64,000 nucleotides of DNA, from assembly GCF_001477655.1 (NCBI RefSeq), contig NZ_CP011266.1:372001-436000 (forward strand), read 5' to 3'. Of this stretch, positions 1 through 64,000 are shown one piece after another. The stretch comes from Methanobrevibacter millerae (GTDB taxonomy: Archaea > Methanobacteriota > Methanobacteria > Methanobacteriales > Methanobacteriaceae). Under the pieces are notes generated by a model, which was not told the origin of the DNA, did no database searches, and worked only from the letters and a program-made list of their open reading frames with translations. Position numbers and translations under genes: made by a program. The stretch's first letter is position 1. Each line of letters opens with the position of its first letter.

Positions 1-3000
1 GCTATTTGGATATCTTCCGGCCGTGTAGAAAATTGTAATTTTACTGATAACAGAGCAACAGGTGACGGGGGCGCAATTAGGTTCAGTTCTTCAAGCAGTA
101 CTGTGTCAAATTGTAATTTTACTCATAACTCTGCTAATCATGGTAGTGCCGTTTACTTTGACAATTCAGGCCGTATTGAGAATTGTAATCTTTTTAATAA
201 CAGTGCAACAAGAACTGGAGGGGCAATTTACTTTAGGGGCAGTAATGCTTTTGTGACAAATTGTAATCTTGTTGACAACAGGGCAATTGGTAGTGATGGT
301 GGTGGTGCTATCTGGATGAATTCAGGAAAAATAGTAAATTGTAATTTTACCAACAACAATGCTTTTGGTGATGATGGTGGTGCTGTTGTGTTGTTTGCTG
401 GTGATGTTGAAAATTGTAATTTTATCAACAACCAAGCAATCAACGGCAATGGTGGTGCTATCTGGATGTCAACTGGCAGTGTAACAAATTCTAATTTTGT
501 TAACCATAATGCTAGCTATAATGGTGGTGCTATCTGGATGGGTTCTGGTAAAATAGACAATTGTAATTTTACAGGCAATAATGCGACTGCCGGTTCTGCA
601 ATTTTCATATACAGTACATCAGACTCTAAAAATGTTTCCAATTCCTGTTTTTTAAACAATAGAGCAAATGCAGAAAATCTAGATGTTACTATAAATGAAA
701 ATAATATCATTACAATTACTTTCACAGGTAATGATAATCTTTTAAATGCAATTTATTCTAATGGAGATGTTGATTTTTCCAATGTGACTTATTGGGGAGC
801 GAATAGAATTGCAAACACTGATGATTCTCCTGTAGTCAGGTCCAAAAATGAAGCCGGTCAAAACATCACTGTGGTTGGAGTTGTCAATGGCAATATCATG
901 AATATAACTAAAGTCACAGATTCAGATGGTAAATTTGTTCTAGAAGATATTGTTGGTGATTATTGCATTATTGTTCGCCATAATACAGATTCTTACTATA
1001 CTGAAGCTGAAAAAATAAGTACAAACATGAAATTATATGCAAATGTTACTCCTCAGACAACCAACAACAGGACAGTAAACATCACTGCAAAGTCCAACAT
1101 TCCAAATGAAGTCATAAATGGTAAATTACTATTTATCTTACTAGATGGTACTGCCGATGGCATGGTAATTGAAGCAAATTATTCAGGTAATGGTACCTGG
1201 TGGGCTAAATATACATTTGCTGATTATGGTGAATATAAAGTCAATGCAACCTATGTTGGACTTGACAATGTCACTATCAACAATGGAACTATAACAATCA
1301 ATAAAGTCAATTCAACAATAACACTTGATGATGTTACTTTAGATTATGGCGAATCCAAAAATGTTACTGTAACAACTACCGGAGCCACTGGAATCAAAGC
1401 TAATATCAATGGAACTAATGTTACTGTGATTAATAATTATACTATTCTGATTTCTGATTTAGCTGCAGGAAACTACACATTAACCGTTACAACAATCCCT
1501 GATAAGGATCATAATCCTGTAACCGCAACATCTAAAATTACTATAAATAAAGTAGAATCCACATTAACAGTTGATAATATCGAATTTGATTATAATAGTG
1601 AAGGTTCTTGTGATGTTTCTTTCACTGGTGCAAGTCAAGTTATTGCTAATGTTGTTAATCAGTCTTCTGCTGTTGTTAGTGTAAATGGTAAAAAGATTAC
1701 TGTTTCTGGTTTGGCTGCTGGAACTTATACTTTGAATGTTACTACAGTTCCTGATGAAAACCATACTGCTGTAACAGAAACCGCTGGAATTACTGTTAAT
1801 AAAATTAACTCTACTTTAACATTAGAGGATGTTGAATTGGATTATGGTGAAAGTAAAAACATTACTGTGGCTGCTGAAGGAGCAACAGGTATTACTGGTA
1901 AGATTGATGGCGTTGATGTAACTGTCAATAATTATACTATTCCAATTTCAGGTTTAGGTGCAGGAAATTACACATTGACTGTAACAACAATAGCTGACAA
2001 AAATCACAATCCAATAACTAAAGAAGCCAACATCACTGTAAATAAATTATCTACTGAAATCATTTTAGCTAATGAAACACTCGATTTAAAAGTAGGTGAT
2101 GAGGTCCCTGTTTTAGTGAATTTAACTCCTGCAGGTGCAGGTAATTTGACTTTCACATCCAGTGATGAGGATATTGTTTTTGTTGAAGATAATGTAACTA
2201 TTGTTGCTAATAGTCAAGGTCAAGCAATTATTACAGTCAGTTTTGCCGGTAATGAAAATTATACTGCTGCTGAAAATAAGACAATAACCGTTAATGTCGC
2301 ATTAAACGACGCTAGTGTCAGTGTTGAAAATGATACTTTGAATTTAAAAGTTGATGAAACATACGCAATTAATGCAACTATAAAACCGGATACAATATTG
2401 CTTAAAATTAAGTACACATCCAGTAATGAATCTGTTGCCACTGTAGATAAAAATGGTATTGTTACCGCTGTGGGTGAAGGTACAGCAATCATTACCCTTG
2501 AAGTTGGTGATAATGAAATCTATGCTAAAAACTCAACAACTGTTACAGTTAACGTTAAAGATAACACAGTAAATGTCTCTGCTTCGGATTTAACTAAATA
2601 TTATAATGGACCTGAAAGCTTTGTTGTCATTGTCACTGATTCTAGGAATAATCCTTTGGCTAATCAGTCTGTAATCATTAATGTTGCTGGCGTTAACTAT
2701 ACCAGAACAACTGATGTGAATGGTACTGCAAGCATAGCCATCAGTTTAATCAGCGGACAATATAACGTAACCACAATAGTCGGCAATAATACCGTCTATT
2801 CAAAGATCACTGTCTTGTCTACTGTTAATGCAACTGATTTGGTTAAAGTTTTCAGAAATGCAACACAGTTCTATGCAACATTTAAGGACTCCCAAGGAAA
2901 TTACCTCGCTGATGGGACAATGGTAAGATTCAACATCAACGGTGTAATGTATGACCGCAAAATCTCAGGAAATAACGGTCTTGCCAAATTAAACATTAAT

Positions 3001-3588
3001 CTTGAACAGGGTCAATATATCATCACATCAATGAATCTTGAAACAGGTGAAAATGCTGCAAACAATGTTACTGTAATTTCAAGACTCATAGAAAACAAAG
3101 AATTGGTCAAATACTACAGAAACGCAACACAATACACTGTTAAAGTCATTGGTGATGATGGTAATCCTGTTGGTGCTGGTGAGAGTGTGACATTTAACAT
3201 CAATGGTGTTATGTATACTCGTCAAACTAATGGATCTGGTATTGCTAAATTAAACATTAATCTGCATCCTGGTGATTACATAATCACTGCTGAATATAAA
3301 GATTGCAGAGTATCCAACAATATTAAAGTATTGCCTGTTTTAACTGCAGATGACTTAACTAAAAAGTACGGCACTCCAGATCAGTTCATTGCAACTCTTG
3401 TTGACGGCCAGGGAAAACCTTATGCTGAACAAAGGGTTCAATTCAACATAAACGGTGTTTTATACAATAGGGTAACTGACTCTTCAGGTCAGGCTAAGTT
3501 AAACATTCGTTTGATGCCTGGAAAATATGTTATAACTTCCAGTTATAATGGTACAAACATTGCAAACACTATAACAATATCTGCCTAA
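1..3588 (+). CDS. Adhesin-like protein ALP-1, 5'-truncated by the window edge
   Basis: The frame is open from base 1, so the start and signal peptide lie outside the window; 1195 residues are visible. Residues 1-220 are right-handed beta-helix repeats of about 24 residues (GGAIW..SG.V.NCNFT.N). A conserved junction follows (NNLLNAIYS...YWGAN, then a segment ending SYYTEAE). Next come Ig-like and Big_2-like modules, and from about residue 860 four C-terminal repeats of about 84 residues with the core FNINGV.Y.R and AKLNINL..G.YIIT. It ends in TITISA with no membrane anchor. Beta-helix plus Ig modules is the usual build of Methanobrevibacter surface adhesin-like proteins. The ligand is unknown; surface attachment is inferred from the family. 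N-X-S/T sites are abundant, so N-glycosylation is likely. Confidence 0.9.
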   Translation, partial: AIWISSGRVENCNFTDNRATGDGGAIRFSSSSSTVSNCNFTHNSANHGSAVYFDNSGRIENCNLFNNSATRTGGAIYFRGSNAFVTNCNLVDNRAIGSDGGGAIWMNSGKIVNCNFTNNNAFGDDGGAVVLFAGDVENCNFINNQAINGNGGAIWMSTGSVTNSNFVNHNASYNGGAIWMGSGKIDNCNFTGNNATAGSAIFIYSTSDSKNVSNSCFLNNRANAENLDVTINENNIITITFTGNDNLLNAIYSNGDVDFSNVTYWGANRIANTDDSPVVRSKNEAGQNITVVGVVNGNIMNITKVTDSDGKFVLEDIVGDYCIIVRHNTDSYYTEAEKISTNMKLYANVTPQTTNNRTVNITAKSNIPNEVINGKLLFILLDGTADGMVIEANYSGNGTWWAKYTFADYGEYKVNATYVGLDNVTINNGTITINKVNSTITLDDVTLDYGESKNVTVTTTGATGIKANINGTNVTVINNYTILISDLAAGNYTLTVTTIPDKDHNPVTATSKITINKVESTLTVDNIEFDYNSEGSCDVSFTGASQVIANVVNQSSAVVSVNGKKITVSGLAAGTYTLNVTTVPDENHTAVTETAGITVNKINSTLTLEDVELDYGESKNITVAAEGATGITGKIDGVDVTVNNYTIPISGLGAGNYTLTVTTIADKNHNPITKEANITVNKLSTEIILANETLDLKVGDEVPVLVNLTPAGAGNLTFTSSDEDIVFVEDNVTIVANSQGQAIITVSFAGNENYTAAENKTITVNVALNDASVSVENDTLNLKVDETYAINATIKPDTILLKIKYTSSNESVATVDKNGIVTAVGEGTAIITLEVGDNEIYAKNSTTVTVNVKDNTVNVSASDLTKYYNGPESFVVIVTDSRNNPLANQSVIINVAGVNYTRTTDVNGTASIAISLISGQYNVTTIVGNNTVYSKITVLSTVNATDLVKVFRNATQFYATFKDSQGNYLADGTMVRFNINGVMYDRKISGNNGLAKLNINLEQGQYIITSMNLETGENAANNVTVISRLIENKELVKYYRNATQYTVKVIGDDGNPVGAGESVTFNINGVMYTRQTNGSGIAKLNINLHPGDYIITAEYKDCRVSNNIKVLPVLTADDLTKKYGTPDQFIATLVDGQGKPYAEQRVQFNINGVLYNRVTDSSGQAKLNIRLMPGKYVITSSYNGTNIANTITISA

Positions 3589-3611
3589 TGTGGATGATTA
3601 ACTTCATTCAC

Positions 3612-3724
3612 TTTCTATTTTTTAATTGTATTAATGTATAAATAAATTAATAGTTAATTTGTTAAATGCATATTTTATTAGTCTGATTTTTAAATATATT
3701 CTACTTCATTATTCATTAAAACAA
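3612..3724 (+). repeat. 3'-flank repeat, copy 1
   Basis: AT-rich block after ALP-1 that closely matches the block after ALP-2 (7897-8009). Both share TTCTATTTTTTAATT, TTAATTTGTTAAATGCATAT and a TATATTCTAC stretch in the same order. The downstream flank was therefore duplicated together with the ALP genes. The rest of the 3589-3833 gap shows nothing else. Confidence 0.7.
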
Positions 3725-3833
3725 CAATTTATTTAACTAATTTTTAATATTATTAATCACTATATATAGTAATCATTTTATCATTGTTGAATGTATATCA
3801 CATAATATATTGTAGTGATTTACAATGGTTCTA

Positions 3834-4244
3834 TTAATTTTTTCCTTTATTTTTTAGTATATTTATTTTTGTTTCGATTTCATCACAAATTTCATGTGCT
3901 ATTTTTTTGTAATCAGGGCTTATATAGAATTTTAAAATATCATCGTCATTTCTTAATCCTCTATTAAAATGAAAATCTGTTATTATGAAATCATTTTTAT
4001 CGTACTCTTCCGCCACCCATTTGTAAAATTCTAATTCTTCTTCGTATTTATTTAAATTGTTTATATTATTGTATCTATTATGGTCTAAACCATTTTCATA
4101 TTTTTCATAAATCTCATCTGGAAGCGGTAGATTATAATAATGTCTATCTTTTTTCTTATATTGTTTACATAAGTCTAAGAAAAAGTTTATTTCTTCTTTA
4201 TCTTGAAGTAGTTGTTTTTTAAAATAGTATATTGGACTATCCAT
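3834..4244 (-). CDS. Uncharacterised 136-residue protein, second gene of a small pair
   Basis: Not recognised. The protein is charged, rich in Asp, Glu, Lys, Asn and Tyr, with no signal peptide or membrane segment; a central stretch reads NDFIITDFHFNRGLRNDDD. A longer start at 4256 exists, but the ATG at 4244 is preferred: a GGTGAT ribosome binding site lies four bases upstream and is embedded in the end of the preceding gene (stop at 4250-4252). The two genes are therefore translationally coupled. The partner looks like a ribbon-helix-helix DNA-binding protein, so the pair resembles a toxin-antitoxin or regulator-effector module. That role is inference from gene order and size only. Confidence 0.65.
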   Translation of the reverse strand: MDSPIYYFKKQLLQDKEEINFFLDLCKQYKKKDRHYYNLPLPDEIYEKYENGLDHNRYNNINNLNKYEEELEFYKWVAEEYDKNDFIITDFHFNRGLRNDDDILKFYISPDYKKIAHEICDEIETKINILKNKGKN

Positions 4245-4249
4245 TAAGA

Positions 4250-4399
4250 TCACCATTTCTTCTGTTCCCTGTAAAACTTTATTAGAGCTAACCGCATGAT
4301 ACTTGAAGTGTTTAAAGGTAGCATTTGCTGTAGTTCAATCATCCGTACCATATCTTTATCCCGCCTTATAGAAATGCTTTTTTCATACTCTTGTTTCAT
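4250..4399 (-). CDS. Small ribbon-helix-helix-like protein (49 aa)
   Basis: Found by reading the minus strand; it is too short for most gene callers. The 49 residues start MKQEYEKSISIRRDKDM and end FYREQKKW. A short beta-like segment (KSISIRR) is followed by two predicted helices (DKDMVRMIELQQM and TSSIMRLALIKFYREQ), the layout of MetJ/Arc (RHH) regulators and many antitoxins. The stop codon lies just ahead of the next gene's ATG at 4244, and the GGTGAT ribosome binding site of that gene overlaps this stop. A TTATATAA box lies just upstream of the start. Family assignment is by pattern, not by search. Confidence 0.6.
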   Translation of the reverse strand: MKQEYEKSISIRRDKDMVRMIELQQMLPLNTSSIMRLALIKFYREQKKW

Positions 4400-4722
4400 A
4401 ATTATCAACTTATATAATTTGTTTGATGATTTACCGTGTCATTTAATCCAGTATATTGTATTTCGGGACATCATTGGGCAAATATCATATATTACATTGT
4501 TTTAAATTCTAATATATTTAAAGAGAAAATCATTTTTTATATTACTCAAGTATTTTGAATCTTATTCATTGATTTTCACATTTTTCTATTCTTATTTTCA
4601 GAATTTTTTCCAAAAAAAGTTTTTTTTATTTTTAAATCGCCATATATTTATATATCTTTTGATAAAATTTTAACTATATTTTAGGTATTTATATATAAAA
4701 CGGCTTAAAATGGGGGAAAATT
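4400..4722. other. Intergenic region with divergent promoters
   Basis: AT-rich, no convincing gene. The left side would carry the promoter of the minus-strand RHH gene. The right side carries the ALP-2 promoter: TTTATATAT around 4648-4656, then TTTTGATAAAATTTT at 4657-4671, a second TATA-like stretch near 4690, and the ribosome binding site GGGGGA at 4711-4717. Confidence 0.5.
4657..4671 (+). promoter_or_regulatory. Upstream element shared by ALP genes
   Basis: TTTTGATAAAATTTT just after a TATA-like TTTATATAT. Nearly the same string is found ahead of the ALP pseudogene (11607-11620) and in the leader between the protease ALP and marR (22261-22274). It is a candidate common promoter element; its function is inferred only from recurrence. 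Confidence 0.4.
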
Positions 4723-7700
4723 ATGAAGAGAAAATTTTTTATAGTAATTTGTCTGGTTGTATTTATTGTTTCTGTTGTTGCTGTATCAGCGACAGAAGAT
4801 ATAAATCAGACAATAATCGATGATACGTTAAGTGTATCAATAGACAATGAATTAAGTGCAAAGGATGCCGGGACTTTCACGGCATTACAGGAAAAGATTA
4901 ATAATGCTCAGGCGGGTTCAACTATCACTTTAAATAATGATTATTTAAGGGATGATAGTTCTGATCCAAATAGAATAAGAATTGATAAAGCTTTAACCAT
5001 CAATGGAAATGGACATAAAATAGATGTTGATGGCAGTTATTATGGACAGTCCAGAATTTTCTACATTACTTCCAGTAATGTTGTTTTGAATGATATTGAT
5101 TTTTTAAACGCTTATGTTATGGGTCATTATAGTGAAGCAGGTTCTTATAATGGTGGAGCTATATATAGTGAAAAAAATTTAGTTTTAAACAATTGTAATT
5201 TTATAAACTGTTATATTCAGGATGGATGCGGTGCTGCAGTTTATTCAAGTGCTGATGTTACAATAAACAGATGTACTTTCACTAAAAATTCCGGAAATTC
5301 AAATTCGGGTTATACTGCATCAAGTGTAATTTCTGCAAAAAATGTTTTTGCAAATGCTTGTTCATTTTATGATAATGATTATACTATTGCTATTGATTCA
5401 GATAATGATTTAACTGTTGAAAATTCAATATTTCGCAATAATACAGGTGCTTTAAATGCATGGGGAAAAGTCAATGTAAAAAAATCTGATTTCATAAATA
5501 ATGATGCATATCCTAATAATCATGGGGATGGTGGTGCTATTGCAGCTGCAGGTGATGTAAAAGTTGAAGATTCTACCTTTACGGGTAATCATGGAGATTT
5601 GGGTGGTGCTATTAGTTTAGGAGGTAATGCAGAAATATATAATTGTAAATTTATAAATAATTCTGCTACTCGAGCTGGTGGTGCAGTCTATTTGGGAAAA
5701 GAATCTGAAGTAAGTTTAGTTAATTCAAATTTTACCAAGAATTCTGCCGGAACTGGTGGAGCTATTTTCATCAACGGTAAAAATCATATTTTGCATTCAC
5801 TGAATTTCATTGAAAATAGTGCTTCCTATGGCGGAGCATTAACTTATGGAGAATGTATTAACACTGTTGTAAATAACTGTAATTTCATTAAAAACTCTGC
5901 TAATTCTTATGGTGGTGCTATTTATTTCGATTATGTTTTTAATTATATTGAAAATTGTTATTTTGCAGATAATTACTGTTGGAGTGGGGAAATGATTTCA
6001 TTTGATGAGTCCCTTGGATTAATATATGAAGAGGGTAATCTGGTCTCTAAAATATCCAATATTAAAATTGAACAAAATCTTTCAAATTTGTATTCTGAAG
6101 GAATTTCATTAAAGGATAATATTTTAACCGTTCATGGATATTATAATGGTAATTTCCTTTCAGGAGACATTACTTTAAACATAGCAGGTAAAACATTTAA
6201 AAAATCTTTGGACTCAAAAGGTTTAGCTTCATTTGATTTAAATGGATTATCTGGAGGGATTCATGATGCAACGATATCCTGTGTTGGTGGAATAGGAGGT
6301 TCTACTTCAGAATTCACTATCCCAATACCAATTGAATCATCAACCAAATTGGATGTTCCGGACGTTACTAAAAATTACGGTGGTTCTGAACGTTTGGAAG
6401 TTACTTTAACTGAAGGTGGGTCTCCTGTTGCTAATGCTAATGTTAATATTAACATTAATGGTGTTGACTACACCAGAACGACTGATGCTAATGGTAAGGC
6501 TTCTTTGGGTTTAAACCTGAATGCTGGAAGTTATGATGCTACTGTAACTTATAAAGATATTTCAACAAAGGCTAAGGTTGTTATTAATAAATTAACTACT
6601 AAAAATACTTTGTCTTATGCCAAGAATTCACACAATAGTGTTACTTTAACTGCTTTGATTGATCCTTCAACTGCTTCTGGTGATGTGGTTTTCACTGTTA
6701 ACGGCAAGGATTATTCTGCTAAGGTTAATGGTGGTAAGGCTACATATACATTAAATAATTTGGCTGTGGGGTCTTACGAAGCTAAAGCCACCTACAGTGG
6801 TGATATTAACCATAAATCATCTTCTTCCACTTCAGTCAAGTTCACAGTTGAGGATGTTAAAATTGAAGTTTCTGCACCTGACTTAACCAAGTACTATAAT
6901 GGGTCTGAAAGATTTGTTGTTACTGTTAAGGAAGATTATAAAGCAGTTGTCGGTAAGAATGTGACTATTAATCTTAATGGCAGGTCTTATATCAGAACAA
7001 CTGACAGTGATGGTCAGGCTTCAATGGCAATTAACTTAAACAGTGGAAAATACAAAATAACAACAGAATATGGTGGAATTAAAGTATATTCTACTGTTAC
7101 TGTAAAAGATACTGTCATTTCAAATGACTTCACTAAAATTTTTAGAAACGACACACAATATTATGCTACATTCGTTGATTCTCAGGGAAATGTGTTGAAA
7201 AATACTCCAGTTAGATTAAACATCAATGGGGTCTATTATACAAGAACCACCAGCGATCAGGGTATTGCAAAGATGAACATCAACCTGAACCCAGGAACAT
7301 ATATATTGACAGCAGAAAATCCTGCATCAGGCGAACAGCACACGACAGTAATTACAGTATTGCCGTCCATTGTGGAAAACCATGATTTAACAAAATACTA
7401 CAGAAATGAGTCAAAATACACTCTCAGAATTCTTGATGGTAACGGAAAACCAGTAAATGCTGGAGTAACAGTCAAACTTAACATTAATGGAGTATTTTAC
7501 GAAAGAAAAACTAATGCTTCAGGATACATAAACATGAACATCAATTTGATTCCGGGAACTTATATCGTAACTGCTGAATACAATGGTTTGAGGGCATCAA
7601 ACACAGTTAAAGTATTGCCAATTCTTTCAGCAAAAGATGTTAACATGAAATATCGTGACGGAACCAAGTTTGAAGCAAAACTATTGAATGGTAAAGGAAA

Positions 7701-7875
7701 TCCATTTGCAAATCAAAAAATCACCTTTAACATCAATGGTGTCTTTTACGAAAGAATAACTGATGCAAATGGTATTGCTCGTTTAAACATTAACTTGATG
7801 GCCGGTGAATACATCATCACATCAATGTATGAAAATGGTGCAGCATTATCAAACAAAGTAACAATATCAAGTTGA
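4723..7875 (+). CDS. Adhesin-like protein ALP-2 (1050 aa)
   Basis: Starts with a clear signal peptide (MKRKFFIVICLVVFIVSVVAVSA, cleavage likely after about residue 23). Residues 80-430 are beta-helix repeats of the NCNFI.N.A...GGAIY type. Residues 460-540 form a linker domain. From about residue 540 there is one Ig-like repeat (DVTKNYGGSERLEVTL), a Big_3-like module (SGDVVFTVNGKDYSAKV), then four of the C-terminal repeats (D.TK.YRN...FNINGVFY.R.T...GIAKLNINL). It ends NKVTISS without a membrane anchor. The ribosome binding site GGGGGA lies 6 bases before the ATG. Predicted to be secreted and held at the pseudomurein wall; how it is retained is unknown. Confidence 0.92.
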   Translation: MKRKFFIVICLVVFIVSVVAVSATEDINQTIIDDTLSVSIDNELSAKDAGTFTALQEKINNAQAGSTITLNNDYLRDDSSDPNRIRIDKALTINGNGHKIDVDGSYYGQSRIFYITSSNVVLNDIDFLNAYVMGHYSEAGSYNGGAIYSEKNLVLNNCNFINCYIQDGCGAAVYSSADVTINRCTFTKNSGNSNSGYTASSVISAKNVFANACSFYDNDYTIAIDSDNDLTVENSIFRNNTGALNAWGKVNVKKSDFINNDAYPNNHGDGGAIAAAGDVKVEDSTFTGNHGDLGGAISLGGNAEIYNCKFINNSATRAGGAVYLGKESEVSLVNSNFTKNSAGTGGAIFINGKNHILHSLNFIENSASYGGALTYGECINTVVNNCNFIKNSANSYGGAIYFDYVFNYIENCYFADNYCWSGEMISFDESLGLIYEEGNLVSKISNIKIEQNLSNLYSEGISLKDNILTVHGYYNGNFLSGDITLNIAGKTFKKSLDSKGLASFDLNGLSGGIHDATISCVGGIGGSTSEFTIPIPIESSTKLDVPDVTKNYGGSERLEVTLTEGGSPVANANVNININGVDYTRTTDANGKASLGLNLNAGSYDATVTYKDISTKAKVVINKLTTKNTLSYAKNSHNSVTLTALIDPSTASGDVVFTVNGKDYSAKVNGGKATYTLNNLAVGSYEAKATYSGDINHKSSSSTSVKFTVEDVKIEVSAPDLTKYYNGSERFVVTVKEDYKAVVGKNVTINLNGRSYIRTTDSDGQASMAINLNSGKYKITTEYGGIKVYSTVTVKDTVISNDFTKIFRNDTQYYATFVDSQGNVLKNTPVRLNINGVYYTRTTSDQGIAKMNINLNPGTYILTAENPASGEQHTTVITVLPSIVENHDLTKYYRNESKYTLRILDGNGKPVNAGVTVKLNINGVFYERKTNASGYINMNINLIPGTYIVTAEYNGLRASNTVKVLPILSAKDVNMKYRDGTKFEAKLLNGKGNPFANQKITFNINGVFYERITDANGIARLNINLMAGEYIITSMYENGAALSNKVTISS

Positions 7876-7899
7876 GGACAATATCCTCGACTCTTTTTC
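7871..7899 (+). terminator. Hairpin terminator after ALP-2
   Basis: GTTGAGGA (7871-7878), loop CAATA, TCCTCGAC (7884-7891), then a T-rich run. The hairpin overlaps the stop codon. Confidence 0.7.
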
Positions 7900-8009
7900 T
7901 ATTTTTTAATTACATTAATGCACAAATAAATCAATACTTAATTTGTTAAATGCATATTTTATTAATCTGTTTTTTAAGTATATTCTACTAGGTTATCTAT
8001 TAAAACAAA
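7897..8009 (+). repeat. 3'-flank repeat, copy 2
   Basis: Second copy of the AT-rich block described at 3612-3724, here directly after the ALP-2 terminator. Confidence 0.7.
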
Positions 8010-8044
8010 AAGTCATGTTGGATATCTGCAAATATTGATTTTTC

Positions 8045-8119
8045 TGTCATGATAATATATTAATGATAAGATTTTGTCATTTCATGATTATAATTCATAA
8101 TATATTGTTTTTCATGACA
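8045..8119. repeat. Inverted repeat upstream of fic
   Basis: TGTCATGA at 8045-8052 pairs with TCATGACA at 8112-8119, with AT-rich pairing (AATATATTA) inside the arms. Could form a long hairpin in DNA or RNA. The 7876-8331 gap contains only this, the terminator and the repeats listed separately. Confidence 0.45.
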
Positions 8120-8148
8120 AATCAATAGATATATTAATATCAGTTTAT
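8118..8148 (+). repeat. Repeat A, upstream copy
   Basis: CAAATCAATAG followed by ATATATTAATATCAGTTTAT. The same string with one base missing recurs at 9533-9562, downstream of fic, in the same orientation. Confidence 0.7.
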
Positions 8149-8164
8149 ATGACTTAGAGTCATA
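8148..8164. promoter_or_regulatory. Perfect dyad TATGACT-tag-AGTCATA
   Basis: Seven-base arms with a three-base spacer, directly before the first TAATCATCAACC unit. The shape is that of a dimer operator; the regulator is unknown. Repeat A downstream of fic is not followed by this dyad. Confidence 0.4.
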
Positions 8165-8294
8165 ATCATCAACCTTAATCATCAACCATTACTATTTTTT
8201 TATTTTTTATTAAAACTCTTTAAATCATAAAATAAGTATTTTAAAGACTTTTAAAAAATTAATCATCAACCAAAAAATACTTAATCATCAACCA
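8163..8294 (+). repeat. Repeat B, upstream copy (four TAATCATCAACC units)
   Basis: TAATCATCAACC occurs at 8163-8174, 8176-8187, 8260-8271 and 8282-8293. The two pairs are separated by a conserved AT-rich spacer containing TTTAAATCATAAAATAAGTA, itself bounded by TCTTTAAA and TTTAAAGA. A closely similar block lies downstream of fic (9369-9501). It ends about 40 bases before the fic start and so covers the promoter; operator function is inferred. Confidence 0.8.
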
Positions 8295-8331
8295 CATATG
8301 TTATAATAATTAAGAAAAATAAGTTGATAAC

Positions 8332-9351
8332 ATGTTTGAGCCTCAGTTTAAGTATACCGATAAAATTGTAAAGTATATTGCACAAATCGCTTCGGCTAAA
8401 GAAATTATTAGCAATGCAAAAATCATCCCCTTATATGACACTAAATTGAAACAGGATGCTCTAATCAAGTCTTCACATTATTCAACATCAATAGAAGGAA
8501 ATCCCTTAAACTTGGAAGAAGTAAAAACATTAATCAATAACAATCAAAAACCAACAACAAAAGCAGAACAAGATGTATTGAATTATTTCAATGTATTGAA
8601 CAACTTAAATAAATATTCCGATAAAACAATTACTAAAAACACAATTTTATCTGTACATAAAGACCTCACTAAAGACTTATTAAAAAATCCAGAATATGAA
8701 GGTAAATTCAGGGACACTCGTGTATTCATTGGTAATCTACAAACTAAAAAAATAAATTATATTCCTCAGGATCCTTATAAAGTGCCTGGTTTGATAGATG
8801 AGTTATTGGATTGGTTAAACAATTCAACAGATGAAATGTATCCGGTCATTATCGCAGGAATTCTTCATTATGAATTAGTACGTATCCACCCATTTGTTGA
8901 TGGAAACGGACGTACCAGCCGACTTATGGCAACATTAATATTGTCAATCCATAAGTTTAATATTGATAACTACTTCACCTTGGATGAATATTACAATCAA
9001 GATAGGCAAGCTTATGTTGATGCACTAAAAAGTGCCGATAAAAACCATGATTTAACAAATTGGTTGGAATATTTCTGTCAAGGTGTGCTATATTCAATAG
9101 ATAAAGTCAAATCTGAAGTATTGAAGTTGGATCAAATCACATCAAAATATGACAATACTATTGAATTAACCCCAAATGAAATTTCTGTATTGACTCTTCT
9201 TGAAGAAAAAAAGCATATTCAAAATAAGGATATTCAAGAGATGTTAAACATTTCCCCTCAGGCCAGTTATAAAATTATTAGAAAATTAAAAAATAAAGAA
9301 TTAATTAAAAGCACTGGAAAAGGTAGAAATACGGAATATAATTTAAGATAA
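8332..9351 (+). CDS. Fic family protein (predicted AMP-transferase) with C-terminal winged helix
   Basis: Fic enzymes transfer AMP or another nucleotide phosphate from a nucleotide to a hydroxyl side chain of a target protein. The catalytic motif is intact: HPFVDGNGRTSR near residue 187 matches HPFx(D/E)GNGRxxR. An N-terminal STSIEGN (about residue 46) matches the inhibitory helix motif (S/T)xxxE(G/N), so the enzyme is probably self-inhibited (class II). The last 70 residues (NEISVLTLLEEKK...QASYKIIRKLKNKELI) form a winged helix, as in many stand-alone Fic proteins that may bind their own DNA. Length (339) is usual. It is bracketed by repeats A and B on both sides, which points to acquisition or duplication as a unit. 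Cytoplasmic; target unknown. Confidence 0.9.
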   Translation: MFEPQFKYTDKIVKYIAQIASAKEIISNAKIIPLYDTKLKQDALIKSSHYSTSIEGNPLNLEEVKTLINNNQKPTTKAEQDVLNYFNVLNNLNKYSDKTITKNTILSVHKDLTKDLLKNPEYEGKFRDTRVFIGNLQTKKINYIPQDPYKVPGLIDELLDWLNNSTDEMYPVIIAGILHYELVRIHPFVDGNGRTSRLMATLILSIHKFNIDNYFTLDEYYNQDRQAYVDALKSADKNHDLTNWLEYFCQGVLYSIDKVKSEVLKLDQITSKYDNTIELTPNEISVLTLLEEKKHIQNKDIQEMLNISPQASYKIIRKLKNKELIKSTGKGRNTEYNLR

Positions 9352-9368
9352 ATTTGTGATTAAAACAG

Positions 9369-9501
9369 TAATCATCAACCACAATCATCAACCAACACTA
9401 TTTTTTTATTTTCCATAAAAATGCTTTAAATCATAAAATAAGTAATTTATGGAATTTAAAAAAATTAATCATCAACCAAAAAATATCTTAATCATCAACC
9501 A
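9369..9501 (+). repeat. Repeat B, downstream copy (four AATCATCAACC units)
   Basis: Units at 9369-9380, 9383-9393, 9466-9477 and 9489-9500 in the same orientation and spacing as upstream of fic. The spacer keeps TTTAAATCATAAAATAAGTA, but its flanking inverted arms differ in sequence (TTCCATAAA at 9411-9419, TTTATGGAA at 9446-9454). Pairing is kept although the bases changed. Confidence 0.8.
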
Positions 9502-9532
9502 GATTATGAATTCATCATTCTTTTAGTGTTGT

Positions 9533-9562
9533 CAAATCAATAGTATATTAATATCAGTTTAT
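9533..9562 (+). repeat. Repeat A, downstream copy
   Basis: Matches 8118-8148 apart from one missing base. The order around fic is A-B-fic-B-A, all in direct orientation. Confidence 0.7.
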
Positions 9563-9662
9563 GTGTGTATCTGTGTTTTATCATCTAGTCGCATTTTGAA
9601 AATATTTATTATTAATGAATTTGATATTTTATAGTATAAATTAGTAATAAGGAGGATTTGTT

Positions 9663-9860
9663 TTGGTTGAAGAAAATGAATTAGATTCTACATATGGAAT
9701 TTCTGATGAAGAACTTACGGAAAGATTTAAAGCATCTATTAAAATTGATCAAGATATATGTAAAATTAAAGGACTTCCTATTGCTGGTTATGATGATGAA
9801 AATAAACGTGCTTATTTAGAGTATCCTGATGGAAGGAGAGTTTATGTCTCAGAAAAATAG
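9663..9860 (+). CDS. Small acidic protein, putative partner of the zeta-toxin-like kinase (65 aa)
   Basis: TTG start chosen because a strong AAGGAGGA ribosome binding site sits 5 bases upstream and no ATG fits. Acidic N-terminal half (VEENELDSTYGISDEELTE), then GLPIAGYDDENKRAYLEYPDG. No family recognised. Its last 17 bases overlap the start of the kinase gene, whose ribosome binding site (GGAAGGAG) lies inside it, so the two are co-translated. Zeta-type toxins usually pair with a small antitoxin encoded just upstream, so an antitoxin role is a reasonable inference. It does not visibly resemble the classical epsilon antitoxin. Confidence 0.7.
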   Translation: MVEENELDSTYGISDEELTERFKASIKIDQDICKIKGLPIAGYDDENKRAYLEYPDGRRVYVSEK

Positions 9861-10422
9861 GCTTCCGGAAGTTATGGTTTTTGCAGGTCCCAATGGCAGT
9901 GGTAAAACCACAATAACCCGTATGGCAAAAACTGCTGGTGTGTATATCAATGCGGATGATATTAAAAAATCAAGTTTATGCAGTGATTTGGAAGCTGCAC
10001 AAAAAGCTGAAGAACTTAGAGAATTAATGCTTAAAAAAGGTGAAGATTTCACATTTGAAACTGTGCTTTCTACAGATAGAAATCTGAAGTTACTTAAAAA
10101 AGCTAAAGAAAAAGGATATTTTCTAAGATGCATTTATGTTCTCACTGATGATTATGAAATAAATATCGCACGAGTAAGAATGAGACAATCCATGGGAGGT
10201 CATGGAGTTCCTGAAGATAAGATTAAATCAAGATATGAAAAGGCTCTCAATTTAATTCCCGAATTGATAGAAACTTGTGATATTGTCCATATTTATGACA
10301 ATACTGTCTCTCCATTTAGAATATTTAAGAAAAGAAAAGATGTGTATTATCACTGGGAAAATAACTATTGGAATTATTCAGATATTGAAAAGCTTACTGG
10401 AATAAATAAATATGAAAATTAA
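9844..10422 (+). CDS. Zeta-toxin-like P-loop kinase (192 aa)
   Basis: P-loop AGPNGSGKTT at about residues 14-23, followed by an INADDI motif, FETVLST, and a later GGHGVPEDKIKSRYEKAL segment with YDNT. This is the layout of zeta-toxin-like kinases. Classical zeta toxins phosphorylate UDP-N-acetylsugars and starve wall synthesis. Methanobrevibacter pseudomurein also needs UDP-activated sugars, so a similar target is possible but unproven. The ATG at 9844 is preferred over 9829 because GGAAGGAG lies 5 bases upstream of it. It could equally be a non-toxic kinase of this superfamily. Confidence 0.8.
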   Translation: MSQKNRLPEVMVFAGPNGSGKTTITRMAKTAGVYINADDIKKSSLCSDLEAAQKAEELRELMLKKGEDFTFETVLSTDRNLKLLKKAKEKGYFLRCIYVLTDDYEINIARVRMRQSMGGHGVPEDKIKSRYEKALNLIPELIETCDIVHIYDNTVSPFRIFKKRKDVYYHWENNYWNYSDIEKLTGINKYEN

Positions 10423-10600
10423 TTCCTCCACTATTTGTGAGTCTCTATTTTACAATTTTTTTAATATTTCATAGGAAATATAGGATGATATTCATTAAAA
10501 TGGTAGGTTTATAAATAGTAGTTTATTAAATCAAAGAATTTTTCACAATAATTTTTAATTAGATTAGAAATATACTATAATATTGAAAATGTAAATTTAT

Positions 10601-11254
10601 ATGGATGATAAAATGGTTATGGATTTGGCAGATGTTGGAATTGAAGAAGGACAGAAATATGAAGGGATTTACACTACCATGAGCAAGGACGGTGTAAAAA
10701 ATGCAGCTCCAATAGGAATTGTATGCAAAGGCAAAAATAAACTTGGATGCAGGTTATTTGTCGGTACCAAAACTCTGAAAAACATCATGGAAACAAGGAA
10801 ATATGTTGTAAATATTACTTTTGATCCTATAAATTTTGTAAAGTCAACCATCGGAAACCTGGATATTGAAGAGTTTACAGATGATGAAAATATTGCAATA
10901 TTAAAAAATGCAGAAGCATATATCATTTGCGATGTCACAGACATTAGAAAAATGGATCCCATTAAAGACCATGTAACATCAAATGGTGAGGCTTATATCA
11001 TAAGCAGTGATGTTGTAGAAATCGTCAAAAACAATCCGTGTGCAAAGGCTTTAAACCGAGGAGTTTTTGCGCTTCTTGAATGCCTTACAAACTATACTCG
11101 ACTTGACCTTGTTAGTAAGCAGCAGCAGGATTATTTCATCGGAAGGTTTAATGAAAACAACCGAATGATTAAGAGGGTTTCAGGACAAGACACGATAAAA
11201 GCTATGGAGATTCTTAAAAACAGCATGATAGAAAAGGGTTTTGATGTTAAATAG
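10601..11254 (+). CDS. DUF447 family protein, predicted FMN-binding split barrel (217 aa)
   Basis: Matches from memory the DUF447 family, common in methanogens and related to flavin reductase-like split-barrel proteins. Visible features are GQKYEGIYTTMSKDGVKNAAPIG near the N-terminus, VGTKTLKNI.ETRKYVVNIT, and a C-terminal helical segment (RLDLVSKQQQDYFIGRF). No signal peptide; cytoplasmic. The biochemical role is not established. A second ATG at 10613 with GGATGAT just upstream is an alternative start. A TATA-like element (TATACTATA) near 10571 gives it its own promoter. Confidence 0.75.
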   Translation: MDDKMVMDLADVGIEEGQKYEGIYTTMSKDGVKNAAPIGIVCKGKNKLGCRLFVGTKTLKNIMETRKYVVNITFDPINFVKSTIGNLDIEEFTDDENIAILKNAEAYIICDVTDIRKMDPIKDHVTSNGEAYIISSDVVEIVKNNPCAKALNRGVFALLECLTNYTRLDLVSKQQQDYFIGRFNENNRMIKRVSGQDTIKAMEILKNSMIEKGFDVK

Positions 11255-11728
11255 GCCATGAATTTACCTTTAATTTTAGTTGAGCACAGGGGATAGTGAT
11301 GAAACCAAAATAACTTTAAAAATAGTTATTCAACAGAATAGACTTAATTAGATGATTGGCTCCAGTCATCACACCTATCATCTATTTTAACTAATTTTTC
11401 ATGGAATCTACAGTAATATTGGGTGCAAAGGCTAATATCAAATTCCATGTGTTTGCAGTTATAGCATTCTTTTTCATCCATGGTATTTTTCCAAATTTCA
11501 TCTTTTTTAAATACTGTCTATATATTTTCTCAAAGATATGTTTTTCCCGGTTAAGAATTCAAATGTCTGCTCTTATTTTCTAAATTCGTTATATTTTTAT
11601 ATATTCTTTGATAAATTTTTAAGCAAGAATTGGATATTTTAAACCAAAAATTGTCTTTTAGAATGTGTGTTTTGATTATAACAATTTTTTAAAAATATTT
11701 TTTTACAATAAATGGAGAACTGAAACTC
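11255..11728. other. Intergenic region with ALP-type promoter
   Basis: No supported gene; the short open frame at 11401-11583 has no ribosome binding site. The stretch TATATTTTTATATATTC followed by TTTGATAAATTTTT (11591-11620) resembles the ALP-2 promoter. The ribosome binding site GGAGA lies near 11714. Confidence 0.5.
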
Positions 11729-12870
11729 ATGAAATACAAGAAAATAATGTTCTTGCTGGTACTGGTCATATTCATATTTGGTGCGACCAGTGTCTGGCCA
11801 GTGAAGATGATTCAACAATTGAATTGTCACAAGTAGATGCTGATGAGATGATGTCTTTCGAGGAAGGCAAACTAATAGGTCAAACAGGAAATGATGAACT
11901 GATAAGTGAAGGAAATAGTGGAACATTTGCTGAGCTGCAAGGCAATATTACTGCGGCAAAACCTGGTTCAACATTTACACTAACTGAGAATTACGAATGG
12001 GAAAGCGGTTTTGATATTGAAGGAATCCATATTGACAAATCCATAACAATAGATGGAAACGGATTTAAAATCAACGCAAAAGAAAAATCAAGAATATTCA
12101 AAATAACCGCAGACAATGTAATATTGAAAAACATAAGTTTCACAAATGGTAAAACAACCGGAAATGGAAGTGCAGTTTTCTTTGAAAAGTCAGGAATTGT
12201 GACAAATTGTAATTTTAGCAATAACTTCAATGATGGTGGTACAGTTTTCTTCGTGGGTAAAGGTGAAGTGACAAATTGTAATTTTACTGGCAATAATGCA
12301 ACTACTGGTTCTGCAATTTACTTCTGGAATAATCGTGTAACCCATACGGTTTCCAATTCTATTTTTTTAAACAATAGAGCAAATGCAGAAGCTTTAGAAA
12401 TAATTAAAAATGATAATAATATTACAATTATTTTCACAGGCCAAAATAACCTCTTAAATGCAATTTATTCTCCCGATGATGTTACTTTTACCAATGTGAC
12501 TTATTGAGGAGCAAATGGAATTACAACTCTCAGTGCTTCTAGGTCTGTATCCAATAAGGAAGAGGGTCAGAACATCACTGTTGGTGTAGTTGTTAATAAC
12601 GAGCTTGTTTTAAGTGATGTTATGGTCACAGATGAGAATGGTATGATTGTTTTGGATATAATTGCAGGTGAAAATTATTACATAAGCGCTCGCCATAACA
12701 CAGATTCATACTATACTGAAGCTGAAACAACAATCTCAAACAACACTAAATTCAATGTGAATGTCACTTCCAAGACAACCAATAACAGAACTGTTAACAT
12801 CACTGCAAAATCCAATATACCACAAGATATTTTGGAAGGTAAATATCAGTTTATATTATCATATGTTTAA
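11729..12870 (+). pseudogene. Broken adhesin-like gene (ALP-3 remnant)
   Basis: A signal peptide (MKYKKIMFLLVLVIFIFGATS) begins at 11729 in one frame. The rest of the protein (LASEDDSTIELSQVDADE onward) is in the next frame, so one base is missing around 11792. Beta-helix repeats follow (VTNCNFTGNNATTGSAIYF). The conserved YWGAN junction is interrupted by TGA at 12505-12507 where ALP-1 and ALP-4 have TGG. The frame then stays open to TAA at 12868-12870 (SYYTEAE..., NITAKSNIPQ). All downstream Ig and C-terminal repeats are missing. Three independent lesions make a functional product unlikely. Confidence 0.85.
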
Positions 12871-13195
12871 TAATAAAGTGAGGAGCCATATTTTTCTCTT
12901 CTTTTGTTCAGTGATGTTTTCATGCATACTGATTGTTTAGTGATGGGGGAAGTATTTGGATAAATCATGAACAAATATTTATAAATTATCAATTTATATT
13001 TTATTTGTTTAGTTATTTTTTTAATATTCTTTGGATTTGTATATTTTTAAGTAGGTAACTATATATATTATTGTGAATAATAATTTAGTAATGTTTTTAG
13101 ATTTTTTTGAACAAATGGTAAATATTTTTACAATTGTTCGAATCAACTGAAACATTTTTTTTCAAGATAAAATATTTTCAGGAGACTCCTTAAAA
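12871..13195. other. Intergenic leader of ALP-4
   Basis: No gene seen. AT-rich with TATATATTA near 13062. GAACAA (13109-13114) and TTGTTC (13134-13139) form a spaced dyad. CAGGAGACTCCT at 13179-13190 contains the probable ribosome binding site. Confidence 0.4.
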
Positions 13196-16100
13196 ATGAA
13201 ATATTCTAAACTAATGCTAATAATGGTATTTGCTATTTTTATATGCACGGTGTCTGCGACGTGTGCTGCAGATGCAAACGAAACAACAATAGCAACCCAA
13301 GAAGATAATCAAATGGAATTAACATTAACTGACGATGAAATACAAACAAATGAAAATGACAATATGCTGACACAAACAGAGGATGCTGAAATACTCACCA
13401 GTGGTGAAGGATCATATTCTGACTTACGTAATGATATAAATTCTGGTGGAAACTTAACAAAAAGCCATTATCGTTATAATGCTGGCGATGGTGACACAAT
13501 TGAAATTAACACTCCGGGTGTTATCAATGGTAACGGCGCAGTCATTGACATGGCAGGATCAAACATCCGTACATTTTATGTAAGTGCTTCAGGTGTAACA
13601 ATTAAAAACTTAACCATTAAAAATGCAAACTATGACGATAATGGAGGAGCAATTTACTTTACTAGTTCAGCTACTTCAGGTACTGTGTCAAATTGTAATT
13701 TTACTAACAACACTGCTACTGTAAATGGTGGTGCAGTTTACTTCAATAGCAATGGTGAAGTGACAAATTGTAATTTTACTGATAACACTGCTTCTGAAGA
13801 GGGTGGTGCTGTCTGGATGTCTTCTGGTACTGTGTCAAATTGTAATTTTACTGGCAACACTGCAACTAGATATGGTGGAGCAATTTACTTCCAAGGTGAG
13901 AAATATACTGCTACTGTTGAAGATTGTAATTTTAAAGGTAACTCTGCACCTAGCGGAGGGGCAATTTACTTTTCAGGGAGTTATGATACTGCCACTGTGA
14001 CAAATTGTAATTTTATTAACAACTCTGCTAGATATGGTGGGGCTATTGAACTTAATGGAACTGGTACTGTGTCAAATTGTAATTTTACTGGCAACAATGC
14101 AAACTTTGGTGGTGCTGTCTGGATGTATTCTGGTAGTGTTGAAAATTGTAATTTCACTGGCAACAATGCATATTATGGAGGGGCAGTTTACTTCGATAGT
14201 ACTGGTAATGTGTCAAATTGTAATTTTACTGGCAACACTGCAACTGATTATGGTGGTGCAGTTTACTTCGCGGATACTGGTGAAGTGTCAAATTGTAATT
14301 TTACTGGCAGCACTGTTTCTGTAGATGGTGGTGCAGTTTACTTCGAGAGTACTGGTAATGTGTCAAATTGTAATTTTGCTGGCAACAATGCTTCTATAGA
14401 TGGTGGTACTGTTTTCTTCGAGAGTACTGGTAATGTGTCAAATTGTAATTTTACTGGCAACACTGCATATTATGATGGTGGTGCAGTTTACTTCGAGAGT
14501 ACTGGTAATGTGTCAAATTGTAATTTTAATAACAACAAGGCAACTGGTGATTACGGTGTTGGTGGTGGTGCTATAAGGATGTCCTCTGGTACTGTGACAA
14601 ATTGTAATTTTACTGACAACTCTGCTACTGTAAATGGTGGTGCAGTTTACTTCGTGGATTCTGGTACTGTGTTAAATTGTAATTTCACAGGCAATAATGC
14701 AACTGAAAATGGTGGTGCAATATTTGCAGGTGATATAAATATATTGAATTCAACATTCAGTAATAATAATGCTATCGAATCTGGTGGTGCAGTATATGTT
14801 GAGAATGCTATTTCAAATTCTGAAATTAATTCTGTATTCACTAACAACAGTGCGTTTAATGGTGGTGCAATATACTTTAATGGTGAGGTTAATAATGTCA
14901 CAATTAATGGTGATTTCACAGGCAATAATGCTGAAAGGGCAGGCGGTGCAATATATGTCCATGGACAATCAATGGATAATGATTTTTCCGCTGAATTTTA
15001 TGAAAATAATGCAAGTGAAGCCAGTGGCGGAGCAATGTTTTTCTATAGTTTAGCTGAAAACAATAGTTTTGAAGGTGTTTTCACGAATAATTATGCACTT
15101 TATGGTGGAGGAATCTTTTTTTACAAAAAGGCAAACTATAATAAATTTAACTCTAACTTCACTTCCAATGTTGCTAAATCTTGTGGTGGAGCAATGTTTT
15201 TCTACAACACTACAGATAATAATAACTTTACCGGTTATTTCATTAACAATAGTGCTTTAGGTGAAGTTGATGAAACAAATGGTAATGGTGGAGCAATAAC
15301 ATTTAAAAACGTCTCAACAAATAGCATATTCACATGTGATTTTATAAACAATACTGCTGTTAAATATGGTGGTGCTGTAAACTATAGGGAAACTGCCCAT
15401 AATATTACATTCAACAGCAATTTCATCAGTAATAATGCTTCTACGGGCGGAGGAGTTAATTTCTTTAAAAGCTTTGAAAATGTAATATTCAATGGAGAAT
15501 TTATTGCAAATTCAGCAGTCAGCGGTGGTGCAATAGCTGCCGGCGAGGGTATTATTGAAGATGTTTCATTTAAGGACAATCATGCTGAAGAAGGCGGTGC
15601 TGTTTACTTTAGCGATATTGGTACTGTGGTAAACTGTAATTTTGATGATAATAATGCAACCAGAGGTGGTGCAATTTATTTTTCCTTGAGTTCTGCTGGT
15701 GATGTGATAAATTGTACTTTTACTAACAACACTGCTTCCAGTGATGGTGGTGCAGTTTACTTCTTTGGTAAGGGTAATGTAACAGATTGTACTTTTACTA
15801 ACAACAATGCTTCCAGTAATGGTGGTGCTATTAGTATAGGTTTTGGTAGTCTAACAAATTGTAATTTCACTGATAACCAAGCAAGATTGGGTGGTGCAGT
15901 TCACTTACTGAATAATGCTGAAGTAACAAATTGTAATTTTGCTGATAACCAAGCAACTGGTGAGTACAGTTCTGGTGGAGCAATTTACTTCGGGGGTAAT
16001 GCTAATGTAACAAACTGTAATTTTGATGGCAATAATGCAACTGTTGGATCAGCAATTTATTTCTTCGGTAGTTCATACTCTAAAACTATTTCCAATTCTA

Positions 16101-18277
16101 GTTTCTTAAACAATAAAGCTAATGTGGATGATACTGCTCCTTTCAATGTAACCATAAGCGAAGACAATATCGAAATCGTTTTTATGGGTAGGGATAATCT
16201 TTTAAATGCGATTTATTCTCCGGATATCGTTAATTTTAGCAATGTGGCCTATTGGGGTGCAAACGGAATTGCAAATACTGACAGTTCTAATATCACAAGA
16301 TCCAATAGGGAAGCAGGTCAAAACATTACTATTGTGGGTATTGTTGATGGCAATATTATAAATGTGGCTGAAGTCACTGATGAAAACGGTACGATTGTTT
16401 TGGATGGTGCTGCTGATTATTTCATTGTTGTTCGCCACGATGAGGATTCATACTACACTGCGGCGGAAAATATGTTCACAAACATGGATTTATATGCAAA
16501 TGTTACTTCTCTTGCAACAAATAACAGGACAGTAAACATTACTGCGGAATCAAATATTCCAAATGAAGTTGTAGGTGGGGAATTATTATTCATATTGCCT
16601 GACGGCACTGAAATCAATGCAACTTATGGTGATAATGGAACCTGGTGGGCAGAATATACATTTGATGAATATGGTGAGTATAATGTCAGCGCATCCCATA
16701 GCAAATTGGATAATCTGACAGTCAGCAATGGAACAATTAATATTACTAAAGCTGATTCCATAATAATTCTGGATGATATTGTCTTGAATTATGGAGAATC
16801 CATCAATGTCACTATAGAGACTGAAGGGGCTACAGCTATCACTGCTAAAATCGATGAAAATGATGTGGATGTAATTGATAACTTCACTATTCCTGTTTAT
16901 GATTTGAATGTGGGAAATTACACTTTAACCGTAACAACAATAGCTGACGGCGATCATAATTCTGTTAATAAAACTGTTCAAATAACTGTAAACAGGGCAC
17001 CTACGGAAATTATCCTAACCAATGAAACACTTGATTTGATAGAGGGTTATAATTCAAGCATTTCTGCTGATTTGATTCCGGCCGATGCAGGAAATGTAAC
17101 TTTCACTTCAAGTAATTCTTCTGTTGTAACTGTTGATGAGGAAGGTAATGTCAATGCTGTCGGTGTTGGTAGTGCCACAATTACAGTCTCTTTTGCTGGT
17201 AATGATAACTATGCTGCAGCTGAAAACAAAACTGTTGCAGTAACAGTTAATGAGGACATTGTCATATCCGCTCCGGATGTAAGCAAATACTACAACGGCG
17301 CTGAAAGGTTTGTAGTCATTGTCACTGATTCCAAGAATAATCCTCTGGCTAACAGGTCAGTGGTCATAGGTGTTAATGGTGTTAACTATACCAGAACAAC
17401 TAATGATAATGGTACTGCAAGCATTGCCATCTCTTTAGTCAGCGGACAATATAACGTAACTGCTGCTGTTGGCAATAATACAGTCTATTCAACTATCACG
17501 GTCTTGCCTACAGTCAATGCAACTGATCTTGTTAAAGTGTTCAGGAACGGAACTCAGTTCTATGCAACATTTAAAGACTCTCAAGGCAATTATCTTCCTG
17601 ACGGAACAATGGTGAGATTCAACATCAATGGTGTGATGTATGACCGTAAAGTCTCTGGTGATGAAGGCCTTGCAAAATTAAACATTAATTTAGAATCTGG
17701 ACATTATATTATTACCTCAATGAATCCGATAACCGGTGAAAATGCCGCAAACAATGTAACTGTCATTTCAAGACTCATAGAAAACAATGACTTGGTCAAA
17801 TACTACAGAAATGATTCACAATACACTGTAAAAGTGATTGGTGATGACGGCAATGCAGTTGGTGCAGGCGAAACTGTAATATTCAACATTAATGGCGTAT
17901 TTTATAGCCGTACTACCAATGAATCAGGAATTGCTAAACTAAACATTAATTTACCTCCTGGAGATTATGTAATCACTGCTGAATACAAAAATTGCAGAGT
18001 ATCCAACAACATTAAAGTATTGCCTATTTTGTCTGCAAGTGACTTAACTAAACAGTACGGCACTTCAGATCAGTTCGTCGCAACACTCCTCGACGGTCAG
18101 GGAAAACCATATGTTGAACAAAGAGTTCAATTCAATGTGAATGGTGTTTTATACAATAGGGTAACTGATTCTTCAGGTCAGGCTAAGTTAAGCATTAACC
18201 TGCCGATAGGTCAATATATTATAACTTCAAGTTATAATGGTTCAAATATAGCAAATAATATAGTTATAACTGCATAG
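13196..18277 (+). CDS. Adhesin-like protein ALP-4 (1693 aa)
   Basis: Signal peptide MKYSKLMLIMVFAIFICTVSA, then an acidic, Glu/Thr/Asn-rich linker to about residue 80. Residues 120-1000 are beta-helix repeats, mostly 24-25 residues (GGAVYFESTGNVSNCNFTGN). The conserved NNLLNAIYSP...YWGAN junction lies near residue 1000. Ig-like and Big_2-like modules follow (TFTSSNSSVVTVDEEGNVNAVG). The last 335 residues are four C-terminal repeats (DVSKYYNG, DLVKVFRNG, DLVKYYRND, DLTKQYGT). No C-terminal anchor. Secreted surface protein by family; the long rod-like helix would project from the cell. Parts of its C-terminus closely match ALP-1. Confidence 0.93.
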   Translation: MKYSKLMLIMVFAIFICTVSATCAADANETTIATQEDNQMELTLTDDEIQTNENDNMLTQTEDAEILTSGEGSYSDLRNDINSGGNLTKSHYRYNAGDGDTIEINTPGVINGNGAVIDMAGSNIRTFYVSASGVTIKNLTIKNANYDDNGGAIYFTSSATSGTVSNCNFTNNTATVNGGAVYFNSNGEVTNCNFTDNTASEEGGAVWMSSGTVSNCNFTGNTATRYGGAIYFQGEKYTATVEDCNFKGNSAPSGGAIYFSGSYDTATVTNCNFINNSARYGGAIELNGTGTVSNCNFTGNNANFGGAVWMYSGSVENCNFTGNNAYYGGAVYFDSTGNVSNCNFTGNTATDYGGAVYFADTGEVSNCNFTGSTVSVDGGAVYFESTGNVSNCNFAGNNASIDGGTVFFESTGNVSNCNFTGNTAYYDGGAVYFESTGNVSNCNFNNNKATGDYGVGGGAIRMSSGTVTNCNFTDNSATVNGGAVYFVDSGTVLNCNFTGNNATENGGAIFAGDINILNSTFSNNNAIESGGAVYVENAISNSEINSVFTNNSAFNGGAIYFNGEVNNVTINGDFTGNNAERAGGAIYVHGQSMDNDFSAEFYENNASEASGGAMFFYSLAENNSFEGVFTNNYALYGGGIFFYKKANYNKFNSNFTSNVAKSCGGAMFFYNTTDNNNFTGYFINNSALGEVDETNGNGGAITFKNVSTNSIFTCDFINNTAVKYGGAVNYRETAHNITFNSNFISNNASTGGGVNFFKSFENVIFNGEFIANSAVSGGAIAAGEGIIEDVSFKDNHAEEGGAVYFSDIGTVVNCNFDDNNATRGGAIYFSLSSAGDVINCTFTNNTASSDGGAVYFFGKGNVTDCTFTNNNASSNGGAISIGFGSLTNCNFTDNQARLGGAVHLLNNAEVTNCNFADNQATGEYSSGGAIYFGGNANVTNCNFDGNNATVGSAIYFFGSSYSKTISNSSFLNNKANVDDTAPFNVTISEDNIEIVFMGRDNLLNAIYSPDIVNFSNVAYWGANGIANTDSSNITRSNREAGQNITIVGIVDGNIINVAEVTDENGTIVLDGAADYFIVVRHDEDSYYTAAENMFTNMDLYANVTSLATNNRTVNITAESNIPNEVVGGELLFILPDGTEINATYGDNGTWWAEYTFDEYGEYNVSASHSKLDNLTVSNGTINITKADSIIILDDIVLNYGESINVTIETEGATAITAKIDENDVDVIDNFTIPVYDLNVGNYTLTVTTIADGDHNSVNKTVQITVNRAPTEIILTNETLDLIEGYNSSISADLIPADAGNVTFTSSNSSVVTVDEEGNVNAVGVGSATITVSFAGNDNYAAAENKTVAVTVNEDIVISAPDVSKYYNGAERFVVIVTDSKNNPLANRSVVIGVNGVNYTRTTNDNGTASIAISLVSGQYNVTAAVGNNTVYSTITVLPTVNATDLVKVFRNGTQFYATFKDSQGNYLPDGTMVRFNINGVMYDRKVSGDEGLAKLNINLESGHYIITSMNPITGENAANNVTVISRLIENNDLVKYYRNDSQYTVKVIGDDGNAVGAGETVIFNINGVFYSRTTNESGIAKLNINLPPGDYVITAEYKNCRVSNNIKVLPILSASDLTKQYGTSDQFVATLLDGQGKPYVEQRVQFNVNGVLYNRVTDSSGQAKLSINLPIGQYIITSSYNGSNIANNIVITA
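14191..14565 (+). repeat. Five tandem 75-bp units inside ALP-4
   Basis: CTTCG plus the following sequence recurs at 14191, 14266, 14341, 14416 and 14491, exactly 75 bases apart. Each unit encodes one beta-helix coil of 25 residues. Several units are nearly identical at the DNA level (GAGAGTACTGGTAATGTGTC). Such tandem DNA can gain or lose units by slippage while keeping the frame. Confidence 0.85.
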
Positions 18278-18311
18278 TGTGAATATTCATTCACACTTTT
18301 CTTTTTTTTTA
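18276..18311 (+). terminator. Hairpin terminator after ALP-4
   Basis: AGTGTGAAT, loop ATTC, ATTCACACT, then a run of T. The hairpin begins at the stop codon. Confidence 0.75.
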
Positions 18312-18467
18312 ATCGGCATGTTTTTTTCTGTACTGTTTCATTAAACAAATTAATTTCTATTAAAATATGTGGATATATGTTTTTCAAGTATATGCTGTAA
18401 AAACCGATTTTTGTGTAAATTTTAGAATACTTTATCTATAGTTCACGACACTAAAAATTATAAAAAT

Positions 18468-18662
18468 TCATAGGAACTTCCAGAGCCAATTTTTCCAATA
18501 ACTTTCATTATTAATTACTTGTTTAAATTCATTTTCAAAGATAAATTTTAGTTGTTCTATGCTAGTTATAAATTTTCTTGAAATTTTAGCTTTTATTGTT
18601 CTCCAAACTTGTTCTATTGGATTATATTTTGGAGAATATGGTGGTAAATGGATTAAATCCAT
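18468..18662 (-). pseudogene. IS630-family transposase fragment (C-terminal part only)
   Basis: The 64 codons read MDLIHLPPYSPKYNPIEQVW and onward, the hallmark C-terminal DDE segment of IS630-type transposases. A full enzyme has well over 300 residues, and everything upstream, including the first two catalytic aspartates, is missing. The methionine is an internal one, not a true start. It sits between two ALP genes facing each other, so it marks an old insertion or recombination point. No terminal repeats could be defined. Confidence 0.85.
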
Positions 18663-18730
18663 GTTTAAAATAAAATGGCTTGAAACATTTATAAAAGAAG
18701 TTTGCTAACTATCTATAAAATGTTAAAAAA

Positions 18731-18761
18731 GAAAAATTAAGAGGATATGATAAATCCTCTT
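18731..18761 (-). terminator. Hairpin terminator after the protease ALP
   Basis: On the minus strand AAGAGGAT, a seven-base loop and ATCCTCTT are followed by AATTTTTCTTTTTT. It overlaps the stop codon of ALP-5. Confidence 0.7.
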
Positions 18762-21700
18762 ATGCAGATATGGTTATTTTGTTGGAAATTGCTGCATTTT
18801 CATATTGTGAAGTAATTATGTATTCTCCAGCCATTAAATTAATATTTAATGCTGCAACACCTTCATCGTTGGTGGTACGATAATAGAATACTCCATTAAC
18901 GTTGAATTGAATTTTAGCTCCGCTTAATGCTTTACCTTGACCATCAACTAATGTTGCTTTGAACTGGGAACCGTCCTTATATTGCATAGTTAAATCTTCT
19001 GCAGTCAATACTGGTAAAACAGTAATCTTGTATGACATTTGAAGACCGGTTAAAGGATCAGTTGCGGTTAATACATATTCTCCAGGGATTAAGTTGATGT
19101 TTAATTTTGCAGTACCGTTTTCATTGGTTGTACGGTTGTAGAATACTCCGTTGATGTTCATTGTAATTGCAGTGTTAGGAACTGCATTTCCTTCACTATC
19201 AAACAATGAAATGTAGAATTGTGATTCGTTTCTGAAGTATTTAACAAGATTGTCCGCAATTAATGTAGGTAAAACAGTAATGTTGTATGACATTTGAAGA
19301 CCGGTTAAAGGATCAGTTGCGGTTAATACATATTCTCCAGGGATTAAGTTGATGTTTAATTTTGCAGTACCGTTTTCATTGGTTGTACGGTTGTAGAATA
19401 CTCCGTTGATGTTCATTGTAATTGGAGTATTTGGGACATAATTTCCTGATTTGTTAATCAATGAAATGTAGAATTGTGATTGGTTTTTAAATGTCTTAAC
19501 GAGATTGTCAGCTATTAATGTAGGTAATACTTCAATAGTATTTAATGCAGTAATGTTACCGTATGTTGTTTTTATTGAGTATTTTCCTGGATTCAAGTTA
19601 ATGTTTATGCCTGCAACGCCGCTTGCATTGCTGGTACGGGTGTAGTTTTGGTTATTGATTTCAAATATCACTGTCTGATTTGCAGCATCAATCACTGCAT
19701 AGAATTGTGATTCGTTTTTATAGATTTTAACTAAATCTTCAGTTTGTAATGTTGCATCTGAATTTTTAGTAAAGACTTTTAGTGATACGGTCATCTTGTC
19801 AGAAGCTAAGTCTTTCCAAGTATCATTAACTAATATGTAAGTAGTGTTTTCTTGGTAATGTTGTCTTGAATCTTCTAATAGGTATGTACTGTCTTTTTTC
19901 ATTAGAGCGGTGAAGTTATCTCCTTCTTTTACTTGAATTCCTTTTGTTAATTTAACGGTATGGAAACCATTAAATGGTGAAGTACCGTTTTGTGTGTGCA
20001 TTAATTCATTATTAACATAAATTTCAAGAGTATAATCTTCGTTTGAATCAAAATATGTTCCAACTGCGCTTATGGTATCGTTTCCTTCGGATTCATAAGT
20101 CACTTTATATTCTTTAAAAATATATCTGGATAAGTCTCCCCCTAAATCTGTCTGATAATTTTTGGTGTAGTTTTCAGTATTGTTAATGATAAATCCAATA
20201 GCAAATGTTGTATTTAATAAACTGGTATCATAATATGATATGTAGTAGTATCCGTCTATTCCGGAGTCTGCACCCCAACTGTTTTTAATGATGAATGCTC
20301 CATCTCCGGCAGGTTTCATTGCGAAGTTGCTTGCAGAATAGTTATCATCCCAACCAACAAGTGAAATAGCATGATTTGTTCTTGACATATTGTTTTGGTA
20401 ATATGCTGAAGTGTTTTTGTTGAAATATGGTGCATCATCGTATGCATAGTATCCTGTTGTAACAGATCCGCATTCAATTATCGCTCTTTTAAGTGCATCA
20501 TTGTCTGTTGCATTTTTACGTGAAGGGACAAAGAGGGCATCCTGGATATGGATATTTAATCCAGTGTCTATTAATGGGGATATTTTACCTAATTCATCAT
20601 AGGCATCTGCTTCTGTAGGAAGTACTCCCATCCAGCTTATGATATAAACTAATCCTTGTTCCCTATTCCCTCCTTCTGTAGAACCTTTTACTCCATATTT
20701 TGAATATTGCAACATGCTGTTTTGCATGTTGTTTTCTGAGAAATCATATTCTATTCCTGTTGCTTTTTTCAATGCAGCTTCCAGTGCTCCACATGTACCG
20801 AAAGTCCAACAGGAACCCATATCGCCCTGATTTTTAACAGAACTTGTCCAGTTATAGTCACGTGCATCAAATTTAACTGGTAAATCTTTTATGGTGATAT
20901 TGCTGCCGTTAAGTTCTATTTTTGCACCAGTTTCATCTACAAGGGTAATATAATCAGTATTATTTAAGTTTATTGTGTCTTCTCCATCATTATCTTTTAT
21001 TTCATAGTCTCCTGCAAATACAGCATATATCGCTTCACCATTATTTTCAAATATGTTGGACACAACTTCAAAGTTGCTGTCATAAATATAAATTGCATTT
21101 TTGGTGTTGTTCATAAATTTGTTATTTTCAAAGATGGATTTTTGAGAATAATCAAGATATATTCCTCCACCATTTCCGTAATCTGGTCTATTAATTTTAT
21201 TTCCAGCAATTAGGCTATTATCAATACCAAATCTTGCATTTGATGTATAAATTGCTCCACCACCATAGTATGCAGTGTTTTCTATGATTGTTGAATTTTC
21301 TATAATTAAAATACCACCTAAATTACAGATTGCTCCTCCATAATCTCCGCTTGCATTCATGACTGATACATTAGTTAATGTTAATCCAAATGATGCATTT
21401 TCAGAATTGTCGCTTGAGAAATCGCCAAATATTGCTCCACCATTCTTTTTAGCATGGGTGTTGATAAAGATGGTGTCTTCAATTTCCACGGATTTTTCTC
21501 CTTTAAATGCAACTGCTCCTGCAGTGAATTCTGCAGATAAGTTTGAAAATACAGAGTCTTTAATTTTTGTTTTCCCACTACTGTATACTGCTGTCGCATA
21601 TTTTGATGTTGCATTTACAAAAGCACAATCATTGATTGTAAGTGTACCTGTAGCATAAACCATTGAAAATTTTAAATTGGTTGTATTTGCAAATAGTGAA

Positions 21701-22203
21701 TTTTCAATTTCCAAATTTCCACTTTCTGAATATACAACTCCTTTTTCTGCATGATTGTCAGTAAAGTTACTATTTTCGATGATTAAATTTGTACCTGCTA
21801 TTGCAGCACCAAATTCTGCAGTGTTGCCCGTAAATGTAACGTTTTCAAAGTTTGTTAAATTGTTGCTTAAAATAGCTCCACCTATTTTATTATTTCCGTT
21901 AATCAAATTAAGATTTTTCAGGGTAACATTGGAACCTATAATTGAAAATATTCTGCTTTGGTTTGAACCGTCAATAGTGTGGCCGTTACCGTTTACAACA
22001 AAATTATTTTCTTCAATAACTATTCCATTTTTCAATTCGCTGTCCGTCGTATTGTCATATACATAGTCTTGAGTTAGTTCAATGCTACCAGTACTTGTAG
22101 TTATATCTGTCTGTAATGATGTGAAGTTTCCATCATCAGCAGAAACTGCACTGATAGATATGAAAAGAACTAACAATATTAAAAAATATTTTATTTTTTT
22201 CAA
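18760..22203 (-). CDS. Adhesin-like protein ALP-5 with papain-like (C1) cysteine protease domain (1147 aa)
   Basis: TTG start with AAGGAGGA 7 bases upstream. Signal peptide MKKIKYFLILLVLFISISAVSA; residues 40-410 are beta-helix repeats. At about 450-680 lies a C1-type peptidase with all catalytic parts: KNQGDMGSCWTFG (Cys near 464), NHAISLVGWDDNY (His near 611) and IIKNSWGADSG (Asn near 641). A following domain (about 680-810) resembles the lectin-like domain found after C1 peptidases in clostridial wall proteins. Four C-terminal repeats complete the protein, which ends NKITISA. It is an extracellular protease carried on an adhesin scaffold. It may process other surface proteins or cleave peptides, but the substrate is unknown. 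It faces a MarR-type regulator, a likely controller. Confidence 0.92.
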   Translation of the reverse strand: MKKIKYFLILLVLFISISAVSADDGNFTSLQTDITTSTGSIELTQDYVYDNTTDSELKNGIVIEENNFVVNGNGHTIDGSNQSRIFSIIGSNVTLKNLNLINGNNKIGGAILSNNLTNFENVTFTGNTAEFGAAIAGTNLIIENSNFTDNHAEKGVVYSESGNLEIENSLFANTTNLKFSMVYATGTLTINDCAFVNATSKYATAVYSSGKTKIKDSVFSNLSAEFTAGAVAFKGEKSVEIEDTIFINTHAKKNGGAIFGDFSSDNSENASFGLTLTNVSVMNASGDYGGAICNLGGILIIENSTIIENTAYYGGGAIYTSNARFGIDNSLIAGNKINRPDYGNGGGIYLDYSQKSIFENNKFMNNTKNAIYIYDSNFEVVSNIFENNGEAIYAVFAGDYEIKDNDGEDTINLNNTDYITLVDETGAKIELNGSNITIKDLPVKFDARDYNWTSSVKNQGDMGSCWTFGTCGALEAALKKATGIEYDFSENNMQNSMLQYSKYGVKGSTEGGNREQGLVYIISWMGVLPTEADAYDELGKISPLIDTGLNIHIQDALFVPSRKNATDNDALKRAIIECGSVTTGYYAYDDAPYFNKNTSAYYQNNMSRTNHAISLVGWDDNYSASNFAMKPAGDGAFIIKNSWGADSGIDGYYYISYYDTSLLNTTFAIGFIINNTENYTKNYQTDLGGDLSRYIFKEYKVTYESEGNDTISAVGTYFDSNEDYTLEIYVNNELMHTQNGTSPFNGFHTVKLTKGIQVKEGDNFTALMKKDSTYLLEDSRQHYQENTTYILVNDTWKDLASDKMTVSLKVFTKNSDATLQTEDLVKIYKNESQFYAVIDAANQTVIFEINNQNYTRTSNASGVAGININLNPGKYSIKTTYGNITALNTIEVLPTLIADNLVKTFKNQSQFYISLINKSGNYVPNTPITMNINGVFYNRTTNENGTAKLNINLIPGEYVLTATDPLTGLQMSYNITVLPTLIADNLVKYFRNESQFYISLFDSEGNAVPNTAITMNINGVFYNRTTNENGTAKLNINLIPGEYVLTATDPLTGLQMSYKITVLPVLTAEDLTMQYKDGSQFKATLVDGQGKALSGAKIQFNVNGVFYYRTTNDEGVAALNINLMAGEYIITSQYENAAISNKITISA
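19029..19424 (-). repeat. Two identical 141-bp segments inside ALP-5
   Basis: 19029-19169 and 19284-19424 read identically by eye over 141 bases and lie 255 bases (85 codons) apart. They encode the same half of two successive C-terminal repeats (MNINGVFYNRTTNENGTAKL). Identity at silent sites indicates very recent duplication or gene conversion. Confidence 0.85.
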
Positions 22204-22322
22204 TTTATTTCCTCCTTAATTATAATATTATATAATATGTTGTTAAAATAGTTTTACATATTTTGATAAAATTTATTCGATAATTTCAGTTTCAAAAAAA
22301 TAGTATACTGGAAAGACAATTA

Positions 22323-22336
22323 GTTAACTAGTTAAC
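22323..22336. promoter_or_regulatory. Perfect 14-bp palindrome, candidate MarR operator
   Basis: GTTAACTAGTTAAC is a perfect palindrome and also part of a direct TAGTTAAC repeat. It lies between the divergent protease ALP and marR genes, just upstream of the marR TATA-like stretch (CTATATATG near 22363). MarR dimers bind palindromes of this size in their own promoters. Binding is inferred. Confidence 0.55.
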
Positions 22337-22348
22337 AAAATATTTAAA

Positions 22349-22858
22349 GTGTTAATAACATATCTATATATGATATTCTTAACCGGATATGGGGGAGTTA
22401 TTATTAAGTTTGAAAAAGTTGTTGAATCCCATACTTATGACAGATTTGGTGAAATATTATATATTCTTCATAAAAACAATAGAAAATACTTGAATGATTC
22501 ACTTGCTGAACATGACTTAAACCTGCTTCAGGCAATGTGTATGCTGATTCTTTTGGGAAAGGAAACCTGCACTCAAAAGGAATTGACTGAATTTTTATTT
22601 TTAACGAAAAGCGGCGTTACAAAAGCCATTACCAAATTGGAAAAGGATGGATATATATCCAAGGAAAAATCCCCTAGTGACAGCCGCCAATATGTATTGA
22701 GATTAACTAAAAAAGGAATGGAAATGATTCCTACTCTTATAGAAATAAATAATCGATGGGAAGAAGAAGTCGGTCTAAATGATTTGGATGATGAATTTTT
22801 TGAAAAACTAAAAACTCTGGCTTACAATGCCATTGAATTGAATGAAAAAAATCAATAG
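22349..22858 (+). CDS. MarR family transcriptional regulator
   Basis: Winged-helix regulator of about 155-169 residues. The core reads NLLQAMCMLILLGKETCTQKEL, then LTKSGVTKAITKLEKDGYI (recognition helix), then SPSDSRQYVLRLTKKG (wing with the usual D-R pair). The start is uncertain: ATGs at 22349 and 22370 precede or overlap the presumed TATA box. A GGGGGAG ribosome binding site at 22391-22397 would suit a non-AUG start (ATT at 22400 or 22403). It is divergent from the protease ALP, with a perfect palindrome between them, so it probably regulates itself and perhaps that gene. Confidence 0.88.
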   Translation: MLITYLYMIFLTGYGGVIIKFEKVVESHTYDRFGEILYILHKNNRKYLNDSLAEHDLNLLQAMCMLILLGKETCTQKELTEFLFLTKSGVTKAITKLEKDGYISKEKSPSDSRQYVLRLTKKGMEMIPTLIEINNRWEEEVGLNDLDDEFFEKLKTLAYNAIELNEKNQ

Positions 22859-22863
22859 TTTTC

Positions 22864-22892
22864 AGGAGAACTCTCCTTTAAATCTTTTTTTT
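22864..22892 (+). terminator. Hairpin terminator after marR
   Basis: AGGAG, loop AACT, CTCCT, then TTTAAATC and a run of T. Confidence 0.6.
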
Positions 22893-22897
22893 AAATT

Positions 22898-22930
22898 AAA
22901 AAATAAAAAAGGATAAGAGCATGCTTATCC
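22898..22930 (-). terminator. Hairpin terminator after ALP-6
   Basis: On the minus strand GGATAAG, a six-base loop and CTTATCC are followed by TTTTTTATTTTTTAA. The convergent marR terminator lies next to it. Confidence 0.7.
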
Positions 22931-25900
22931 TAATGCATTACCATTTTTATCAAATATCAATGTTGTAATTAAATTATTTTTTGAATCATATACAGGAACA
23001 TTCCAATTTCCGTTGCTGTTTAATGTTGCAGTTCCTACTTTGAAGTTATCATTGTTAATTGAAGTTTTTGCAATGTTTTCAATTTCACTTCCAGTAAGGG
23101 TATGATCATTAACTGTAACAGTATTTGAAATTGAACATCCGTTGTATGTTGAAGTAATGATGTATGATCCAGGTTCTAAATTGATATTTAATTTGGCCAC
23201 GCCTGCACTGTTGGTGATACGGTAATAGAATACTCCATTTATGTTAAATTCAATTTTCTGATTTGCACTTGGGGTTCCTTGACCGTCAACTAATGTAGCT
23301 TCAAATACAGATCCGTCTTTATAGTTCATGTGGAGATCGTTTGCAGTTAAAACTGGCAATACCTTAATGTTGTTTGCAACTTTACATCCACCATATTCTG
23401 CAGTGATGATATATTCTCCAGGTTTTAAGTTAATGTTTAATTTAGCTATACCAGATGCATTGGTTTCACGGGTGTAGAATACACCATTTATGTTGAATAT
23501 AACTTTTTCGCCTGCACTGGCAGGATTGCCATCATCACCGATTACTTTAACAGTGTATTGGGTTTCGTTTCTGAAGTATTTGGTTATGTCATTGTTTTCA
23601 ATGATTCTTGAAATGACAGTAATTTTATTTGCACCATTTTCACCAGTGACCAGGTTTGTAGCGGTAATAATATATTCTCCCTGTGGGAGGTTAATATTTA
23701 ATTTAGCTAAACCCTCATTACCATTTACTTTACGATTATATAATACACCATTAATGTTGAATTGTACTTCAGTTCCGTCAGCTAAGTATTTTCCATTAGA
23801 ATCAACGAATGTTGCGTAGTACTGGGTTCCGTTTCTCAATACTTTAACAATATCTGTGCCGTTCACGGTAGGCAATATTGTTACTTTTCCAGTACTGTTT
23901 GTTCCGTTTACTTCAGCAGTAATTTCATATTCTCCGGATCCTAAATTGACTGCAAATGATGCAGTTCCATTTTCATCAGTGGTTCTGGAATATGATTTTC
24001 CGTTGATGGTAATGTTCACTTTCTGATTAGCATACGGGACTAGTTTACAGTCTGTTACTTTCAAATTAACTTTTTCATCATTGCCGTAATATTTGATTAA
24101 ATCTTCCACAGTCAATACAATTCCTTTTTCTGTAACCATAGGTACGACATCTTCAAATCCTATGTATGTGTCATCTCCAGGATAAAAGATGGTTGCATTT
24201 TCAGGACCTAATGGAACATCGGTTATGTTAAATGTAGCAGTTCCGTTAATGAGAGGTGCCTTGATGACTGTACCATTAATGTCTAATGTTATTTCACCAG
24301 TTGCATCTTCGGGAAGGGTTACAACAACAGTTGTTCCATTATATTTGTAGTCTAATTCATATTCAAGTTTTAATATTTTGAATGTGCCGTTAGCGGTTGA
24401 TTCTAAGAAATATTCATCGCCGTTGTATGTTGCAGTTATATTGTATTCTCCTGCAGGCAAATCTGTGTTTCTTAGAGGCATTACTAAAATACCATTTAAT
24501 CCTCTAACTGTTGAAGAGTTAATATCAACAACATATTCCTTACCATTAACGTTAATTGTGATGTTACCTGTAGCAGCACCGGGCATGGTGATTATTGCAA
24601 CTGGAGAGTCCTTATCAGTAACGTTTATGTCTTGAGTATTCATTGAAATTTCTGATTTCATTTTAGTTATTTCTAAAGAAGTTTCATTTGATTTAGATGC
24701 ATATACATTGTCACCTTCGTAATCCATTCTAACTGTGTAGTTTCCCGGTTTTTTAAGGGTGGTTGATGCTTCTCCATTTTCAACAGCAACTGTTTCGTAT
24801 AACTCTCCATTAACATATACTGCAACGTTACCTGTTGCATCTTCAGGTAAAGCTAAAATAACTTCGTTAACATCACTGGATATGTTAGCATCATATTCAT
24901 CTATTTTCATTACTTCAACAGTGATTGTTGCATTGGATCCTAAATATTTGTCGTTTTCAGTAATGATGATTTGTGCTGTTGTATTTCCTGCGATAATACC
25001 TTTAATCAAGCCATCGTCAAATGAAGCAATACTTTCATCAGCAATTGTGAAGTTAACAGGAATATCATCATTGTTTGGAGTTATTTCATATAAAACAGTT
25101 ATGTTTTCTTTAGCATAAATTTTATAGCTGTTTTCATTTAAACTAATTGAAGTAGCATATTTGGTTATTTCAAAGGAATATTCTTCAGAGGTTGCTGGAG
25201 TATATTTTCCGGTTTCATCACTGAATTCAGCATATACAGTATAGTTTCCAGCTTCAAGTTCTCCTAAGTCTATGCTTGCTGTTTTATTGTTCACACGGAC
25301 TGTTTGATTTTTCTTACCGTTAACATATAAAGTAAGGTTCCCTTCTTTTGCCGTTACGTTAGCAATAATTGTTTTAGCATCACCAACTTTAGCATCATCC
25401 GCACCGATTAAGTTTAATTGGGTGTTAACAACAAGTGTTGTGGATGCATCTTCATATCCTTCGGTATGGAAAGTAATATCATATGTTCCTGATTCTACAG
25501 ATGATAAGTCTGATACAAAACTTCCTTTGTCGTCAGTTGTATTTGTGGTGAATATGTCTTCTCCAACTGTCACTGTAATTTCAGTTCCTTGTGGGATGGT
25601 GTTGTTCAATGCTTTAATGACTGCTTCATCTATTTTTCCACCTAAATCTATGGTAATGTTTTCCAAATCAACTATTTTTTCATCATTGAAGTACCAGTCA
25701 CCTTTGTTGTAGATTTCAAATAAATGAGTTTCAATTGTGTCTTCGTTTGTAACACCATAATTTTGACCGATAATCAATTCGCTTGTTCCATTATTTTTTA
25801 ATGTGATTGCGATTGTTACGGTTTTGCCTCCGCCTAATGTAATGGTGGTTGCATTGATTTCGGCATTGTCATTTGAAAGTGCAACAGGAATTTCAAATTC

Positions 25901-26767
25901 AGGCAATTTGTCGTTATCAATGCTTAATGTAATTGTACCGGTTTCACCGATATATTTGATTTCAGGATAATCAATGTTTAAACTGGCATAAGTAAAAGCG
26001 AAGCGGTGAGGAACTATCATTGCATATTCTTTCATAACGGATTGAGCATCATTTGTACCCCAGTAATTACCTTCCATTATTAACTTTTCCCTAGCATTTG
26101 AGTACAGGTATTGGTTGGCAAGGAATACATTGTCATTTACAACAATTTCTTGTGTGCTTTCAAATCCGTCCATAGTATTGTTAATAATTCTATTTGAATT
26201 TATTGTCATTACTTTTGATAGGAAAAGTGTATAGACAGTATTGTTTATGATATCACTGTTTTCGATAGTCATTGATCCGATTTCATCATCCAATCCAATA
26301 AATGGACTCTTTTCATATTTATTATTTATCAGTTTACAGTTGTTAAGATAAACTGCAGAGTTATTGTTTAATAAAATGAGTGGACTGTTACCGTCACCGG
26401 TAATTATTGTATTTTTTATAGTTACACTAACATTTTCACTTATATTGAAGAGTTTACCGCTAGATGTTGGATAAATGCCGTTTCCATTACCATCAATAGT
26501 GATGTCTTTTGTTATGTCAATATACCCATTATTTAAAGCAGCTTCGTCAGATTCATTATATTGGTAATCAGATTCTAGTGTTATGCTGTCTTTACCGTTA
26601 ATGTCATTTGACAAGTCAGAAAATGTCTTCGCATCTACACTAAGAATTGCATTATCATCAGATGAATATATGATAGATTTGTCATCGTTCAATTCAGTTG
26701 CGCTTACAGCTGAAAGTGATATTAATACGAATATCACAAGTAATAATGAAAATATCTTTTTATTCAT
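22925..26767 (-). CDS. Adhesin-like protein ALP-6 (1280 aa)
   Basis: The ATG at 26767 is chosen because GGAGGA lies 7 bases upstream and the signal peptide MNKKIFSLLLVIFVLISLSAVSA follows directly; an earlier in-frame ATG at 26824 would precede it with a charged leader. Residues 90-270 are a short, degenerate beta-helix. A long array of Ig-like modules follows, several of the Big_3 type (LPEDATGNVAVYVNGELYE, PGAATGNITINVNGKEY). Residues 880-1212 are four shared C-terminal repeats. Unlike its relatives it continues for about 65 residues (TLTGSEIENIAKTSINNDNF and onward, ending KNGNALG). Secreted, no membrane anchor. It has the least helix and most Ig of the set, so it is probably a flexible stalk. 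Confidence 0.9.
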   Translation of the reverse strand: MNKKIFSLLLVIFVLISLSAVSATELNDDKSIIYSSDDNAILSVDAKTFSDLSNDINGKDSITLESDYQYNESDEAALNNGYIDITKDITIDGNGNGIYPTSSGKLFNISENVSVTIKNTIITGDGNSPLILLNNNSAVYLNNCKLINNKYEKSPFIGLDDEIGSMTIENSDIINNTVYTLFLSKVMTINSNRIINNTMDGFESTQEIVVNDNVFLANQYLYSNAREKLIMEGNYWGTNDAQSVMKEYAMIVPHRFAFTYASLNIDYPEIKYIGETGTITLSIDNDKLPEFEIPVALSNDNAEINATTITLGGGKTVTIAITLKNNGTSELIIGQNYGVTNEDTIETHLFEIYNKGDWYFNDEKIVDLENITIDLGGKIDEAVIKALNNTIPQGTEITVTVGEDIFTTNTTDDKGSFVSDLSSVESGTYDITFHTEGYEDASTTLVVNTQLNLIGADDAKVGDAKTIIANVTAKEGNLTLYVNGKKNQTVRVNNKTASIDLGELEAGNYTVYAEFSDETGKYTPATSEEYSFEITKYATSISLNENSYKIYAKENITVLYEITPNNDDIPVNFTIADESIASFDDGLIKGIIAGNTTAQIIITENDKYLGSNATITVEVMKIDEYDANISSDVNEVILALPEDATGNVAVYVNGELYETVAVENGEASTTLKKPGNYTVRMDYEGDNVYASKSNETSLEITKMKSEISMNTQDINVTDKDSPVAIITMPGAATGNITINVNGKEYVVDINSSTVRGLNGILVMPLRNTDLPAGEYNITATYNGDEYFLESTANGTFKILKLEYELDYKYNGTTVVVTLPEDATGEITLDINGTVIKAPLINGTATFNITDVPLGPENATIFYPGDDTYIGFEDVVPMVTEKGIVLTVEDLIKYYGNDEKVNLKVTDCKLVPYANQKVNITINGKSYSRTTDENGTASFAVNLGSGEYEITAEVNGTNSTGKVTILPTVNGTDIVKVLRNGTQYYATFVDSNGKYLADGTEVQFNINGVLYNRKVNGNEGLAKLNINLPQGEYIITATNLVTGENGANKITVISRIIENNDITKYFRNETQYTVKVIGDDGNPASAGEKVIFNINGVFYTRETNASGIAKLNINLKPGEYIITAEYGGCKVANNIKVLPVLTANDLHMNYKDGSVFEATLVDGQGTPSANQKIEFNINGVFYYRITNSAGVAKLNINLEPGSYIITSTYNGCSISNTVTVNDHTLTGSEIENIAKTSINNDNFKVGTATLNSNGNWNVPVYDSKNNLITTLIFDKNGNALG

Positions 26768-27043
26768 TTTTTTCCTCCGTTGTTTTGTAAAATTAAATAG
26801 ATTAACATGTTTCATCATTGCCAATCCGTTTTGGCATTTTTAAATCATATTTTTCTATTTGTATAGTACTAATTATTCTAGAATAATATACATAAACCAA
26901 ATATGGTAAGAAATATATTATATAATTATTTTTTTAATTAATTAATATTAATAATTTACTTATTAATTTCAAAAGCTGTGTCTTTTTAGTTATTTAAAAA
27001 ATAATTTGGAGGAAATCATTTCCTCATATAAAAATAGTAAAAT

Positions 27044-27229
27044 TTATCGGTCACTTAATAACTCGCCAGCTACTCCAATACTCTCCTTTGGATATGCTTG
27101 GACTAAAACTGTTATTGCTTCAATTGGCAAGTCATATGCATCTGCAACAGTTTCAGATACTTTTTTAACCATTTCTCTTTTTTTCTCAACACTAATTCCA
27201 TCGTTTCCAGCTATTGTAATTACAGGCAT
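27044..27229 (-). CDS. 4-oxalocrotonate tautomerase family protein (61 aa)
   Basis: Small tautomerase. The mature protein would begin with Pro (MPVITIAGNDGIS), the catalytic base of this superfamily after Met removal. The ATG at 27229 is chosen over 27244 because it exposes this proline and has GGAGGATG just upstream. The KKREMVKKVSETVADAY helix is typical. The physiological substrate in methanogens is unknown. Its promoter region is shared with the divergent dUTPase-like gene. Confidence 0.87.
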   Translation of the reverse strand: MPVITIAGNDGISVEKKREMVKKVSETVADAYDLPIEAITVLVQAYPKESIGVAGELLSDR

Positions 27230-27297
27230 TTTTTCATCCTCCAATTAATTATATTAAAAACCAATTATAAAAATTAATCTGATAGGAGATATTGATT

Positions 27298-27753
27298 ATG
27301 CTTGGTGAAGACGAACTTGTTAAGGTTTTTCCTGATTTCGCGGATTTGGTACAGCCTTCTGGAATTGATTTGGAATTGGACAAAATTTTTAAACAAACAT
27401 CTGAAGGTTCTTTAATAGATAATGAAAAGAATTTGCCTCAATTGGAAGAAATTAAAGGTCCAATTTACACATTAAAGCCACACACTGCCTATTTGGCAAG
27501 CATTAAAAGAAAGGTTAAAATTCCAAAGGGTTATACTATGCTATATCTTCCAAGGTCAACTCTTTTGCGTTCATTCATTTCAGTTCAAACTGCGGTGGGT
27601 GATCCAGGATTTTATGGAACATTGATGTTCATGATTTACAACCATGGTGACTTTGAATATAAAATCAAATCTGGAGACAGGATTGCTCAGGCTGTTGTAT
27701 TTGAAGTTAAGGGTTCCGGTGAATATGACGGTTCCTATCAGGAGGATGAATAA
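27298..27753 (+). CDS. dut: dUTPase / dCTP deaminase family protein (151 aa)
   Basis: Trimeric dUTPase/Dcd fold. LVQPSGIDLEL is an early strand motif, PRSTLLR matches the phosphate-binding motif, and AVGDPGFYGTLMFMIYNH plus GDRIAQAVVFEV match the uracil-side and C-terminal motifs. The enzyme would hydrolyse dUTP to dUMP and keep uracil out of DNA. Length is nearer to short archaeal dUTPase-like proteins than to the bifunctional dCTP deaminase-dUTPase of about 200 residues. The ATG at 27298 is 7 bases after AGGAGAT; a TTG at 27292 is too close. The stop overlaps the next start (TAATG). Confidence 0.8.
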   Translation: MLGEDELVKVFPDFADLVQPSGIDLELDKIFKQTSEGSLIDNEKNLPQLEEIKGPIYTLKPHTAYLASIKRKVKIPKGYTMLYLPRSTLLRSFISVQTAVGDPGFYGTLMFMIYNHGDFEYKIKSGDRIAQAVVFEVKGSGEYDGSYQEDE

Positions 27754-29288
27754 TGCAGGTAGCTGAAAGGCTGGTTGAAATTCTAGAAGAAAATGGCATT
27801 ACCCATATCTTTGGAATTCCTGGCGAACAGATAATGCCTATGTATAGGGCACTGTCCAAATCAAAGATTAATCATATTTTAACAAAACATGAACAGGCCG
27901 CCGCACATGCTGCAGATGCATTTACAAGAACTTCTGATGCTGTTGGGGTTTGCATGGCAACTGCAGGTCCTGGAGCGCTGAATTTGGTGATGGGTGTAGC
28001 CGCAGCATATAAGGACAATATTCCAATGCTTGTTTTAACTGGAGACAATGACCTGAATATTCGCGATACTGATGCATTCCAGTCTTTCAATCTAAGGGAT
28101 ATCTTTTCAAACATCACTCATGAGAATTACTCCCCATTAAACGGTACTGAAGCGGTATATGCACTTAAGGCAGCATTATATGGTCTTAAGAATAATCCGA
28201 AAGGACCTATTCACATTAACTTGTCAAGGGATGTTTTATTGAGTGAAGAGTTTCAGGATTTTGATTTATGTTACCTTTGTGAAAGCGATATGTCTTCTCT
28301 GGATGCTGCTCAGGAACTTATCTTAAAAGCCAAAAAACCTTTATTTGTTTTGGGAGCAGGAGCCATCTCTCAGGCGGAAAATATTAAAATGCTTGCAGAA
28401 ATGTATCAGATACCTGTTGCAACTACATATAATGGACGAGGAATCATTCCTGAAGATAATCCGATTAATTTAGGTTTGGTTGGCATACGGGCTACTCCAA
28501 GAGCAAAATATGCAATTGATGAATCCGATTGTGTTATTGCATTAGGTTCAATTGCAAGTGAGAGAACATTTCCCGTTTTGGATGAGGATAAATTCATTCA
28601 TGTTAATATCAACAAGGATGTCCTGAAAGGTAAATATCAAATTCAGGGCAATGTTGAAGAAGTAATAATGACATTGGAATTCAATAAGGTCGATTGGATT
28701 GATGAATTATTGAAAATTGATAATTCAATGATAATTGAAGGAATTGAGGATGATTTAAAACCTCAAGCAGCTATTAAAATTATTTTGAAGACTTTTGAGG
28801 ATAATATTATCGTTGCTGATGCTGGATCCCACACTACCTGGACAACATTGCTGTACAATGCCAAAAAGCCTAACCACTTTTTATTCCCTGCAGCAACCGC
28901 ACCAATGGGTTATGGACTTCCTGCAGGAATTGGGGCGGCTATTGCAACAGATGAAAAAATCATTGTCATTAATGGTGATGGCGACTTTCAAATGAACTTG
29001 CAGGAGCTTGCAACTTTAAAGGAGAACTCTTTGGATGTTATAGTATTCATTTTAAACAATTCTGAATATGGAATCATAAGACAGTGGCAGGAAGATTTCT
29101 ATGATATGGATGCCTATCAGATTGACTTGGAAAATCCTGACTTTACAAAACTGACGGCATCTTATGGAATTGATGCTGTTCAAATCAACACACTATCTGA
29201 CCTTGAATACTTTTTAAAAAAAGATTTGAAAGGCCCATTGATTGTTGAAGTCATGGTTGACAGAGAAAATATTCCTCTTCCTAACTAA
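27753..29288 (+). CDS. Thiamine-diphosphate enzyme, acetolactate synthase large-subunit homologue (511 aa)
   Basis: ThDP-dependent enzyme with GIPGEQIMPMYRAL and the catalytic-Glu segment KHEQAAAHAADAFTR at the N-terminus. A central domain follows (NPINLGLVGIRATPRAKYAI). The ThDP motif starts at NGDGDFQMNLQELATL and closes with NN in FILNNSEYG. Acetolactate synthase condenses two pyruvates, or pyruvate and 2-oxobutyrate, for Val/Leu/Ile synthesis. This protein is about 50 residues shorter than typical IlvB and has no small-subunit gene beside it. It could instead be a related decarboxylase. Translationally coupled to the dUTPase-like gene. Confidence 0.8.
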   Translation: MQVAERLVEILEENGITHIFGIPGEQIMPMYRALSKSKINHILTKHEQAAAHAADAFTRTSDAVGVCMATAGPGALNLVMGVAAAYKDNIPMLVLTGDNDLNIRDTDAFQSFNLRDIFSNITHENYSPLNGTEAVYALKAALYGLKNNPKGPIHINLSRDVLLSEEFQDFDLCYLCESDMSSLDAAQELILKAKKPLFVLGAGAISQAENIKMLAEMYQIPVATTYNGRGIIPEDNPINLGLVGIRATPRAKYAIDESDCVIALGSIASERTFPVLDEDKFIHVNINKDVLKGKYQIQGNVEEVIMTLEFNKVDWIDELLKIDNSMIIEGIEDDLKPQAAIKIILKTFEDNIIVADAGSHTTWTTLLYNAKKPNHFLFPAATAPMGYGLPAGIGAAIATDEKIIVINGDGDFQMNLQELATLKENSLDVIVFILNNSEYGIIRQWQEDFYDMDAYQIDLENPDFTKLTASYGIDAVQINTLSDLEYFLKKDLKGPLIVEVMVDRENIPLPN

Positions 29289-29447
29289 ATTTTTACTTTA
29301 CATTTACTTTTTTTCAATTCTTTTAAAATTTTTATTTTCATTTAAATTTTCTATTAATGGCTTTATTTTGTATTAAGTAAATAATATTGACTTATTTTAA
29401 CAATTAAATTTATATAAGGTTTAATATAATCTAATAAACAACAATTA

Positions 29448-30356
29448 ATGGTTAATGGTGGTGAAAATATAAAAAATAGTGATGAAAATTATCGGATGAA
29501 ATATCCGTTGGATGTGCTTAACAAAAGACAATTTGGGTATTTGGGCGATATTGCACATAAATATTATAATTTTCCAGGAAAATATGATTCTCCATGTTTT
29601 AATGAATATCCTAGTGTAAATGGTTCTGCATTAAGAACAGATACATCATATTTTATTGTAATGGAAGATGGTCAAAAAAGAATAATGAATGTTGAGGATG
29701 AAAGTGGCAATGTTAACAAAAAGGTTCTCAGAAAGATTGCAAAATATCGTGATAATATGAGATATACATTTAAATGTCCTGTCAACTCAGCAATAAAAAC
29801 ATCTAAATCATTAGAAAACTGTTTAACATGTTTAAAGTTATCAGAAACAGATATCATTACGCCTATATTCAGACCTATTGTACTGGTTGATTCGAGAGAA
29901 ATTTTAAATAATATTTTGGACAGAATAGAAAATAATTATACCTTCACTGAAATTGAAGCATTTGAAATTTTGGATGTTGTTAGGATGTTTGAAAACAACA
30001 ATCATGAAATGCTTGAAAAAATTTGTTATGCATTGCCTAAAATTAATATAGATTCTACAGAATTTTTTAAACTCGAATTGATTTTTGGGATGAGATGTGT
30101 AATTCATAAATATGCAAAGACAGTTGAGGATATTAAACGATTAGGGGAGGTGATTGGTTTGCCTAATACGAAGACTGCTCGTCAGTTTTTTGAGGATAAA
30201 CTGTTTAATGAGGGTAAGGCTGAAGGTTTTTCGGAAGGTCGTACTGGGGGTCATTTAGAGATGGCTGTTAAGTTTGTTGAGAAATTTGGTGTTGATGCAG
30301 TTGCTGATGCCAGTGGTTTTTCTCGTGATGAAATTTTAAAACATTCTAAGAAATAA
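29448..30356 (+). CDS. Rpn/PD-(D/E)XK-like protein (302 aa), tentative
   Basis: A TTTATATAA box at 29409-29417 places transcription start just before this ATG. Residues 60-90 (ALRTDTSYFIVMEDGQKRI, then NVEDES) resemble the D...(E)xQ core of the Rpn/transposase-like PD-(D/E)XK nucleases. The C-terminus (FNEGKAEGFSEGRTGG, then VDAVADASGFSRDEIL) matches the EGxxEG linker and short helical tail of that group. Rpn-type proteins promote recombination or act in phage defence. The catalytic residues cannot be confirmed by eye. It overlaps the convergent 90-residue gene by 11 bases. Confidence 0.5.
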   Translation: MVNGGENIKNSDENYRMKYPLDVLNKRQFGYLGDIAHKYYNFPGKYDSPCFNEYPSVNGSALRTDTSYFIVMEDGQKRIMNVEDESGNVNKKVLRKIAKYRDNMRYTFKCPVNSAIKTSKSLENCLTCLKLSETDIITPIFRPIVLVDSREILNNILDRIENNYTFTEIEAFEILDVVRMFENNNHEMLEKICYALPKINIDSTEFFKLELIFGMRCVIHKYAKTVEDIKRLGEVIGLPNTKTARQFFEDKLFNEGKAEGFSEGRTGGHLEMAVKFVEKFGVDAVADASGFSRDEILKHSKK

Positions 30357-30618
30357 ATTTCAAAGCAAATTTCTTCACAGTTTCTTCATCAAATTCTTCA
30401 TCATTCAAAGGACACCAGTAATATTCCTTATTAATTTTTAAAATAAAGCAGACAGGTTTCAAATCAACGGATGTTAATTTACCTAACATTATTTTTTGAC
30501 TTTCGCGAAAAGCAAAGTAAATTGTTTTATTAGGGTTTATTTCAATGGATTTGAATAGTATCTCATCAATATTTTCTATTTCAAATATATCATTAATTGC
30601 CTTTTCGAAGTTATCCAT
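30346..30618 (-). CDS. Uncharacterised 90-residue protein
   Basis: Not recognised. A soluble, acidic protein (DNFEKAINDIFEIENIDEI at the start, KEYYWCPLNDEEFDEETVKK near the end) with a central beta-rich part. Its start overlaps the end of the DUF2953 gene by 8 bases, so it is probably the last gene of the GerW-DUF2953 operon. Confidence 0.65.
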   Translation of the reverse strand: MDNFEKAINDIFEIENIDEILFKSIEINPNKTIYFAFRESQKIMLGKLTSVDLKPVCFILKINKEYYWCPLNDEEFDEETVKKFALKFIS

Positions 30619-31186
30619 TTAAAACACCCTTGATCAATTCGCGAATTTCTTTTTTCAAAATCAGTTTTATGGTGGGAATGATTAGTTTTAAAAGATAAAT
30701 GTCAATGTTCATTTGTCCTTTAAAATTCAATACTTCTCCATTGAATGATGGCTCGGCACTTAAACGAGAATTTGGAAGTATTCCTGTAAGAATTGAGGAT
30801 ATTGCCCAAACATATCCAATGTATTCTCCTGTTTTGGCGAAATTTGAAAAGCCTATTACAAGATGATTTTCCAATCTGTTGATGTTTATTGCATTCATGG
30901 CATCTTTCAGGAATGTTTTCAAATCATTAAAGCAGGGTTTGGCTAGTTCATATAACTTTTTAAAATCTCTTTTTTTATCTTTTTCGCCAGATTTATCATC
31001 TTTATTATCATCTGACTTTAGATTATATGTATAGACAGTTAATTTTTTTAAAATAAGAATTTTTACACATCCATCATATTCATCATTTATTTTCAGCCAT
31101 TTAACTGTCAATCTAATGCCTAAAAGTAAAAAAATGAAAATGAGTATGATGATTAATAATATAATCATCAATAGGATGTTTAACAT
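30611..31186 (-). CDS. DUF2953 family membrane-anchored protein (191 aa)
   Basis: An N-terminal membrane helix (LLMIILLIIILIFIFLLLGI) precedes a charged Lys/Asp-rich linker (KSDDNKDDKSGEKDKKRD). The C-terminal part (IGFSNFAKTGEYIGYVWA, NSRLSAEPSF, KGQMNIDIYLLKLI) matches DUF2953. In Firmicutes this family (YtfI) is encoded next to GerW/YtfJ, and the same pair is seen here. Function unknown; membrane location predicted. Confidence 0.8.
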   Translation of the reverse strand: MLNILLMIILLIIILIFIFLLLGIRLTVKWLKINDEYDGCVKILILKKLTVYTYNLKSDDNKDDKSGEKDKKRDFKKLYELAKPCFNDLKTFLKDAMNAININRLENHLVIGFSNFAKTGEYIGYVWAISSILTGILPNSRLSAEPSFNGEVLNFKGQMNIDIYLLKLIIPTIKLILKKEIRELIKGVLNG

Positions 31187-31198
31187 AAAATATTAGTC

Positions 31199-31636
31199 CT
31201 ATTCTTTTTCTTTTTCTTCTTTTTCGTTTTCATCATAGGTTGTAAATTCAGGTTCAATAAACTCTTCTTCGTTTACATATTCACCTTCATTCATTGTTCC
31301 CATGTAGCCTTTAACCAAATCAGTAATAATCAATCCCAAATCAGATAATGCTTTGTTGGTCTCGGTTCCTTTACTTAAGTCAAGTACACGTACTCCTTCA
31401 GCATCATTTCCTTTTTTAGGAATCATAACCATGGAAATTGGTTCTACACCTGCTGCTGCACCTGCAACATCATTTCCTTCGTTTCCTAAAAGGCTTTCAC
31501 CAGCACCAAAACCTACACCCATTCTCATTACTGGAATAAGTATTTTATCTTCGGTTTCAATTGGTGAACCAATTACATTGTCAACATTAATGAGTTTACG
31601 TAATTCTTCAACAGTTGTTTTTATATTTTCAGCCAT
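31199..31636 (-). CDS. GerW/YtfJ family protein (145 aa)
   Basis: Contains the family core: VIGSPIETEDKILIPVMRMG, then VGFGAGES, a Gly/Ala-rich stretch and EPISMVMIPK. In Bacillus the homologue is a spore germination-related protein, but the family is widespread in non-sporulating organisms, including methanogens, and its biochemistry is unknown. The C-terminus is very acidic (EEEFIEPEF, then ENEKEEKEKE). It is the first gene of an apparent operon with DUF2953 and the 90-residue protein. Confidence 0.85.
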   Translation of the reverse strand: MAENIKTTVEELRKLINVDNVIGSPIETEDKILIPVMRMGVGFGAGESLLGNEGNDVAGAAAGVEPISMVMIPKKGNDAEGVRVLDLSKGTETNKALSDLGLIITDLVKGYMGTMNEGEYVNEEEFIEPEFTTYDENEKEEKEKE

Positions 31637-31761
31637 AATGTCACATCCTAAATTATTATTAGATATGGTAGTTGTATTTAAAATACTTTGTTAAATTGAA
31701 AACTGAAAATATGTATGATGATGTTTTGGTTATCAATTAAAAAAAGGAAAAATGGGTAGAA

Positions 31762-32904
31762 TCATAAGTATGATTCTGTAATTGATGCAACACCCGCACC
31801 AGCATCGTCAATTGCACCTAAACCTTTTAAGGTCATTCCAATAGCTGCAAAGGTTTGTACTAATTCTTTGTATGAGATGCATCCCATGTGTCCTATTCTG
31901 AAGACGTTTCCTTTTAAGTGGTCTTGTCCTCCAGCTAATTCCACACCGTATTTGTCACGGGTTGTTCCTCTAAAGTCAGCATCTGTAACTCCTTCAGGTA
32001 TTTTTACTGCAGTTACGGTTGCAGAGGATACTGCTTCGTCTGCGAATAATTCTAAACCTAATGCTTTAACTGCGGCAACACTGGCTTTAGCTGCTTTGTG
32101 GTGACGTGCAACCCTGTTTTCTAATCCTTCTTCCATAACTATTTTTAAAGCTTCATTCATTGCATAGGTTAATGAAACTGATGGGGTATAAGGAGTTTCA
32201 GGAGGGTTTTTGTCTCCGCTTTTTCTTGCAGCTTTCAAGTCTAAATAGAATGTGTTGGTTTCAACGTTGTCGACTGCTTTCCATGCATCGTCGCTTAAGG
32301 TGATTGCGGCCATTCCAGGAGGTGCAGCTAAACATTTTTGTGATCCGGTTACACAAACGTCAATGCCGAACTTTTCAACATCTACATGGTCTCCTCCAAG
32401 TGATGATACAGTATCTACAATGTATAATGCATCATAGTTTTTCATTACTTTACCGATTTCTTCGATTGGTGCTGCTACACCAGTGGAAGTTTCATTGTGT
32501 ACAACGGTTATTGCTTTAATATCTTCATCTGCATCTAATGCTTCTTCAATTTGTTTTGGTGTTACTGCAGTTCCCCATTTGACTGCTAATTCCTGTGCAT
32601 CAATTCCATGAGTTTGAGCTATTTTCATGAAACGTTCACCGAATTTTCCACCTACAACATTTAATATTTTTTCACCAGGTGCAACGGTATTTGCAACAGC
32701 GGTTTCCATTGCAGCAGTACCGGATCCAGTTAATAAATAAGATTTATTTGGGGTTTGGAAAACTTTACTCATTAATTCTGTAGTTTCAGTCAAGATTTCT
32801 CCATATTTTGCTCCTCTGTGATTTACAACAGCTTTTGACATTGCAGCTAAGACTCTAGGGTCTACTGTTGTTGGACCTGGAAGCATTAATAAAATATCAT
32901 CCAT
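31762..32904 (-). CDS. Class V aminotransferase, alanine-glyoxylate / serine-pyruvate type (380 aa)
   Basis: PLP enzyme of fold type I. LMLPGPTTVDPRVLAAM is the usual N-terminus of this group. HNETSTGVAAPI and VDTVSSLGGDHVD are substrate and PLP contacts, and TGSQKCLAAPPG contains the PLP lysine. It probably interconverts glyoxylate or pyruvate with an amino acid; archaeal members are often annotated as serine-pyruvate aminotransferase. The ATG at 32904 has GGAGGA upstream and aligns with the family; the longer frame to 32940 adds an unrelated leader. Monocistronic. Confidence 0.88.
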   Translation of the reverse strand: MDDILLMLPGPTTVDPRVLAAMSKAVVNHRGAKYGEILTETTELMSKVFQTPNKSYLLTGSGTAAMETAVANTVAPGEKILNVVGGKFGERFMKIAQTHGIDAQELAVKWGTAVTPKQIEEALDADEDIKAITVVHNETSTGVAAPIEEIGKVMKNYDALYIVDTVSSLGGDHVDVEKFGIDVCVTGSQKCLAAPPGMAAITLSDDAWKAVDNVETNTFYLDLKAARKSGDKNPPETPYTPSVSLTYAMNEALKIVMEEGLENRVARHHKAAKASVAAVKALGLELFADEAVSSATVTAVKIPEGVTDADFRGTTRDKYGVELAGGQDHLKGNVFRIGHMGCISYKELVQTFAAIGMTLKGLGAIDDAGAGVASITESYL

Positions 32905-33069
32905 TGATTTTCCTCCATTAAACAAAAAAAGATTTAGCATTTCTAAATCTAATTAAATATTTGATTTTTATACTTTTTAAATATTTAGTTGGCAATTTAA
33001 GTTCCGTTTAGATTGTACATTTTTGTGCTAATATTACTTTAAATAATATATTATACTATATAATTAGTT

Positions 33070-33738
33070 ATGGAGTTCAGCGGTGAAGAATTAACATTTA
33101 AACGCATTTTTAATTATATTTTTGGTTTGTTTTTAATAACATTGGGAGTTGCCTTTTCAATCAAGTCTGATTTGGGCTCAGCTCCTGTAAGTTCGATACC
33201 TTATGCGATGAACCTGATTTGGGCAATTGAAATTGGTGTTGCAACATTTATATTTCATGCCTTTCTGGTAGCTATTGAACTTTTGCTTTTAAGGAGAGAT
33301 TTTAAGCCAAAACATTTTCTGCAGGTGTTTGTGGGTGTATTGTTTGGTGCATTTACAAGCTTTTCAGTCTCATTGATGTATTTCATACCTTCTGCAGATT
33401 CACTTTGGGTAGCATTGATTATGAGTTTGCTCTCAATATTTTTCATTGCTTTAGGATTGTTTTTCTATGTTCCAACCAATATTGTCCCTCTATCTGTTGA
33501 AGGTGTTACGCAGGCAATTGCAATTGTAACAAAAAGACCATTTTCATTAATCAAGATATGCTTTGATGTAACAATTGTTGCCTCCGCTTTGATTTTGAGC
33601 TATGTATTTCTTGGAAACTTCGGTAGCGTCGGTATCGGAACGATTCTTGGAGCGCTCTTCATTGGACCAACGGTCAAATTAATCCATAAAATAAATCATA
33701 TAATAACAGGCGAGCACGTTAATCTAAAGAAGATGTAA
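33070..33738 (+). CDS. YczE-like integral membrane protein, copy 1 (222 aa)
   Basis: Five or six membrane helices. Family features are GLFLITLGVAFSIKSDLGSA (first helix and following loop), LLLRRDFKPKHFLQ, FFYVPTNIVPLSVEG and GSVGIGTILGALFIGP. These match the YczE/YitT-like membrane family. In Bacillus, yczE lies next to sfp and supports lipopeptide and polyketide production by an unknown mechanism. Here the gene ends two bases from a convergent Sfp-type transferase, and a paralogue lies on the other side. A TATA stretch (TATACTATATAATT) just upstream suggests a very short leader. Confidence 0.82.
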   Translation: MEFSGEELTFKRIFNYIFGLFLITLGVAFSIKSDLGSAPVSSIPYAMNLIWAIEIGVATFIFHAFLVAIELLLLRRDFKPKHFLQVFVGVLFGAFTSFSVSLMYFIPSADSLWVALIMSLLSIFFIALGLFFYVPTNIVPLSVEGVTQAIAIVTKRPFSLIKICFDVTIVASALILSYVFLGNFGSVGIGTILGALFIGPTVKLIHKINHIITGEHVNLKKM

Positions 33739-33740
33739 AA

Positions 33741-34382
33741 TCAGTATAAGTCCTCCAGTGAATATTCATTCACCTCTTTTGTTTTGAAGTGGCCTGCAGT
33801 GGCTAGCTTGTACCTGCCGACATCAAAGAGGTTAAACTTGATGTTGTGGATATCATTTTTAAGTCGGATTTCACTGTCAATCACTATTTCAAAGTCACTT
33901 AATTCCAAGCGAAATCCCAAACCACAATATTTCATATAGCTTTCCTTTAAAACCCAATATTTAAAAAATTCATTTGAGGGATTTTTTGACCTTTTGATGT
34001 TTTCATATTCGCTGTTGAAGAAATAATTTTTGGCTATGTTTAAATCAATTTGGGGGTCATTGAATTCGATATCGCAACCTATTTCTGCATCGGATACTGC
34101 ACATGAAACCATATTTTTTGAATGGCTTATATTAAAATAAATATTTTCATAGTTTGAGATGTATGTTTTGCCGAATTTGTGGGTTTCAAAATTAGGATTC
34201 ACTATACCTTCTTCAGCAAGCATTTTTTCAGCTAAAAGATAAGCTCCGCAGCTGAGCCTTTTGTCCTTGTTAAATCTATAAAAGTCAATTTTTTCCTTTC
34301 TTTTTGCAGAAACCAATGGATATGCCTTATTCAGGTCAAGGTTTTCTACATTACAATAAGCTATTTTAATCATGTCTGTCAT
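33741..34382 (-). CDS. Sfp-type 4'-phosphopantetheinyl transferase
   Basis: Transfers the phosphopantetheine arm of CoA to a serine on carrier proteins. Motifs: IYFNISHSKNMVSCAVSD, then IGCDIEF (magnesium site) and YWVLKESYMKYCGLGF (WxxKES). Length (213 residues) fits the Sfp group. The start is uncertain: the frame is open to 34433, but a TATA box (minus-strand TTTATATAC near 34400-34408) lies inside that extension. ATG 34382 or 34373 is therefore more likely, possibly leaderless. No carrier protein or NRPS is encoded in the window, so the partner must be elsewhere. Flanked by two YczE-like genes. Confidence 0.85.
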   Translation of the reverse strand: MTDMIKIAYCNVENLDLNKAYPLVSAKRKEKIDFYRFNKDKRLSCGAYLLAEKMLAEEGIVNPNFETHKFGKTYISNYENIYFNISHSKNMVSCAVSDAEIGCDIEFNDPQIDLNIAKNYFFNSEYENIKRSKNPSNEFFKYWVLKESYMKYCGLGFRLELSDFEIVIDSEIRLKNDIHNIKFNLFDVGRYKLATAGHFKTKEVNEYSLEDLY

Positions 34383-34507
34383 TATTTTGTTTAAATAAGT
34401 ATATAAATTTATTTTTTTAATCTTTTTATTCAATATAATTTCTTTAAAACATTATTTGGTTTAATTATGAATATATTTAAATATTTTAATGGATATATAG
34501 TTATTAG

Positions 34508-35155
34508 ATGATTAAGAGAATTTGTTTTTTTGTTTTAGGATTATTTATAATGGCTTTTGGTGTTGCATTTTCCATAAAATCAACATTTGGAACAACTCCT
34601 ATAAGTTCCATCGCTTATTCTCTCACATTATGTGCTAATATTGATATTGGAATTACTACTGTAATTTTTAATGCTGCTTTAGTTTTTATTCAGATGATAA
34701 TTTTAAGGTCTGAATTTAAGCCAAAACGATTACTGCAGTTTATTAATTGTTTTTTATTTGGATATTTCACTGATTTAACTTTATACATTGTGTATTCACT
34801 AAATATTCCTGATAATATAATAATAAATTTAATTTTGATTTTTGTCAGTATATTTATGATAGCTTTGGGAATATTTATCTATATGCCTGCCAATATTGCG
34901 CCTTTGCCTGGTGAGGGTTGTGTTGAATCTGTAGCTATTGTAACAAATTGGAGATTTTCTTCAATTAAAATAGCTTTTGATACTATTATGGTGGTTATTT
35001 CAGTACTTATGTGCTATTTCTTTTATACAACCCCTTGGGGAAGTGTAAATATTGGAACCATTATTTCTGCAGTTTTGGTTGGCTATACTTTAAGACAAAT
35101 TGCAAAATTATATAATCATATTGCAGGTAAAGATATTAATATTGTTAACAAATGA
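34508..35155 (+). CDS. YczE-like integral membrane protein, copy 2 (215 aa)
   Basis: Clear paralogue of the gene at 33070: FVLGLFIMAFGVAFSIKSTF, LRSEFKPKRLLQF, IYMPANIAPLPGEG and GSVNIGTIISAVLVG line up along the whole length. Predicted multi-pass membrane protein. It is divergent from the phosphopantetheinyl transferase and runs into mptE with a 9-base gap, so it may be co-transcribed with mptE, although a functional link to methanopterin synthesis is not obvious. Confidence 0.82.
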   Translation: MIKRICFFVLGLFIMAFGVAFSIKSTFGTTPISSIAYSLTLCANIDIGITTVIFNAALVFIQMIILRSEFKPKRLLQFINCFLFGYFTDLTLYIVYSLNIPDNIIINLILIFVSIFMIALGIFIYMPANIAPLPGEGCVESVAIVTNWRFSSIKIAFDTIMVVISVLMCYFFYTTPWGSVNIGTIISAVLVGYTLRQIAKLYNHIAGKDINIVNK

Positions 35156-35164
35156 GGTTTTAAC

Positions 35165-35884
35165 ATGGAATTTGGTGAGTGGAATATATATTATAAAGAA
35201 ATTCTTGATGATTTTGGATTTTCCCGTGAAGATGATGAAAAATGCGGCCAATTATTGGATGAAATTTTGGCTGAAGAGGGATGTTTGACACTTGAAGATT
35301 TAAGTAAAATTGTTGGATTTTCAGACAAGTTCATTGTCTTTGGTGCCGGACCGTCAGTTAAAGATCATATCAAATTATTAAAAGAAAAATATGATTTGAA
35401 GGATTATGTTCTTGTTGCTGCTGATGGTGCTACAACTGCAATGATTGAAGAAAAACTTGCACCGGATATAGTTGTAACTGATTTGGATGGTAATCTTGAT
35501 GATATTTTGATTGCTAACTTGAAGGGGGCTAATATCGTTGTGCATGCTCATGGTGATAATGCAGATAAAATTGTTAATGTTACTTCCTTTTTCACTAATG
35601 TGCTGGGAACCACTCAGGCTCAGCCAGTAGGTAATGTATACAACTTTGGAGGATTCACTGATGGTGATAGGGCAATATTTTTGGCTGTGGCATTGAATGC
35701 ATCTGAAATTACTCTTGCAGGAATGGATTTTGGGGATATTGTAACCAAATACTCAAGACCTAATTTGCCAACAGTCACAGGACCTGCTGATGAAATTAAA
35801 CGTAAAAAACTGCAATATGCAGAAAAATTAACAAAATGGATAATTGAAAATGAAAATGTTGACATAATCAACTTAAAAGAATAA
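35165..35884 (+). CDS. mptE: 6-hydroxymethyl-7,8-dihydropterin pyrophosphokinase MptE
   Basis: Archaeal DUF115 enzyme that pyrophosphorylates 6-hydroxymethyl-7,8-dihydropterin on the way to tetrahydromethanopterin, the C1 carrier of methanogenesis. Seen here: FIVFGAGPSVKDHI, LVAADGATTAMIEEKLAPDI, VTDLDGNLDDI, VVHAHGDNADKI and FGGFTDGDRAIFLAVAL, all characteristic of the archaeal family. It replaces bacterial FolK. The ribosome binding site GAGG lies just upstream, at the end of the preceding gene. Length (239) is normal. Confidence 0.9.
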   Translation: MEFGEWNIYYKEILDDFGFSREDDEKCGQLLDEILAEEGCLTLEDLSKIVGFSDKFIVFGAGPSVKDHIKLLKEKYDLKDYVLVAADGATTAMIEEKLAPDIVVTDLDGNLDDILIANLKGANIVVHAHGDNADKIVNVTSFFTNVLGTTQAQPVGNVYNFGGFTDGDRAIFLAVALNASEITLAGMDFGDIVTKYSRPNLPTVTGPADEIKRKKLQYAEKLTKWIIENENVDIINLKE

Positions 35885-35917
35885 TTATTTTTAATAGTTA
35901 AATACAAATTAGATACT

Positions 35918-37027
35918 ATGGGAATTGAAGATATATTAATGCATGATGAAAGTCTTTTTCAAAATATTAATGCATTTGATCCGGATTACCTGCCTCCAAA
36001 CTATAATTTTAGAGATACTCAGATGGAAGCAATGGCAATGGCAATAAGGCCGGCCATGCGTGGAGGACAGCCATCAAGTGCAGTGGTACTTGGATCACCT
36101 GCAACAGGAAAAACAACAGCAATCAAAAAGGTATACGAACTTGTTGAAAAAAACACTGAAAAAGTGGTTTGTGTTTACATTAACTGTCAGTTGCATACCA
36201 CAAGGTTTGGAATCATATCCCAAGTTCACAAAAAGATTTTCGGATTTCTACCTCCGGAAACGGGAGTTCCATTTGCAAGGATATATGAAAAAATCATGTT
36301 GGAGCTTCAAAAAAATTCACAATCATTGATATTGGCATTGGATGATGTTAATTACCTATTCCAGAGCAATAATGCCAACAAATTATTTTATGATATCTTA
36401 AGAGCATATGAGGAATATCCTGGTGTAAAAACCGCAATCTTTGCAATATTGTCTGATTTGGAATTCAAATATGCTTTCGATAAAAATGTAAATACTGTCT
36501 TCATTCCGCAGGAAATTACATTCCCTCCTTATTCTTACTCAGAAATTGAAAATATTTTAAAAGACCGTGTCAATGCTGGTTTTTATCCGGGTGTTTTGGA
36601 TGATGATATTTTAGAACAAATCGCAACATTTACATTTGACAATGGGGACTTGAGAACTGGAATAAACCTTTTGAGAAGCTGCGGTAACATCGCAGAAGCT
36701 GATGCATCACGCGAAATAACTCAAAAACATTTTGATGAAGCTATTGATTCACTGGTTTCAGTTAATGTTTCTCAATTGTTGGCTTCCCTCACAGATATTG
36801 AAAGAAGTTTGCTTGAACTGATTATAGACAGTGAGGATAACATATTGGCTGGTGATTTGGGTGAAGCATTCCGTGAAAAAGAAAAAGTTAGCTATTCATC
36901 TTATAACAGGACTCTTGATAAATTAGAATTTTTAAGGTTAATTGATACAAAATATACAGGATCAGGGGTTAGGGGTAATTCACGTGAAGTTATCCTTCGT
37001 TTCAACCCTGATGATTTTGATATTTAA
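35918..37027 (+). CDS. cdc6: Orc1/Cdc6-type replication initiator
   Basis: AAA+ ATPase that marks replication origins and loads MCM. Walker A is VLGSPATGKTTAIKK, Walker B is LILALDDVNYLF, a sensor-1-like stretch is TAIFAILSDLEF, and a C-terminal winged helix spans about residues 280-369. The 369-residue length is typical. Methanobacteriales usually have two such proteins; which paralogue this is cannot be told by eye. An origin might lie nearby, but no array of origin recognition boxes was recognised in the adjacent gaps. Confidence 0.88.
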   Translation: MGIEDILMHDESLFQNINAFDPDYLPPNYNFRDTQMEAMAMAIRPAMRGGQPSSAVVLGSPATGKTTAIKKVYELVEKNTEKVVCVYINCQLHTTRFGIISQVHKKIFGFLPPETGVPFARIYEKIMLELQKNSQSLILALDDVNYLFQSNNANKLFYDILRAYEEYPGVKTAIFAILSDLEFKYAFDKNVNTVFIPQEITFPPYSYSEIENILKDRVNAGFYPGVLDDDILEQIATFTFDNGDLRTGINLLRSCGNIAEADASREITQKHFDEAIDSLVSVNVSQLLASLTDIERSLLELIIDSEDNILAGDLGEAFREKEKVSYSSYNRTLDKLEFLRLIDTKYTGSGVRGNSREVILRFNPDDFDI

Positions 37028-37064
37028 CCTGTATATTTTTAACGGAAGTTAGTTTTGTATTTAA

Positions 37065-37132
37065 AATTAGATTAATTGCAAGATAACGCCCTTGCACTCA
37101 TAGTTTTAAGGGTTTGGTATTTTAATCTAATT
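37065..37132 (+). ncRNA. Candidate structured RNA or complex terminator between convergent genes
   Basis: An 11-bp perfect outer stem (AATTAGATTAA 37065-37075 with TTAATCTAATT 37122-37132) encloses a hairpin (TGCAAG 37077-37082, 8-base loop, CTTGCA 37091-37096). A competing pairing CCCTT (37089-37093) with AAGGG (37108-37112) is possible. Only a candidate: no family recognised, the strand is uncertain, and it could serve as a two-way terminator. Confidence 0.35.
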
Positions 37133-37147
37133 GTACTTATTTTCCCA

Positions 37148-37327
37148 TTATAAAAGATATGGGTTTTGTGCTGTTACAACAGAAAGCACAGATAAAAGTA
37201 ACACTACAAATACAGTGAGCGTTACCATGCAAGTATTAATGTCGATATTTGAATATGCAATTTCATCAACTATTGAAGTTTTTTTCCTTAAATCTGCTCT
37301 TTTTACAGTATCTTTATTTTTAAACAT
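37148..37327 (-). CDS. Small single-pass membrane protein (59 aa)
   Basis: A basic N-terminal cytoplasmic part (MFKNKDTVKRADLRKKTSI) precedes one hydrophobic helix (CMVTLTVFVVLLLSVLSVV) near the C-terminus, which ends TAQNPYLL. The start at 37327 is chosen because a TATATAT box lies about 45 bases upstream, between it and the divergent archease gene, and GTGAT lies just before the ATG; the open frame extends to 37366. No family recognised. The sharp split into basic and hydrophobic segments and the dedicated promoter support a real gene. Confidence 0.6.
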   Translation of the reverse strand: MFKNKDTVKRADLRKKTSIVDEIAYSNIDINTCMVTLTVFVVLLLSVLSVVTAQNPYLL

Positions 37328-37420
37328 AATAATCACATCACTATATTTAAGTTGTTTGGTATCCATATATAAGCAAAGAGCGAGAGAGCATTTGACAAGT
37401 AATATTTCAAAGGTAAAATT

Positions 37421-37843
37421 ATGAAGAAATTTGAATATTTTGACGTTACAGCAGATATAGGCTTTTATGCATTTGGCAAAAATTTAAATGAGGCTTTTGA
37501 AAATGCCGGCCTTGCAATATTTAACATCATATCAAATACAGATAATATCAATCCACAAAAATCCATAGAATTTGAAATAACCTCTGAAGATGAAGTGTCT
37601 TTATTGTACGACTATCTGGAGGAATTATTGTTTTATCATGAAGTTGAATTCATGCTATTTTCGGAGTTTATCATTGAAATAGAAAAAACTGATGATGATT
37701 ATCATCTCAAGGCAATAATTAAAGGTGAAGATATTAACTGGGACAAGCATGAACGTGACTGTGAAATTAAGGCAATAACGTTCCATCAAATGGAAGTCAA
37801 CATGTCTGATGATGTATGGCTGAAGGCAATAGTAGACTTATAA
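37421..37843 (+). CDS. Archease, activator of the RNA ligase RtcB
   Basis: Archease speeds guanylylation and turnover of RtcB in tRNA splicing and RNA repair. The sequence shows the family layout: FEYFDVTADIGFYAFGKNL at the start, LLYDYLEELLFYHEVE in the middle, and KAITFHQMEV and DVWLKAIVDL at the end, with the metal-binding acidic residues in place. The 140-residue length is normal. rtcB lies downstream at 40645, now separated by two small genes and an IS element. Confidence 0.9.
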   Translation: MKKFEYFDVTADIGFYAFGKNLNEAFENAGLAIFNIISNTDNINPQKSIEFEITSEDEVSLLYDYLEELLFYHEVEFMLFSEFIIEIEKTDDDYHLKAIIKGEDINWDKHERDCEIKAITFHQMEVNMSDDVWLKAIVDL

Positions 37844-37875
37844 TTATAAATAAAATACTAAGTAAATATAATATT

Positions 37876-38196
37876 ATGAAAATAATTAAAACAACTTCCA
37901 GATTATTTGAACAAATTTTGGGTATTGTTGGATCTGTTCTGGCTGTGCTTTCAGGATCATTATTTCTGTTTCTTGAAAGTTGGGGAATGCAAGGAAACTC
38001 ATTTATAGCAATATTATCTATTATAGGAGCTATTTTGGGATTCATATCATCTTTTTATGTAAGTAGGGATAATGAATATGCTGGTGTTGGTTTTATAGCT
38101 TCTGCAGTATTAATCTTAATTAGTACCAGTCACTTGGGTATTTTAAGTTCAATATTGCTTTTGATTGCAGGAATTTCTGCATTATTCAGAAAATAA
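37876..38196 (+). CDS. DUF4064-like small membrane protein (106 aa)
   Basis: Four hydrophobic segments (LGIVGSVLAVLSGSLFLFL, IAILSIIGAILGFISSF, VGFIASAVLILIS, LGILSSILLLIAGI) with the pattern of DUF4064 proteins. The ATG at 37876 is preferred; the frame opens earlier (37816) but overlaps archease and adds a non-hydrophobic leader. Function unknown. Confidence 0.65.
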   Translation: MKIIKTTSRLFEQILGIVGSVLAVLSGSLFLFLESWGMQGNSFIAILSIIGAILGFISSFYVSRDNEYAGVGFIASAVLILISTSHLGILSSILLLIAGISALFRK

Positions 38197-38212
38197 TTTT
38201 AAGGTGATTTGT

Positions 38213-38638
38213 TTGATTAAAAGAGTTATTATTATGGTTGCTGTCTTTTTTTTAGTCATTTCATCTGTCAGTGCTGCTGATGATAATATGATTAAACTTA
38301 ATGTTAACAACAACACATTTGACGTTAAATTAGAGAAAAATCCTGCCGCTGATGAGCTTTTTAAAAAGCTTCAGGAAGGAAATATTACAGTTAATGCTAA
38401 GGATTATGGGGGATTTGAAAAGGTAGGTAATTTAGGTTTTAATCTCCCGTCCAATGATGAGGATGTAATGGCATCTCCCGGAGATTTGATGCTTTATCAG
38501 TCAAATCAGCTTTCTTTGTTTTACAACGATCATACTTGGGACTATACTAAATTAGGCGAAATTCAAAACGTGTCTTCGGATAAGTTGAAAAATATTTTAA
38601 GCACAGGTGACGCTACAATTACCCTAAGCTTGAAATAA
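38213..38638 (+). CDS. Secreted cyclophilin-like-fold protein (141 aa)
   Basis: TTG start with AAGGTGAT 4 bases upstream. Signal peptide about IKRVIIMVAVFFLVISSVSA, then a domain with IKLNVNNNTFDVKLEKNPAA, AKDYGGFEKVGNLGFNLP, ASPGDLMLYQSNQLSLFYN and TWDYTKLGEI. This matches the cyclophilin-like family, small beta-barrels related to peptidyl-prolyl isomerases whose activity is generally unproven. Exported in this case, which is unusual enough to note. Follows the DUF4064 gene by 16 bases. Confidence 0.8.
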   Translation: MIKRVIIMVAVFFLVISSVSAADDNMIKLNVNNNTFDVKLEKNPAADELFKKLQEGNITVNAKDYGGFEKVGNLGFNLPSNDEDVMASPGDLMLYQSNQLSLFYNDHTWDYTKLGEIQNVSSDKLKNILSTGDATITLSLK

Positions 38639-38792
38639 TCTTATTTTTTATTTAATTATTTTACACTTGATATTGTTCTTTGGAATTTTCAATATATACT
38701 GGTGTAATATGCATCACTTCACCGTATGAAAATTTTAAAATACTCTTATTTCTTCAAAAATATAATGAAGTCTTTCCCTAATTTTTATTTAT

Positions 38793-38801
38793 ATATTGAA
38801 A
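38793..38801. repeat. Target-site duplication, left copy
   Basis: ATATTGAAA, identical to 40577-40585 on the other side of the IS element. Confidence 0.9.
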
Positions 38802-40576
38802 CAACCCTGTTAATTTAAGAAACTCAATATTGAATTTTTAATTATATTGTCTTATTTCTTTATTTTTTCTATTTATAATTTTTTATTTGATGTTTAATTG
38901 CGTTAACATATTTATTTTTTATATTAAGACCATATTATTAATTTTTTATTTTTTTCTTATTTTCCATTTTCTGGTAATTTTTCCATGTATATTCTTTTAA
39001 TTTACTTTAAATTAAGTGTAATTATTCTAATAGTTTAAATGATTATTTTAAGTATTTTATATCTAATTTTAAGTATTTTTAATAGTTAATATTAAATATT
39101 ATTAAATTATATTTTTATATAGAGTTATTCAATATTTTTTGTTTTGAATTTCAGGATTTGGGGGCTGTTTTTGATGATTAATTTCATGGAATATTGTGAT
39201 GAAACTTGGGTAAACTTAAATAAATATGTTGATCGAAAATATATAATTGATGATGGAAAAAATCATTTTGTTCGAAATCGAAAAACTAATCTGGAAAGTA
39301 TAATCAAGTATCCTTTCTATGATTGTGGCCGAACAACTGCAATTGAAGCTATAAATTTTATTAGAAAAGAAAAAAAGGATAAAAATATGACATTAAGCAA
39401 ATCTAACATTTCTCAAAGAAGAAAATTACTCGACCATGTTTGTTATGTGGATATGAATGAAGACTTTATTGATGGAATTTACAACGATTCAGAACGACCT
39501 GGCCTTTATGGGGGATATTCAATACTTGCAGGCGATACTAGCATTTGCGATGCGCCAAATATTGGATACACAGAAAAACAACTAAAAGAATTAAATAATC
39601 CACATTTCAATAGATTGCGAAAGGAATTAATAAGATTTAGAGCATCCTGCATTGCAGATACACAAACAGATTTCATATTAACGGCCACAATAACTAACAG
39701 CAAAAAAATAGGGGAAGTAGAACTCGCAATGCAAGATTTAGACAACTTAAACCAAAGAATCGACATGACCAACACCATCACAACCTACGACAGAGGATAC
39801 GACGCCCTTGAACTAATGCTCAAACATAAGAGCATAAATTCATATTTTCTAATAAGATTAAAAGCAGATGACTTTATAAACGAACGAAAATATATGAAAA
39901 CAAATGATGAAATAATAAACATCACCATAAATAGAATACGAACACAAAACTTTCACGATGAAGAATTAAAGAAACAAGCACGAGAAAAAAGAAGCACAGA
40001 AATAAGAATAACAGAAATAGAACTAACAACTAAAACAGGAAAAAAATACACAGAAATACTAGCAAGCAATTTACCCTTCGATAAATTCACTACCTCCGAT
40101 TTAAAAGAATTATATAACAAAAGATGGAAAATAGAAACCAATTTCGACAGATTAAAAAACATAATACACATAGAAAACTTCAGCGGATACAACGAAGAAA
40201 TCATACAACAAGACTTCTACGCCAACATATTCATGTTTAATTATCTCATGGCAATGAAACTCGATGCAGACCAAAAAATACAAGAAAAACAAAAAAATAA
40301 AAACCTAAAACACGAATATAAAACAAATCTCAATGTCTTATTCGGATTAATTAAATTAGACATGCCAGACTTATTATCGGATGACCCTAAGGAAAGAGAA
40401 AATGCTGTAAAACGAATATTGAATACCGCACAATCGAACTTAGTTGAAAAAAATAGAGTAAATGATAGGAATCCTGACAGAACAGCCAAAGATCCAAATA
40501 ACAAATTCCCTCCAACTCAAAGAAGAGGTGAATAAAAAAATTAATTTCACAAAAATTTCTTAAATTAACAGGGTTG
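38802..40576 (+). mobile_element. Complete IS4-family insertion sequence
   Basis: Perfect 21-bp inverted ends (38802-38822 and 40556-40576), beginning CAACCCTGTTAA. The flanks carry a 9-bp direct duplication ATATTGAAA at 38793-38801 and 40577-40585, as expected for IS4-type transposition. The element is 1775 bp with one transposase gene. Because ends and target duplication are perfect, insertion is recent and the element may be active. About 350 bases at its left end are AT-rich without a gene. The host gap 38639-38801 shows nothing else. Confidence 0.93.
39174..40535 (+). CDS. IS4-family DDE transposase (453 aa)
   Basis: DDE enzyme with first Asp in ILAGDTSICD, second in TYDRGYDALEL, and the Glu in the signature YNKRWKIETNFDRLK, which fits the YxxRWxIExxFxxLK pattern of IS4-type enzymes. 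The ATG at 39174 is chosen for the GGGGG stretch 10 bases upstream; 39144 and 39186 are alternatives. No frameshift or stop, so the protein looks functional. The last 60 residues are basic and Asn-rich. Confidence 0.9.
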   Translation: MINFMEYCDETWVNLNKYVDRKYIIDDGKNHFVRNRKTNLESIIKYPFYDCGRTTAIEAINFIRKEKKDKNMTLSKSNISQRRKLLDHVCYVDMNEDFIDGIYNDSERPGLYGGYSILAGDTSICDAPNIGYTEKQLKELNNPHFNRLRKELIRFRASCIADTQTDFILTATITNSKKIGEVELAMQDLDNLNQRIDMTNTITTYDRGYDALELMLKHKSINSYFLIRLKADDFINERKYMKTNDEIINITINRIRTQNFHDEELKKQAREKRSTEIRITEIELTTKTGKKYTEILASNLPFDKFTTSDLKELYNKRWKIETNFDRLKNIIHIENFSGYNEEIIQQDFYANIFMFNYLMAMKLDADQKIQEKQKNKNLKHEYKTNLNVLFGLIKLDMPDLLSDDPKERENAVKRILNTAQSNLVEKNRVNDRNPDRTAKDPNNKFPPTQRRGE

Positions 40577-40585
40577 ATATTGAAA
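40577..40585. repeat. Target-site duplication, right copy
   Basis: ATATTGAAA, directly after the right inverted end. Confidence 0.9.
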
Positions 40586-40644
40586 AGAAAATTATTTATT
40601 CAATTGATTTAAATATATTAAAACATAATAAACTCGTGATTTTT

Positions 40645-42093
40645 ATGACTATCAAAGATGAAATTAAAAAAATTAGAGATAATGTTTATGAAATTCCGGG
40701 AAGCTATAACAAGCAGATGAGGGCTTCCGGAAGGTTATATATTGATGATGAAAGCTTTGAAGCACTTGAAGAAGGTGCAGTCCAGCAAATCGTTAATGTT
40801 GCATGCTTGCCTGGTGTATTCAGATACTCTATCGGATTGCCTGATATTCACTTTGGATACGGATTCCCAATAGGCGGAGTTGCAGCATTCAACATGAGAA
40901 ACGGTATTGTATCTCCGGGTGGTGTCGGTTTTGACATTAACTGTGGTGTCAGATTAATCAAATCCAATTTGTGCCAAGAAGATATTGAAGGCCATTTGGA
41001 TGAACTTGTGGATGCTTTGTTTAAAAACATTCCGTCAGGTGTCGGGTCTAAAGGAAAAGTAAAATTATCCCAGGACGACATTAACAATGTTTTGGATTAC
41101 GGTGCCGAATGGGCTGTCGAAAACGGCTACGGATGGGATGAGGATTTGGAAGTTTTAGAAGAAAACGGAAGAATCAAAGCGGCTGATTCATCTGAAGTCA
41201 GTGACAAGGCTAAAAAAAGAGGAATTCCACAACTCGGATCTCTTGGTTCAGGTAATCATTTCCTTGAAATTCAGGTCGTTGATGAAATCTACAACGAAGA
41301 GGTGGCTGATGTTTATGGCTTGAAAAAGGGAATGATTGTTATTATGGTTCACACAGGTTCCCGTGGATGCGGACACCAGGTGTGTTCAGATTATTTGAGA
41401 TTAATGGATAAGGCTTATAAAAATTATAAAATCAACATTGCAGACAGACAACTTGCTTGTGCTCCTCTTGACTCTAAAGAAGCTCAAAGCTATTTAAAAG
41501 CAATGTATGCTGCAGCGAATTATGCATGGGCAAACAGGCAAATGATTACTCATTGGATTCGTGAATCATTTGAAGATGTCTTAGGCAAATCTGCCCGCGA
41601 TATGGACATGCAAATAGTTTATGATGTAGCTCACAACATCGCTAAAGAGGAAACCCATGACTTCAAGGGAAGAGATATGGAAGTTCTTGTTCACAGAAAA
41701 GGAGCAACCCGTGCATTCGGGCCTGGCCGTGAAGAGGTTCCGGTCAAATACCGTGATGTCGGCCAGCCTGTATTGATTCCGGGAACTATGGGAACAGCAT
41801 CATATGTATTGCACGGAACACAAACTGCAATGGAAGAAACATTTGGTTCTACTGCTCATGGGGCAGGAAGGGTACTGTCACGTTCACAGGCTAAAAAGGA
41901 TTACAATCCTGAAGATATAGTGAATAATATGGAAAACAATGGAATTAAGGTAAAGGCAACATCAAAAAGTGTCATTGCTGAAGAGGCACCTGGTGCATAT
42001 AAGGATGTTGACAGTGTAGTTCGCGTATCTGACTCAACAGGAATTGCAAAACTTGTAGCTAAAGTAAAACCTTTAGCCGTTACAAAAGGGTAG
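40645..42093 (+). CDS. rtcB: RNA-splicing ligase RtcB (482 aa)
   Basis: Joins 2',3'-cyclic phosphate or 3'-phosphate ends to 5'-OH ends, using GTP and manganese, in tRNA splicing. Conserved segments: [13 protein letters not shown] (metal-binding Asp/Cys), [34 protein letters not shown] and [14 protein letters not shown] (with the His that carries GMP). No intein, although archaeal RtcB often has one. The ATG at 40645 is preceded by GTGAT; the GTG in that sequence is the ribosome binding site, not the start. The IS element ends 68 bases upstream, so its promoter may have been displaced or replaced. Confidence 0.95.
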
Positions 42094-42100
42094 TTATACT

Positions 42101-42856
42101 ATGATTGGAATTATTGGTGGAAGTGGAGTATACGAAATAACTTCTAAAGCAGACAATGTGGAAAAAAAGATAGTCACTACAGATTACGGGGATGTAGAAG
42201 TATCCATTCTTGATATCTTTCAAAAAAAAGTAGCATTTATTCCAAGACATGCTTCAGGCCACAGTATTCCTCCACACAAAATCAATTTCAGAGCAAATAT
42301 TGATGCATTAAAAAATGTTGGTGTGACACAGATTATAGCAACAAATTCTGTCGGATCCATGAATTTGGAAATGCCTCCCGGATCTTTTGTCATTCCGGAT
42401 GACTTTTTAGACTTTTCAGAAAATCGTGAAAAAACATTTTATGAAGATAGTGTGGTTCATATTGATGTCACACAGCCATATTGTCCTAAATTAAAGGATA
42501 TTCTGGATAAATCAGGTGATGTAATATTAGGTGGAACCTACGTCTGTACACAGGGCCCTAGATTTGAAACCCCTGCAGAGATAAAAATGTTTAAGATGCT
42601 CGGAGGGGATTTGGTTGGAATGACAGGACTTCCTGAAGTAACCCTAGCTCGTGAGAGGGAAATGTGCTATAATTCAATTTGTATTGTTTCCAATTATGCA
42701 TCAGGAATATCTGAAAATGAATTGACCATAGATGAGGTCTTTGAAATGATCCAGTCTCTTGAAAAAGATTTATTGGAGTTAATTTATAACTTTATTAAGA
42801 ATGCTGAGGACTCAGATTGTACATGTCATCATGCACTTGACGGGGCTGAAGTTTAG
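42101..42856 (+). CDS. mtnP: MTA phosphorylase family enzyme (S-methylthioadenosine/-inosine phosphorylase)
   Basis: Cleaves methylthioadenosine, or methylthioinosine in methanogens, with phosphate, recycling purine and methylthioribose-1-phosphate. Motifs: IGIIGGSGVYEI (phosphate loop), PRHASGHSIPPHKINFRANI, TNSVGSMN, YVCTQGPRFETPAEI and GDLVGMTGLPEVTLARE. In Methanocaldococcus the homologue prefers methylthioinosine; which substrate is used here cannot be told from the motifs. Follows rtcB by 7 bases, an operon with the next two genes. The C-terminal tail CTCHHALDGAEV is Cys/His-bearing. Confidence 0.9.
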   Translation: MIGIIGGSGVYEITSKADNVEKKIVTTDYGDVEVSILDIFQKKVAFIPRHASGHSIPPHKINFRANIDALKNVGVTQIIATNSVGSMNLEMPPGSFVIPDDFLDFSENREKTFYEDSVVHIDVTQPYCPKLKDILDKSGDVILGGTYVCTQGPRFETPAEIKMFKMLGGDLVGMTGLPEVTLAREREMCYNSICIVSNYASGISENELTIDEVFEMIQSLEKDLLELIYNFIKNAEDSDCTCHHALDGAEV

Positions 42857-42864
42857 GTGATTTT

Positions 42865-43434
42865 ATGGCAAAGGTAATATTGTTAAACGCTTCTCCGAGA
42901 GCAAACAGCAACACTTTGGATGTTTTAAACGTGTGTGCTCGCGAAATTGAAAAGAACGGTGTTGAAACAGAAATCATATCTTTAAAAGGCAAAAATATTC
43001 AATCATGCAAAGCCTGTCTGTCCTGTCATGAAACGGGGAAATGTGCTTTGAATGATGGATTGAATGAAATCATTGACAAACTGCGTGATGCTCAGGGTTT
43101 TATTCCCGCTGCACCTGTTTATTTTGGAACTGCAAGGGGAGATGTCATGGCAGCGCTTCAAAGGATTGGAAAGGTTTCAAGATATTCGGACAGGTTCTTG
43201 GATTGGATGGTCGGTGGACCTATTGCTGTGGGAAGGCGCGGGGGTCAGACATTGACATTGCAGGAAATGACGATGTTTTTCCCAATCAATAATATGATTA
43301 TTGCCGGAAGTACATATTGGAACATTGTCTTTGCAGGTGAGGAAGGAACTGCCTTTGAAGACACGGAAGGAATTCAGACTATACGTTTATTTGGTGAGAA
43401 TGTCTCCAGGATAATAAAAAAACTAGGTGAATAA
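42865..43434 (+). CDS. Iron-sulfur flavoprotein (Isf-like, 189 aa)
   Basis: Flavodoxin-like fold with NASPRANSNTL (FMN phosphate loop) and a compact cysteine motif CKACLSCHETGKC, matching the unusual 4Fe-4S motif of archaeal Isf proteins. Isf passes electrons from ferredoxin to oxygen or peroxide in methanogens, so an oxidative-stress role is likely. PVYFGTARGDVMAALQR is the usual second FMN-binding part. In an operon with mtnP (8-base gap) and a NifX-like gene (2-base gap). Confidence 0.85.
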   Translation: MAKVILLNASPRANSNTLDVLNVCAREIEKNGVETEIISLKGKNIQSCKACLSCHETGKCALNDGLNEIIDKLRDAQGFIPAAPVYFGTARGDVMAALQRIGKVSRYSDRFLDWMVGGPIAVGRRGGQTLTLQEMTMFFPINNMIIAGSTYWNIVFAGEEGTAFEDTEGIQTIRLFGENVSRIIKKLGE

Positions 43435-43436
43435 TT

Positions 43437-43760
43437 ATGAAAATTGCTGTTGTATCATCAAATGGTAAGGATGTGGATTTGCATTTGGGAAAAGGATATT
43501 CTTTGTATGTCTATGACTATGAAGATGACGATTTGACTTTTGTAGAACACAGGGAAGTTGACATTGATTTGGAAAGTCAGCATCAGGGAAGCAAAGTAAT
43601 TAAAGCATGTGAAGACTGTGATATTATTATTGCTCAACAATATGGTTTTAAATCTAAAGTCAAAGCCAATGAGTTAAACATAAAACTGGTTGCGGATGAA
43701 GGATCTGTTGATGAAGTTTTAAAACGCTATATTGACCATTATAACTTCATGAAGAATTAA
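43437..43760 (+). CDS. NifX/NifB C-terminal-like protein (107 aa)
   Basis: Dinitrogenase iron-molybdenum cofactor-binding fold: MKIAVVSSNGKDVDLHLGKG at the start, EDCDIIIAQQYGF in the middle, and LVADEGSVDEVLKRY at the end. These small proteins bind or carry metal clusters, and many occur in organisms without nitrogenase. Pairing with the iron-sulfur flavoprotein suggests cluster handling or redox work. It overlaps the convergent gshA gene by 4 bases. Confidence 0.82.
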   Translation: MKIAVVSSNGKDVDLHLGKGYSLYVYDYEDDDLTFVEHREVDIDLESQHQGSKVIKACEDCDIIIAQQYGFKSKVKANELNIKLVADEGSVDEVLKRYIDHYNFMKN

Positions 43761-45130
43761 ACTTGTCTTAAGGCAAGTTTCCTATATTCTTTCATTTCAT
43801 TTATTTTTGTATTTTTGTTTTTATGCTTGTTTTTCAATGATAAGTCTGCAATTGTGTAAATATATCCTTGTTCTTTTATTAACTCAACCAATCTTCTTGA
43901 ATAGGTAACATGAGGTTTTTCAAGTCTTAATGTCATCAAATCCAGCATGTCATGGTAATTGATTCCTAATTCATCAACCATGTGATGCATTTCATTAATT
44001 AATTCAAGACCCCATTCTTTCAAGGTTATCTCTTCACCGTCCTTGATAAGTCTCATTTCATCATCAAATGCTCTTTCCGCAGTAAGCTCTTCGTTAATCA
44101 AAGCTTCTTCCTGCCAGTTTTCATAATCGCTTTCATTTTTAACTAGCATGTAGATTGTAAACAGATGCAGAAACTGCATATCTCTTTTTGTAAGGCCGCA
44201 CCTATAAAATGGATTAATATCTAAGGTTCTTATTTCAACATATTCTATGCCCGTTTCATTCAGGGAGTTTAACATATCTTTCGGATTTTTTGGTTTCAAT
44301 CTGATTTGAGTATAAAGTTCTTTTGCTTCAGATAAATCTCCGGATTCAATGTATGATGTCACATCTTGTGTGAATTCTTCAACACTTTTGTAGCTTGGAT
44401 ATAATTTTTTCAGGTTTTTATAACCGCATGATCCATTTCTAAGGGAACATCCTATCGTTGAATAGTAATCTCCGTATTCGTCCTGCTTATCCATTAAATC
44501 AATACAATCGGAGGTAAATGTTTTATGGCAGGCTATTGAGCTGCCGGTTAGGTAGATAACAAGCCAACAATATCTGATATAATTTCTAGTTATCTTCAGA
44601 TAAACCTCATTTTTAAATTCTTCATATGTGAACTCCTCGTCAACTATTGAATATAATTTCCTGAGAGTTTCATCCCCAAATGAAAAATTAAAATGAATGC
44701 CTGAAATCATCTGTTTTTTAAGCCCGTACTTTTTAGCCAGTTTTATACGATATTCCTCTGACTTTTGTCCTTCTTCATCGTCACCGTAATGTGCAATAGG
44801 TATTTCATTCTCTTCAGGTAATATGGACGGAAGTGAATGGAACCAGAAGTATTCGTTTTCAGGCAGGGCTTCATTGACCATGTCTGACAGCGAACAGAAT
44901 GTTGTGAATGCCATATCAATGTTATTGAATGTTGGTGTGATTATTTCTATTTGGCTTTCCGAAAAGTCTGTTGTAACAATGGGATTGCTTATCTTATCGC
45001 CAAAAATTTCTGGATGTGGTGTTAATGATAATTCTCCTATGGAATGGACGCGCAATGTTTCTCTTTCGATTCCAAATGAACCAGATAGAATTTCATCTTT
45101 TGTTAGCTTTTTTAAATATGAAAGATTCAT
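43757..45130 (-). CDS. gshA: Glutamate-cysteine ligase (GshA-type, 457 aa)
   Basis: Makes gamma-glutamylcysteine from Glu, Cys and ATP. Family features: GSFGIERETLRV near the N-terminus, TTDFSESQIEIITP, SGIHFNFSFGDETL, ITRNYIRYCWLVIYLTGSS and YVEIRTLDINPF. The length corresponds to the GshA half of bacterial GshAB; no ATP-grasp glutathione-synthetase domain follows and no gshB lies nearby. Methanogens mostly lack glutathione, so this looks acquired from bacteria, perhaps Firmicutes. The product may be gamma-glutamylcysteine itself, as in haloarchaea. The ribosome binding site GGAGG lies upstream of the ATG. A Lys/Asn-rich tail replaces the usual end. Confidence 0.88.
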   Translation of the reverse strand: MNLSYLKKLTKDEILSGSFGIERETLRVHSIGELSLTPHPEIFGDKISNPIVTTDFSESQIEIITPTFNNIDMAFTTFCSLSDMVNEALPENEYFWFHSLPSILPEENEIPIAHYGDDEEGQKSEEYRIKLAKKYGLKKQMISGIHFNFSFGDETLRKLYSIVDEEFTYEEFKNEVYLKITRNYIRYCWLVIYLTGSSIACHKTFTSDCIDLMDKQDEYGDYYSTIGCSLRNGSCGYKNLKKLYPSYKSVEEFTQDVTSYIESGDLSEAKELYTQIRLKPKNPKDMLNSLNETGIEYVEIRTLDINPFYRCGLTKRDMQFLHLFTIYMLVKNESDYENWQEEALINEELTAERAFDDEMRLIKDGEEITLKEWGLELINEMHHMVDELGINYHDMLDLMTLRLEKPHVTYSRRLVELIKEQGYIYTIADLSLKNKHKNKNTKINEMKEYRKLALRQV

Positions 45131-45447
45131 TTATGTGCCTCCTTTTTTTATTCCATCATGTAGTGATTATCAGCTCTTTTTCAGTTTCTATATTTTATGT
45201 TATTTTATTATATGATGGGATTATATAATTATTGCCATATTTCTATAACGATTGTTATATTATTCATGATATATAAATGTAATTATATATTGGTTCCGGC
45301 CATGGTGTTGATGATATGTCTTGCAGCATAACTGAACAATTTTTATAAAATCATGAAATTATTTCTATGGGTGGTAGTTTTAAAGTTATTTTTTCATAAG
45401 CTGGAAAACAATTAATTTTATTTAATATTAATATTTAATCTATTATT
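45131..45447. other. Intergenic region between gshA and the CPBP gene
   Basis: AT-rich, no gene seen. Divergent promoters are expected (TATATGATGG near 45210, ATATATAAATG near 45274). A box-C-like TTGATGA (45308-45314) with CTGA at 45332 was examined and not accepted as an sRNA. Confidence 0.4.
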
Positions 45448-46145
45448 ATGTCAAATGATGATTACTTTAATTTTGAAAATGAGGATAGGGATTTTCCATT
45501 TTATAAAAAAATCCATATGTTCCTAAAAGTGGGTGGATAGTTTTAATCGTAGCATCCATTGTAGGAATGCTGATGCAGGGATTAACCGGTAATGAAATCC
45601 TTGATGGAATACTATTCATACTGATTGTTCTTGTTCCTGTGTTGTATTATTTGAAATGGGATTATACAGCAATATTTCAAAAACCGAAGTCAAAAGAAGT
45701 TTTGCTTGCAATAGGTCTTTTTGCCGGTTATATGATTTATTCATTAGCAGTGGGGAGCGTTTTGGATTACTATGGTTGGAGTGCTACTCCGACAATAGCT
45801 GAAAATTCTTTAAATATTGCATCCATTGTTGCATTGTTGTTTTCATTGATGGGTGAGGAGTTAATTAAGTTTGTCCCATTCATGTTATTTTTAAGGATAT
45901 TGTACAAGTATTCCAATAATCGTAAACTGTCTGTTGTAGTATCAATGCTAATTGTAATGGTATTCTTTGCATTGTTGCATGCAATGGATTTCAGATCATT
46001 GTTTTCTGTACTTGTATTGCAGGGTTTAGGCTCAATCTTTGAATTCATTGGTTATATCAAAACGAAAAATATAATGGTATCATACATCACGCATTTGTGT
46101 ACTGATGTATTCATATTTGCATTGATTATGATGGGGGTAGCCTAA
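45448..46145 (+). pseudogene. CPBP-family intramembrane protease with a one-base frameshift
   Basis: A start at 45448 gives MSNDDYFNFENEDRDFPFYK and then stops at TAG 45538-45540. If one A is added to the run of seven at 45505-45511, the frame joins NPYVPKSGWIVLIVASIVG and the whole membrane protein that follows. The downstream part has the CPBP (CAAX protease/Abi) motifs MGEELIKF, FFALLHAMDF and YITHLCTDV (Glu-Glu, His, His...Asp) within several membrane helices. It may be a real mutation, a homopolymer sequencing error, or a slippery site; an internal start at 45567 would give a 192-residue form. Its stop overlaps the next gene's start. Confidence 0.75.
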
Positions 46146-46549
46146 TGAAGAAAATATTGTATGTATTGTTTGTAATAGCTATTTTGACCTGCAGCGTATC
46201 AGTTAGCTTTGCAGCTGATGCTATTAACAACACTACTGATTTAAATCAGGCAGTAAGTCAGGCTCAAAAGGATAATAAAACGATAATGCTGGTCTTTGAT
46301 CAGGACGGCTGTTATTATTGTGATTTATTAAAAAAAGATGTTTTATCAAACAATGATGTTATATCCAAGTTAAACGAGGGATTCATCACTGTTGTCGTGG
46401 ATATTAACTCTCAGCCGCAATTGGCAGCCAAATATCATGTTGTCGGAACCCCTACCATGATATTTTTAGATTCTAATCAAAAGGAAATAAATAAAATTGA
46501 AGGGTATGTTGATGCGGGAGAATTTTTAAACACTATTAAGGGGATGTAG
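46145..46549 (+). CDS. Secreted thioredoxin-fold protein (134 aa)
   Basis: Signal peptide MKKILYVLFVIAILTCSVSVSFA, then a thioredoxin fold with the redox motif GCYYC (in FDQDGCYYCDLLKKDV) and the cis-proline segment VVGTPTMIFLD. It would reduce or rearrange disulfides outside the cell membrane. It starts in the stop codon of the CPBP gene and ends directly before ccdA, which would feed it electrons across the membrane. Length is typical of single-domain SoxW/DsbD-gamma-like proteins. Confidence 0.9.
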   Translation: MKKILYVLFVIAILTCSVSVSFAADAINNTTDLNQAVSQAQKDNKTIMLVFDQDGCYYCDLLKKDVLSNNDVISKLNEGFITVVVDINSQPQLAAKYHVVGTPTMIFLDSNQKEINKIEGYVDAGEFLNTIKGM

Positions 46550-47149
46550 ATGGAAGTATTTCCCTTAATTTCTTTTTTTACAGGAGTCATTTCAATATTG
46601 TCTCCATGCATACTGCCGATATTACCGATATTCATTGGATTTAGCTTAAAATCAAAAACTAAAGCAGAAATTCTTTCATTTACTGTGGGTTTGTTTTCAA
46701 TTTTTACGATTATTGTTTTTCTAACGGGATTTTTCACAGCAATTGTATATCAGTATATCAGCTACTTTAGGATTATTTCTGCGGTTTTACTTTTGATAAT
46801 TGGTATCCTGATGTTGTTTGACTATTCATTTGGTTTTATAACAGTCAAATCAAGAAATCATGATGGCATACTTGGTTCATTTGCACTGGGTTTTTTAACA
46901 TCAGTTGCATGGGTGCCATGTTACAGTGCCTATCTGATGAGTCTGATTTCTCTTCTTGTATCCTCAGCGGATCCTTTTTATGCGTCATTCAATATCATAT
47001 TGTACTGTTTGGGCTTTGGATTAACATTATTGGTCTTAAGTTTTGTGATGTCTAAAATCAACTTCGAATCTTTCATTAAAAAGACAAGTTATATTCCAAA
47101 AATTTTTGCAGTGTTGATTATTTTGAGTGCAATTTATATGCTCATATAA
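46550..47149 (+). CDS. ccdA: CcdA-type transmembrane thiol-electron carrier (199 aa)
   Basis: Six predicted membrane helices. The two reactive cysteines lie in ISILSPCILPILPIF and VAWVPCYSAYLMS, as in CcdA/DsbD-beta proteins, which carry reducing equivalents from cytoplasmic thioredoxin to extracytoplasmic partners. It follows the secreted thioredoxin gene with no gap, and the two very likely work together. Length (199) is normal for CcdA. Confidence 0.9.
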   Translation: MEVFPLISFFTGVISILSPCILPILPIFIGFSLKSKTKAEILSFTVGLFSIFTIIVFLTGFFTAIVYQYISYFRIISAVLLLIIGILMLFDYSFGFITVKSRNHDGILGSFALGFLTSVAWVPCYSAYLMSLISLLVSSADPFYASFNIILYCLGFGLTLLVLSFVMSKINFESFIKKTSYIPKIFAVLIILSAIYMLI

Positions 47150-47159
47150 TTTTTCAATA

Positions 47160-47434
47160 ATATTTATATACCATGAATAAAATAACTAATAACAACCTTT
47201 ATGGGCGGGTTTTAATTAAATAAAACTAAATTACAAATTATTCTTTAAATAACGTGAGAAGAACTCACAATAGTCAAATAAGAGATTATAGAGTTATAAT
47301 CTGTTATAATTTCATTTTATAGATTATTTTATGTAAGATTAATGAAATACTCTATTTGAGGACTATTTTTCAAAATTAAATGGCGATTCGCTAAATTATT
47401 AAAAATATTATTAAAATTAAAAACGGTTGATATA
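47160..47434 (+). promoter_or_regulatory. Long structured leader upstream of eS1
   Basis: A TATA-like TATTTATATACC (about 47160-47171) is followed by a leader with hairpins GTGAG-aagaa-CTCAC (47254-47268) and AGATTATA-gagt-TATAATCT (47283-47302). AGATTA recurs at 47321-47326 and could pair with the same TAATCT, giving alternative folds. It may be a control region of the ribosomal gene; no known family recognised. Confidence 0.35.
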
Positions 47435-48016
47435 ATGGCAAAAGCAAAATCTAGACGTAGAGTACGTGACACTTGGAAAGAAAAATCATGGTATACTATT
47501 AAAACACCATTAATGTTTGAAGAAAAAGAAATTGGAGAAACTCCAGCTAAAGATCCAGAACTCTTAATTGGAAGAGGAGTAGAAGTTACAATGAGAGAAT
47601 TAACTGGTGACTTCTCAAAACAATACATTAAACTCAGGTTTGAAATTGAAAATGTAGCTGGTGATGTTGCAAACACCAAATTTACCGGTCACAAAACTAC
47701 TACTGATTATGTAAGAAGTATGATTAGAAGAGGAACATCCAGAATCGATGCTTCCACTATTGTTACAACAAAAGATGAACACAGAATCAAACTTCATGTA
47801 TTGGCAGTAACTATCAGAAGAGCAAAATCTTCCCAACAAAAATACATGAGACAAGTCATTGAAGATTTACTCAAAGAAACTGCAGCAGAAAGAACTTACG
47901 AAGAATTAGTTAAATCTTCTGTAAATGGTAAATTAGCATCTGAAATTTACCACACTGCTAAAAAAATCTACCCACTTAAAAGAGTGGAAATTATCAAAAG
48001 TAAAGTAATCAACTAA
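47435..48016 (+). CDS. rps3ae: Small-subunit ribosomal protein eS1 (S3Ae)
   Basis: Archaeal/eukaryotic eS1. AKAKSRRRVRDTWKEKSWYT is the conserved basic start, followed by IGETPAKDPELLIGR, MRELTGDFSKQYIKLRF, TTDYVRSMIRRGTSRID and HVLAVTIRRAKSSQQKYMRQ. The 193-residue length is typical. Codon use is biased towards the well-translated set (many AGA, CCA and ATT codons), unlike the ALPs. It has its own promoter and a terminator hairpin. Confidence 0.95.
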   Translation: MAKAKSRRRVRDTWKEKSWYTIKTPLMFEEKEIGETPAKDPELLIGRGVEVTMRELTGDFSKQYIKLRFEIENVAGDVANTKFTGHKTTTDYVRSMIRRGTSRIDASTIVTTKDEHRIKLHVLAVTIRRAKSSQQKYMRQVIEDLLKETAAERTYEELVKSSVNGKLASEIYHTAKKIYPLKRVEIIKSKVIN

Positions 48017-48026
48017 GATTACTTTT
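48002..48026 (+). terminator. Hairpin terminator after eS1
   Basis: AAAGTAATC, loop AACTAA, GATTACTTTT. It overlaps the stop codon. Confidence 0.65.
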
Positions 48027-48348
48027 ACAATTCTATTTTTTTATTAAAATATGATATTTTTCATGTTTTAATTATATAATTAAATTTCTCATTTAACATC
48101 TCTAAATTTTTTTGATTTTCTTGCGGAAAATTTTTGATACTTTCTTTTAAACTGATTTTTGATTTATTTAAGCAAAAAAGTTATGATAAACCACTAAGTC
48201 ATATAAATTTGTTTAAAGATGAAATAAATAATTTTTCTGAAGTTTTAAAATTAGTTAAGAAAAGATTTTTCAAGAATAGCAAAAATTTCTTTGTTTTGTT
48301 AAAGACGAATTTAATTAATTATTTATACTGTAAGATAGATACTTAATA
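48017..48348. other. Intergenic region after eS1
   Basis: AT-rich. A frame at 48134-48346 (TTG start, Lys/Phe/Asn-rich, no ribosome binding site) is probably noise. A TATA-like TTTATACTG at 48322-48330 serves the DUF92 gene. Confidence 0.4.
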
Positions 48349-49053
48349 ATGATTAATATGGTTGAAACAGTTATGATTAATTGGGGTTATGTTATCGCTT
48401 TATTTATTTTAGGATTCATAACTTACAAAAGAAAATCTCTAGACTTATTAGGTTCTCTTACGATGGTTCTAATGGGTATAGTCATTATTTTTTCAGCCGG
48501 AGCCAATTGGCTACTTCTTTTAGTTATATTTTTAGTCTTATCTTTAATTGCAACAAAATATTCAAAATCCTATAAACGTTCCTTAGGTGAATATGAGGGA
48601 AGAAGATCATCTAAAAATGTTATCTCAAATGGTATTGTTGCTTTTATGATGGCTGCTTTCGGCGGGTATTACCTGCCTTTTGTCGGAGGTTTTATTGGAG
48701 CTATTGCAACGGCTACTGCGGATACTTTAGCTTCTGAAATTGGAATTTTGCAGCAGCCTAGATTAATAACAACCTTTCAAAAAGTGGATCCCGGAACTGA
48801 TGGTGCAGTATCTGTGCTTGGAACTGCTGTTGGAATGTTGGGGGCATTAATTATTGGTATATCTGCATATTTATTGGGTGTTGTTTCAAATCCTGTCTCT
48901 GCAATTCTCGTTTCTGTCATTTCCGGAACTGTGGGTTGTTTTATGGATAGCTTCCTTGGCGCAACATTTGAAAGGGCAAATATGTTGACAAATGAACATG
49001 TTAATCTGATTGCAACTATCACTGGAGCCATTGTTGGAATATTGCTTATTTAA
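48349..49053 (+). CDS. DUF92/TIGR00297 family membrane protein (234 aa)
   Basis: About six membrane helices. Family motifs: SLGEYEGRRSSKNVISNG, GAIATATADTLASEIGIL, VDPGTDGAVSVLGTAVGM and SGTVGCFMDSFLGATFER. Plant and cyanobacterial members are phytyl-phosphate kinases. In archaea a role with isoprenoid phosphates for lipid recycling is plausible but not shown. In-frame ATGs at 48349, 48358 and 48373 are all possible starts; the TATA box about 20 bases upstream favours one of the first two. Confidence 0.85.
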   Translation: MINMVETVMINWGYVIALFILGFITYKRKSLDLLGSLTMVLMGIVIIFSAGANWLLLLVIFLVLSLIATKYSKSYKRSLGEYEGRRSSKNVISNGIVAFMMAAFGGYYLPFVGGFIGAIATATADTLASEIGILQQPRLITTFQKVDPGTDGAVSVLGTAVGMLGALIIGISAYLLGVVSNPVSAILVSVISGTVGCFMDSFLGATFERANMLTNEHVNLIATITGAIVGILLI

Positions 49054-49213
49054 ATATGAAACAAATATTTTTTTTAAAAGGCATTGGAAATACCTGGCAG
49101 TTTATTTGAATCATTTTTGTTGACTTTTTTTATTGAAATTATTTTGATGCTATAATTATATAACTATTAAAAAATAAATTTACTAATGAATATATATTAT
49201 TAAAGGTGATATG

Positions 49214-50452
49214 ATGAAGGGTATTGTATTAATTATGGATGGTATGGGAGACCGTCCTTTAAAAGAACTTGATAATCAAACTCCTCTTCAGGCCGCAAAT
49301 ACTCCAAATATGGATAAAATGGCTGCTGAGGGAATTACTGGTATTATGGATTCAATAGCTCCGGGAATTATTCCTGGAAGTGATACTGCACATTTATCTA
49401 TTTTAGGTTATAATCCTTATGAAGTTTACACTGGAAGAGGTCCATTTGAAGCAAATGGTGTTGGTGTAGATGTTTTGCCTGGAGACATTGCATTTCGATG
49501 TAATTTCTCAACCGCTGATGAAGATTTAATAGTTACAGACAGACGTGCAGGAAGAATCAAGTCAGGAACCAAAGAAATCGTTGAAGTTTTAAATACAATG
49601 AAATTGGAAGACTATCCTGATATTAAAATTATTTTCAAGGAATCTACCGGTCACAGAGCAGTTTTAGTATTGAGGGGAGAAGGCTTATCAGATAAGGTAA
49701 GTGATGCGGACCCTAAAGTTGAAGGCAACAAACCTAAAGAAGTAAAGGCTTTGGATGATTCAGAAGAGGCTAAAAAGACTGCAGATATTTTAAATCAACT
49801 GGTTAAAAAATCCTATGAAATGGTTAAAGACCATCCAGTCAACTTAAAAAGAATTGAAGAAGGTGAACCTCCAGCGAATATTATTATTCCCCGCGGAGCA
49901 GGAGAAGTTCCGGTCGTTGAATCATTGAATGATAAATATGAAGTCAACTCAGCATGTATTGCAGAAACAGGTCTTATAATGGGAATAGGCAGATTTGCAG
50001 GAATGGATATCATTGAAATGGAAGATGTTACTGGTGGAATTGACACTAATTTATATAATATTCGTGATACTATTATTGATCAAGTTAAAAACTCAGACCA
50101 TGACTTCTTTTTAATAAACATTGATGGTGCTGATGAAGCAGGCCATGACGGCCAAATAAAAGAGAAAAAGGAATTCATCGAAAAAGTGGATGAAATCGTT
50201 ATGAGTGAATTAATAAAACTCGAAGATGTTTATATTTATTTGACTGCAGACCATTCAACTCCAATTTCTGTTAAAAACCACTCTGGAGACCCTGTGCCTG
50301 TAATTATCAGAGGTCCTGAAGTGAGGGTTGATGATGTATGCGAATTTTCTGAAGTTGCATGTGCTAAAGGTGGACTTAACAGAATCCGCGGTTCTGATGT
50401 AATGAACATCATGATGGACTTAATGAATTATGCACACAAATTTGGAGCTTAG
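49214..50452 (+). CDS. apgM: 2,3-bisphosphoglycerate-independent phosphoglycerate mutase, archaeal type
   Basis: Interconverts 3- and 2-phosphoglycerate. Alkaline-phosphatase superfamily enzyme: LIMDGMGDRPLKELDNQTPL is the metal site, and IPGSDTAHLSILGYNPYEVY contains the serine that carries phosphate. FLINIDGADEAGHDG and YLTADHSTPISVKNHSGDPV supply further metal ligands. The 412-residue length is typical of ApgM. Two ATGs lie in tandem (49211, 49214); the second is better spaced from GGTGAT. The gene runs into glmM with an 8-base gap. Confidence 0.94.
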   Translation: MKGIVLIMDGMGDRPLKELDNQTPLQAANTPNMDKMAAEGITGIMDSIAPGIIPGSDTAHLSILGYNPYEVYTGRGPFEANGVGVDVLPGDIAFRCNFSTADEDLIVTDRRAGRIKSGTKEIVEVLNTMKLEDYPDIKIIFKESTGHRAVLVLRGEGLSDKVSDADPKVEGNKPKEVKALDDSEEAKKTADILNQLVKKSYEMVKDHPVNLKRIEEGEPPANIIIPRGAGEVPVVESLNDKYEVNSACIAETGLIMGIGRFAGMDIIEMEDVTGGIDTNLYNIRDTIIDQVKNSDHDFFLINIDGADEAGHDGQIKEKKEFIEKVDEIVMSELIKLEDVYIYLTADHSTPISVKNHSGDPVPVIIRGPEVRVDDVCEFSEVACAKGGLNRIRGSDVMNIMMDLMNYAHKFGA

Positions 50453-50460
50453 GTGATTTT

Positions 50461-51798
50461 ATGGTGGCAGCAAAACTATTTGGAACTTCTGGAATTAGAG
50501 GCAAAATAGGTTCTGAAGTAACCTGTGAGCTTGCTTTAAATGTAGGTAAATCCCTTGCATCTTATTTGGGAAATAAGGGTACTGTTGTAATAGGTTTTGA
50601 TACAAGAACTACTAATGAAATGTTAGACCAAGCTATTTGTGCAGGTTTGCTTGAAAGTGGTGTAAATGTAGTAAAAATTGGAATGGTTCCAACCCCATTA
50701 GTTGGATATGCTACCGAAAAACTTGATGCTGATGCAGGGATAATGCTAACTGCATCCCATAACCCTTCTCAGTATAATGGTATTAAGCTTTGGAATAAAA
50801 ATGGAATGGCTTATACTTCATCTCAGGAAGCAGAAATCGAAAATATCTATAACAATAAATTATACAAGTCTGTAACCTGGGATAAGGTCGGTTCAATCTC
50901 TGTAAATGAAGAGATTAAGGCAAGATACATTGATGATTTGGTCAATATGGTTGATATAAAACCTGGATTAAAAGTTGTTATTGACTGCGCATCCGGTGCG
51001 GGAAGTGAAATATCACCTTTAGTATTTAGAAAAGCAGGATGTGAAGTAACAACTCTCAATTCTCAGCCTGACGGGTTTTTCCCTGGAAGAAATCCTGAAC
51101 CTAATGCTGAAAACTTGCAGAATCTCATGAAAACTGTTGTGGCTATTGGAGCAGATTTGGGAATTGCACACGATGGTGATGCAGACCGTATGATTACTGT
51201 GGATGAAAACGGTAATATATCTCCATTCGATTCACTTTTAGCATTGATTTCAAAAGAATTCGATGGCGATATTGTAACCACTGTCGATGCGGGCTTATGT
51301 ATGGATGAATCAGTCAAAGGTGAAGTCCTGAGAACTCCTGTTGGAGACGTCAATGTTGCTGAAGTTATCATTGAAAAGAATGCAGCATTCGGCGGTGAAC
51401 CGTCAGGAACATGGTTGCATCCTGATTTCTGCATGTGTCCTGATGGAATATTGTCCGGTCTTAGAATGGCTGAATTGGTATCCAAGAAAGGAAAATTATC
51501 TGAATTGCTTTTAGAAATTCCATCATATCCTAACATTCGCGAAAAAATAACCTGTTCAAAAGAGGCAAAAATTGCAGTGATGACCAATATGGAAGAATTG
51601 CTTAAAGATGCTTTTGATGACATTCGCGAAATCAATTCTATTGATGGTGTAAGATTGACCTTTGAAGATGACAGTTGGGTTTTGGTAAGACCTTCCGGAA
51701 CAGAGGACTATGTCAGAATCACTTTAGAATCACGTGATGCAAAAAGGGCAGAGGAACTCTGTGAAATCTGCAAAAAAATAATAAATGATAATATTTAG
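50461..51798 (+). CDS. glmM: Phosphoglucosamine mutase / phosphohexomutase
   Basis: Alpha-D-phosphohexomutase. KLFGTSGIRGKIG is the start, MLTASHNPSQYNGIKLW holds the phosphorylated serine, AHDGDADRMITVDENG is the metal loop, FGGEPSGTWLHP is the sugar-binding loop and VRPSGTEDYVRITLES is the phosphate-binding end. It probably converts glucosamine-6-P to glucosamine-1-P for UDP-GlcNAc; a phosphomannomutase activity cannot be excluded. The GlmU-like enzyme that would take the next steps is at 62578, on the other side of the giant ALP. Confidence 0.9.
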   Translation: MVAAKLFGTSGIRGKIGSEVTCELALNVGKSLASYLGNKGTVVIGFDTRTTNEMLDQAICAGLLESGVNVVKIGMVPTPLVGYATEKLDADAGIMLTASHNPSQYNGIKLWNKNGMAYTSSQEAEIENIYNNKLYKSVTWDKVGSISVNEEIKARYIDDLVNMVDIKPGLKVVIDCASGAGSEISPLVFRKAGCEVTTLNSQPDGFFPGRNPEPNAENLQNLMKTVVAIGADLGIAHDGDADRMITVDENGNISPFDSLLALISKEFDGDIVTTVDAGLCMDESVKGEVLRTPVGDVNVAEVIIEKNAAFGGEPSGTWLHPDFCMCPDGILSGLRMAELVSKKGKLSELLLEIPSYPNIREKITCSKEAKIAVMTNMEELLKDAFDDIREINSIDGVRLTFEDDSWVLVRPSGTEDYVRITLESRDAKRAEELCEICKKIINDNI

Positions 51799-51826
51799 AT
51801 GAATTATTCATCTTAATCTTTTTTTA
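51797..51826 (+). terminator. Hairpin terminator after glmM
   Basis: AGATGA, loop ATTAT, TCATCT, then TAATCTTTTTTTAA. Confidence 0.65.
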
Positions 51827-51873
51827 ATTATTGGCTTTAAAATTAGAAAAAAAATAAAAAGTTGGAAGAAGAT

Positions 51874-52041
51874 TTATTCTTCTTCTGCAATAAATGCTTC
51901 AATACCTAATGCAGCACATTCTGGGCATACCCAGTCGTCTGGCATATCAGCAGGTGTTGCTCCAGCAGGAATGTTGTATGCTGGATCTCCTTTTTCTGAA
52001 TCGAATCTGTATTCACAGTGTAAACAAACATATATAGTCAT
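51874..52041 (-). CDS. Rubredoxin (55 aa)
   Basis: Found by reading the minus strand; it is shorter than most gene-calling cut-offs. It starts MTIYVCLHCEYRFDSEKGDP and contains DMPDDWVCPECAALG, with the two CxxC pairs that hold a single iron. The AGGAGAT ribosome binding site is 5 bases upstream. It is an electron carrier, in methanogens often feeding oxygen- and peroxide-reducing enzymes. The residues after each CxxC are Glu and Ala, whereas most rubredoxins have Gly there (CxxCG), and the C-terminus is an acidic IAEEE tail. Both could shift redox potential or partner choice. Confidence 0.92.
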   Translation of the reverse strand: MTIYVCLHCEYRFDSEKGDPAYNIPAGATPADMPDDWVCPECAALGIEAFIAEEE

Positions 52042-52529
52042 ATTATTATCTCCTTATTTTTTTATCAGCATTGCTAATATAATTTAAAATGTATTGATAC
52101 TAATATTTAAAATTAATTATTCCTTTTTCATTAAATTTTTCCATTAATTATTCTAGGATTTTCATTGAAATATAATTTTTTTTAATTATTAAACAGTTCA
52201 GTATTTTTGGCATTGATTTTAAGAAACTATTTAATTTATTATTATTTTATTAAAAAGATTTTTTTCATTTTTTTTATCAAAATTTGATGGACATAATTAT
52301 ATTTGTTAATTTTTATTTTTTTTATTATATTTATATAATTATATACTGTATATAATATTTATTAAACAAATATAGGTATTATAATATTTTTTCTTAAAAT
52401 TATTATATTATGGCTAAGGTAAAATATATATAACACAAGTAATATATATAAGTGATGGATATTAATTATCTGCCTATAATTATATTCATTTTTTTCTTAA
52501 TTGGCTGGATCAGGGGGTGAAAATACAAA
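52042..52529. other. Intergenic region upstream of the giant ALP
   Basis: Very AT-rich, no gene. It contains ATTATATA-ctg-TATATAAT (52338-52356), several TATA-like stretches (AAAATATATATAACAC near 52421, TAATATATATAAG near 52440) and a GGGGGTGA ribosome binding site at 52513-52520. Confidence 0.5.
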
Positions 52530-55500
52530 ATGAAAGGCAAAAAGTTTATCGTAATAATGGCAATTTTTATTATTCTATGCTCAATTCAAGCGACAACAGC
52601 ATTTGAAGATAATAACTTAACACAAGTTGATATTCAACTTGCTGATGTTAATACTGGCGGAATTTCAGAGATTTCTGTCGATGACAGTTCATCTAACACG
52701 TCTAATGTTCAGATTAATGTTGATTCTGATAATCAGGTCAATGCAGATAATGATTTGAAGGCTTCAAATATTGCAAGTTCTTCTGCAGCATCGGTAAATG
52801 CCAATTCTAACTTATTGGGTGTTGGATCTGATGATTTAGTAGGTATTACTGCAGGAACATTTATTTATGGTGTTGATTATGATACTGGTAGGGTAGATGA
52901 TGATATAATTCCTTTAGAAAGGTTCTTTAAAGCACTTTATTGGGGAATTAGGGATTACATGCAAGCTAATCCATCTGCTACTCGTGAATGGGATGTTTTC
53001 TTGAACAATAAAACATTCACTGGAGGTTATGGTGATGCTGGTGTAGGTACTATCCAAACGGGTTATTTATCATCCACTGGAAGTCGTGTTAACTATTTAA
53101 CATTCAACGGGATGAATTTTAACAAGAATATGGCTCTTACTATTCATTTATATGGTGGAGCTACTAAAGATGATGGTTTGACATCAACATTGGATTTAAC
53201 TGACTATGGTGCAAATTATGCACTTTTGGATTTTAGTACTCCAAATTCTTCAATTCAGGGTATTAATTTCAAAAACTTTAATGTCAACGATCATTCTAAT
53301 ACTGTAGATCCTTCCACTACCGTTCCATTTATTAAGTTGGGTGATAAATCTAATCCTAGTCTTCATCCGGAACTGCTGATAAAAGATTGTACATTTGAAA
53401 ATATTACTTTAAATCCAGATCAACCACTTTATGAAGTTGGTCAGGTAAAGGATTTACATTTCAGCAAGCAGTATGATACCTCTTCTTTAAGCAATTTAAT
53501 TAAATTTATCTTTTGGAGAGTTAGGGATGATGCTAAAAATGGTATTATGGAATTTAATATCTTTTTAGATAACAATACTTTCGATGGTGCTTATAATGGG
53601 AATAATGCAATATCTACTGGTTATTATTCATGGGATAATACTGGAAGCAGTCGTGCAAAGTATATAACATTCAGAAATCTTAATCCAAATGATAATTCAT
53701 TTTCATATAATCGAAATATCACTGTCAACATATACGGAGGTTTCTCTAAAGATGATGGTAAAACATCAACTATAGACTTATCCGAATATGCTGTAGATTA
53801 CAGATTTATGGATTTAAGTGGTGGTTCTTCCACTCTTACTGGTATTAACTTCAAAAATTTTAATGCTAGTAAGTATTCACCAAGTGAAACTACTTCAATG
53901 CCGTTTATATTCTTGGGTGATGAAAAAATTCAAAATTATCGGTCAGGTTTAGTTAACTGTACTTTTGAAAACATTACTCTTAACAAAAAACAGCCTATTG
54001 TTAGAATTGCATATATGAATGCTCCTGCAGGTAGTGAGCCGCTAATGTCTGGTGGTGTTATCGATGGTTGTACATTCATAAATAATAATGCAAATCAGAT
54101 GATAGCTATTTCCGGTTCTCCGCCTGACAATAACCATAGGGATGACGGCCCTATATTTTATGGATTTAACGCAAGTAACAATAAATTCATTAATAATACA
54201 GGTAATGCTGAATTTAATTCTTCCACTCAATCCTTAGGATTTTCATTCAAAATATGGAATGAGGCAACTAATGTAACCCTTCATAACAATACATTTATCA
54301 ACAATACTAATGCTGTACACGGTGCGGCTTACTGTATAATTGGTATGAATGTTACCATTACAAACAATTGGATTGAAGGTAACCAGGCGGTTTATGGTGC
54401 AGGTATAGAATCTCACGTAGGTAATATTACTATTAAGGATTCAGTATTCATCAATAACCTCGCTTCAGGAAACCACTCACAGAATTCCTATAGGGATGGT
54501 AGTGGTGCAGCTATTGCTCTTTTGGGAAGCAACAACTATATTGAAAACTGTACTTTCATAGACAATGTTGCTGAAGGCCATGCCGGTGTAATTGATATTG
54601 TCGGTGGTATGCACAATGTTACAAATCCTGACGGTTCAGTGGCCTTGGAAGTATATCTCACGGCTAACAATACTGTAATTAAAGATTCAATATTCTATCA
54701 CAACATGGCTTATGATTATGCTGGTGGAGTGCACATTAACGGTACCAATACTAGAATTGATAACTGTACATTTGAAGACAATAATGCTTCATTTGCAGGT
54801 GCAACAAGACTGATTGGTGAAAACGTTACTATTATTAACTCTACATTCAACATAAACAATGCTATACAAGGTGGAGCATGTTACATTGAAGGGGAAAATG
54901 CACATATATATGATTCAATATTTACTGATAACATTGCAACCCGTGCTATGTTAAATCCTATTCGGGATAATTCATCTATGATTACTGCTGGTGGTGCTTT
55001 ATTCATTATTGGTAACAATACAATTGTATATGATAACATTTTCACAGATAATAGTGCTATTGCAGGTACAACTAAGCTTGAAGGTTTAGGTGGAGCTCTT
55101 TACATGGATGGTAGAAATCTTACATTTGATTATAATGAGTTTACCAACAATATTGCTACTCAAGGTGGAGCTGCATATATTAATGGTAATGGTATTTCTG
55201 CTAATGTAATGAACTTTACTAACAATAGGGCTGTTCAAGGTGGTGCAATCTATATTATAGGTAATAATACCAGACTTAGTAATGGTACTTATAAAAGTAA
55301 TAATGCTACTAAAGACATGAATCCTAATGTTGCTCTTAATGTTACTGGTGGTGCTGTATTCATTGTAGGATATGATACTAACATAACTGAAAGTAAATTC
55401 AATAACAACTATGCTATTAATGGTAATGGTGGATCTATAGCTATTGATGGTCATTCAGCTGATATTCTCAATAATACATTTAATGAAAATGAGGCTATTT

Positions 55501-58500
55501 TAGGTGGTGCTATATATATTGATAGTGTCAGTACATATTCCAATATTATTGATGCTAACTTTACTGATAACTCTGCTGTTTTAGGTGGTGCTATATATAT
55601 TAGAGGTAGTGAAACCAGAATTGGTAATGCTAACTGTGATGGTAATAATGCTACTCGTTATTTAGCATTTGCTGTTGATAATATGTATAATATGTATAAC
55701 CCTATGGGTGGAGCTATTGGTATTAATGGTAATCATTCAATTATATATAATACAACATTTTCAAGTAATACGGCTGTAAGTGATGGTAATTTACGTAGTT
55801 ATGGAGGAGCTATTACTATTCAAGGTTATAATACTACACTTGAAAATACAGATTTCGAATTTAACCAGGCTATTATTGGTGGTGCAATATACTACAGAGG
55901 TACCTTAAACGACATTAACGACACTGAATTCAGAAACAACAGTGCTATTCAGGGTGGTGCAGTCTACATTGATAAATCTGATGCTACTTTTGGTAGTTCA
56001 AGATTTTATAATAACTCTGCTACTCATGATTTAAGATTTGCTCATTCATTTGATGATTTGCTTGCTATTGGTGGAGCAGTTAACATTCCGGGTAACAGTA
56101 TATTCGTATACGACTCAGAATTCATTAACAACACTGCTTATGGTATAAATGAAAAAGGCGGTCTTGGTGGTGCTATTGCAGTAAATGGTTCAGATGATCA
56201 TATTGTTAATTCCAAATTTGAAAATAACCATGCTATTCGAGGAGGTGCTTTCTATTTGGATGGTGATATGGTATATGTTATTGGTTCAAACTTTACTGAT
56301 AATCGTGCTGTTCAAGGTGGTGCTGGTTACATCGATGGTGTAGATAGTTTTGTTGAAAATTCAACATTTAAAGATAACTATGCTACACATAATGACTTGA
56401 GATTCCCAGTAAGTAGTGTATTACAAAATATGCCTACTGAAGGTGGTGCTGTTCACATATTTGGTGAAAATATCAACATCAAATCTAGTGAATTCGACAA
56501 TAACCATGTAAATGCTATGACTGGTACTGAAAACAGTACTGGTGGCGGAGCAATATATGTTCAAGGTAAAAATGCTACTATTAAAGATTCCACATTCAAT
56601 GCAAACTCTGCTTTAAAAGGTGGTGCAATATTTATCATTGTAAATGAAACTGATGTTGTTGATTGTAATTTTACTGCAAATTCAGTATTTAATTATGATT
56701 TAAACGAAGGTTTTGGTGGTGCAATATACTTGGAAGATGCACATGATACGGATATTTTAGGATCCACTTTCATCGATAACACTGCTTCAATTAATGGTGG
56801 TGCTATTGATTGGCATGAAGGTTGTACTGATGGCCAAATCGTTGGTTGTGAATTTATCAACAACACTGCACGTGCTAATGCTGGTGCAGTATTCTGGTTC
56901 GGTAATAAAGGTATCATAAAAGATTCCAATTTCACAAATAACCGTGCAAATGGGACTGAAAAATGTATAATGGGTAACTCCGGTGACGGAGGAGCTATTA
57001 TGTGGACTGGTTCTTACGGTGGTGTTGAAAACTGTATCTTTACTGATAATTATGCAAAAGACCATGGTGGGGCTGTATTCTTACGTGGTGTAGAAGGACG
57101 TGCTGATTGTACTAATAATTCATTTAAAGACAGTATATTTGAAAACAATGTTGCTGGATCAAATGGTGGTGCAATAGATTGGCATTACGGTGCTTCTAAC
57201 GGTAGAATTGAAAATTCTGTATTCAATAACAATACTGCTCACAGATCAGCTGGTGCTTTATACTGGAATGGTCATGATGGTGTCATTTATGGTTCAAACT
57301 TCACTAATAACAGAGTAGTTGGTGATAATCCTTCTAGTGCTGGAAAAGGTGGTGATGGTGGTGCAGTCATATGGCTTGGACCTAAGGGTCTTGCTGATGA
57401 ATGTATCTTCATAAATAACTCTGCTCCTAAAAATGGTGGTGCTGTATACTTAGAATCATCTAGTTTGGGAGATAGCAGTAATACTATTTTCTCTAATTCA
57501 TACTTTGCAAATAACACTGCTGGTGTTGACGGTGGTGCTATTAATTGGAATGAAGGTTCTGAAAAAGGTAGGATTAGAAATTCTGCATTTGATAACAACT
57601 ATGCTAAAAATAATGGTGGTGCAGTGTCTTGGAAGGGTCATAACGGTTTGATTATGGATTCCAACTTCACAAATAACTCTGCTGATGTTAATGGTGGTGC
57701 TGTATCCTGGTCAGGTCTCTTTGGTAAAGTACAAGATTCCAGATTCATATCAAATAATGCATCCAATGGTGGAGCTATATTCTTAGAACACTGTGCACAT
57801 GGTGATAAGATTGAAGTTGTTGTAACAGACAGTTACTTTGAAAACAATACTGCTACCTTTGATGGTGGTGCTATCAACTGGAATAATGGTCGTATCGTTG
57901 ATATGACTGGTTTAGAATTGATAAGTAATACTGCTAACCGTGGTGGAGCTATATTCACTAATGGTACTGATGGTAGAATTATTGCTTCTTATTTCCAATA
58001 TAATGAAGCTATCCTCGGAGGAGGTTTATATTCAAATAATAATGATTTAAGAACTATCGGTTCTGAATTTGACCACAATAATGCGGTTCAGGGTGGTGCA
58101 GCTTATATTAAAGGTAACAATGGATTGATTTCAGAATCTAACTTTTATTATAACAATGCAACCTACACTTTAAGAATTGACACTGGTAGAGATAAGAATA
58201 AAACTAAAGGTGGAGCCATTTATATTGCAGGTGAAAATAATATTATAGAAGCTTCTAAATTCTATAACAACACTGCGAACGCTACTAATAAAACAGCAGT
58301 AATCGTTCAAACTACACCTGGTCTTTTAGGTGCATATCTTGATGTTACTGGTGTTGACGATGATGGACTTGGTGGAGCAATTTATGTTGGTGCAAACAAC
58401 AATAAACTTAGTTCAAACGAGTTCGACTACAATGTGGCACGTAATGGATCTGCAGTATATAATAATGCATCAAACACTTACTTCAGTGATGATTTATTCA

Positions 58501-61500
58501 TCAAGAACCAAGCATGGTCTTATGTGCTTGAAGTAAATGGTACAAATGCTGCTCACTGTAAAGATGGTATCATAAACAAAACATATTATGGCTATGATGT
58601 CAATATTAAAGTCTATAATTATGTTGGTGGAGACAATATCATAAACGGTATTTACAATGCTGGTGATGTCAGAGATGTCACATTCAATAGTGTTTCATTC
58701 ATTATCAACGATGATGTAAGTCAAGTAGATACTACTCTTCCTAGTGATATTAATCCTGTTTTGGGTGCTAAAGAGGGTGTTTTATACCAAGATCCTCGCG
58801 AAAGATATCAACCTATTATGGTTCAGGTACTCAGCAATGAAACTGGCCAGGTTGTTGATTCAAGATTAGTGCACACTGGATTATATGGTGATTATTCATA
58901 TCCGTTATCTGGATTAGATCCAGGTAATTATACTATCATGGCATACCACCCAGAAGATAGAAATTATAAGTACATTATAACAGCTAACATATTTGAAGTG
59001 CTTCCAATCACTGATTTAAACATTACAAAAAGTGTTTCTGATAAGTTAGTTACTGTTGGACATAACATTACTTTCACTATTGCTGTAAGTAATGCCGCTA
59101 ACACAAATAATGCAACTAATGTAGTTATTAATGAAATTCTTCCTCGTGGATTAACAGTTCTTGATGTTGATGCTTCAATGGGTAGTTATAATCAAGCTAC
59201 TAATGTATGGAGTATTGATCAATTGAATAATGGTGCTTCCGCTACATTGACTTTGGTTGTTAAAACTTCTGAAATTGGGTTGTTTAACAATACCGTTAAT
59301 GCTAAATGCGATCAACATGAATCAAATTATACCAATAATAATGCTACGGTAGAATTCGAAGTTGTTCCAACTAATTTAACAATTAACAAAACCGCTCTCA
59401 AGAAAGTGATTTATGTAAATGATGAAGTAACATTTGTCATTAACATTACTAATGCTGGAAGGGGTGATGTAACTGGATTGGTCGTCACTGATTTAGTTCC
59501 TCAAGGTTTTGAATTTGTAACTTCCAGTGATTCTGCTTATGATAGCGAAACCGGTATATTGAATATTACTTCATTAAACTCAGGAGAATCATATGCCTTT
59601 GATATTACATTAAGGGCTATTGCTAACGGTACATTCACTAATATAGCTAATGTTACTTGTGCTGAAAATAGAACTCCTGTATCTGATAGTGATGATGTAG
59701 TTGTTATTCCTGTTGTCAATTTGGATGTTGTCAAAACTGTGGATTATGATGATACAGCTATTGGAGACGTTGTTGTATTTACAATTACTGTAACCAACAA
59801 TGGACCTAGTGATGCTACTAATGTTATTATTAAGGATACCTTCCCTGAAGGCTTAGACTTAATTGATGGTACTTTCGATTACACAATACCATTCTTGGCT
59901 AGTGGCGATTCATTTGTATTCAACATTACTGCTAGAACAACCACTAAAGGTTCATTCACAAATTATGTGAATGCTACTTGTGCTGAAAATGACGCAGTCA
60001 AATCTTCAAATGCTACAGTAAATGTATATGTTACTGATATTAAGATTGAAAAAACAGCTAATGTAACTGAAGGGCTTGTTAACGATTTAGTTAACTTTAC
60101 TATTGTTGTCCGTAACCACGGTAACAACCCTGCTACAAAAGTTAACATTACTGATGTCTTAGATAATTCATTTGAATTTATTGACGCTGGAGGTAATTAT
60201 AATAAAAATGGTCAAACAATCGTTTGGAACTTGGATAAAATGGCTAGTGAAGAAACATTCACAACATGGATTCTTGTTAGAGTGCTAAATAATGGTACAT
60301 TCGACAATGTTGCTCATGCAAATTGTGTTGAAGAGCCTACCGTTAAAAATAGTACTGCTACTGTAACTGTATTCAAACCTGTCGATTTAGACATCGTTAA
60401 AGTTGCAGATGATAATGATTATTCTATAGGTGATGAAATCACATTTACCATTATTATAACTAATAATGGTCCATTCAATGCTACTGATGTTGTAGTTACT
60501 GATGTACTTCCTGAAGGTTTAATCCTAGTTGACGGTTATGCTTTAAATCATACTATTGCTTTCTTGGAAAGCGGTAAATCAATAAATATAACTGTTAAAG
60601 CTATAACTACTATGGAAGGTAATTTCACAAATGTTGCATCTGTATACTGTGCTGAAAATTTAACAGTAATTTTTGCTAATGTAACTGTACCTGTATATAA
60701 TCCAGATTTAAGAATCAACAAAACAGCTAATGTAACATCAACTAATGTGGGTGATCTTGTAAACTTTACAATTAATGTAAAAAATAATGGTATTATGGAT
60801 GCTACTGGCGTAGTTATTGTAGATACCATAGATGAATCTGCATTTGAAGTTGTATCCGCAAGTGAAGGTTTCACAAAAGATGGAAATAAACTCATCTGGA
60901 ATATTGGTCATCTTTTAAATAATGAATCTCGTGATGTATGGATTGTAGTTAGAACATTAACTAATGGAACATTCGTTAACATTGCTGCAGTTAACTGTAC
61001 TCAAGAGCCAAAAGTAAAAGAAAGTAATGCTACTGTAAGTGTTCATGATCCTGAGTTATCTGTGATTAAAGTTGCACTTGAAGATGTAGTATACTCCGGT
61101 AATTCCACTAGTTTCAGAATTGTTATTACTAATGATGGAGACATTGAACTTAATGGTTTATTTGTAAATGAAATAATTCCTGAAGGATTAATTTATGACA
61201 CTTATATCGGCCCTAATTGGACTAATGATGGAAACATGTTCTATTATTCCGGTTCTTTAGGTGTTGGTGAAAGCGTTGAATTAATTGTTGTGGTTAATAC
61301 TACTGTATCAGGTAATTTCACAAACGATATTATTGTGGGTGCTGCTGATGTTTTAAATCATACTGCTAGTGCTCCGATTACAGTTTACACTCCTGACTTA
61401 GTAGTTCGTGAAATATCCAATAATCCGAATGTTATTGTTGGCGAGCCTGTTAGCTTTAATGTAATTGTTACTAATGATGGTGATTGTATCCTCGGAGATG

Positions 61501-62255
61501 TATATGTTGATAATGTATTCCCTGAAGGATTAATTTACACTGGATTTGTAGGTGAAAATTGGACTAAAGTTGGTAATAGATTTGTTTACTCTGGTGTTTT
61601 AAGGGCTGGTGAATCTATCAATTACACTTTATACTTCAATACTACTGTTGGTGGTTTATTCATGCCAGAAGTTATTGCTGGTTCTAATTTAACTAGCAAT
61701 GCTACTGCAAAAGCACACTCCAATAATACTACTGTTGTCAGCGTTCCTGATATTGTAGTTATAAAAGAAGCAGATAAAAATTCAGTAAATGTTGGTGAAT
61801 TGGTTGAATTTACTATTACTGTATTAAACCCGGGTAATTGCATCCTTGGTGATGTATTTGTCATTGATGTGATTCCTGATGGATTAGAATTTGTCAGTTT
61901 CATGGGTGATGGTTGGAATAAAGTTGGTAATTTATACCTATACGAGGGTAGTTTAGCTGCTAATGAAAGTGTGAGCTTTACAATTTTATGTACTGCTACT
62001 AAAGTTGCTAACGTTACAAACGTTGCTGTTGCTGGATCAAACATGACGGGTAATGTGAATGCTAGTGCTGATGTGACTATTGTCAATGGAACAGGCCCTA
62101 CTCCGGAGCCAACTCCAGAGCCTACTCCAGATTGCCCTCAAGATGCAAAATCTTCTGCTCATGTTCCTATGGATAGCAAAGCTACTGGTAACCCAATAAT
62201 CATATTATTATTGATCATTTTTGCACTTGTTCCTTTAAGAAGACGTAAACAATAA
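52530..62255 (+). CDS. Giant adhesin-like protein ALP-7 (3241 aa) with DUF11 repeats and C-terminal anchor
   Basis: Signal peptide about MKGKKFIVIMAIFIILCSIQATTA, then a Ser/Asn/Asp-rich linker. Residues 110-500 hold two tandem copies of a domain (WGIRDYMQ...FLNNKTFTGGY...STLDLTDYG...GINFKNFN). Residues 500-2050 are beta-helix coils (GGAIYI.G...I..S.F.NN.A), including long super-repeats with GGAIDWH or GGAINWN. Residues about 2160-3180 carry nine DUF11-type repeats (VGD.V.FTI.VTNNG..DAT.V...D.LPEGL). The end is PTPEPTPEPTPD, then ATGNP, a membrane helix (IIILLLIIFALVPL) and RRRKQ, a three-part anchor signal. It lacks the C-terminal repeats of the other ALPs. At about 330 kDa it is a membrane-anchored surface rod. 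Confidence 0.93.
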   Translation: MKGKKFIVIMAIFIILCSIQATTAFEDNNLTQVDIQLADVNTGGISEISVDDSSSNTSNVQINVDSDNQVNADNDLKASNIASSSAASVNANSNLLGVGSDDLVGITAGTFIYGVDYDTGRVDDDIIPLERFFKALYWGIRDYMQANPSATREWDVFLNNKTFTGGYGDAGVGTIQTGYLSSTGSRVNYLTFNGMNFNKNMALTIHLYGGATKDDGLTSTLDLTDYGANYALLDFSTPNSSIQGINFKNFNVNDHSNTVDPSTTVPFIKLGDKSNPSLHPELLIKDCTFENITLNPDQPLYEVGQVKDLHFSKQYDTSSLSNLIKFIFWRVRDDAKNGIMEFNIFLDNNTFDGAYNGNNAISTGYYSWDNTGSSRAKYITFRNLNPNDNSFSYNRNITVNIYGGFSKDDGKTSTIDLSEYAVDYRFMDLSGGSSTLTGINFKNFNASKYSPSETTSMPFIFLGDEKIQNYRSGLVNCTFENITLNKKQPIVRIAYMNAPAGSEPLMSGGVIDGCTFINNNANQMIAISGSPPDNNHRDDGPIFYGFNASNNKFINNTGNAEFNSSTQSLGFSFKIWNEATNVTLHNNTFINNTNAVHGAAYCIIGMNVTITNNWIEGNQAVYGAGIESHVGNITIKDSVFINNLASGNHSQNSYRDGSGAAIALLGSNNYIENCTFIDNVAEGHAGVIDIVGGMHNVTNPDGSVALEVYLTANNTVIKDSIFYHNMAYDYAGGVHINGTNTRIDNCTFEDNNASFAGATRLIGENVTIINSTFNINNAIQGGACYIEGENAHIYDSIFTDNIATRAMLNPIRDNSSMITAGGALFIIGNNTIVYDNIFTDNSAIAGTTKLEGLGGALYMDGRNLTFDYNEFTNNIATQGGAAYINGNGISANVMNFTNNRAVQGGAIYIIGNNTRLSNGTYKSNNATKDMNPNVALNVTGGAVFIVGYDTNITESKFNNNYAINGNGGSIAIDGHSADILNNTFNENEAILGGAIYIDSVSTYSNIIDANFTDNSAVLGGAIYIRGSETRIGNANCDGNNATRYLAFAVDNMYNMYNPMGGAIGINGNHSIIYNTTFSSNTAVSDGNLRSYGGAITIQGYNTTLENTDFEFNQAIIGGAIYYRGTLNDINDTEFRNNSAIQGGAVYIDKSDATFGSSRFYNNSATHDLRFAHSFDDLLAIGGAVNIPGNSIFVYDSEFINNTAYGINEKGGLGGAIAVNGSDDHIVNSKFENNHAIRGGAFYLDGDMVYVIGSNFTDNRAVQGGAGYIDGVDSFVENSTFKDNYATHNDLRFPVSSVLQNMPTEGGAVHIFGENINIKSSEFDNNHVNAMTGTENSTGGGAIYVQGKNATIKDSTFNANSALKGGAIFIIVNETDVVDCNFTANSVFNYDLNEGFGGAIYLEDAHDTDILGSTFIDNTASINGGAIDWHEGCTDGQIVGCEFINNTARANAGAVFWFGNKGIIKDSNFTNNRANGTEKCIMGNSGDGGAIMWTGSYGGVENCIFTDNYAKDHGGAVFLRGVEGRADCTNNSFKDSIFENNVAGSNGGAIDWHYGASNGRIENSVFNNNTAHRSAGALYWNGHDGVIYGSNFTNNRVVGDNPSSAGKGGDGGAVIWLGPKGLADECIFINNSAPKNGGAVYLESSSLGDSSNTIFSNSYFANNTAGVDGGAINWNEGSEKGRIRNSAFDNNYAKNNGGAVSWKGHNGLIMDSNFTNNSADVNGGAVSWSGLFGKVQDSRFISNNASNGGAIFLEHCAHGDKIEVVVTDSYFENNTATFDGGAINWNNGRIVDMTGLELISNTANRGGAIFTNGTDGRIIASYFQYNEAILGGGLYSNNNDLRTIGSEFDHNNAVQGGAAYIKGNNGLISESNFYYNNATYTLRIDTGRDKNKTKGGAIYIAGENNIIEASKFYNNTANATNKTAVIVQTTPGLLGAYLDVTGVDDDGLGGAIYVGANNNKLSSNEFDYNVARNGSAVYNNASNTYFSDDLFIKNQAWSYVLEVNGTNAAHCKDGIINKTYYGYDVNIKVYNYVGGDNIINGIYNAGDVRDVTFNSVSFIINDDVSQVDTTLPSDINPVLGAKEGVLYQDPRERYQPIMVQVLSNETGQVVDSRLVHTGLYGDYSYPLSGLDPGNYTIMAYHPEDRNYKYIITANIFEVLPITDLNITKSVSDKLVTVGHNITFTIAVSNAANTNNATNVVINEILPRGLTVLDVDASMGSYNQATNVWSIDQLNNGASATLTLVVKTSEIGLFNNTVNAKCDQHESNYTNNNATVEFEVVPTNLTINKTALKKVIYVNDEVTFVINITNAGRGDVTGLVVTDLVPQGFEFVTSSDSAYDSETGILNITSLNSGESYAFDITLRAIANGTFTNIANVTCAENRTPVSDSDDVVVIPVVNLDVVKTVDYDDTAIGDVVVFTITVTNNGPSDATNVIIKDTFPEGLDLIDGTFDYTIPFLASGDSFVFNITARTTTKGSFTNYVNATCAENDAVKSSNATVNVYVTDIKIEKTANVTEGLVNDLVNFTIVVRNHGNNPATKVNITDVLDNSFEFIDAGGNYNKNGQTIVWNLDKMASEETFTTWILVRVLNNGTFDNVAHANCVEEPTVKNSTATVTVFKPVDLDIVKVADDNDYSIGDEITFTIIITNNGPFNATDVVVTDVLPEGLILVDGYALNHTIAFLESGKSINITVKAITTMEGNFTNVASVYCAENLTVIFANVTVPVYNPDLRINKTANVTSTNVGDLVNFTINVKNNGIMDATGVVIVDTIDESAFEVVSASEGFTKDGNKLIWNIGHLLNNESRDVWIVVRTLTNGTFVNIAAVNCTQEPKVKESNATVSVHDPELSVIKVALEDVVYSGNSTSFRIVITNDGDIELNGLFVNEIIPEGLIYDTYIGPNWTNDGNMFYYSGSLGVGESVELIVVVNTTVSGNFTNDIIVGAADVLNHTASAPITVYTPDLVVREISNNPNVIVGEPVSFNVIVTNDGDCILGDVYVDNVFPEGLIYTGFVGENWTKVGNRFVYSGVLRAGESINYTLYFNTTVGGLFMPEVIAGSNLTSNATAKAHSNNTTVVSVPDIVVIKEADKNSVNVGELVEFTITVLNPGNCILGDVFVIDVIPDGLEFVSFMGDGWNKVGNLYLYEGSLAANESVSFTILCTATKVANVTNVAVAGSNMTGNVNASADVTIVNGTGPTPEPTPEPTPDCPQDAKSSAHVPMDSKATGNPIIILLLIIFALVPLRRRKQ
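56740..57900 (+). repeat. Long super-repeats (about 115-120 residues) in the beta-helix of ALP-7
   Basis: Three full units and a partial fourth. Each has a coil of the GGAIDWHEG, GGAIDWHYG, GGAINWNEG or GGAINWNNG type, then GA(V/L)xWxG, GxIxxSNFTNN and GGAVxW. These units are rich in Trp, unlike the rest of the protein. Confidence 0.75.
62110..62252 (+). other. C-terminal sorting/anchor signal of ALP-7
   Basis: Pro/Thr/Glu linker (TPEPTPEPTPD), ATGNP motif, one hydrophobic helix and a basic RRRKQ end. The order is the same as in LPXTG or PGF-CTERM signals. That a sortase or archaeosortase processes it is inferred. Confidence 0.6.
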
Positions 62256-62577
62256 AATTTAACACTAAAAGGGTTTTTTAACCCTACTTTTTTTACTTTT
62301 TTTATAATTGATTACTGATTTTGATTAACTTGCCATCGTGATGTAGATGTTCTTTAACTAATTTAGTAATTTTCAATTAATATTAATATATCTTGATTGT
62401 CGCTTTCATTAAACGAATTACTTTTTAATTATTATTATAGATTATTGATGCTTTAATAAAAATATGACATGTTTTGTTTTCACCAATATTCTTCTTATTT
62501 TAGTAAATGTATTATTTAATATATTAGAAAAAACATAATATTTCATAATAATTTTTAATTAATATGGGGTAATAAAA
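62256..62577. other. Intergenic region between ALP-7 and the glmU-like gene
   Basis: After the ALP-7 terminator only AT-rich sequence is seen. A weak GGGG ribosome binding site lies at 62566-62569, ahead of the TTG start. Confidence 0.4.
62270..62299 (+). terminator. Hairpin terminator after ALP-7
   Basis: AGGGTT, loop TTTT, AACCCT, then ACTTTTTTTACTTTTTT. Confidence 0.75.
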
Positions 62578-63861
62578 TTGAAAGCAATAATTTTAAGTGC
62601 AGGTGAAGGCTCAAGAATGAGGCCATTAACACTTACAAAGCCTAAAACTATGTTGCCTGTCGCCGGTAAACCAATTATTCAGTATAACATTGAAGCATTA
62701 AAAAATAATGGTATAACAGATATTCTATTAATTGTTAGATATAAGGAAGAGATAGTCAAAGAATATTTTGGTGATGGTTCTGATTTCGGTGTTAACATCA
62801 CATATAAAACTCAAAAGGATTTCCTTGGAACTGCTAATGCTATTTCATATGGTGAAGACTTTATTGAAGATAGTTTATTGGTTTTAAATGGGGATATCAT
62901 TCTTGATGATGAAATAATTAGTGAAATCATTGAAAAATACGATGATTTAAAGCCAGATACATTGATGGTTTTAACTGAGGTAGAAGATCCTTCTGCTTTT
63001 GGTGTTGTTGAAATAGATGATGGCAACATTAAAAATATTATTGAAAAGCCTAAAAAAGAGGAAGCTCCTAGTAATTTAATAAACACAGGACTTTATGTAT
63101 TCAACAGGGATATTTTTGAAAAAATTGAAAAAACGGAAATATCTGAAAGGGGAGAATACGAAATTACCGATTCCGTATCATTGCAAATTGCTGAAGGTAA
63201 AGAGGTCATTGGTCATAAGACGGATAAGGATTGGATTGATGTTGGAAGGCCATGGGAACTTATTGAAGTAAATGAGGAGCTTATTGGCAATTTAAAAACT
63301 AAGATTAAAGGTAAAGTCGAAAACGGTGCTCATATTCATGGGGAAGTATATTTGGGCGAGGGAAGTGTTATTAAGGCTGGAGTTTACATTGAAGGTAATG
63401 TTTACATTGGTAAAAACTGTGATATAGGTCCTAATTGTTACATCAGAGGTAATACTTATCTTGGTGATAATGTGCATGTTGGTAATGCCGTTGAAATCAA
63501 AAACTCAATCATTATGGAAAATACTAATGTAAGTCACTTGAGTTATGTTGGTGACTCTGTAATTGGATCTAATTGTAACATTGCGGCCGGAACCAATCTT
63601 GCTAACTTACGTTTTGATAATGCTAATATTAAGACAAAAATCAAAGATGCAATGGAAGATAGTGGAAGACGTAAGCTTGGAGCAATTATTGGTGATTCTG
63701 TTAAGACGGGAATTAACTCAAGTTTCTCTCCGGGTGTAAAAATAGGTTCAAATTCAACTATTGGATCAAATGTTTTGTTATATGAGGACTTGCCGTCTGA
63801 TACGAGAGTATTATTAAAGCAAACTCACATTGTTCAGGACAAGAAAAAAGATAAAGATTAA
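62578..63861 (+). CDS. glmU: Bifunctional sugar-1-phosphate nucleotidylyltransferase/acetyltransferase (GlmU-like)
   Basis: TTG start (KAIILSAGEGSRMRPLTLTK follows immediately; no ATG is available). The N-terminal half is a nucleotidylyltransferase: TKPKTMLPVAGKP, VLNGDIILDDE, EDPSAFGVVEID and NTGLYVFN. From about residue 245 the C-terminal half is a left-handed beta-helix of hexapeptide repeats (GAHIHGEVYLGEGSVI, YIEGNVYIGKNCDIG), with an acetyltransferase-like NAVEIKNSIIMENTNVSHLSYVGDS. Archaeal enzymes of this build make UDP-GlcNAc from glucosamine-1-P. With glmM at 50461 it forms the UDP-GlcNAc route for pseudomurein and N-glycans. Length (427) fits the archaeal type. Confidence 0.9.
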   Translation: MKAIILSAGEGSRMRPLTLTKPKTMLPVAGKPIIQYNIEALKNNGITDILLIVRYKEEIVKEYFGDGSDFGVNITYKTQKDFLGTANAISYGEDFIEDSLLVLNGDIILDDEIISEIIEKYDDLKPDTLMVLTEVEDPSAFGVVEIDDGNIKNIIEKPKKEEAPSNLINTGLYVFNRDIFEKIEKTEISERGEYEITDSVSLQIAEGKEVIGHKTDKDWIDVGRPWELIEVNEELIGNLKTKIKGKVENGAHIHGEVYLGEGSVIKAGVYIEGNVYIGKNCDIGPNCYIRGNTYLGDNVHVGNAVEIKNSIIMENTNVSHLSYVGDSVIGSNCNIAAGTNLANLRFDNANIKTKIKDAMEDSGRRKLGAIIGDSVKTGINSSFSPGVKIGSNSTIGSNVLLYEDLPSDTRVLLKQTHIVQDKKKDKD

Positions 63862-63879
63862 TTAAAAACTAGTGATATT

Positions 63880-64000
63880 ATGGAAAATAAAAAAGACTCT
63901 ATTGTAATATGCCCTGGTGCTCAAGTGCTTGGTGATGTTGAACTTGGTGAAAATGTTTCTATTTGGCATGGTGCTGTCCTAAGAGGAGACGTAGCATCAA
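63880..64000 (+). CDS. Gamma-carbonic-anhydrase-like hexapeptide protein, cut by the window end
   Basis: Only the first 40 residues are visible: MENKKDSIVICPGAQVLGDV, then VSIWHGAVLRGDVAS. The SIWxGAVLRGD segment is the usual start of gamma-class carbonic anhydrase-like/YrdA proteins. GTGAT lies 3 bases upstream of the ATG, and the gene is 18 bases after the glmU-like gene, so they are probably co-transcribed. The metal-binding histidines lie beyond the window. Confidence 0.85.
   Translation, partial: MENKKDSIVICPGAQVLGDVELGENVSIWHGAVLRGDVAS

What the first reader, a model, noticed from the sequence alone, without database searches (positions are those of the whole stretch)
33070..35155. Sfp-type phosphopantetheinyl transferase flanked by two YczE-like paralogues
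In Bacillus, yczE lies beside sfp and is needed for some peptide/polyketide products by an unknown mechanism. Here the same association occurs in an archaeon, with YczE duplicated on both sides. Archaea lack a standard fatty-acid carrier protein pathway, so the transferase must serve a special carrier, probably an NRPS elsewhere in the genome. The YczE proteins may transport or support maturation of that product.
Basis: partly seen in the sequence, partly recalled or inferred. Interest (0 to 1): 0.62.

Follow-up and report, generated by a model that had tools for sequence, protein, structure and literature searches.

The report
Carrier-activating gene inserted between membrane genes
In this gut methanogen, the enzyme that switches on its peptide-making machines sits between two related membrane-protein genes, apparently because it was inserted there recently rather than because the three genes work together, so the arrangement is essentially ordinary.

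Summary
The PPTase keeps its catalytic motifs and is the only one in the genome. Its carriers exist: two NRPS genes about 450-470 kb away with four carrier domains.

The proposed YczE-Sfp functional unit does not hold. In relatives the two YczE genes form an old tandem pair (spacer 10-41 bp) inside a conserved block, whether or not the genome has any PPTase or carrier. Close relatives have the uninterrupted pair, and their spacer survives beside the second YczE gene here, so about 736 bp carrying the PPTase was inserted just after the first gene's stop codon. Another relative has 4.2 kb of unrelated genes at that point. Elsewhere the PPTase usually closes a STAS/kinase/phosphatase operon, often beside an NRPS. 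PPTase presence tracks carrier domains, not YczE. Two further linkages were seen (one sibling, one Methanosphaera), so a weak functional tie is not fully excluded.

Verdict: known parts, accidental neighbours.

The parts
33070..33738 (+). YczE-A: DUF6198/YczE-superfamily membrane protein, first gene of an ancestral tandem pair
   Evidence: Pfam PF19700 55.5 bits; orthologues at the same syntenic place in relatives; own clade
33741..34433 (-). Sfp-type PPTase, only one in the genome; probable start at 34373 or 34382
   Evidence: PF01648 52.9 bits; Sfp 1QR0 E 8.8e-16 with GxDxE and WxxKE motifs; single copy
33739..34474 (.). Inferred insert of about 736 bp carrying the PPTase and its own promoter
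   Evidence: Relatives have a 10-41 bp spacer here; native spacer retained at 34475-34507, scoring above all 5000 shuffles
34394..34405 (-). TATA-like box (TTTATATA) upstream of the PPTase, within the insert (approximate position)
   Evidence: Sequence; its role is inference
34475..34507 (.). Retained native YczE-A/YczE-B spacer
   Evidence: Alignment to G051, G053 and G057
34508..35155 (+). YczE-B: second DUF6198 membrane protein; model with eight helices, two of them short
   Evidence: PF19700 48.4 bits; AlphaFold pLDDT 87.3; own clade
31762..32940 (-). Class-V aminotransferase, conserved divergent neighbour of the YczE genes
   Evidence: PF00266; found in 61 of 67 genus genomes, syntenic in those with enough flank
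35165..35884 (+). MptE-like 6-hydroxymethylpterin diphosphokinase, conserved downstream neighbour
   Evidence: PF01973 98.5 bits; synteny

Best explanation
A functional Sfp-type PPTase, which transfers 4'-phosphopantetheine from CoA to the carrier domains of the genome's two distant NRPSs, was inserted together with its own promoter between two co-oriented YczE/DUF6198 membrane-protein genes. Those genes are an older tandem pair with a separate, PPTase-independent role, most likely small-molecule transport. Shown: single PPTase, NRPS carriers, conserved pair, empty site in relatives, residual spacer. Inferred: PPTase activity, YczE transport, and that the adjacency has no functional meaning.
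For: Same block ALS-DUF2953-YtfJ-aminotransferase-YczA-YczB-MptE-CDC6-archease-RtcB in the genus, PPTase elsewhere. Of 48 relatives with the interval fully covered, 20 have both genes (one of them with extra copies), 16 only B, 5 only A, 2 two A-type copies and 5 none; none of the 48 has a PPTase in it. The near relatives G051/G053 (aminotransferase 96% identical) have the intact pair with a 35-bp spacer, and the window retains this spacer next to YczE-B. G057 has 4.2 kb of Ig-like lipoprotein-type genes at the same point. In relatives the PPTase is usually the last gene of a STAS-HATPase-SpoIIE operon, often divergent from a C-A-T-C-A-T-R NRPS plus MATE exporter. PPTase vs PP-binding OR 59, p=3e-20; PPTase vs YczE in the genus p=0.59; 13 genus genomes have YczE with neither. 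1 of 49 other YczE-family loci is near a PPTase.
Against: Linkage also occurs in G080 (YczA-PPTase-SpoIIE; YczA there has an in-frame TAG) and in Methanosphaera G116 (PPTase-STAS-YczE, same strand). By rough estimate chance would give well under one immediate adjacency in about 67 genomes holding both families, so three (possibly two independent) is a small excess. The PPTases of G000, G087, G080 and G050 form one clade (0.97), so G000 and G080 may share one event. Fisher tests ignore shared ancestry.
Confidence: 0.85

Rival explanations
1. YczE-PPTase-YczE is a functional module: the membrane proteins help mature or export the NRPS product, as proposed for Bacillus yczE/sfp.
For: Bacillus YczE and Sfp both act post-transcriptionally on bacillomycin D synthesis (statement in PMC6457013); linkage also in G080 and G116.
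Against: YczE genes conserved in genomes without PPTase or carriers; PPTase usually elsewhere; MATE-family exporter genes lie beside the NRPS; only superfamily similarity to YczE; 1 of 49 wider loci linked; antisense orientation.
Confidence: 0.08
2. The insertion matters through gene expression: separation from the SpoIIE/HATPase/STAS regulators freed the PPTase from control, and its convergent transcript dampens YczE-A.
For: The STAS gene remains beside the NRPS at G000 C1 about 851.3 kb while the PPTase is here; stops are 2 bp apart; the insert has its own TATA-like box.
Against: No expression data; compatible with the best explanation rather than exclusive.
Confidence: 0.07

Closest known systems
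Methanobrevibacter ruminantium M1 NRPS and PPTase system (mru_0068, mru_0351, mru_0513-0516; PMC2812497)
   Same: Sfp-type PPTase away from the NRPS genes, MATE exporters beside the NRPS genes
   Different: There the PPTase keeps its anti-sigma-factor-like regulators and phosphatase as neighbours; here it stands alone between YczE genes
Bacillus sfp and yczE
   Same: Sfp-family PPTase close to a DUF161/COG2364-type membrane protein
   Different: Here the neighbours are DUF6198 proteins far below the YczE equivalog cut-off, antisense to the PPTase, and older than the linkage
YczR(MocR)-linked YczE genes (PMC4944035)
   Same: YczE-type gene divergent from a fold-type-I PLP protein (here a class-V aminotransferase)
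   Different: No wHTH regulator domain found in the archaeal neighbour

Membership tests
Sfp-type (group II) PPTase | ACPS fold with GxDxE and WxxKE metal/catalytic motifs | tested here: met
   PF01648 above cut-off; aligned to Sfp; D121, E123, W160, K163, E164 at least 95% conserved in 55 homologues
Sfp-type (group II) PPTase | Carrier substrates in the same genome | tested here: met
   Four PP-binding domains in two NRPSs
Sfp-type (group II) PPTase | Phosphopantetheinylation activity | not testable with these tools
   Needs an enzyme assay
DUF6198 (PF19700) | Match above the curated cut-off | tested here: met
   55.5 and 48.4 bits against 27
YczE equivalog (NF052291) | Score at or above 205 bits | tested here: not met
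   54 and 60 bits
Bacillus-type yczE-sfp functional unit | Linkage conserved between the two families | tested here: not met
   PPTase absent from the interval in all 48 fully covered relatives; 1 of 49 wider loci
Bacillus-type yczE-sfp functional unit | YczE needed for the NRPS product | not testable with these tools
   Needs a deletion strain

The most novel reading that the evidence does not exclude
YczE-family membrane proteins and PPTases are recurrently brought together (Bacillus, this lineage, Methanosphaera) because YczE promotes carrier-dependent peptide maturation or export, and the insertion here is one selected instance of that convergence.
Probability: 0.06. Interest if true: 0.55.

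Novelty: new member of a known kind. Interest (0 to 1): 0.14.

Why it matters
It warns against reading gene neighbourhood as function: the linkage that suggested an archaeal YczE-Sfp unit is explained by an insertion into an older gene pair. It also confirms that the Methanobrevibacter PPTase tracks NRPS carriers, and it defines the YczE pair as a separate, still uncharacterised membrane system.

Tried and rejected
The IQ-TREE script ran into the time limit, so FastTree was used. A broad YczE alignment had no searchable stretch, so a tighter one was used; the 49 loci therefore sample mainly the third YczE subfamily of this family of archaea plus some bacteria. The Foldseek PDB search of the YczE-B model gave nothing significant (best E 0.78), and no PDB sequence match was found. 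The paper on Bacillus YczE (PMC2074971) is not held. Phage and plasmid searches showed only distant relatives. Considered and rejected: YczE duplicated around sfp as one unit, because the two YczE clades predate the insertion.

Full report
Observation. The window lies at C1:372001-436000 of a single-contig 2.54-Mb genome of the genus Methanobrevibacter (genus inferred from named relatives). The three genes are as described. YczE-A and YczE-B match DUF6198 above cut-off but the YczE equivalog model only at 54-60 of a required 205 bits. The antisense gene is a PPTase close to Sfp with conserved catalytic motifs. Homologues begin at its residue 21, so the start is probably 34373 or 34382, just downstream of a TTTATATA box (the promoter reading is inference).

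What the PPTase serves. It is the only PPTase in the genome. There are four PP-binding domains in two NRPS genes: one with the order C-A-T-C-A-T-reductase, followed by a MATE exporter, and one of 2400 aa with several condensation matches, one adenylation and two carrier domains. This matches the published M. ruminantium system (PMC2812497). In 139 genomes of the family, PPTase and carrier domains co-occur (74 both, 48 neither, 17 discordant; OR 59, p=3e-20). The test does not correct for shared ancestry.

What the YczE pair is. In the genus, the interval between a class-V aminotransferase and an MptE-like gene holds the YczE genes. Of 48 relatives with the interval complete, 20 have both genes (one of these with extra copies), 16 only B, 5 only A, 2 two A-type copies and 5 none; none has a PPTase there. 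In intact pairs the spacer is 10-41 bp. The A and B types form separate old clades. Thirteen genus genomes have YczE-family genes but neither PPTase nor carrier domain, and YczE and PPTase presence are unrelated in the genus (p=0.59). The YczE-B model has eight helices, two of them short (pLDDT 87), and no significant PDB fold match. A transporter role is inference; PMC4944035 suggested metabolite transport for YczE proteins.

How the linkage arose. The near relatives G051 and G053 have the pair with a 35-bp spacer. The window keeps that spacer directly before YczE-B (0 of 5000 shuffles score as high; alignment), while the PPTase stop codon lies 2 bp after the YczE-A stop. The simplest reading is an insertion of about 736 bp (33739-34474). 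G057 carries 4.2 kb of Ig-like lipoprotein-type genes at the same point with the same spacer retained, so this is a permissive site. In relatives the PPTase usually ends a STAS-HATPase-SpoIIE operon, often divergent from the dimodular NRPS. In this genome the STAS gene is still beside the NRPS, so the PPTase has left its partners.

Remaining doubt. G080 has YczA-PPTase-SpoIIE at the equivalent place, and its PPTase is in the same clade as this one. YczA itself shows signs of recombination, since YczA and locus trees differ. Whether G000 and G080 share one insertion is unresolved. Methanosphaera G116 (= L199) has PPTase-STAS-YczE in one direction with a different YczE type. Among the 49 YczE-family loci of the wider survey, that is the only one with a PPTase within 7 kb. 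A weak tie between the families is therefore unlikely but not excluded.

Verdict. The YczE-Sfp functional unit is not supported; the adjacency is best explained by a recent insertion.

Noticed in passing
L101:812-3383 and equivalents (L100, L102, L103, L162, L168): A STAS / HATPase / SpoIIE-phosphatase partner-switching cassette is conserved upstream of the PPTase in many Methanobrevibacter genomes. Such cassettes usually control sigma factors, which archaea lack, so its target is unknown.
   Followed up: partly
L123:2940-7190 (G057): A 4.2-kb block of Ig-like lipoprotein-type genes is inserted between YczA and YczB at the same point as the PPTase here, suggesting an insertion hot spot.
   Followed up: partly
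L107:5601-13487: The dimodular NRPS ends in a reductase domain rather than a thioesterase, which predicts a peptide aldehyde or a pyrazinone-like product.
   Followed up: no
L101 and L194: G051 and G054 share almost identical regulator genes beside the NRPS (STAS 99%, HATPase 98%, SpoIIE 98%) although their housekeeping loci differ more, suggesting recent transfer of the cluster.
   Followed up: no
window 29448-30356; L079, L082, L083, L086: ORF resembling an Rpn/PD-(D/E)XK-type protein (not tested by profile); relatives (28-31% identity) sit in the YczB-MptE gap of other genomes.
   Followed up: no
L076, L077 (G037, G041): Extra YczE copies in tandem at this locus (one appears split by a frameshift in G041) in genomes without any PPTase.
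   Followed up: no
window 39144-40535: Looks like an IS4-type DDE transposase gene near the locus (read from sequence, not tested).
   Followed up: no
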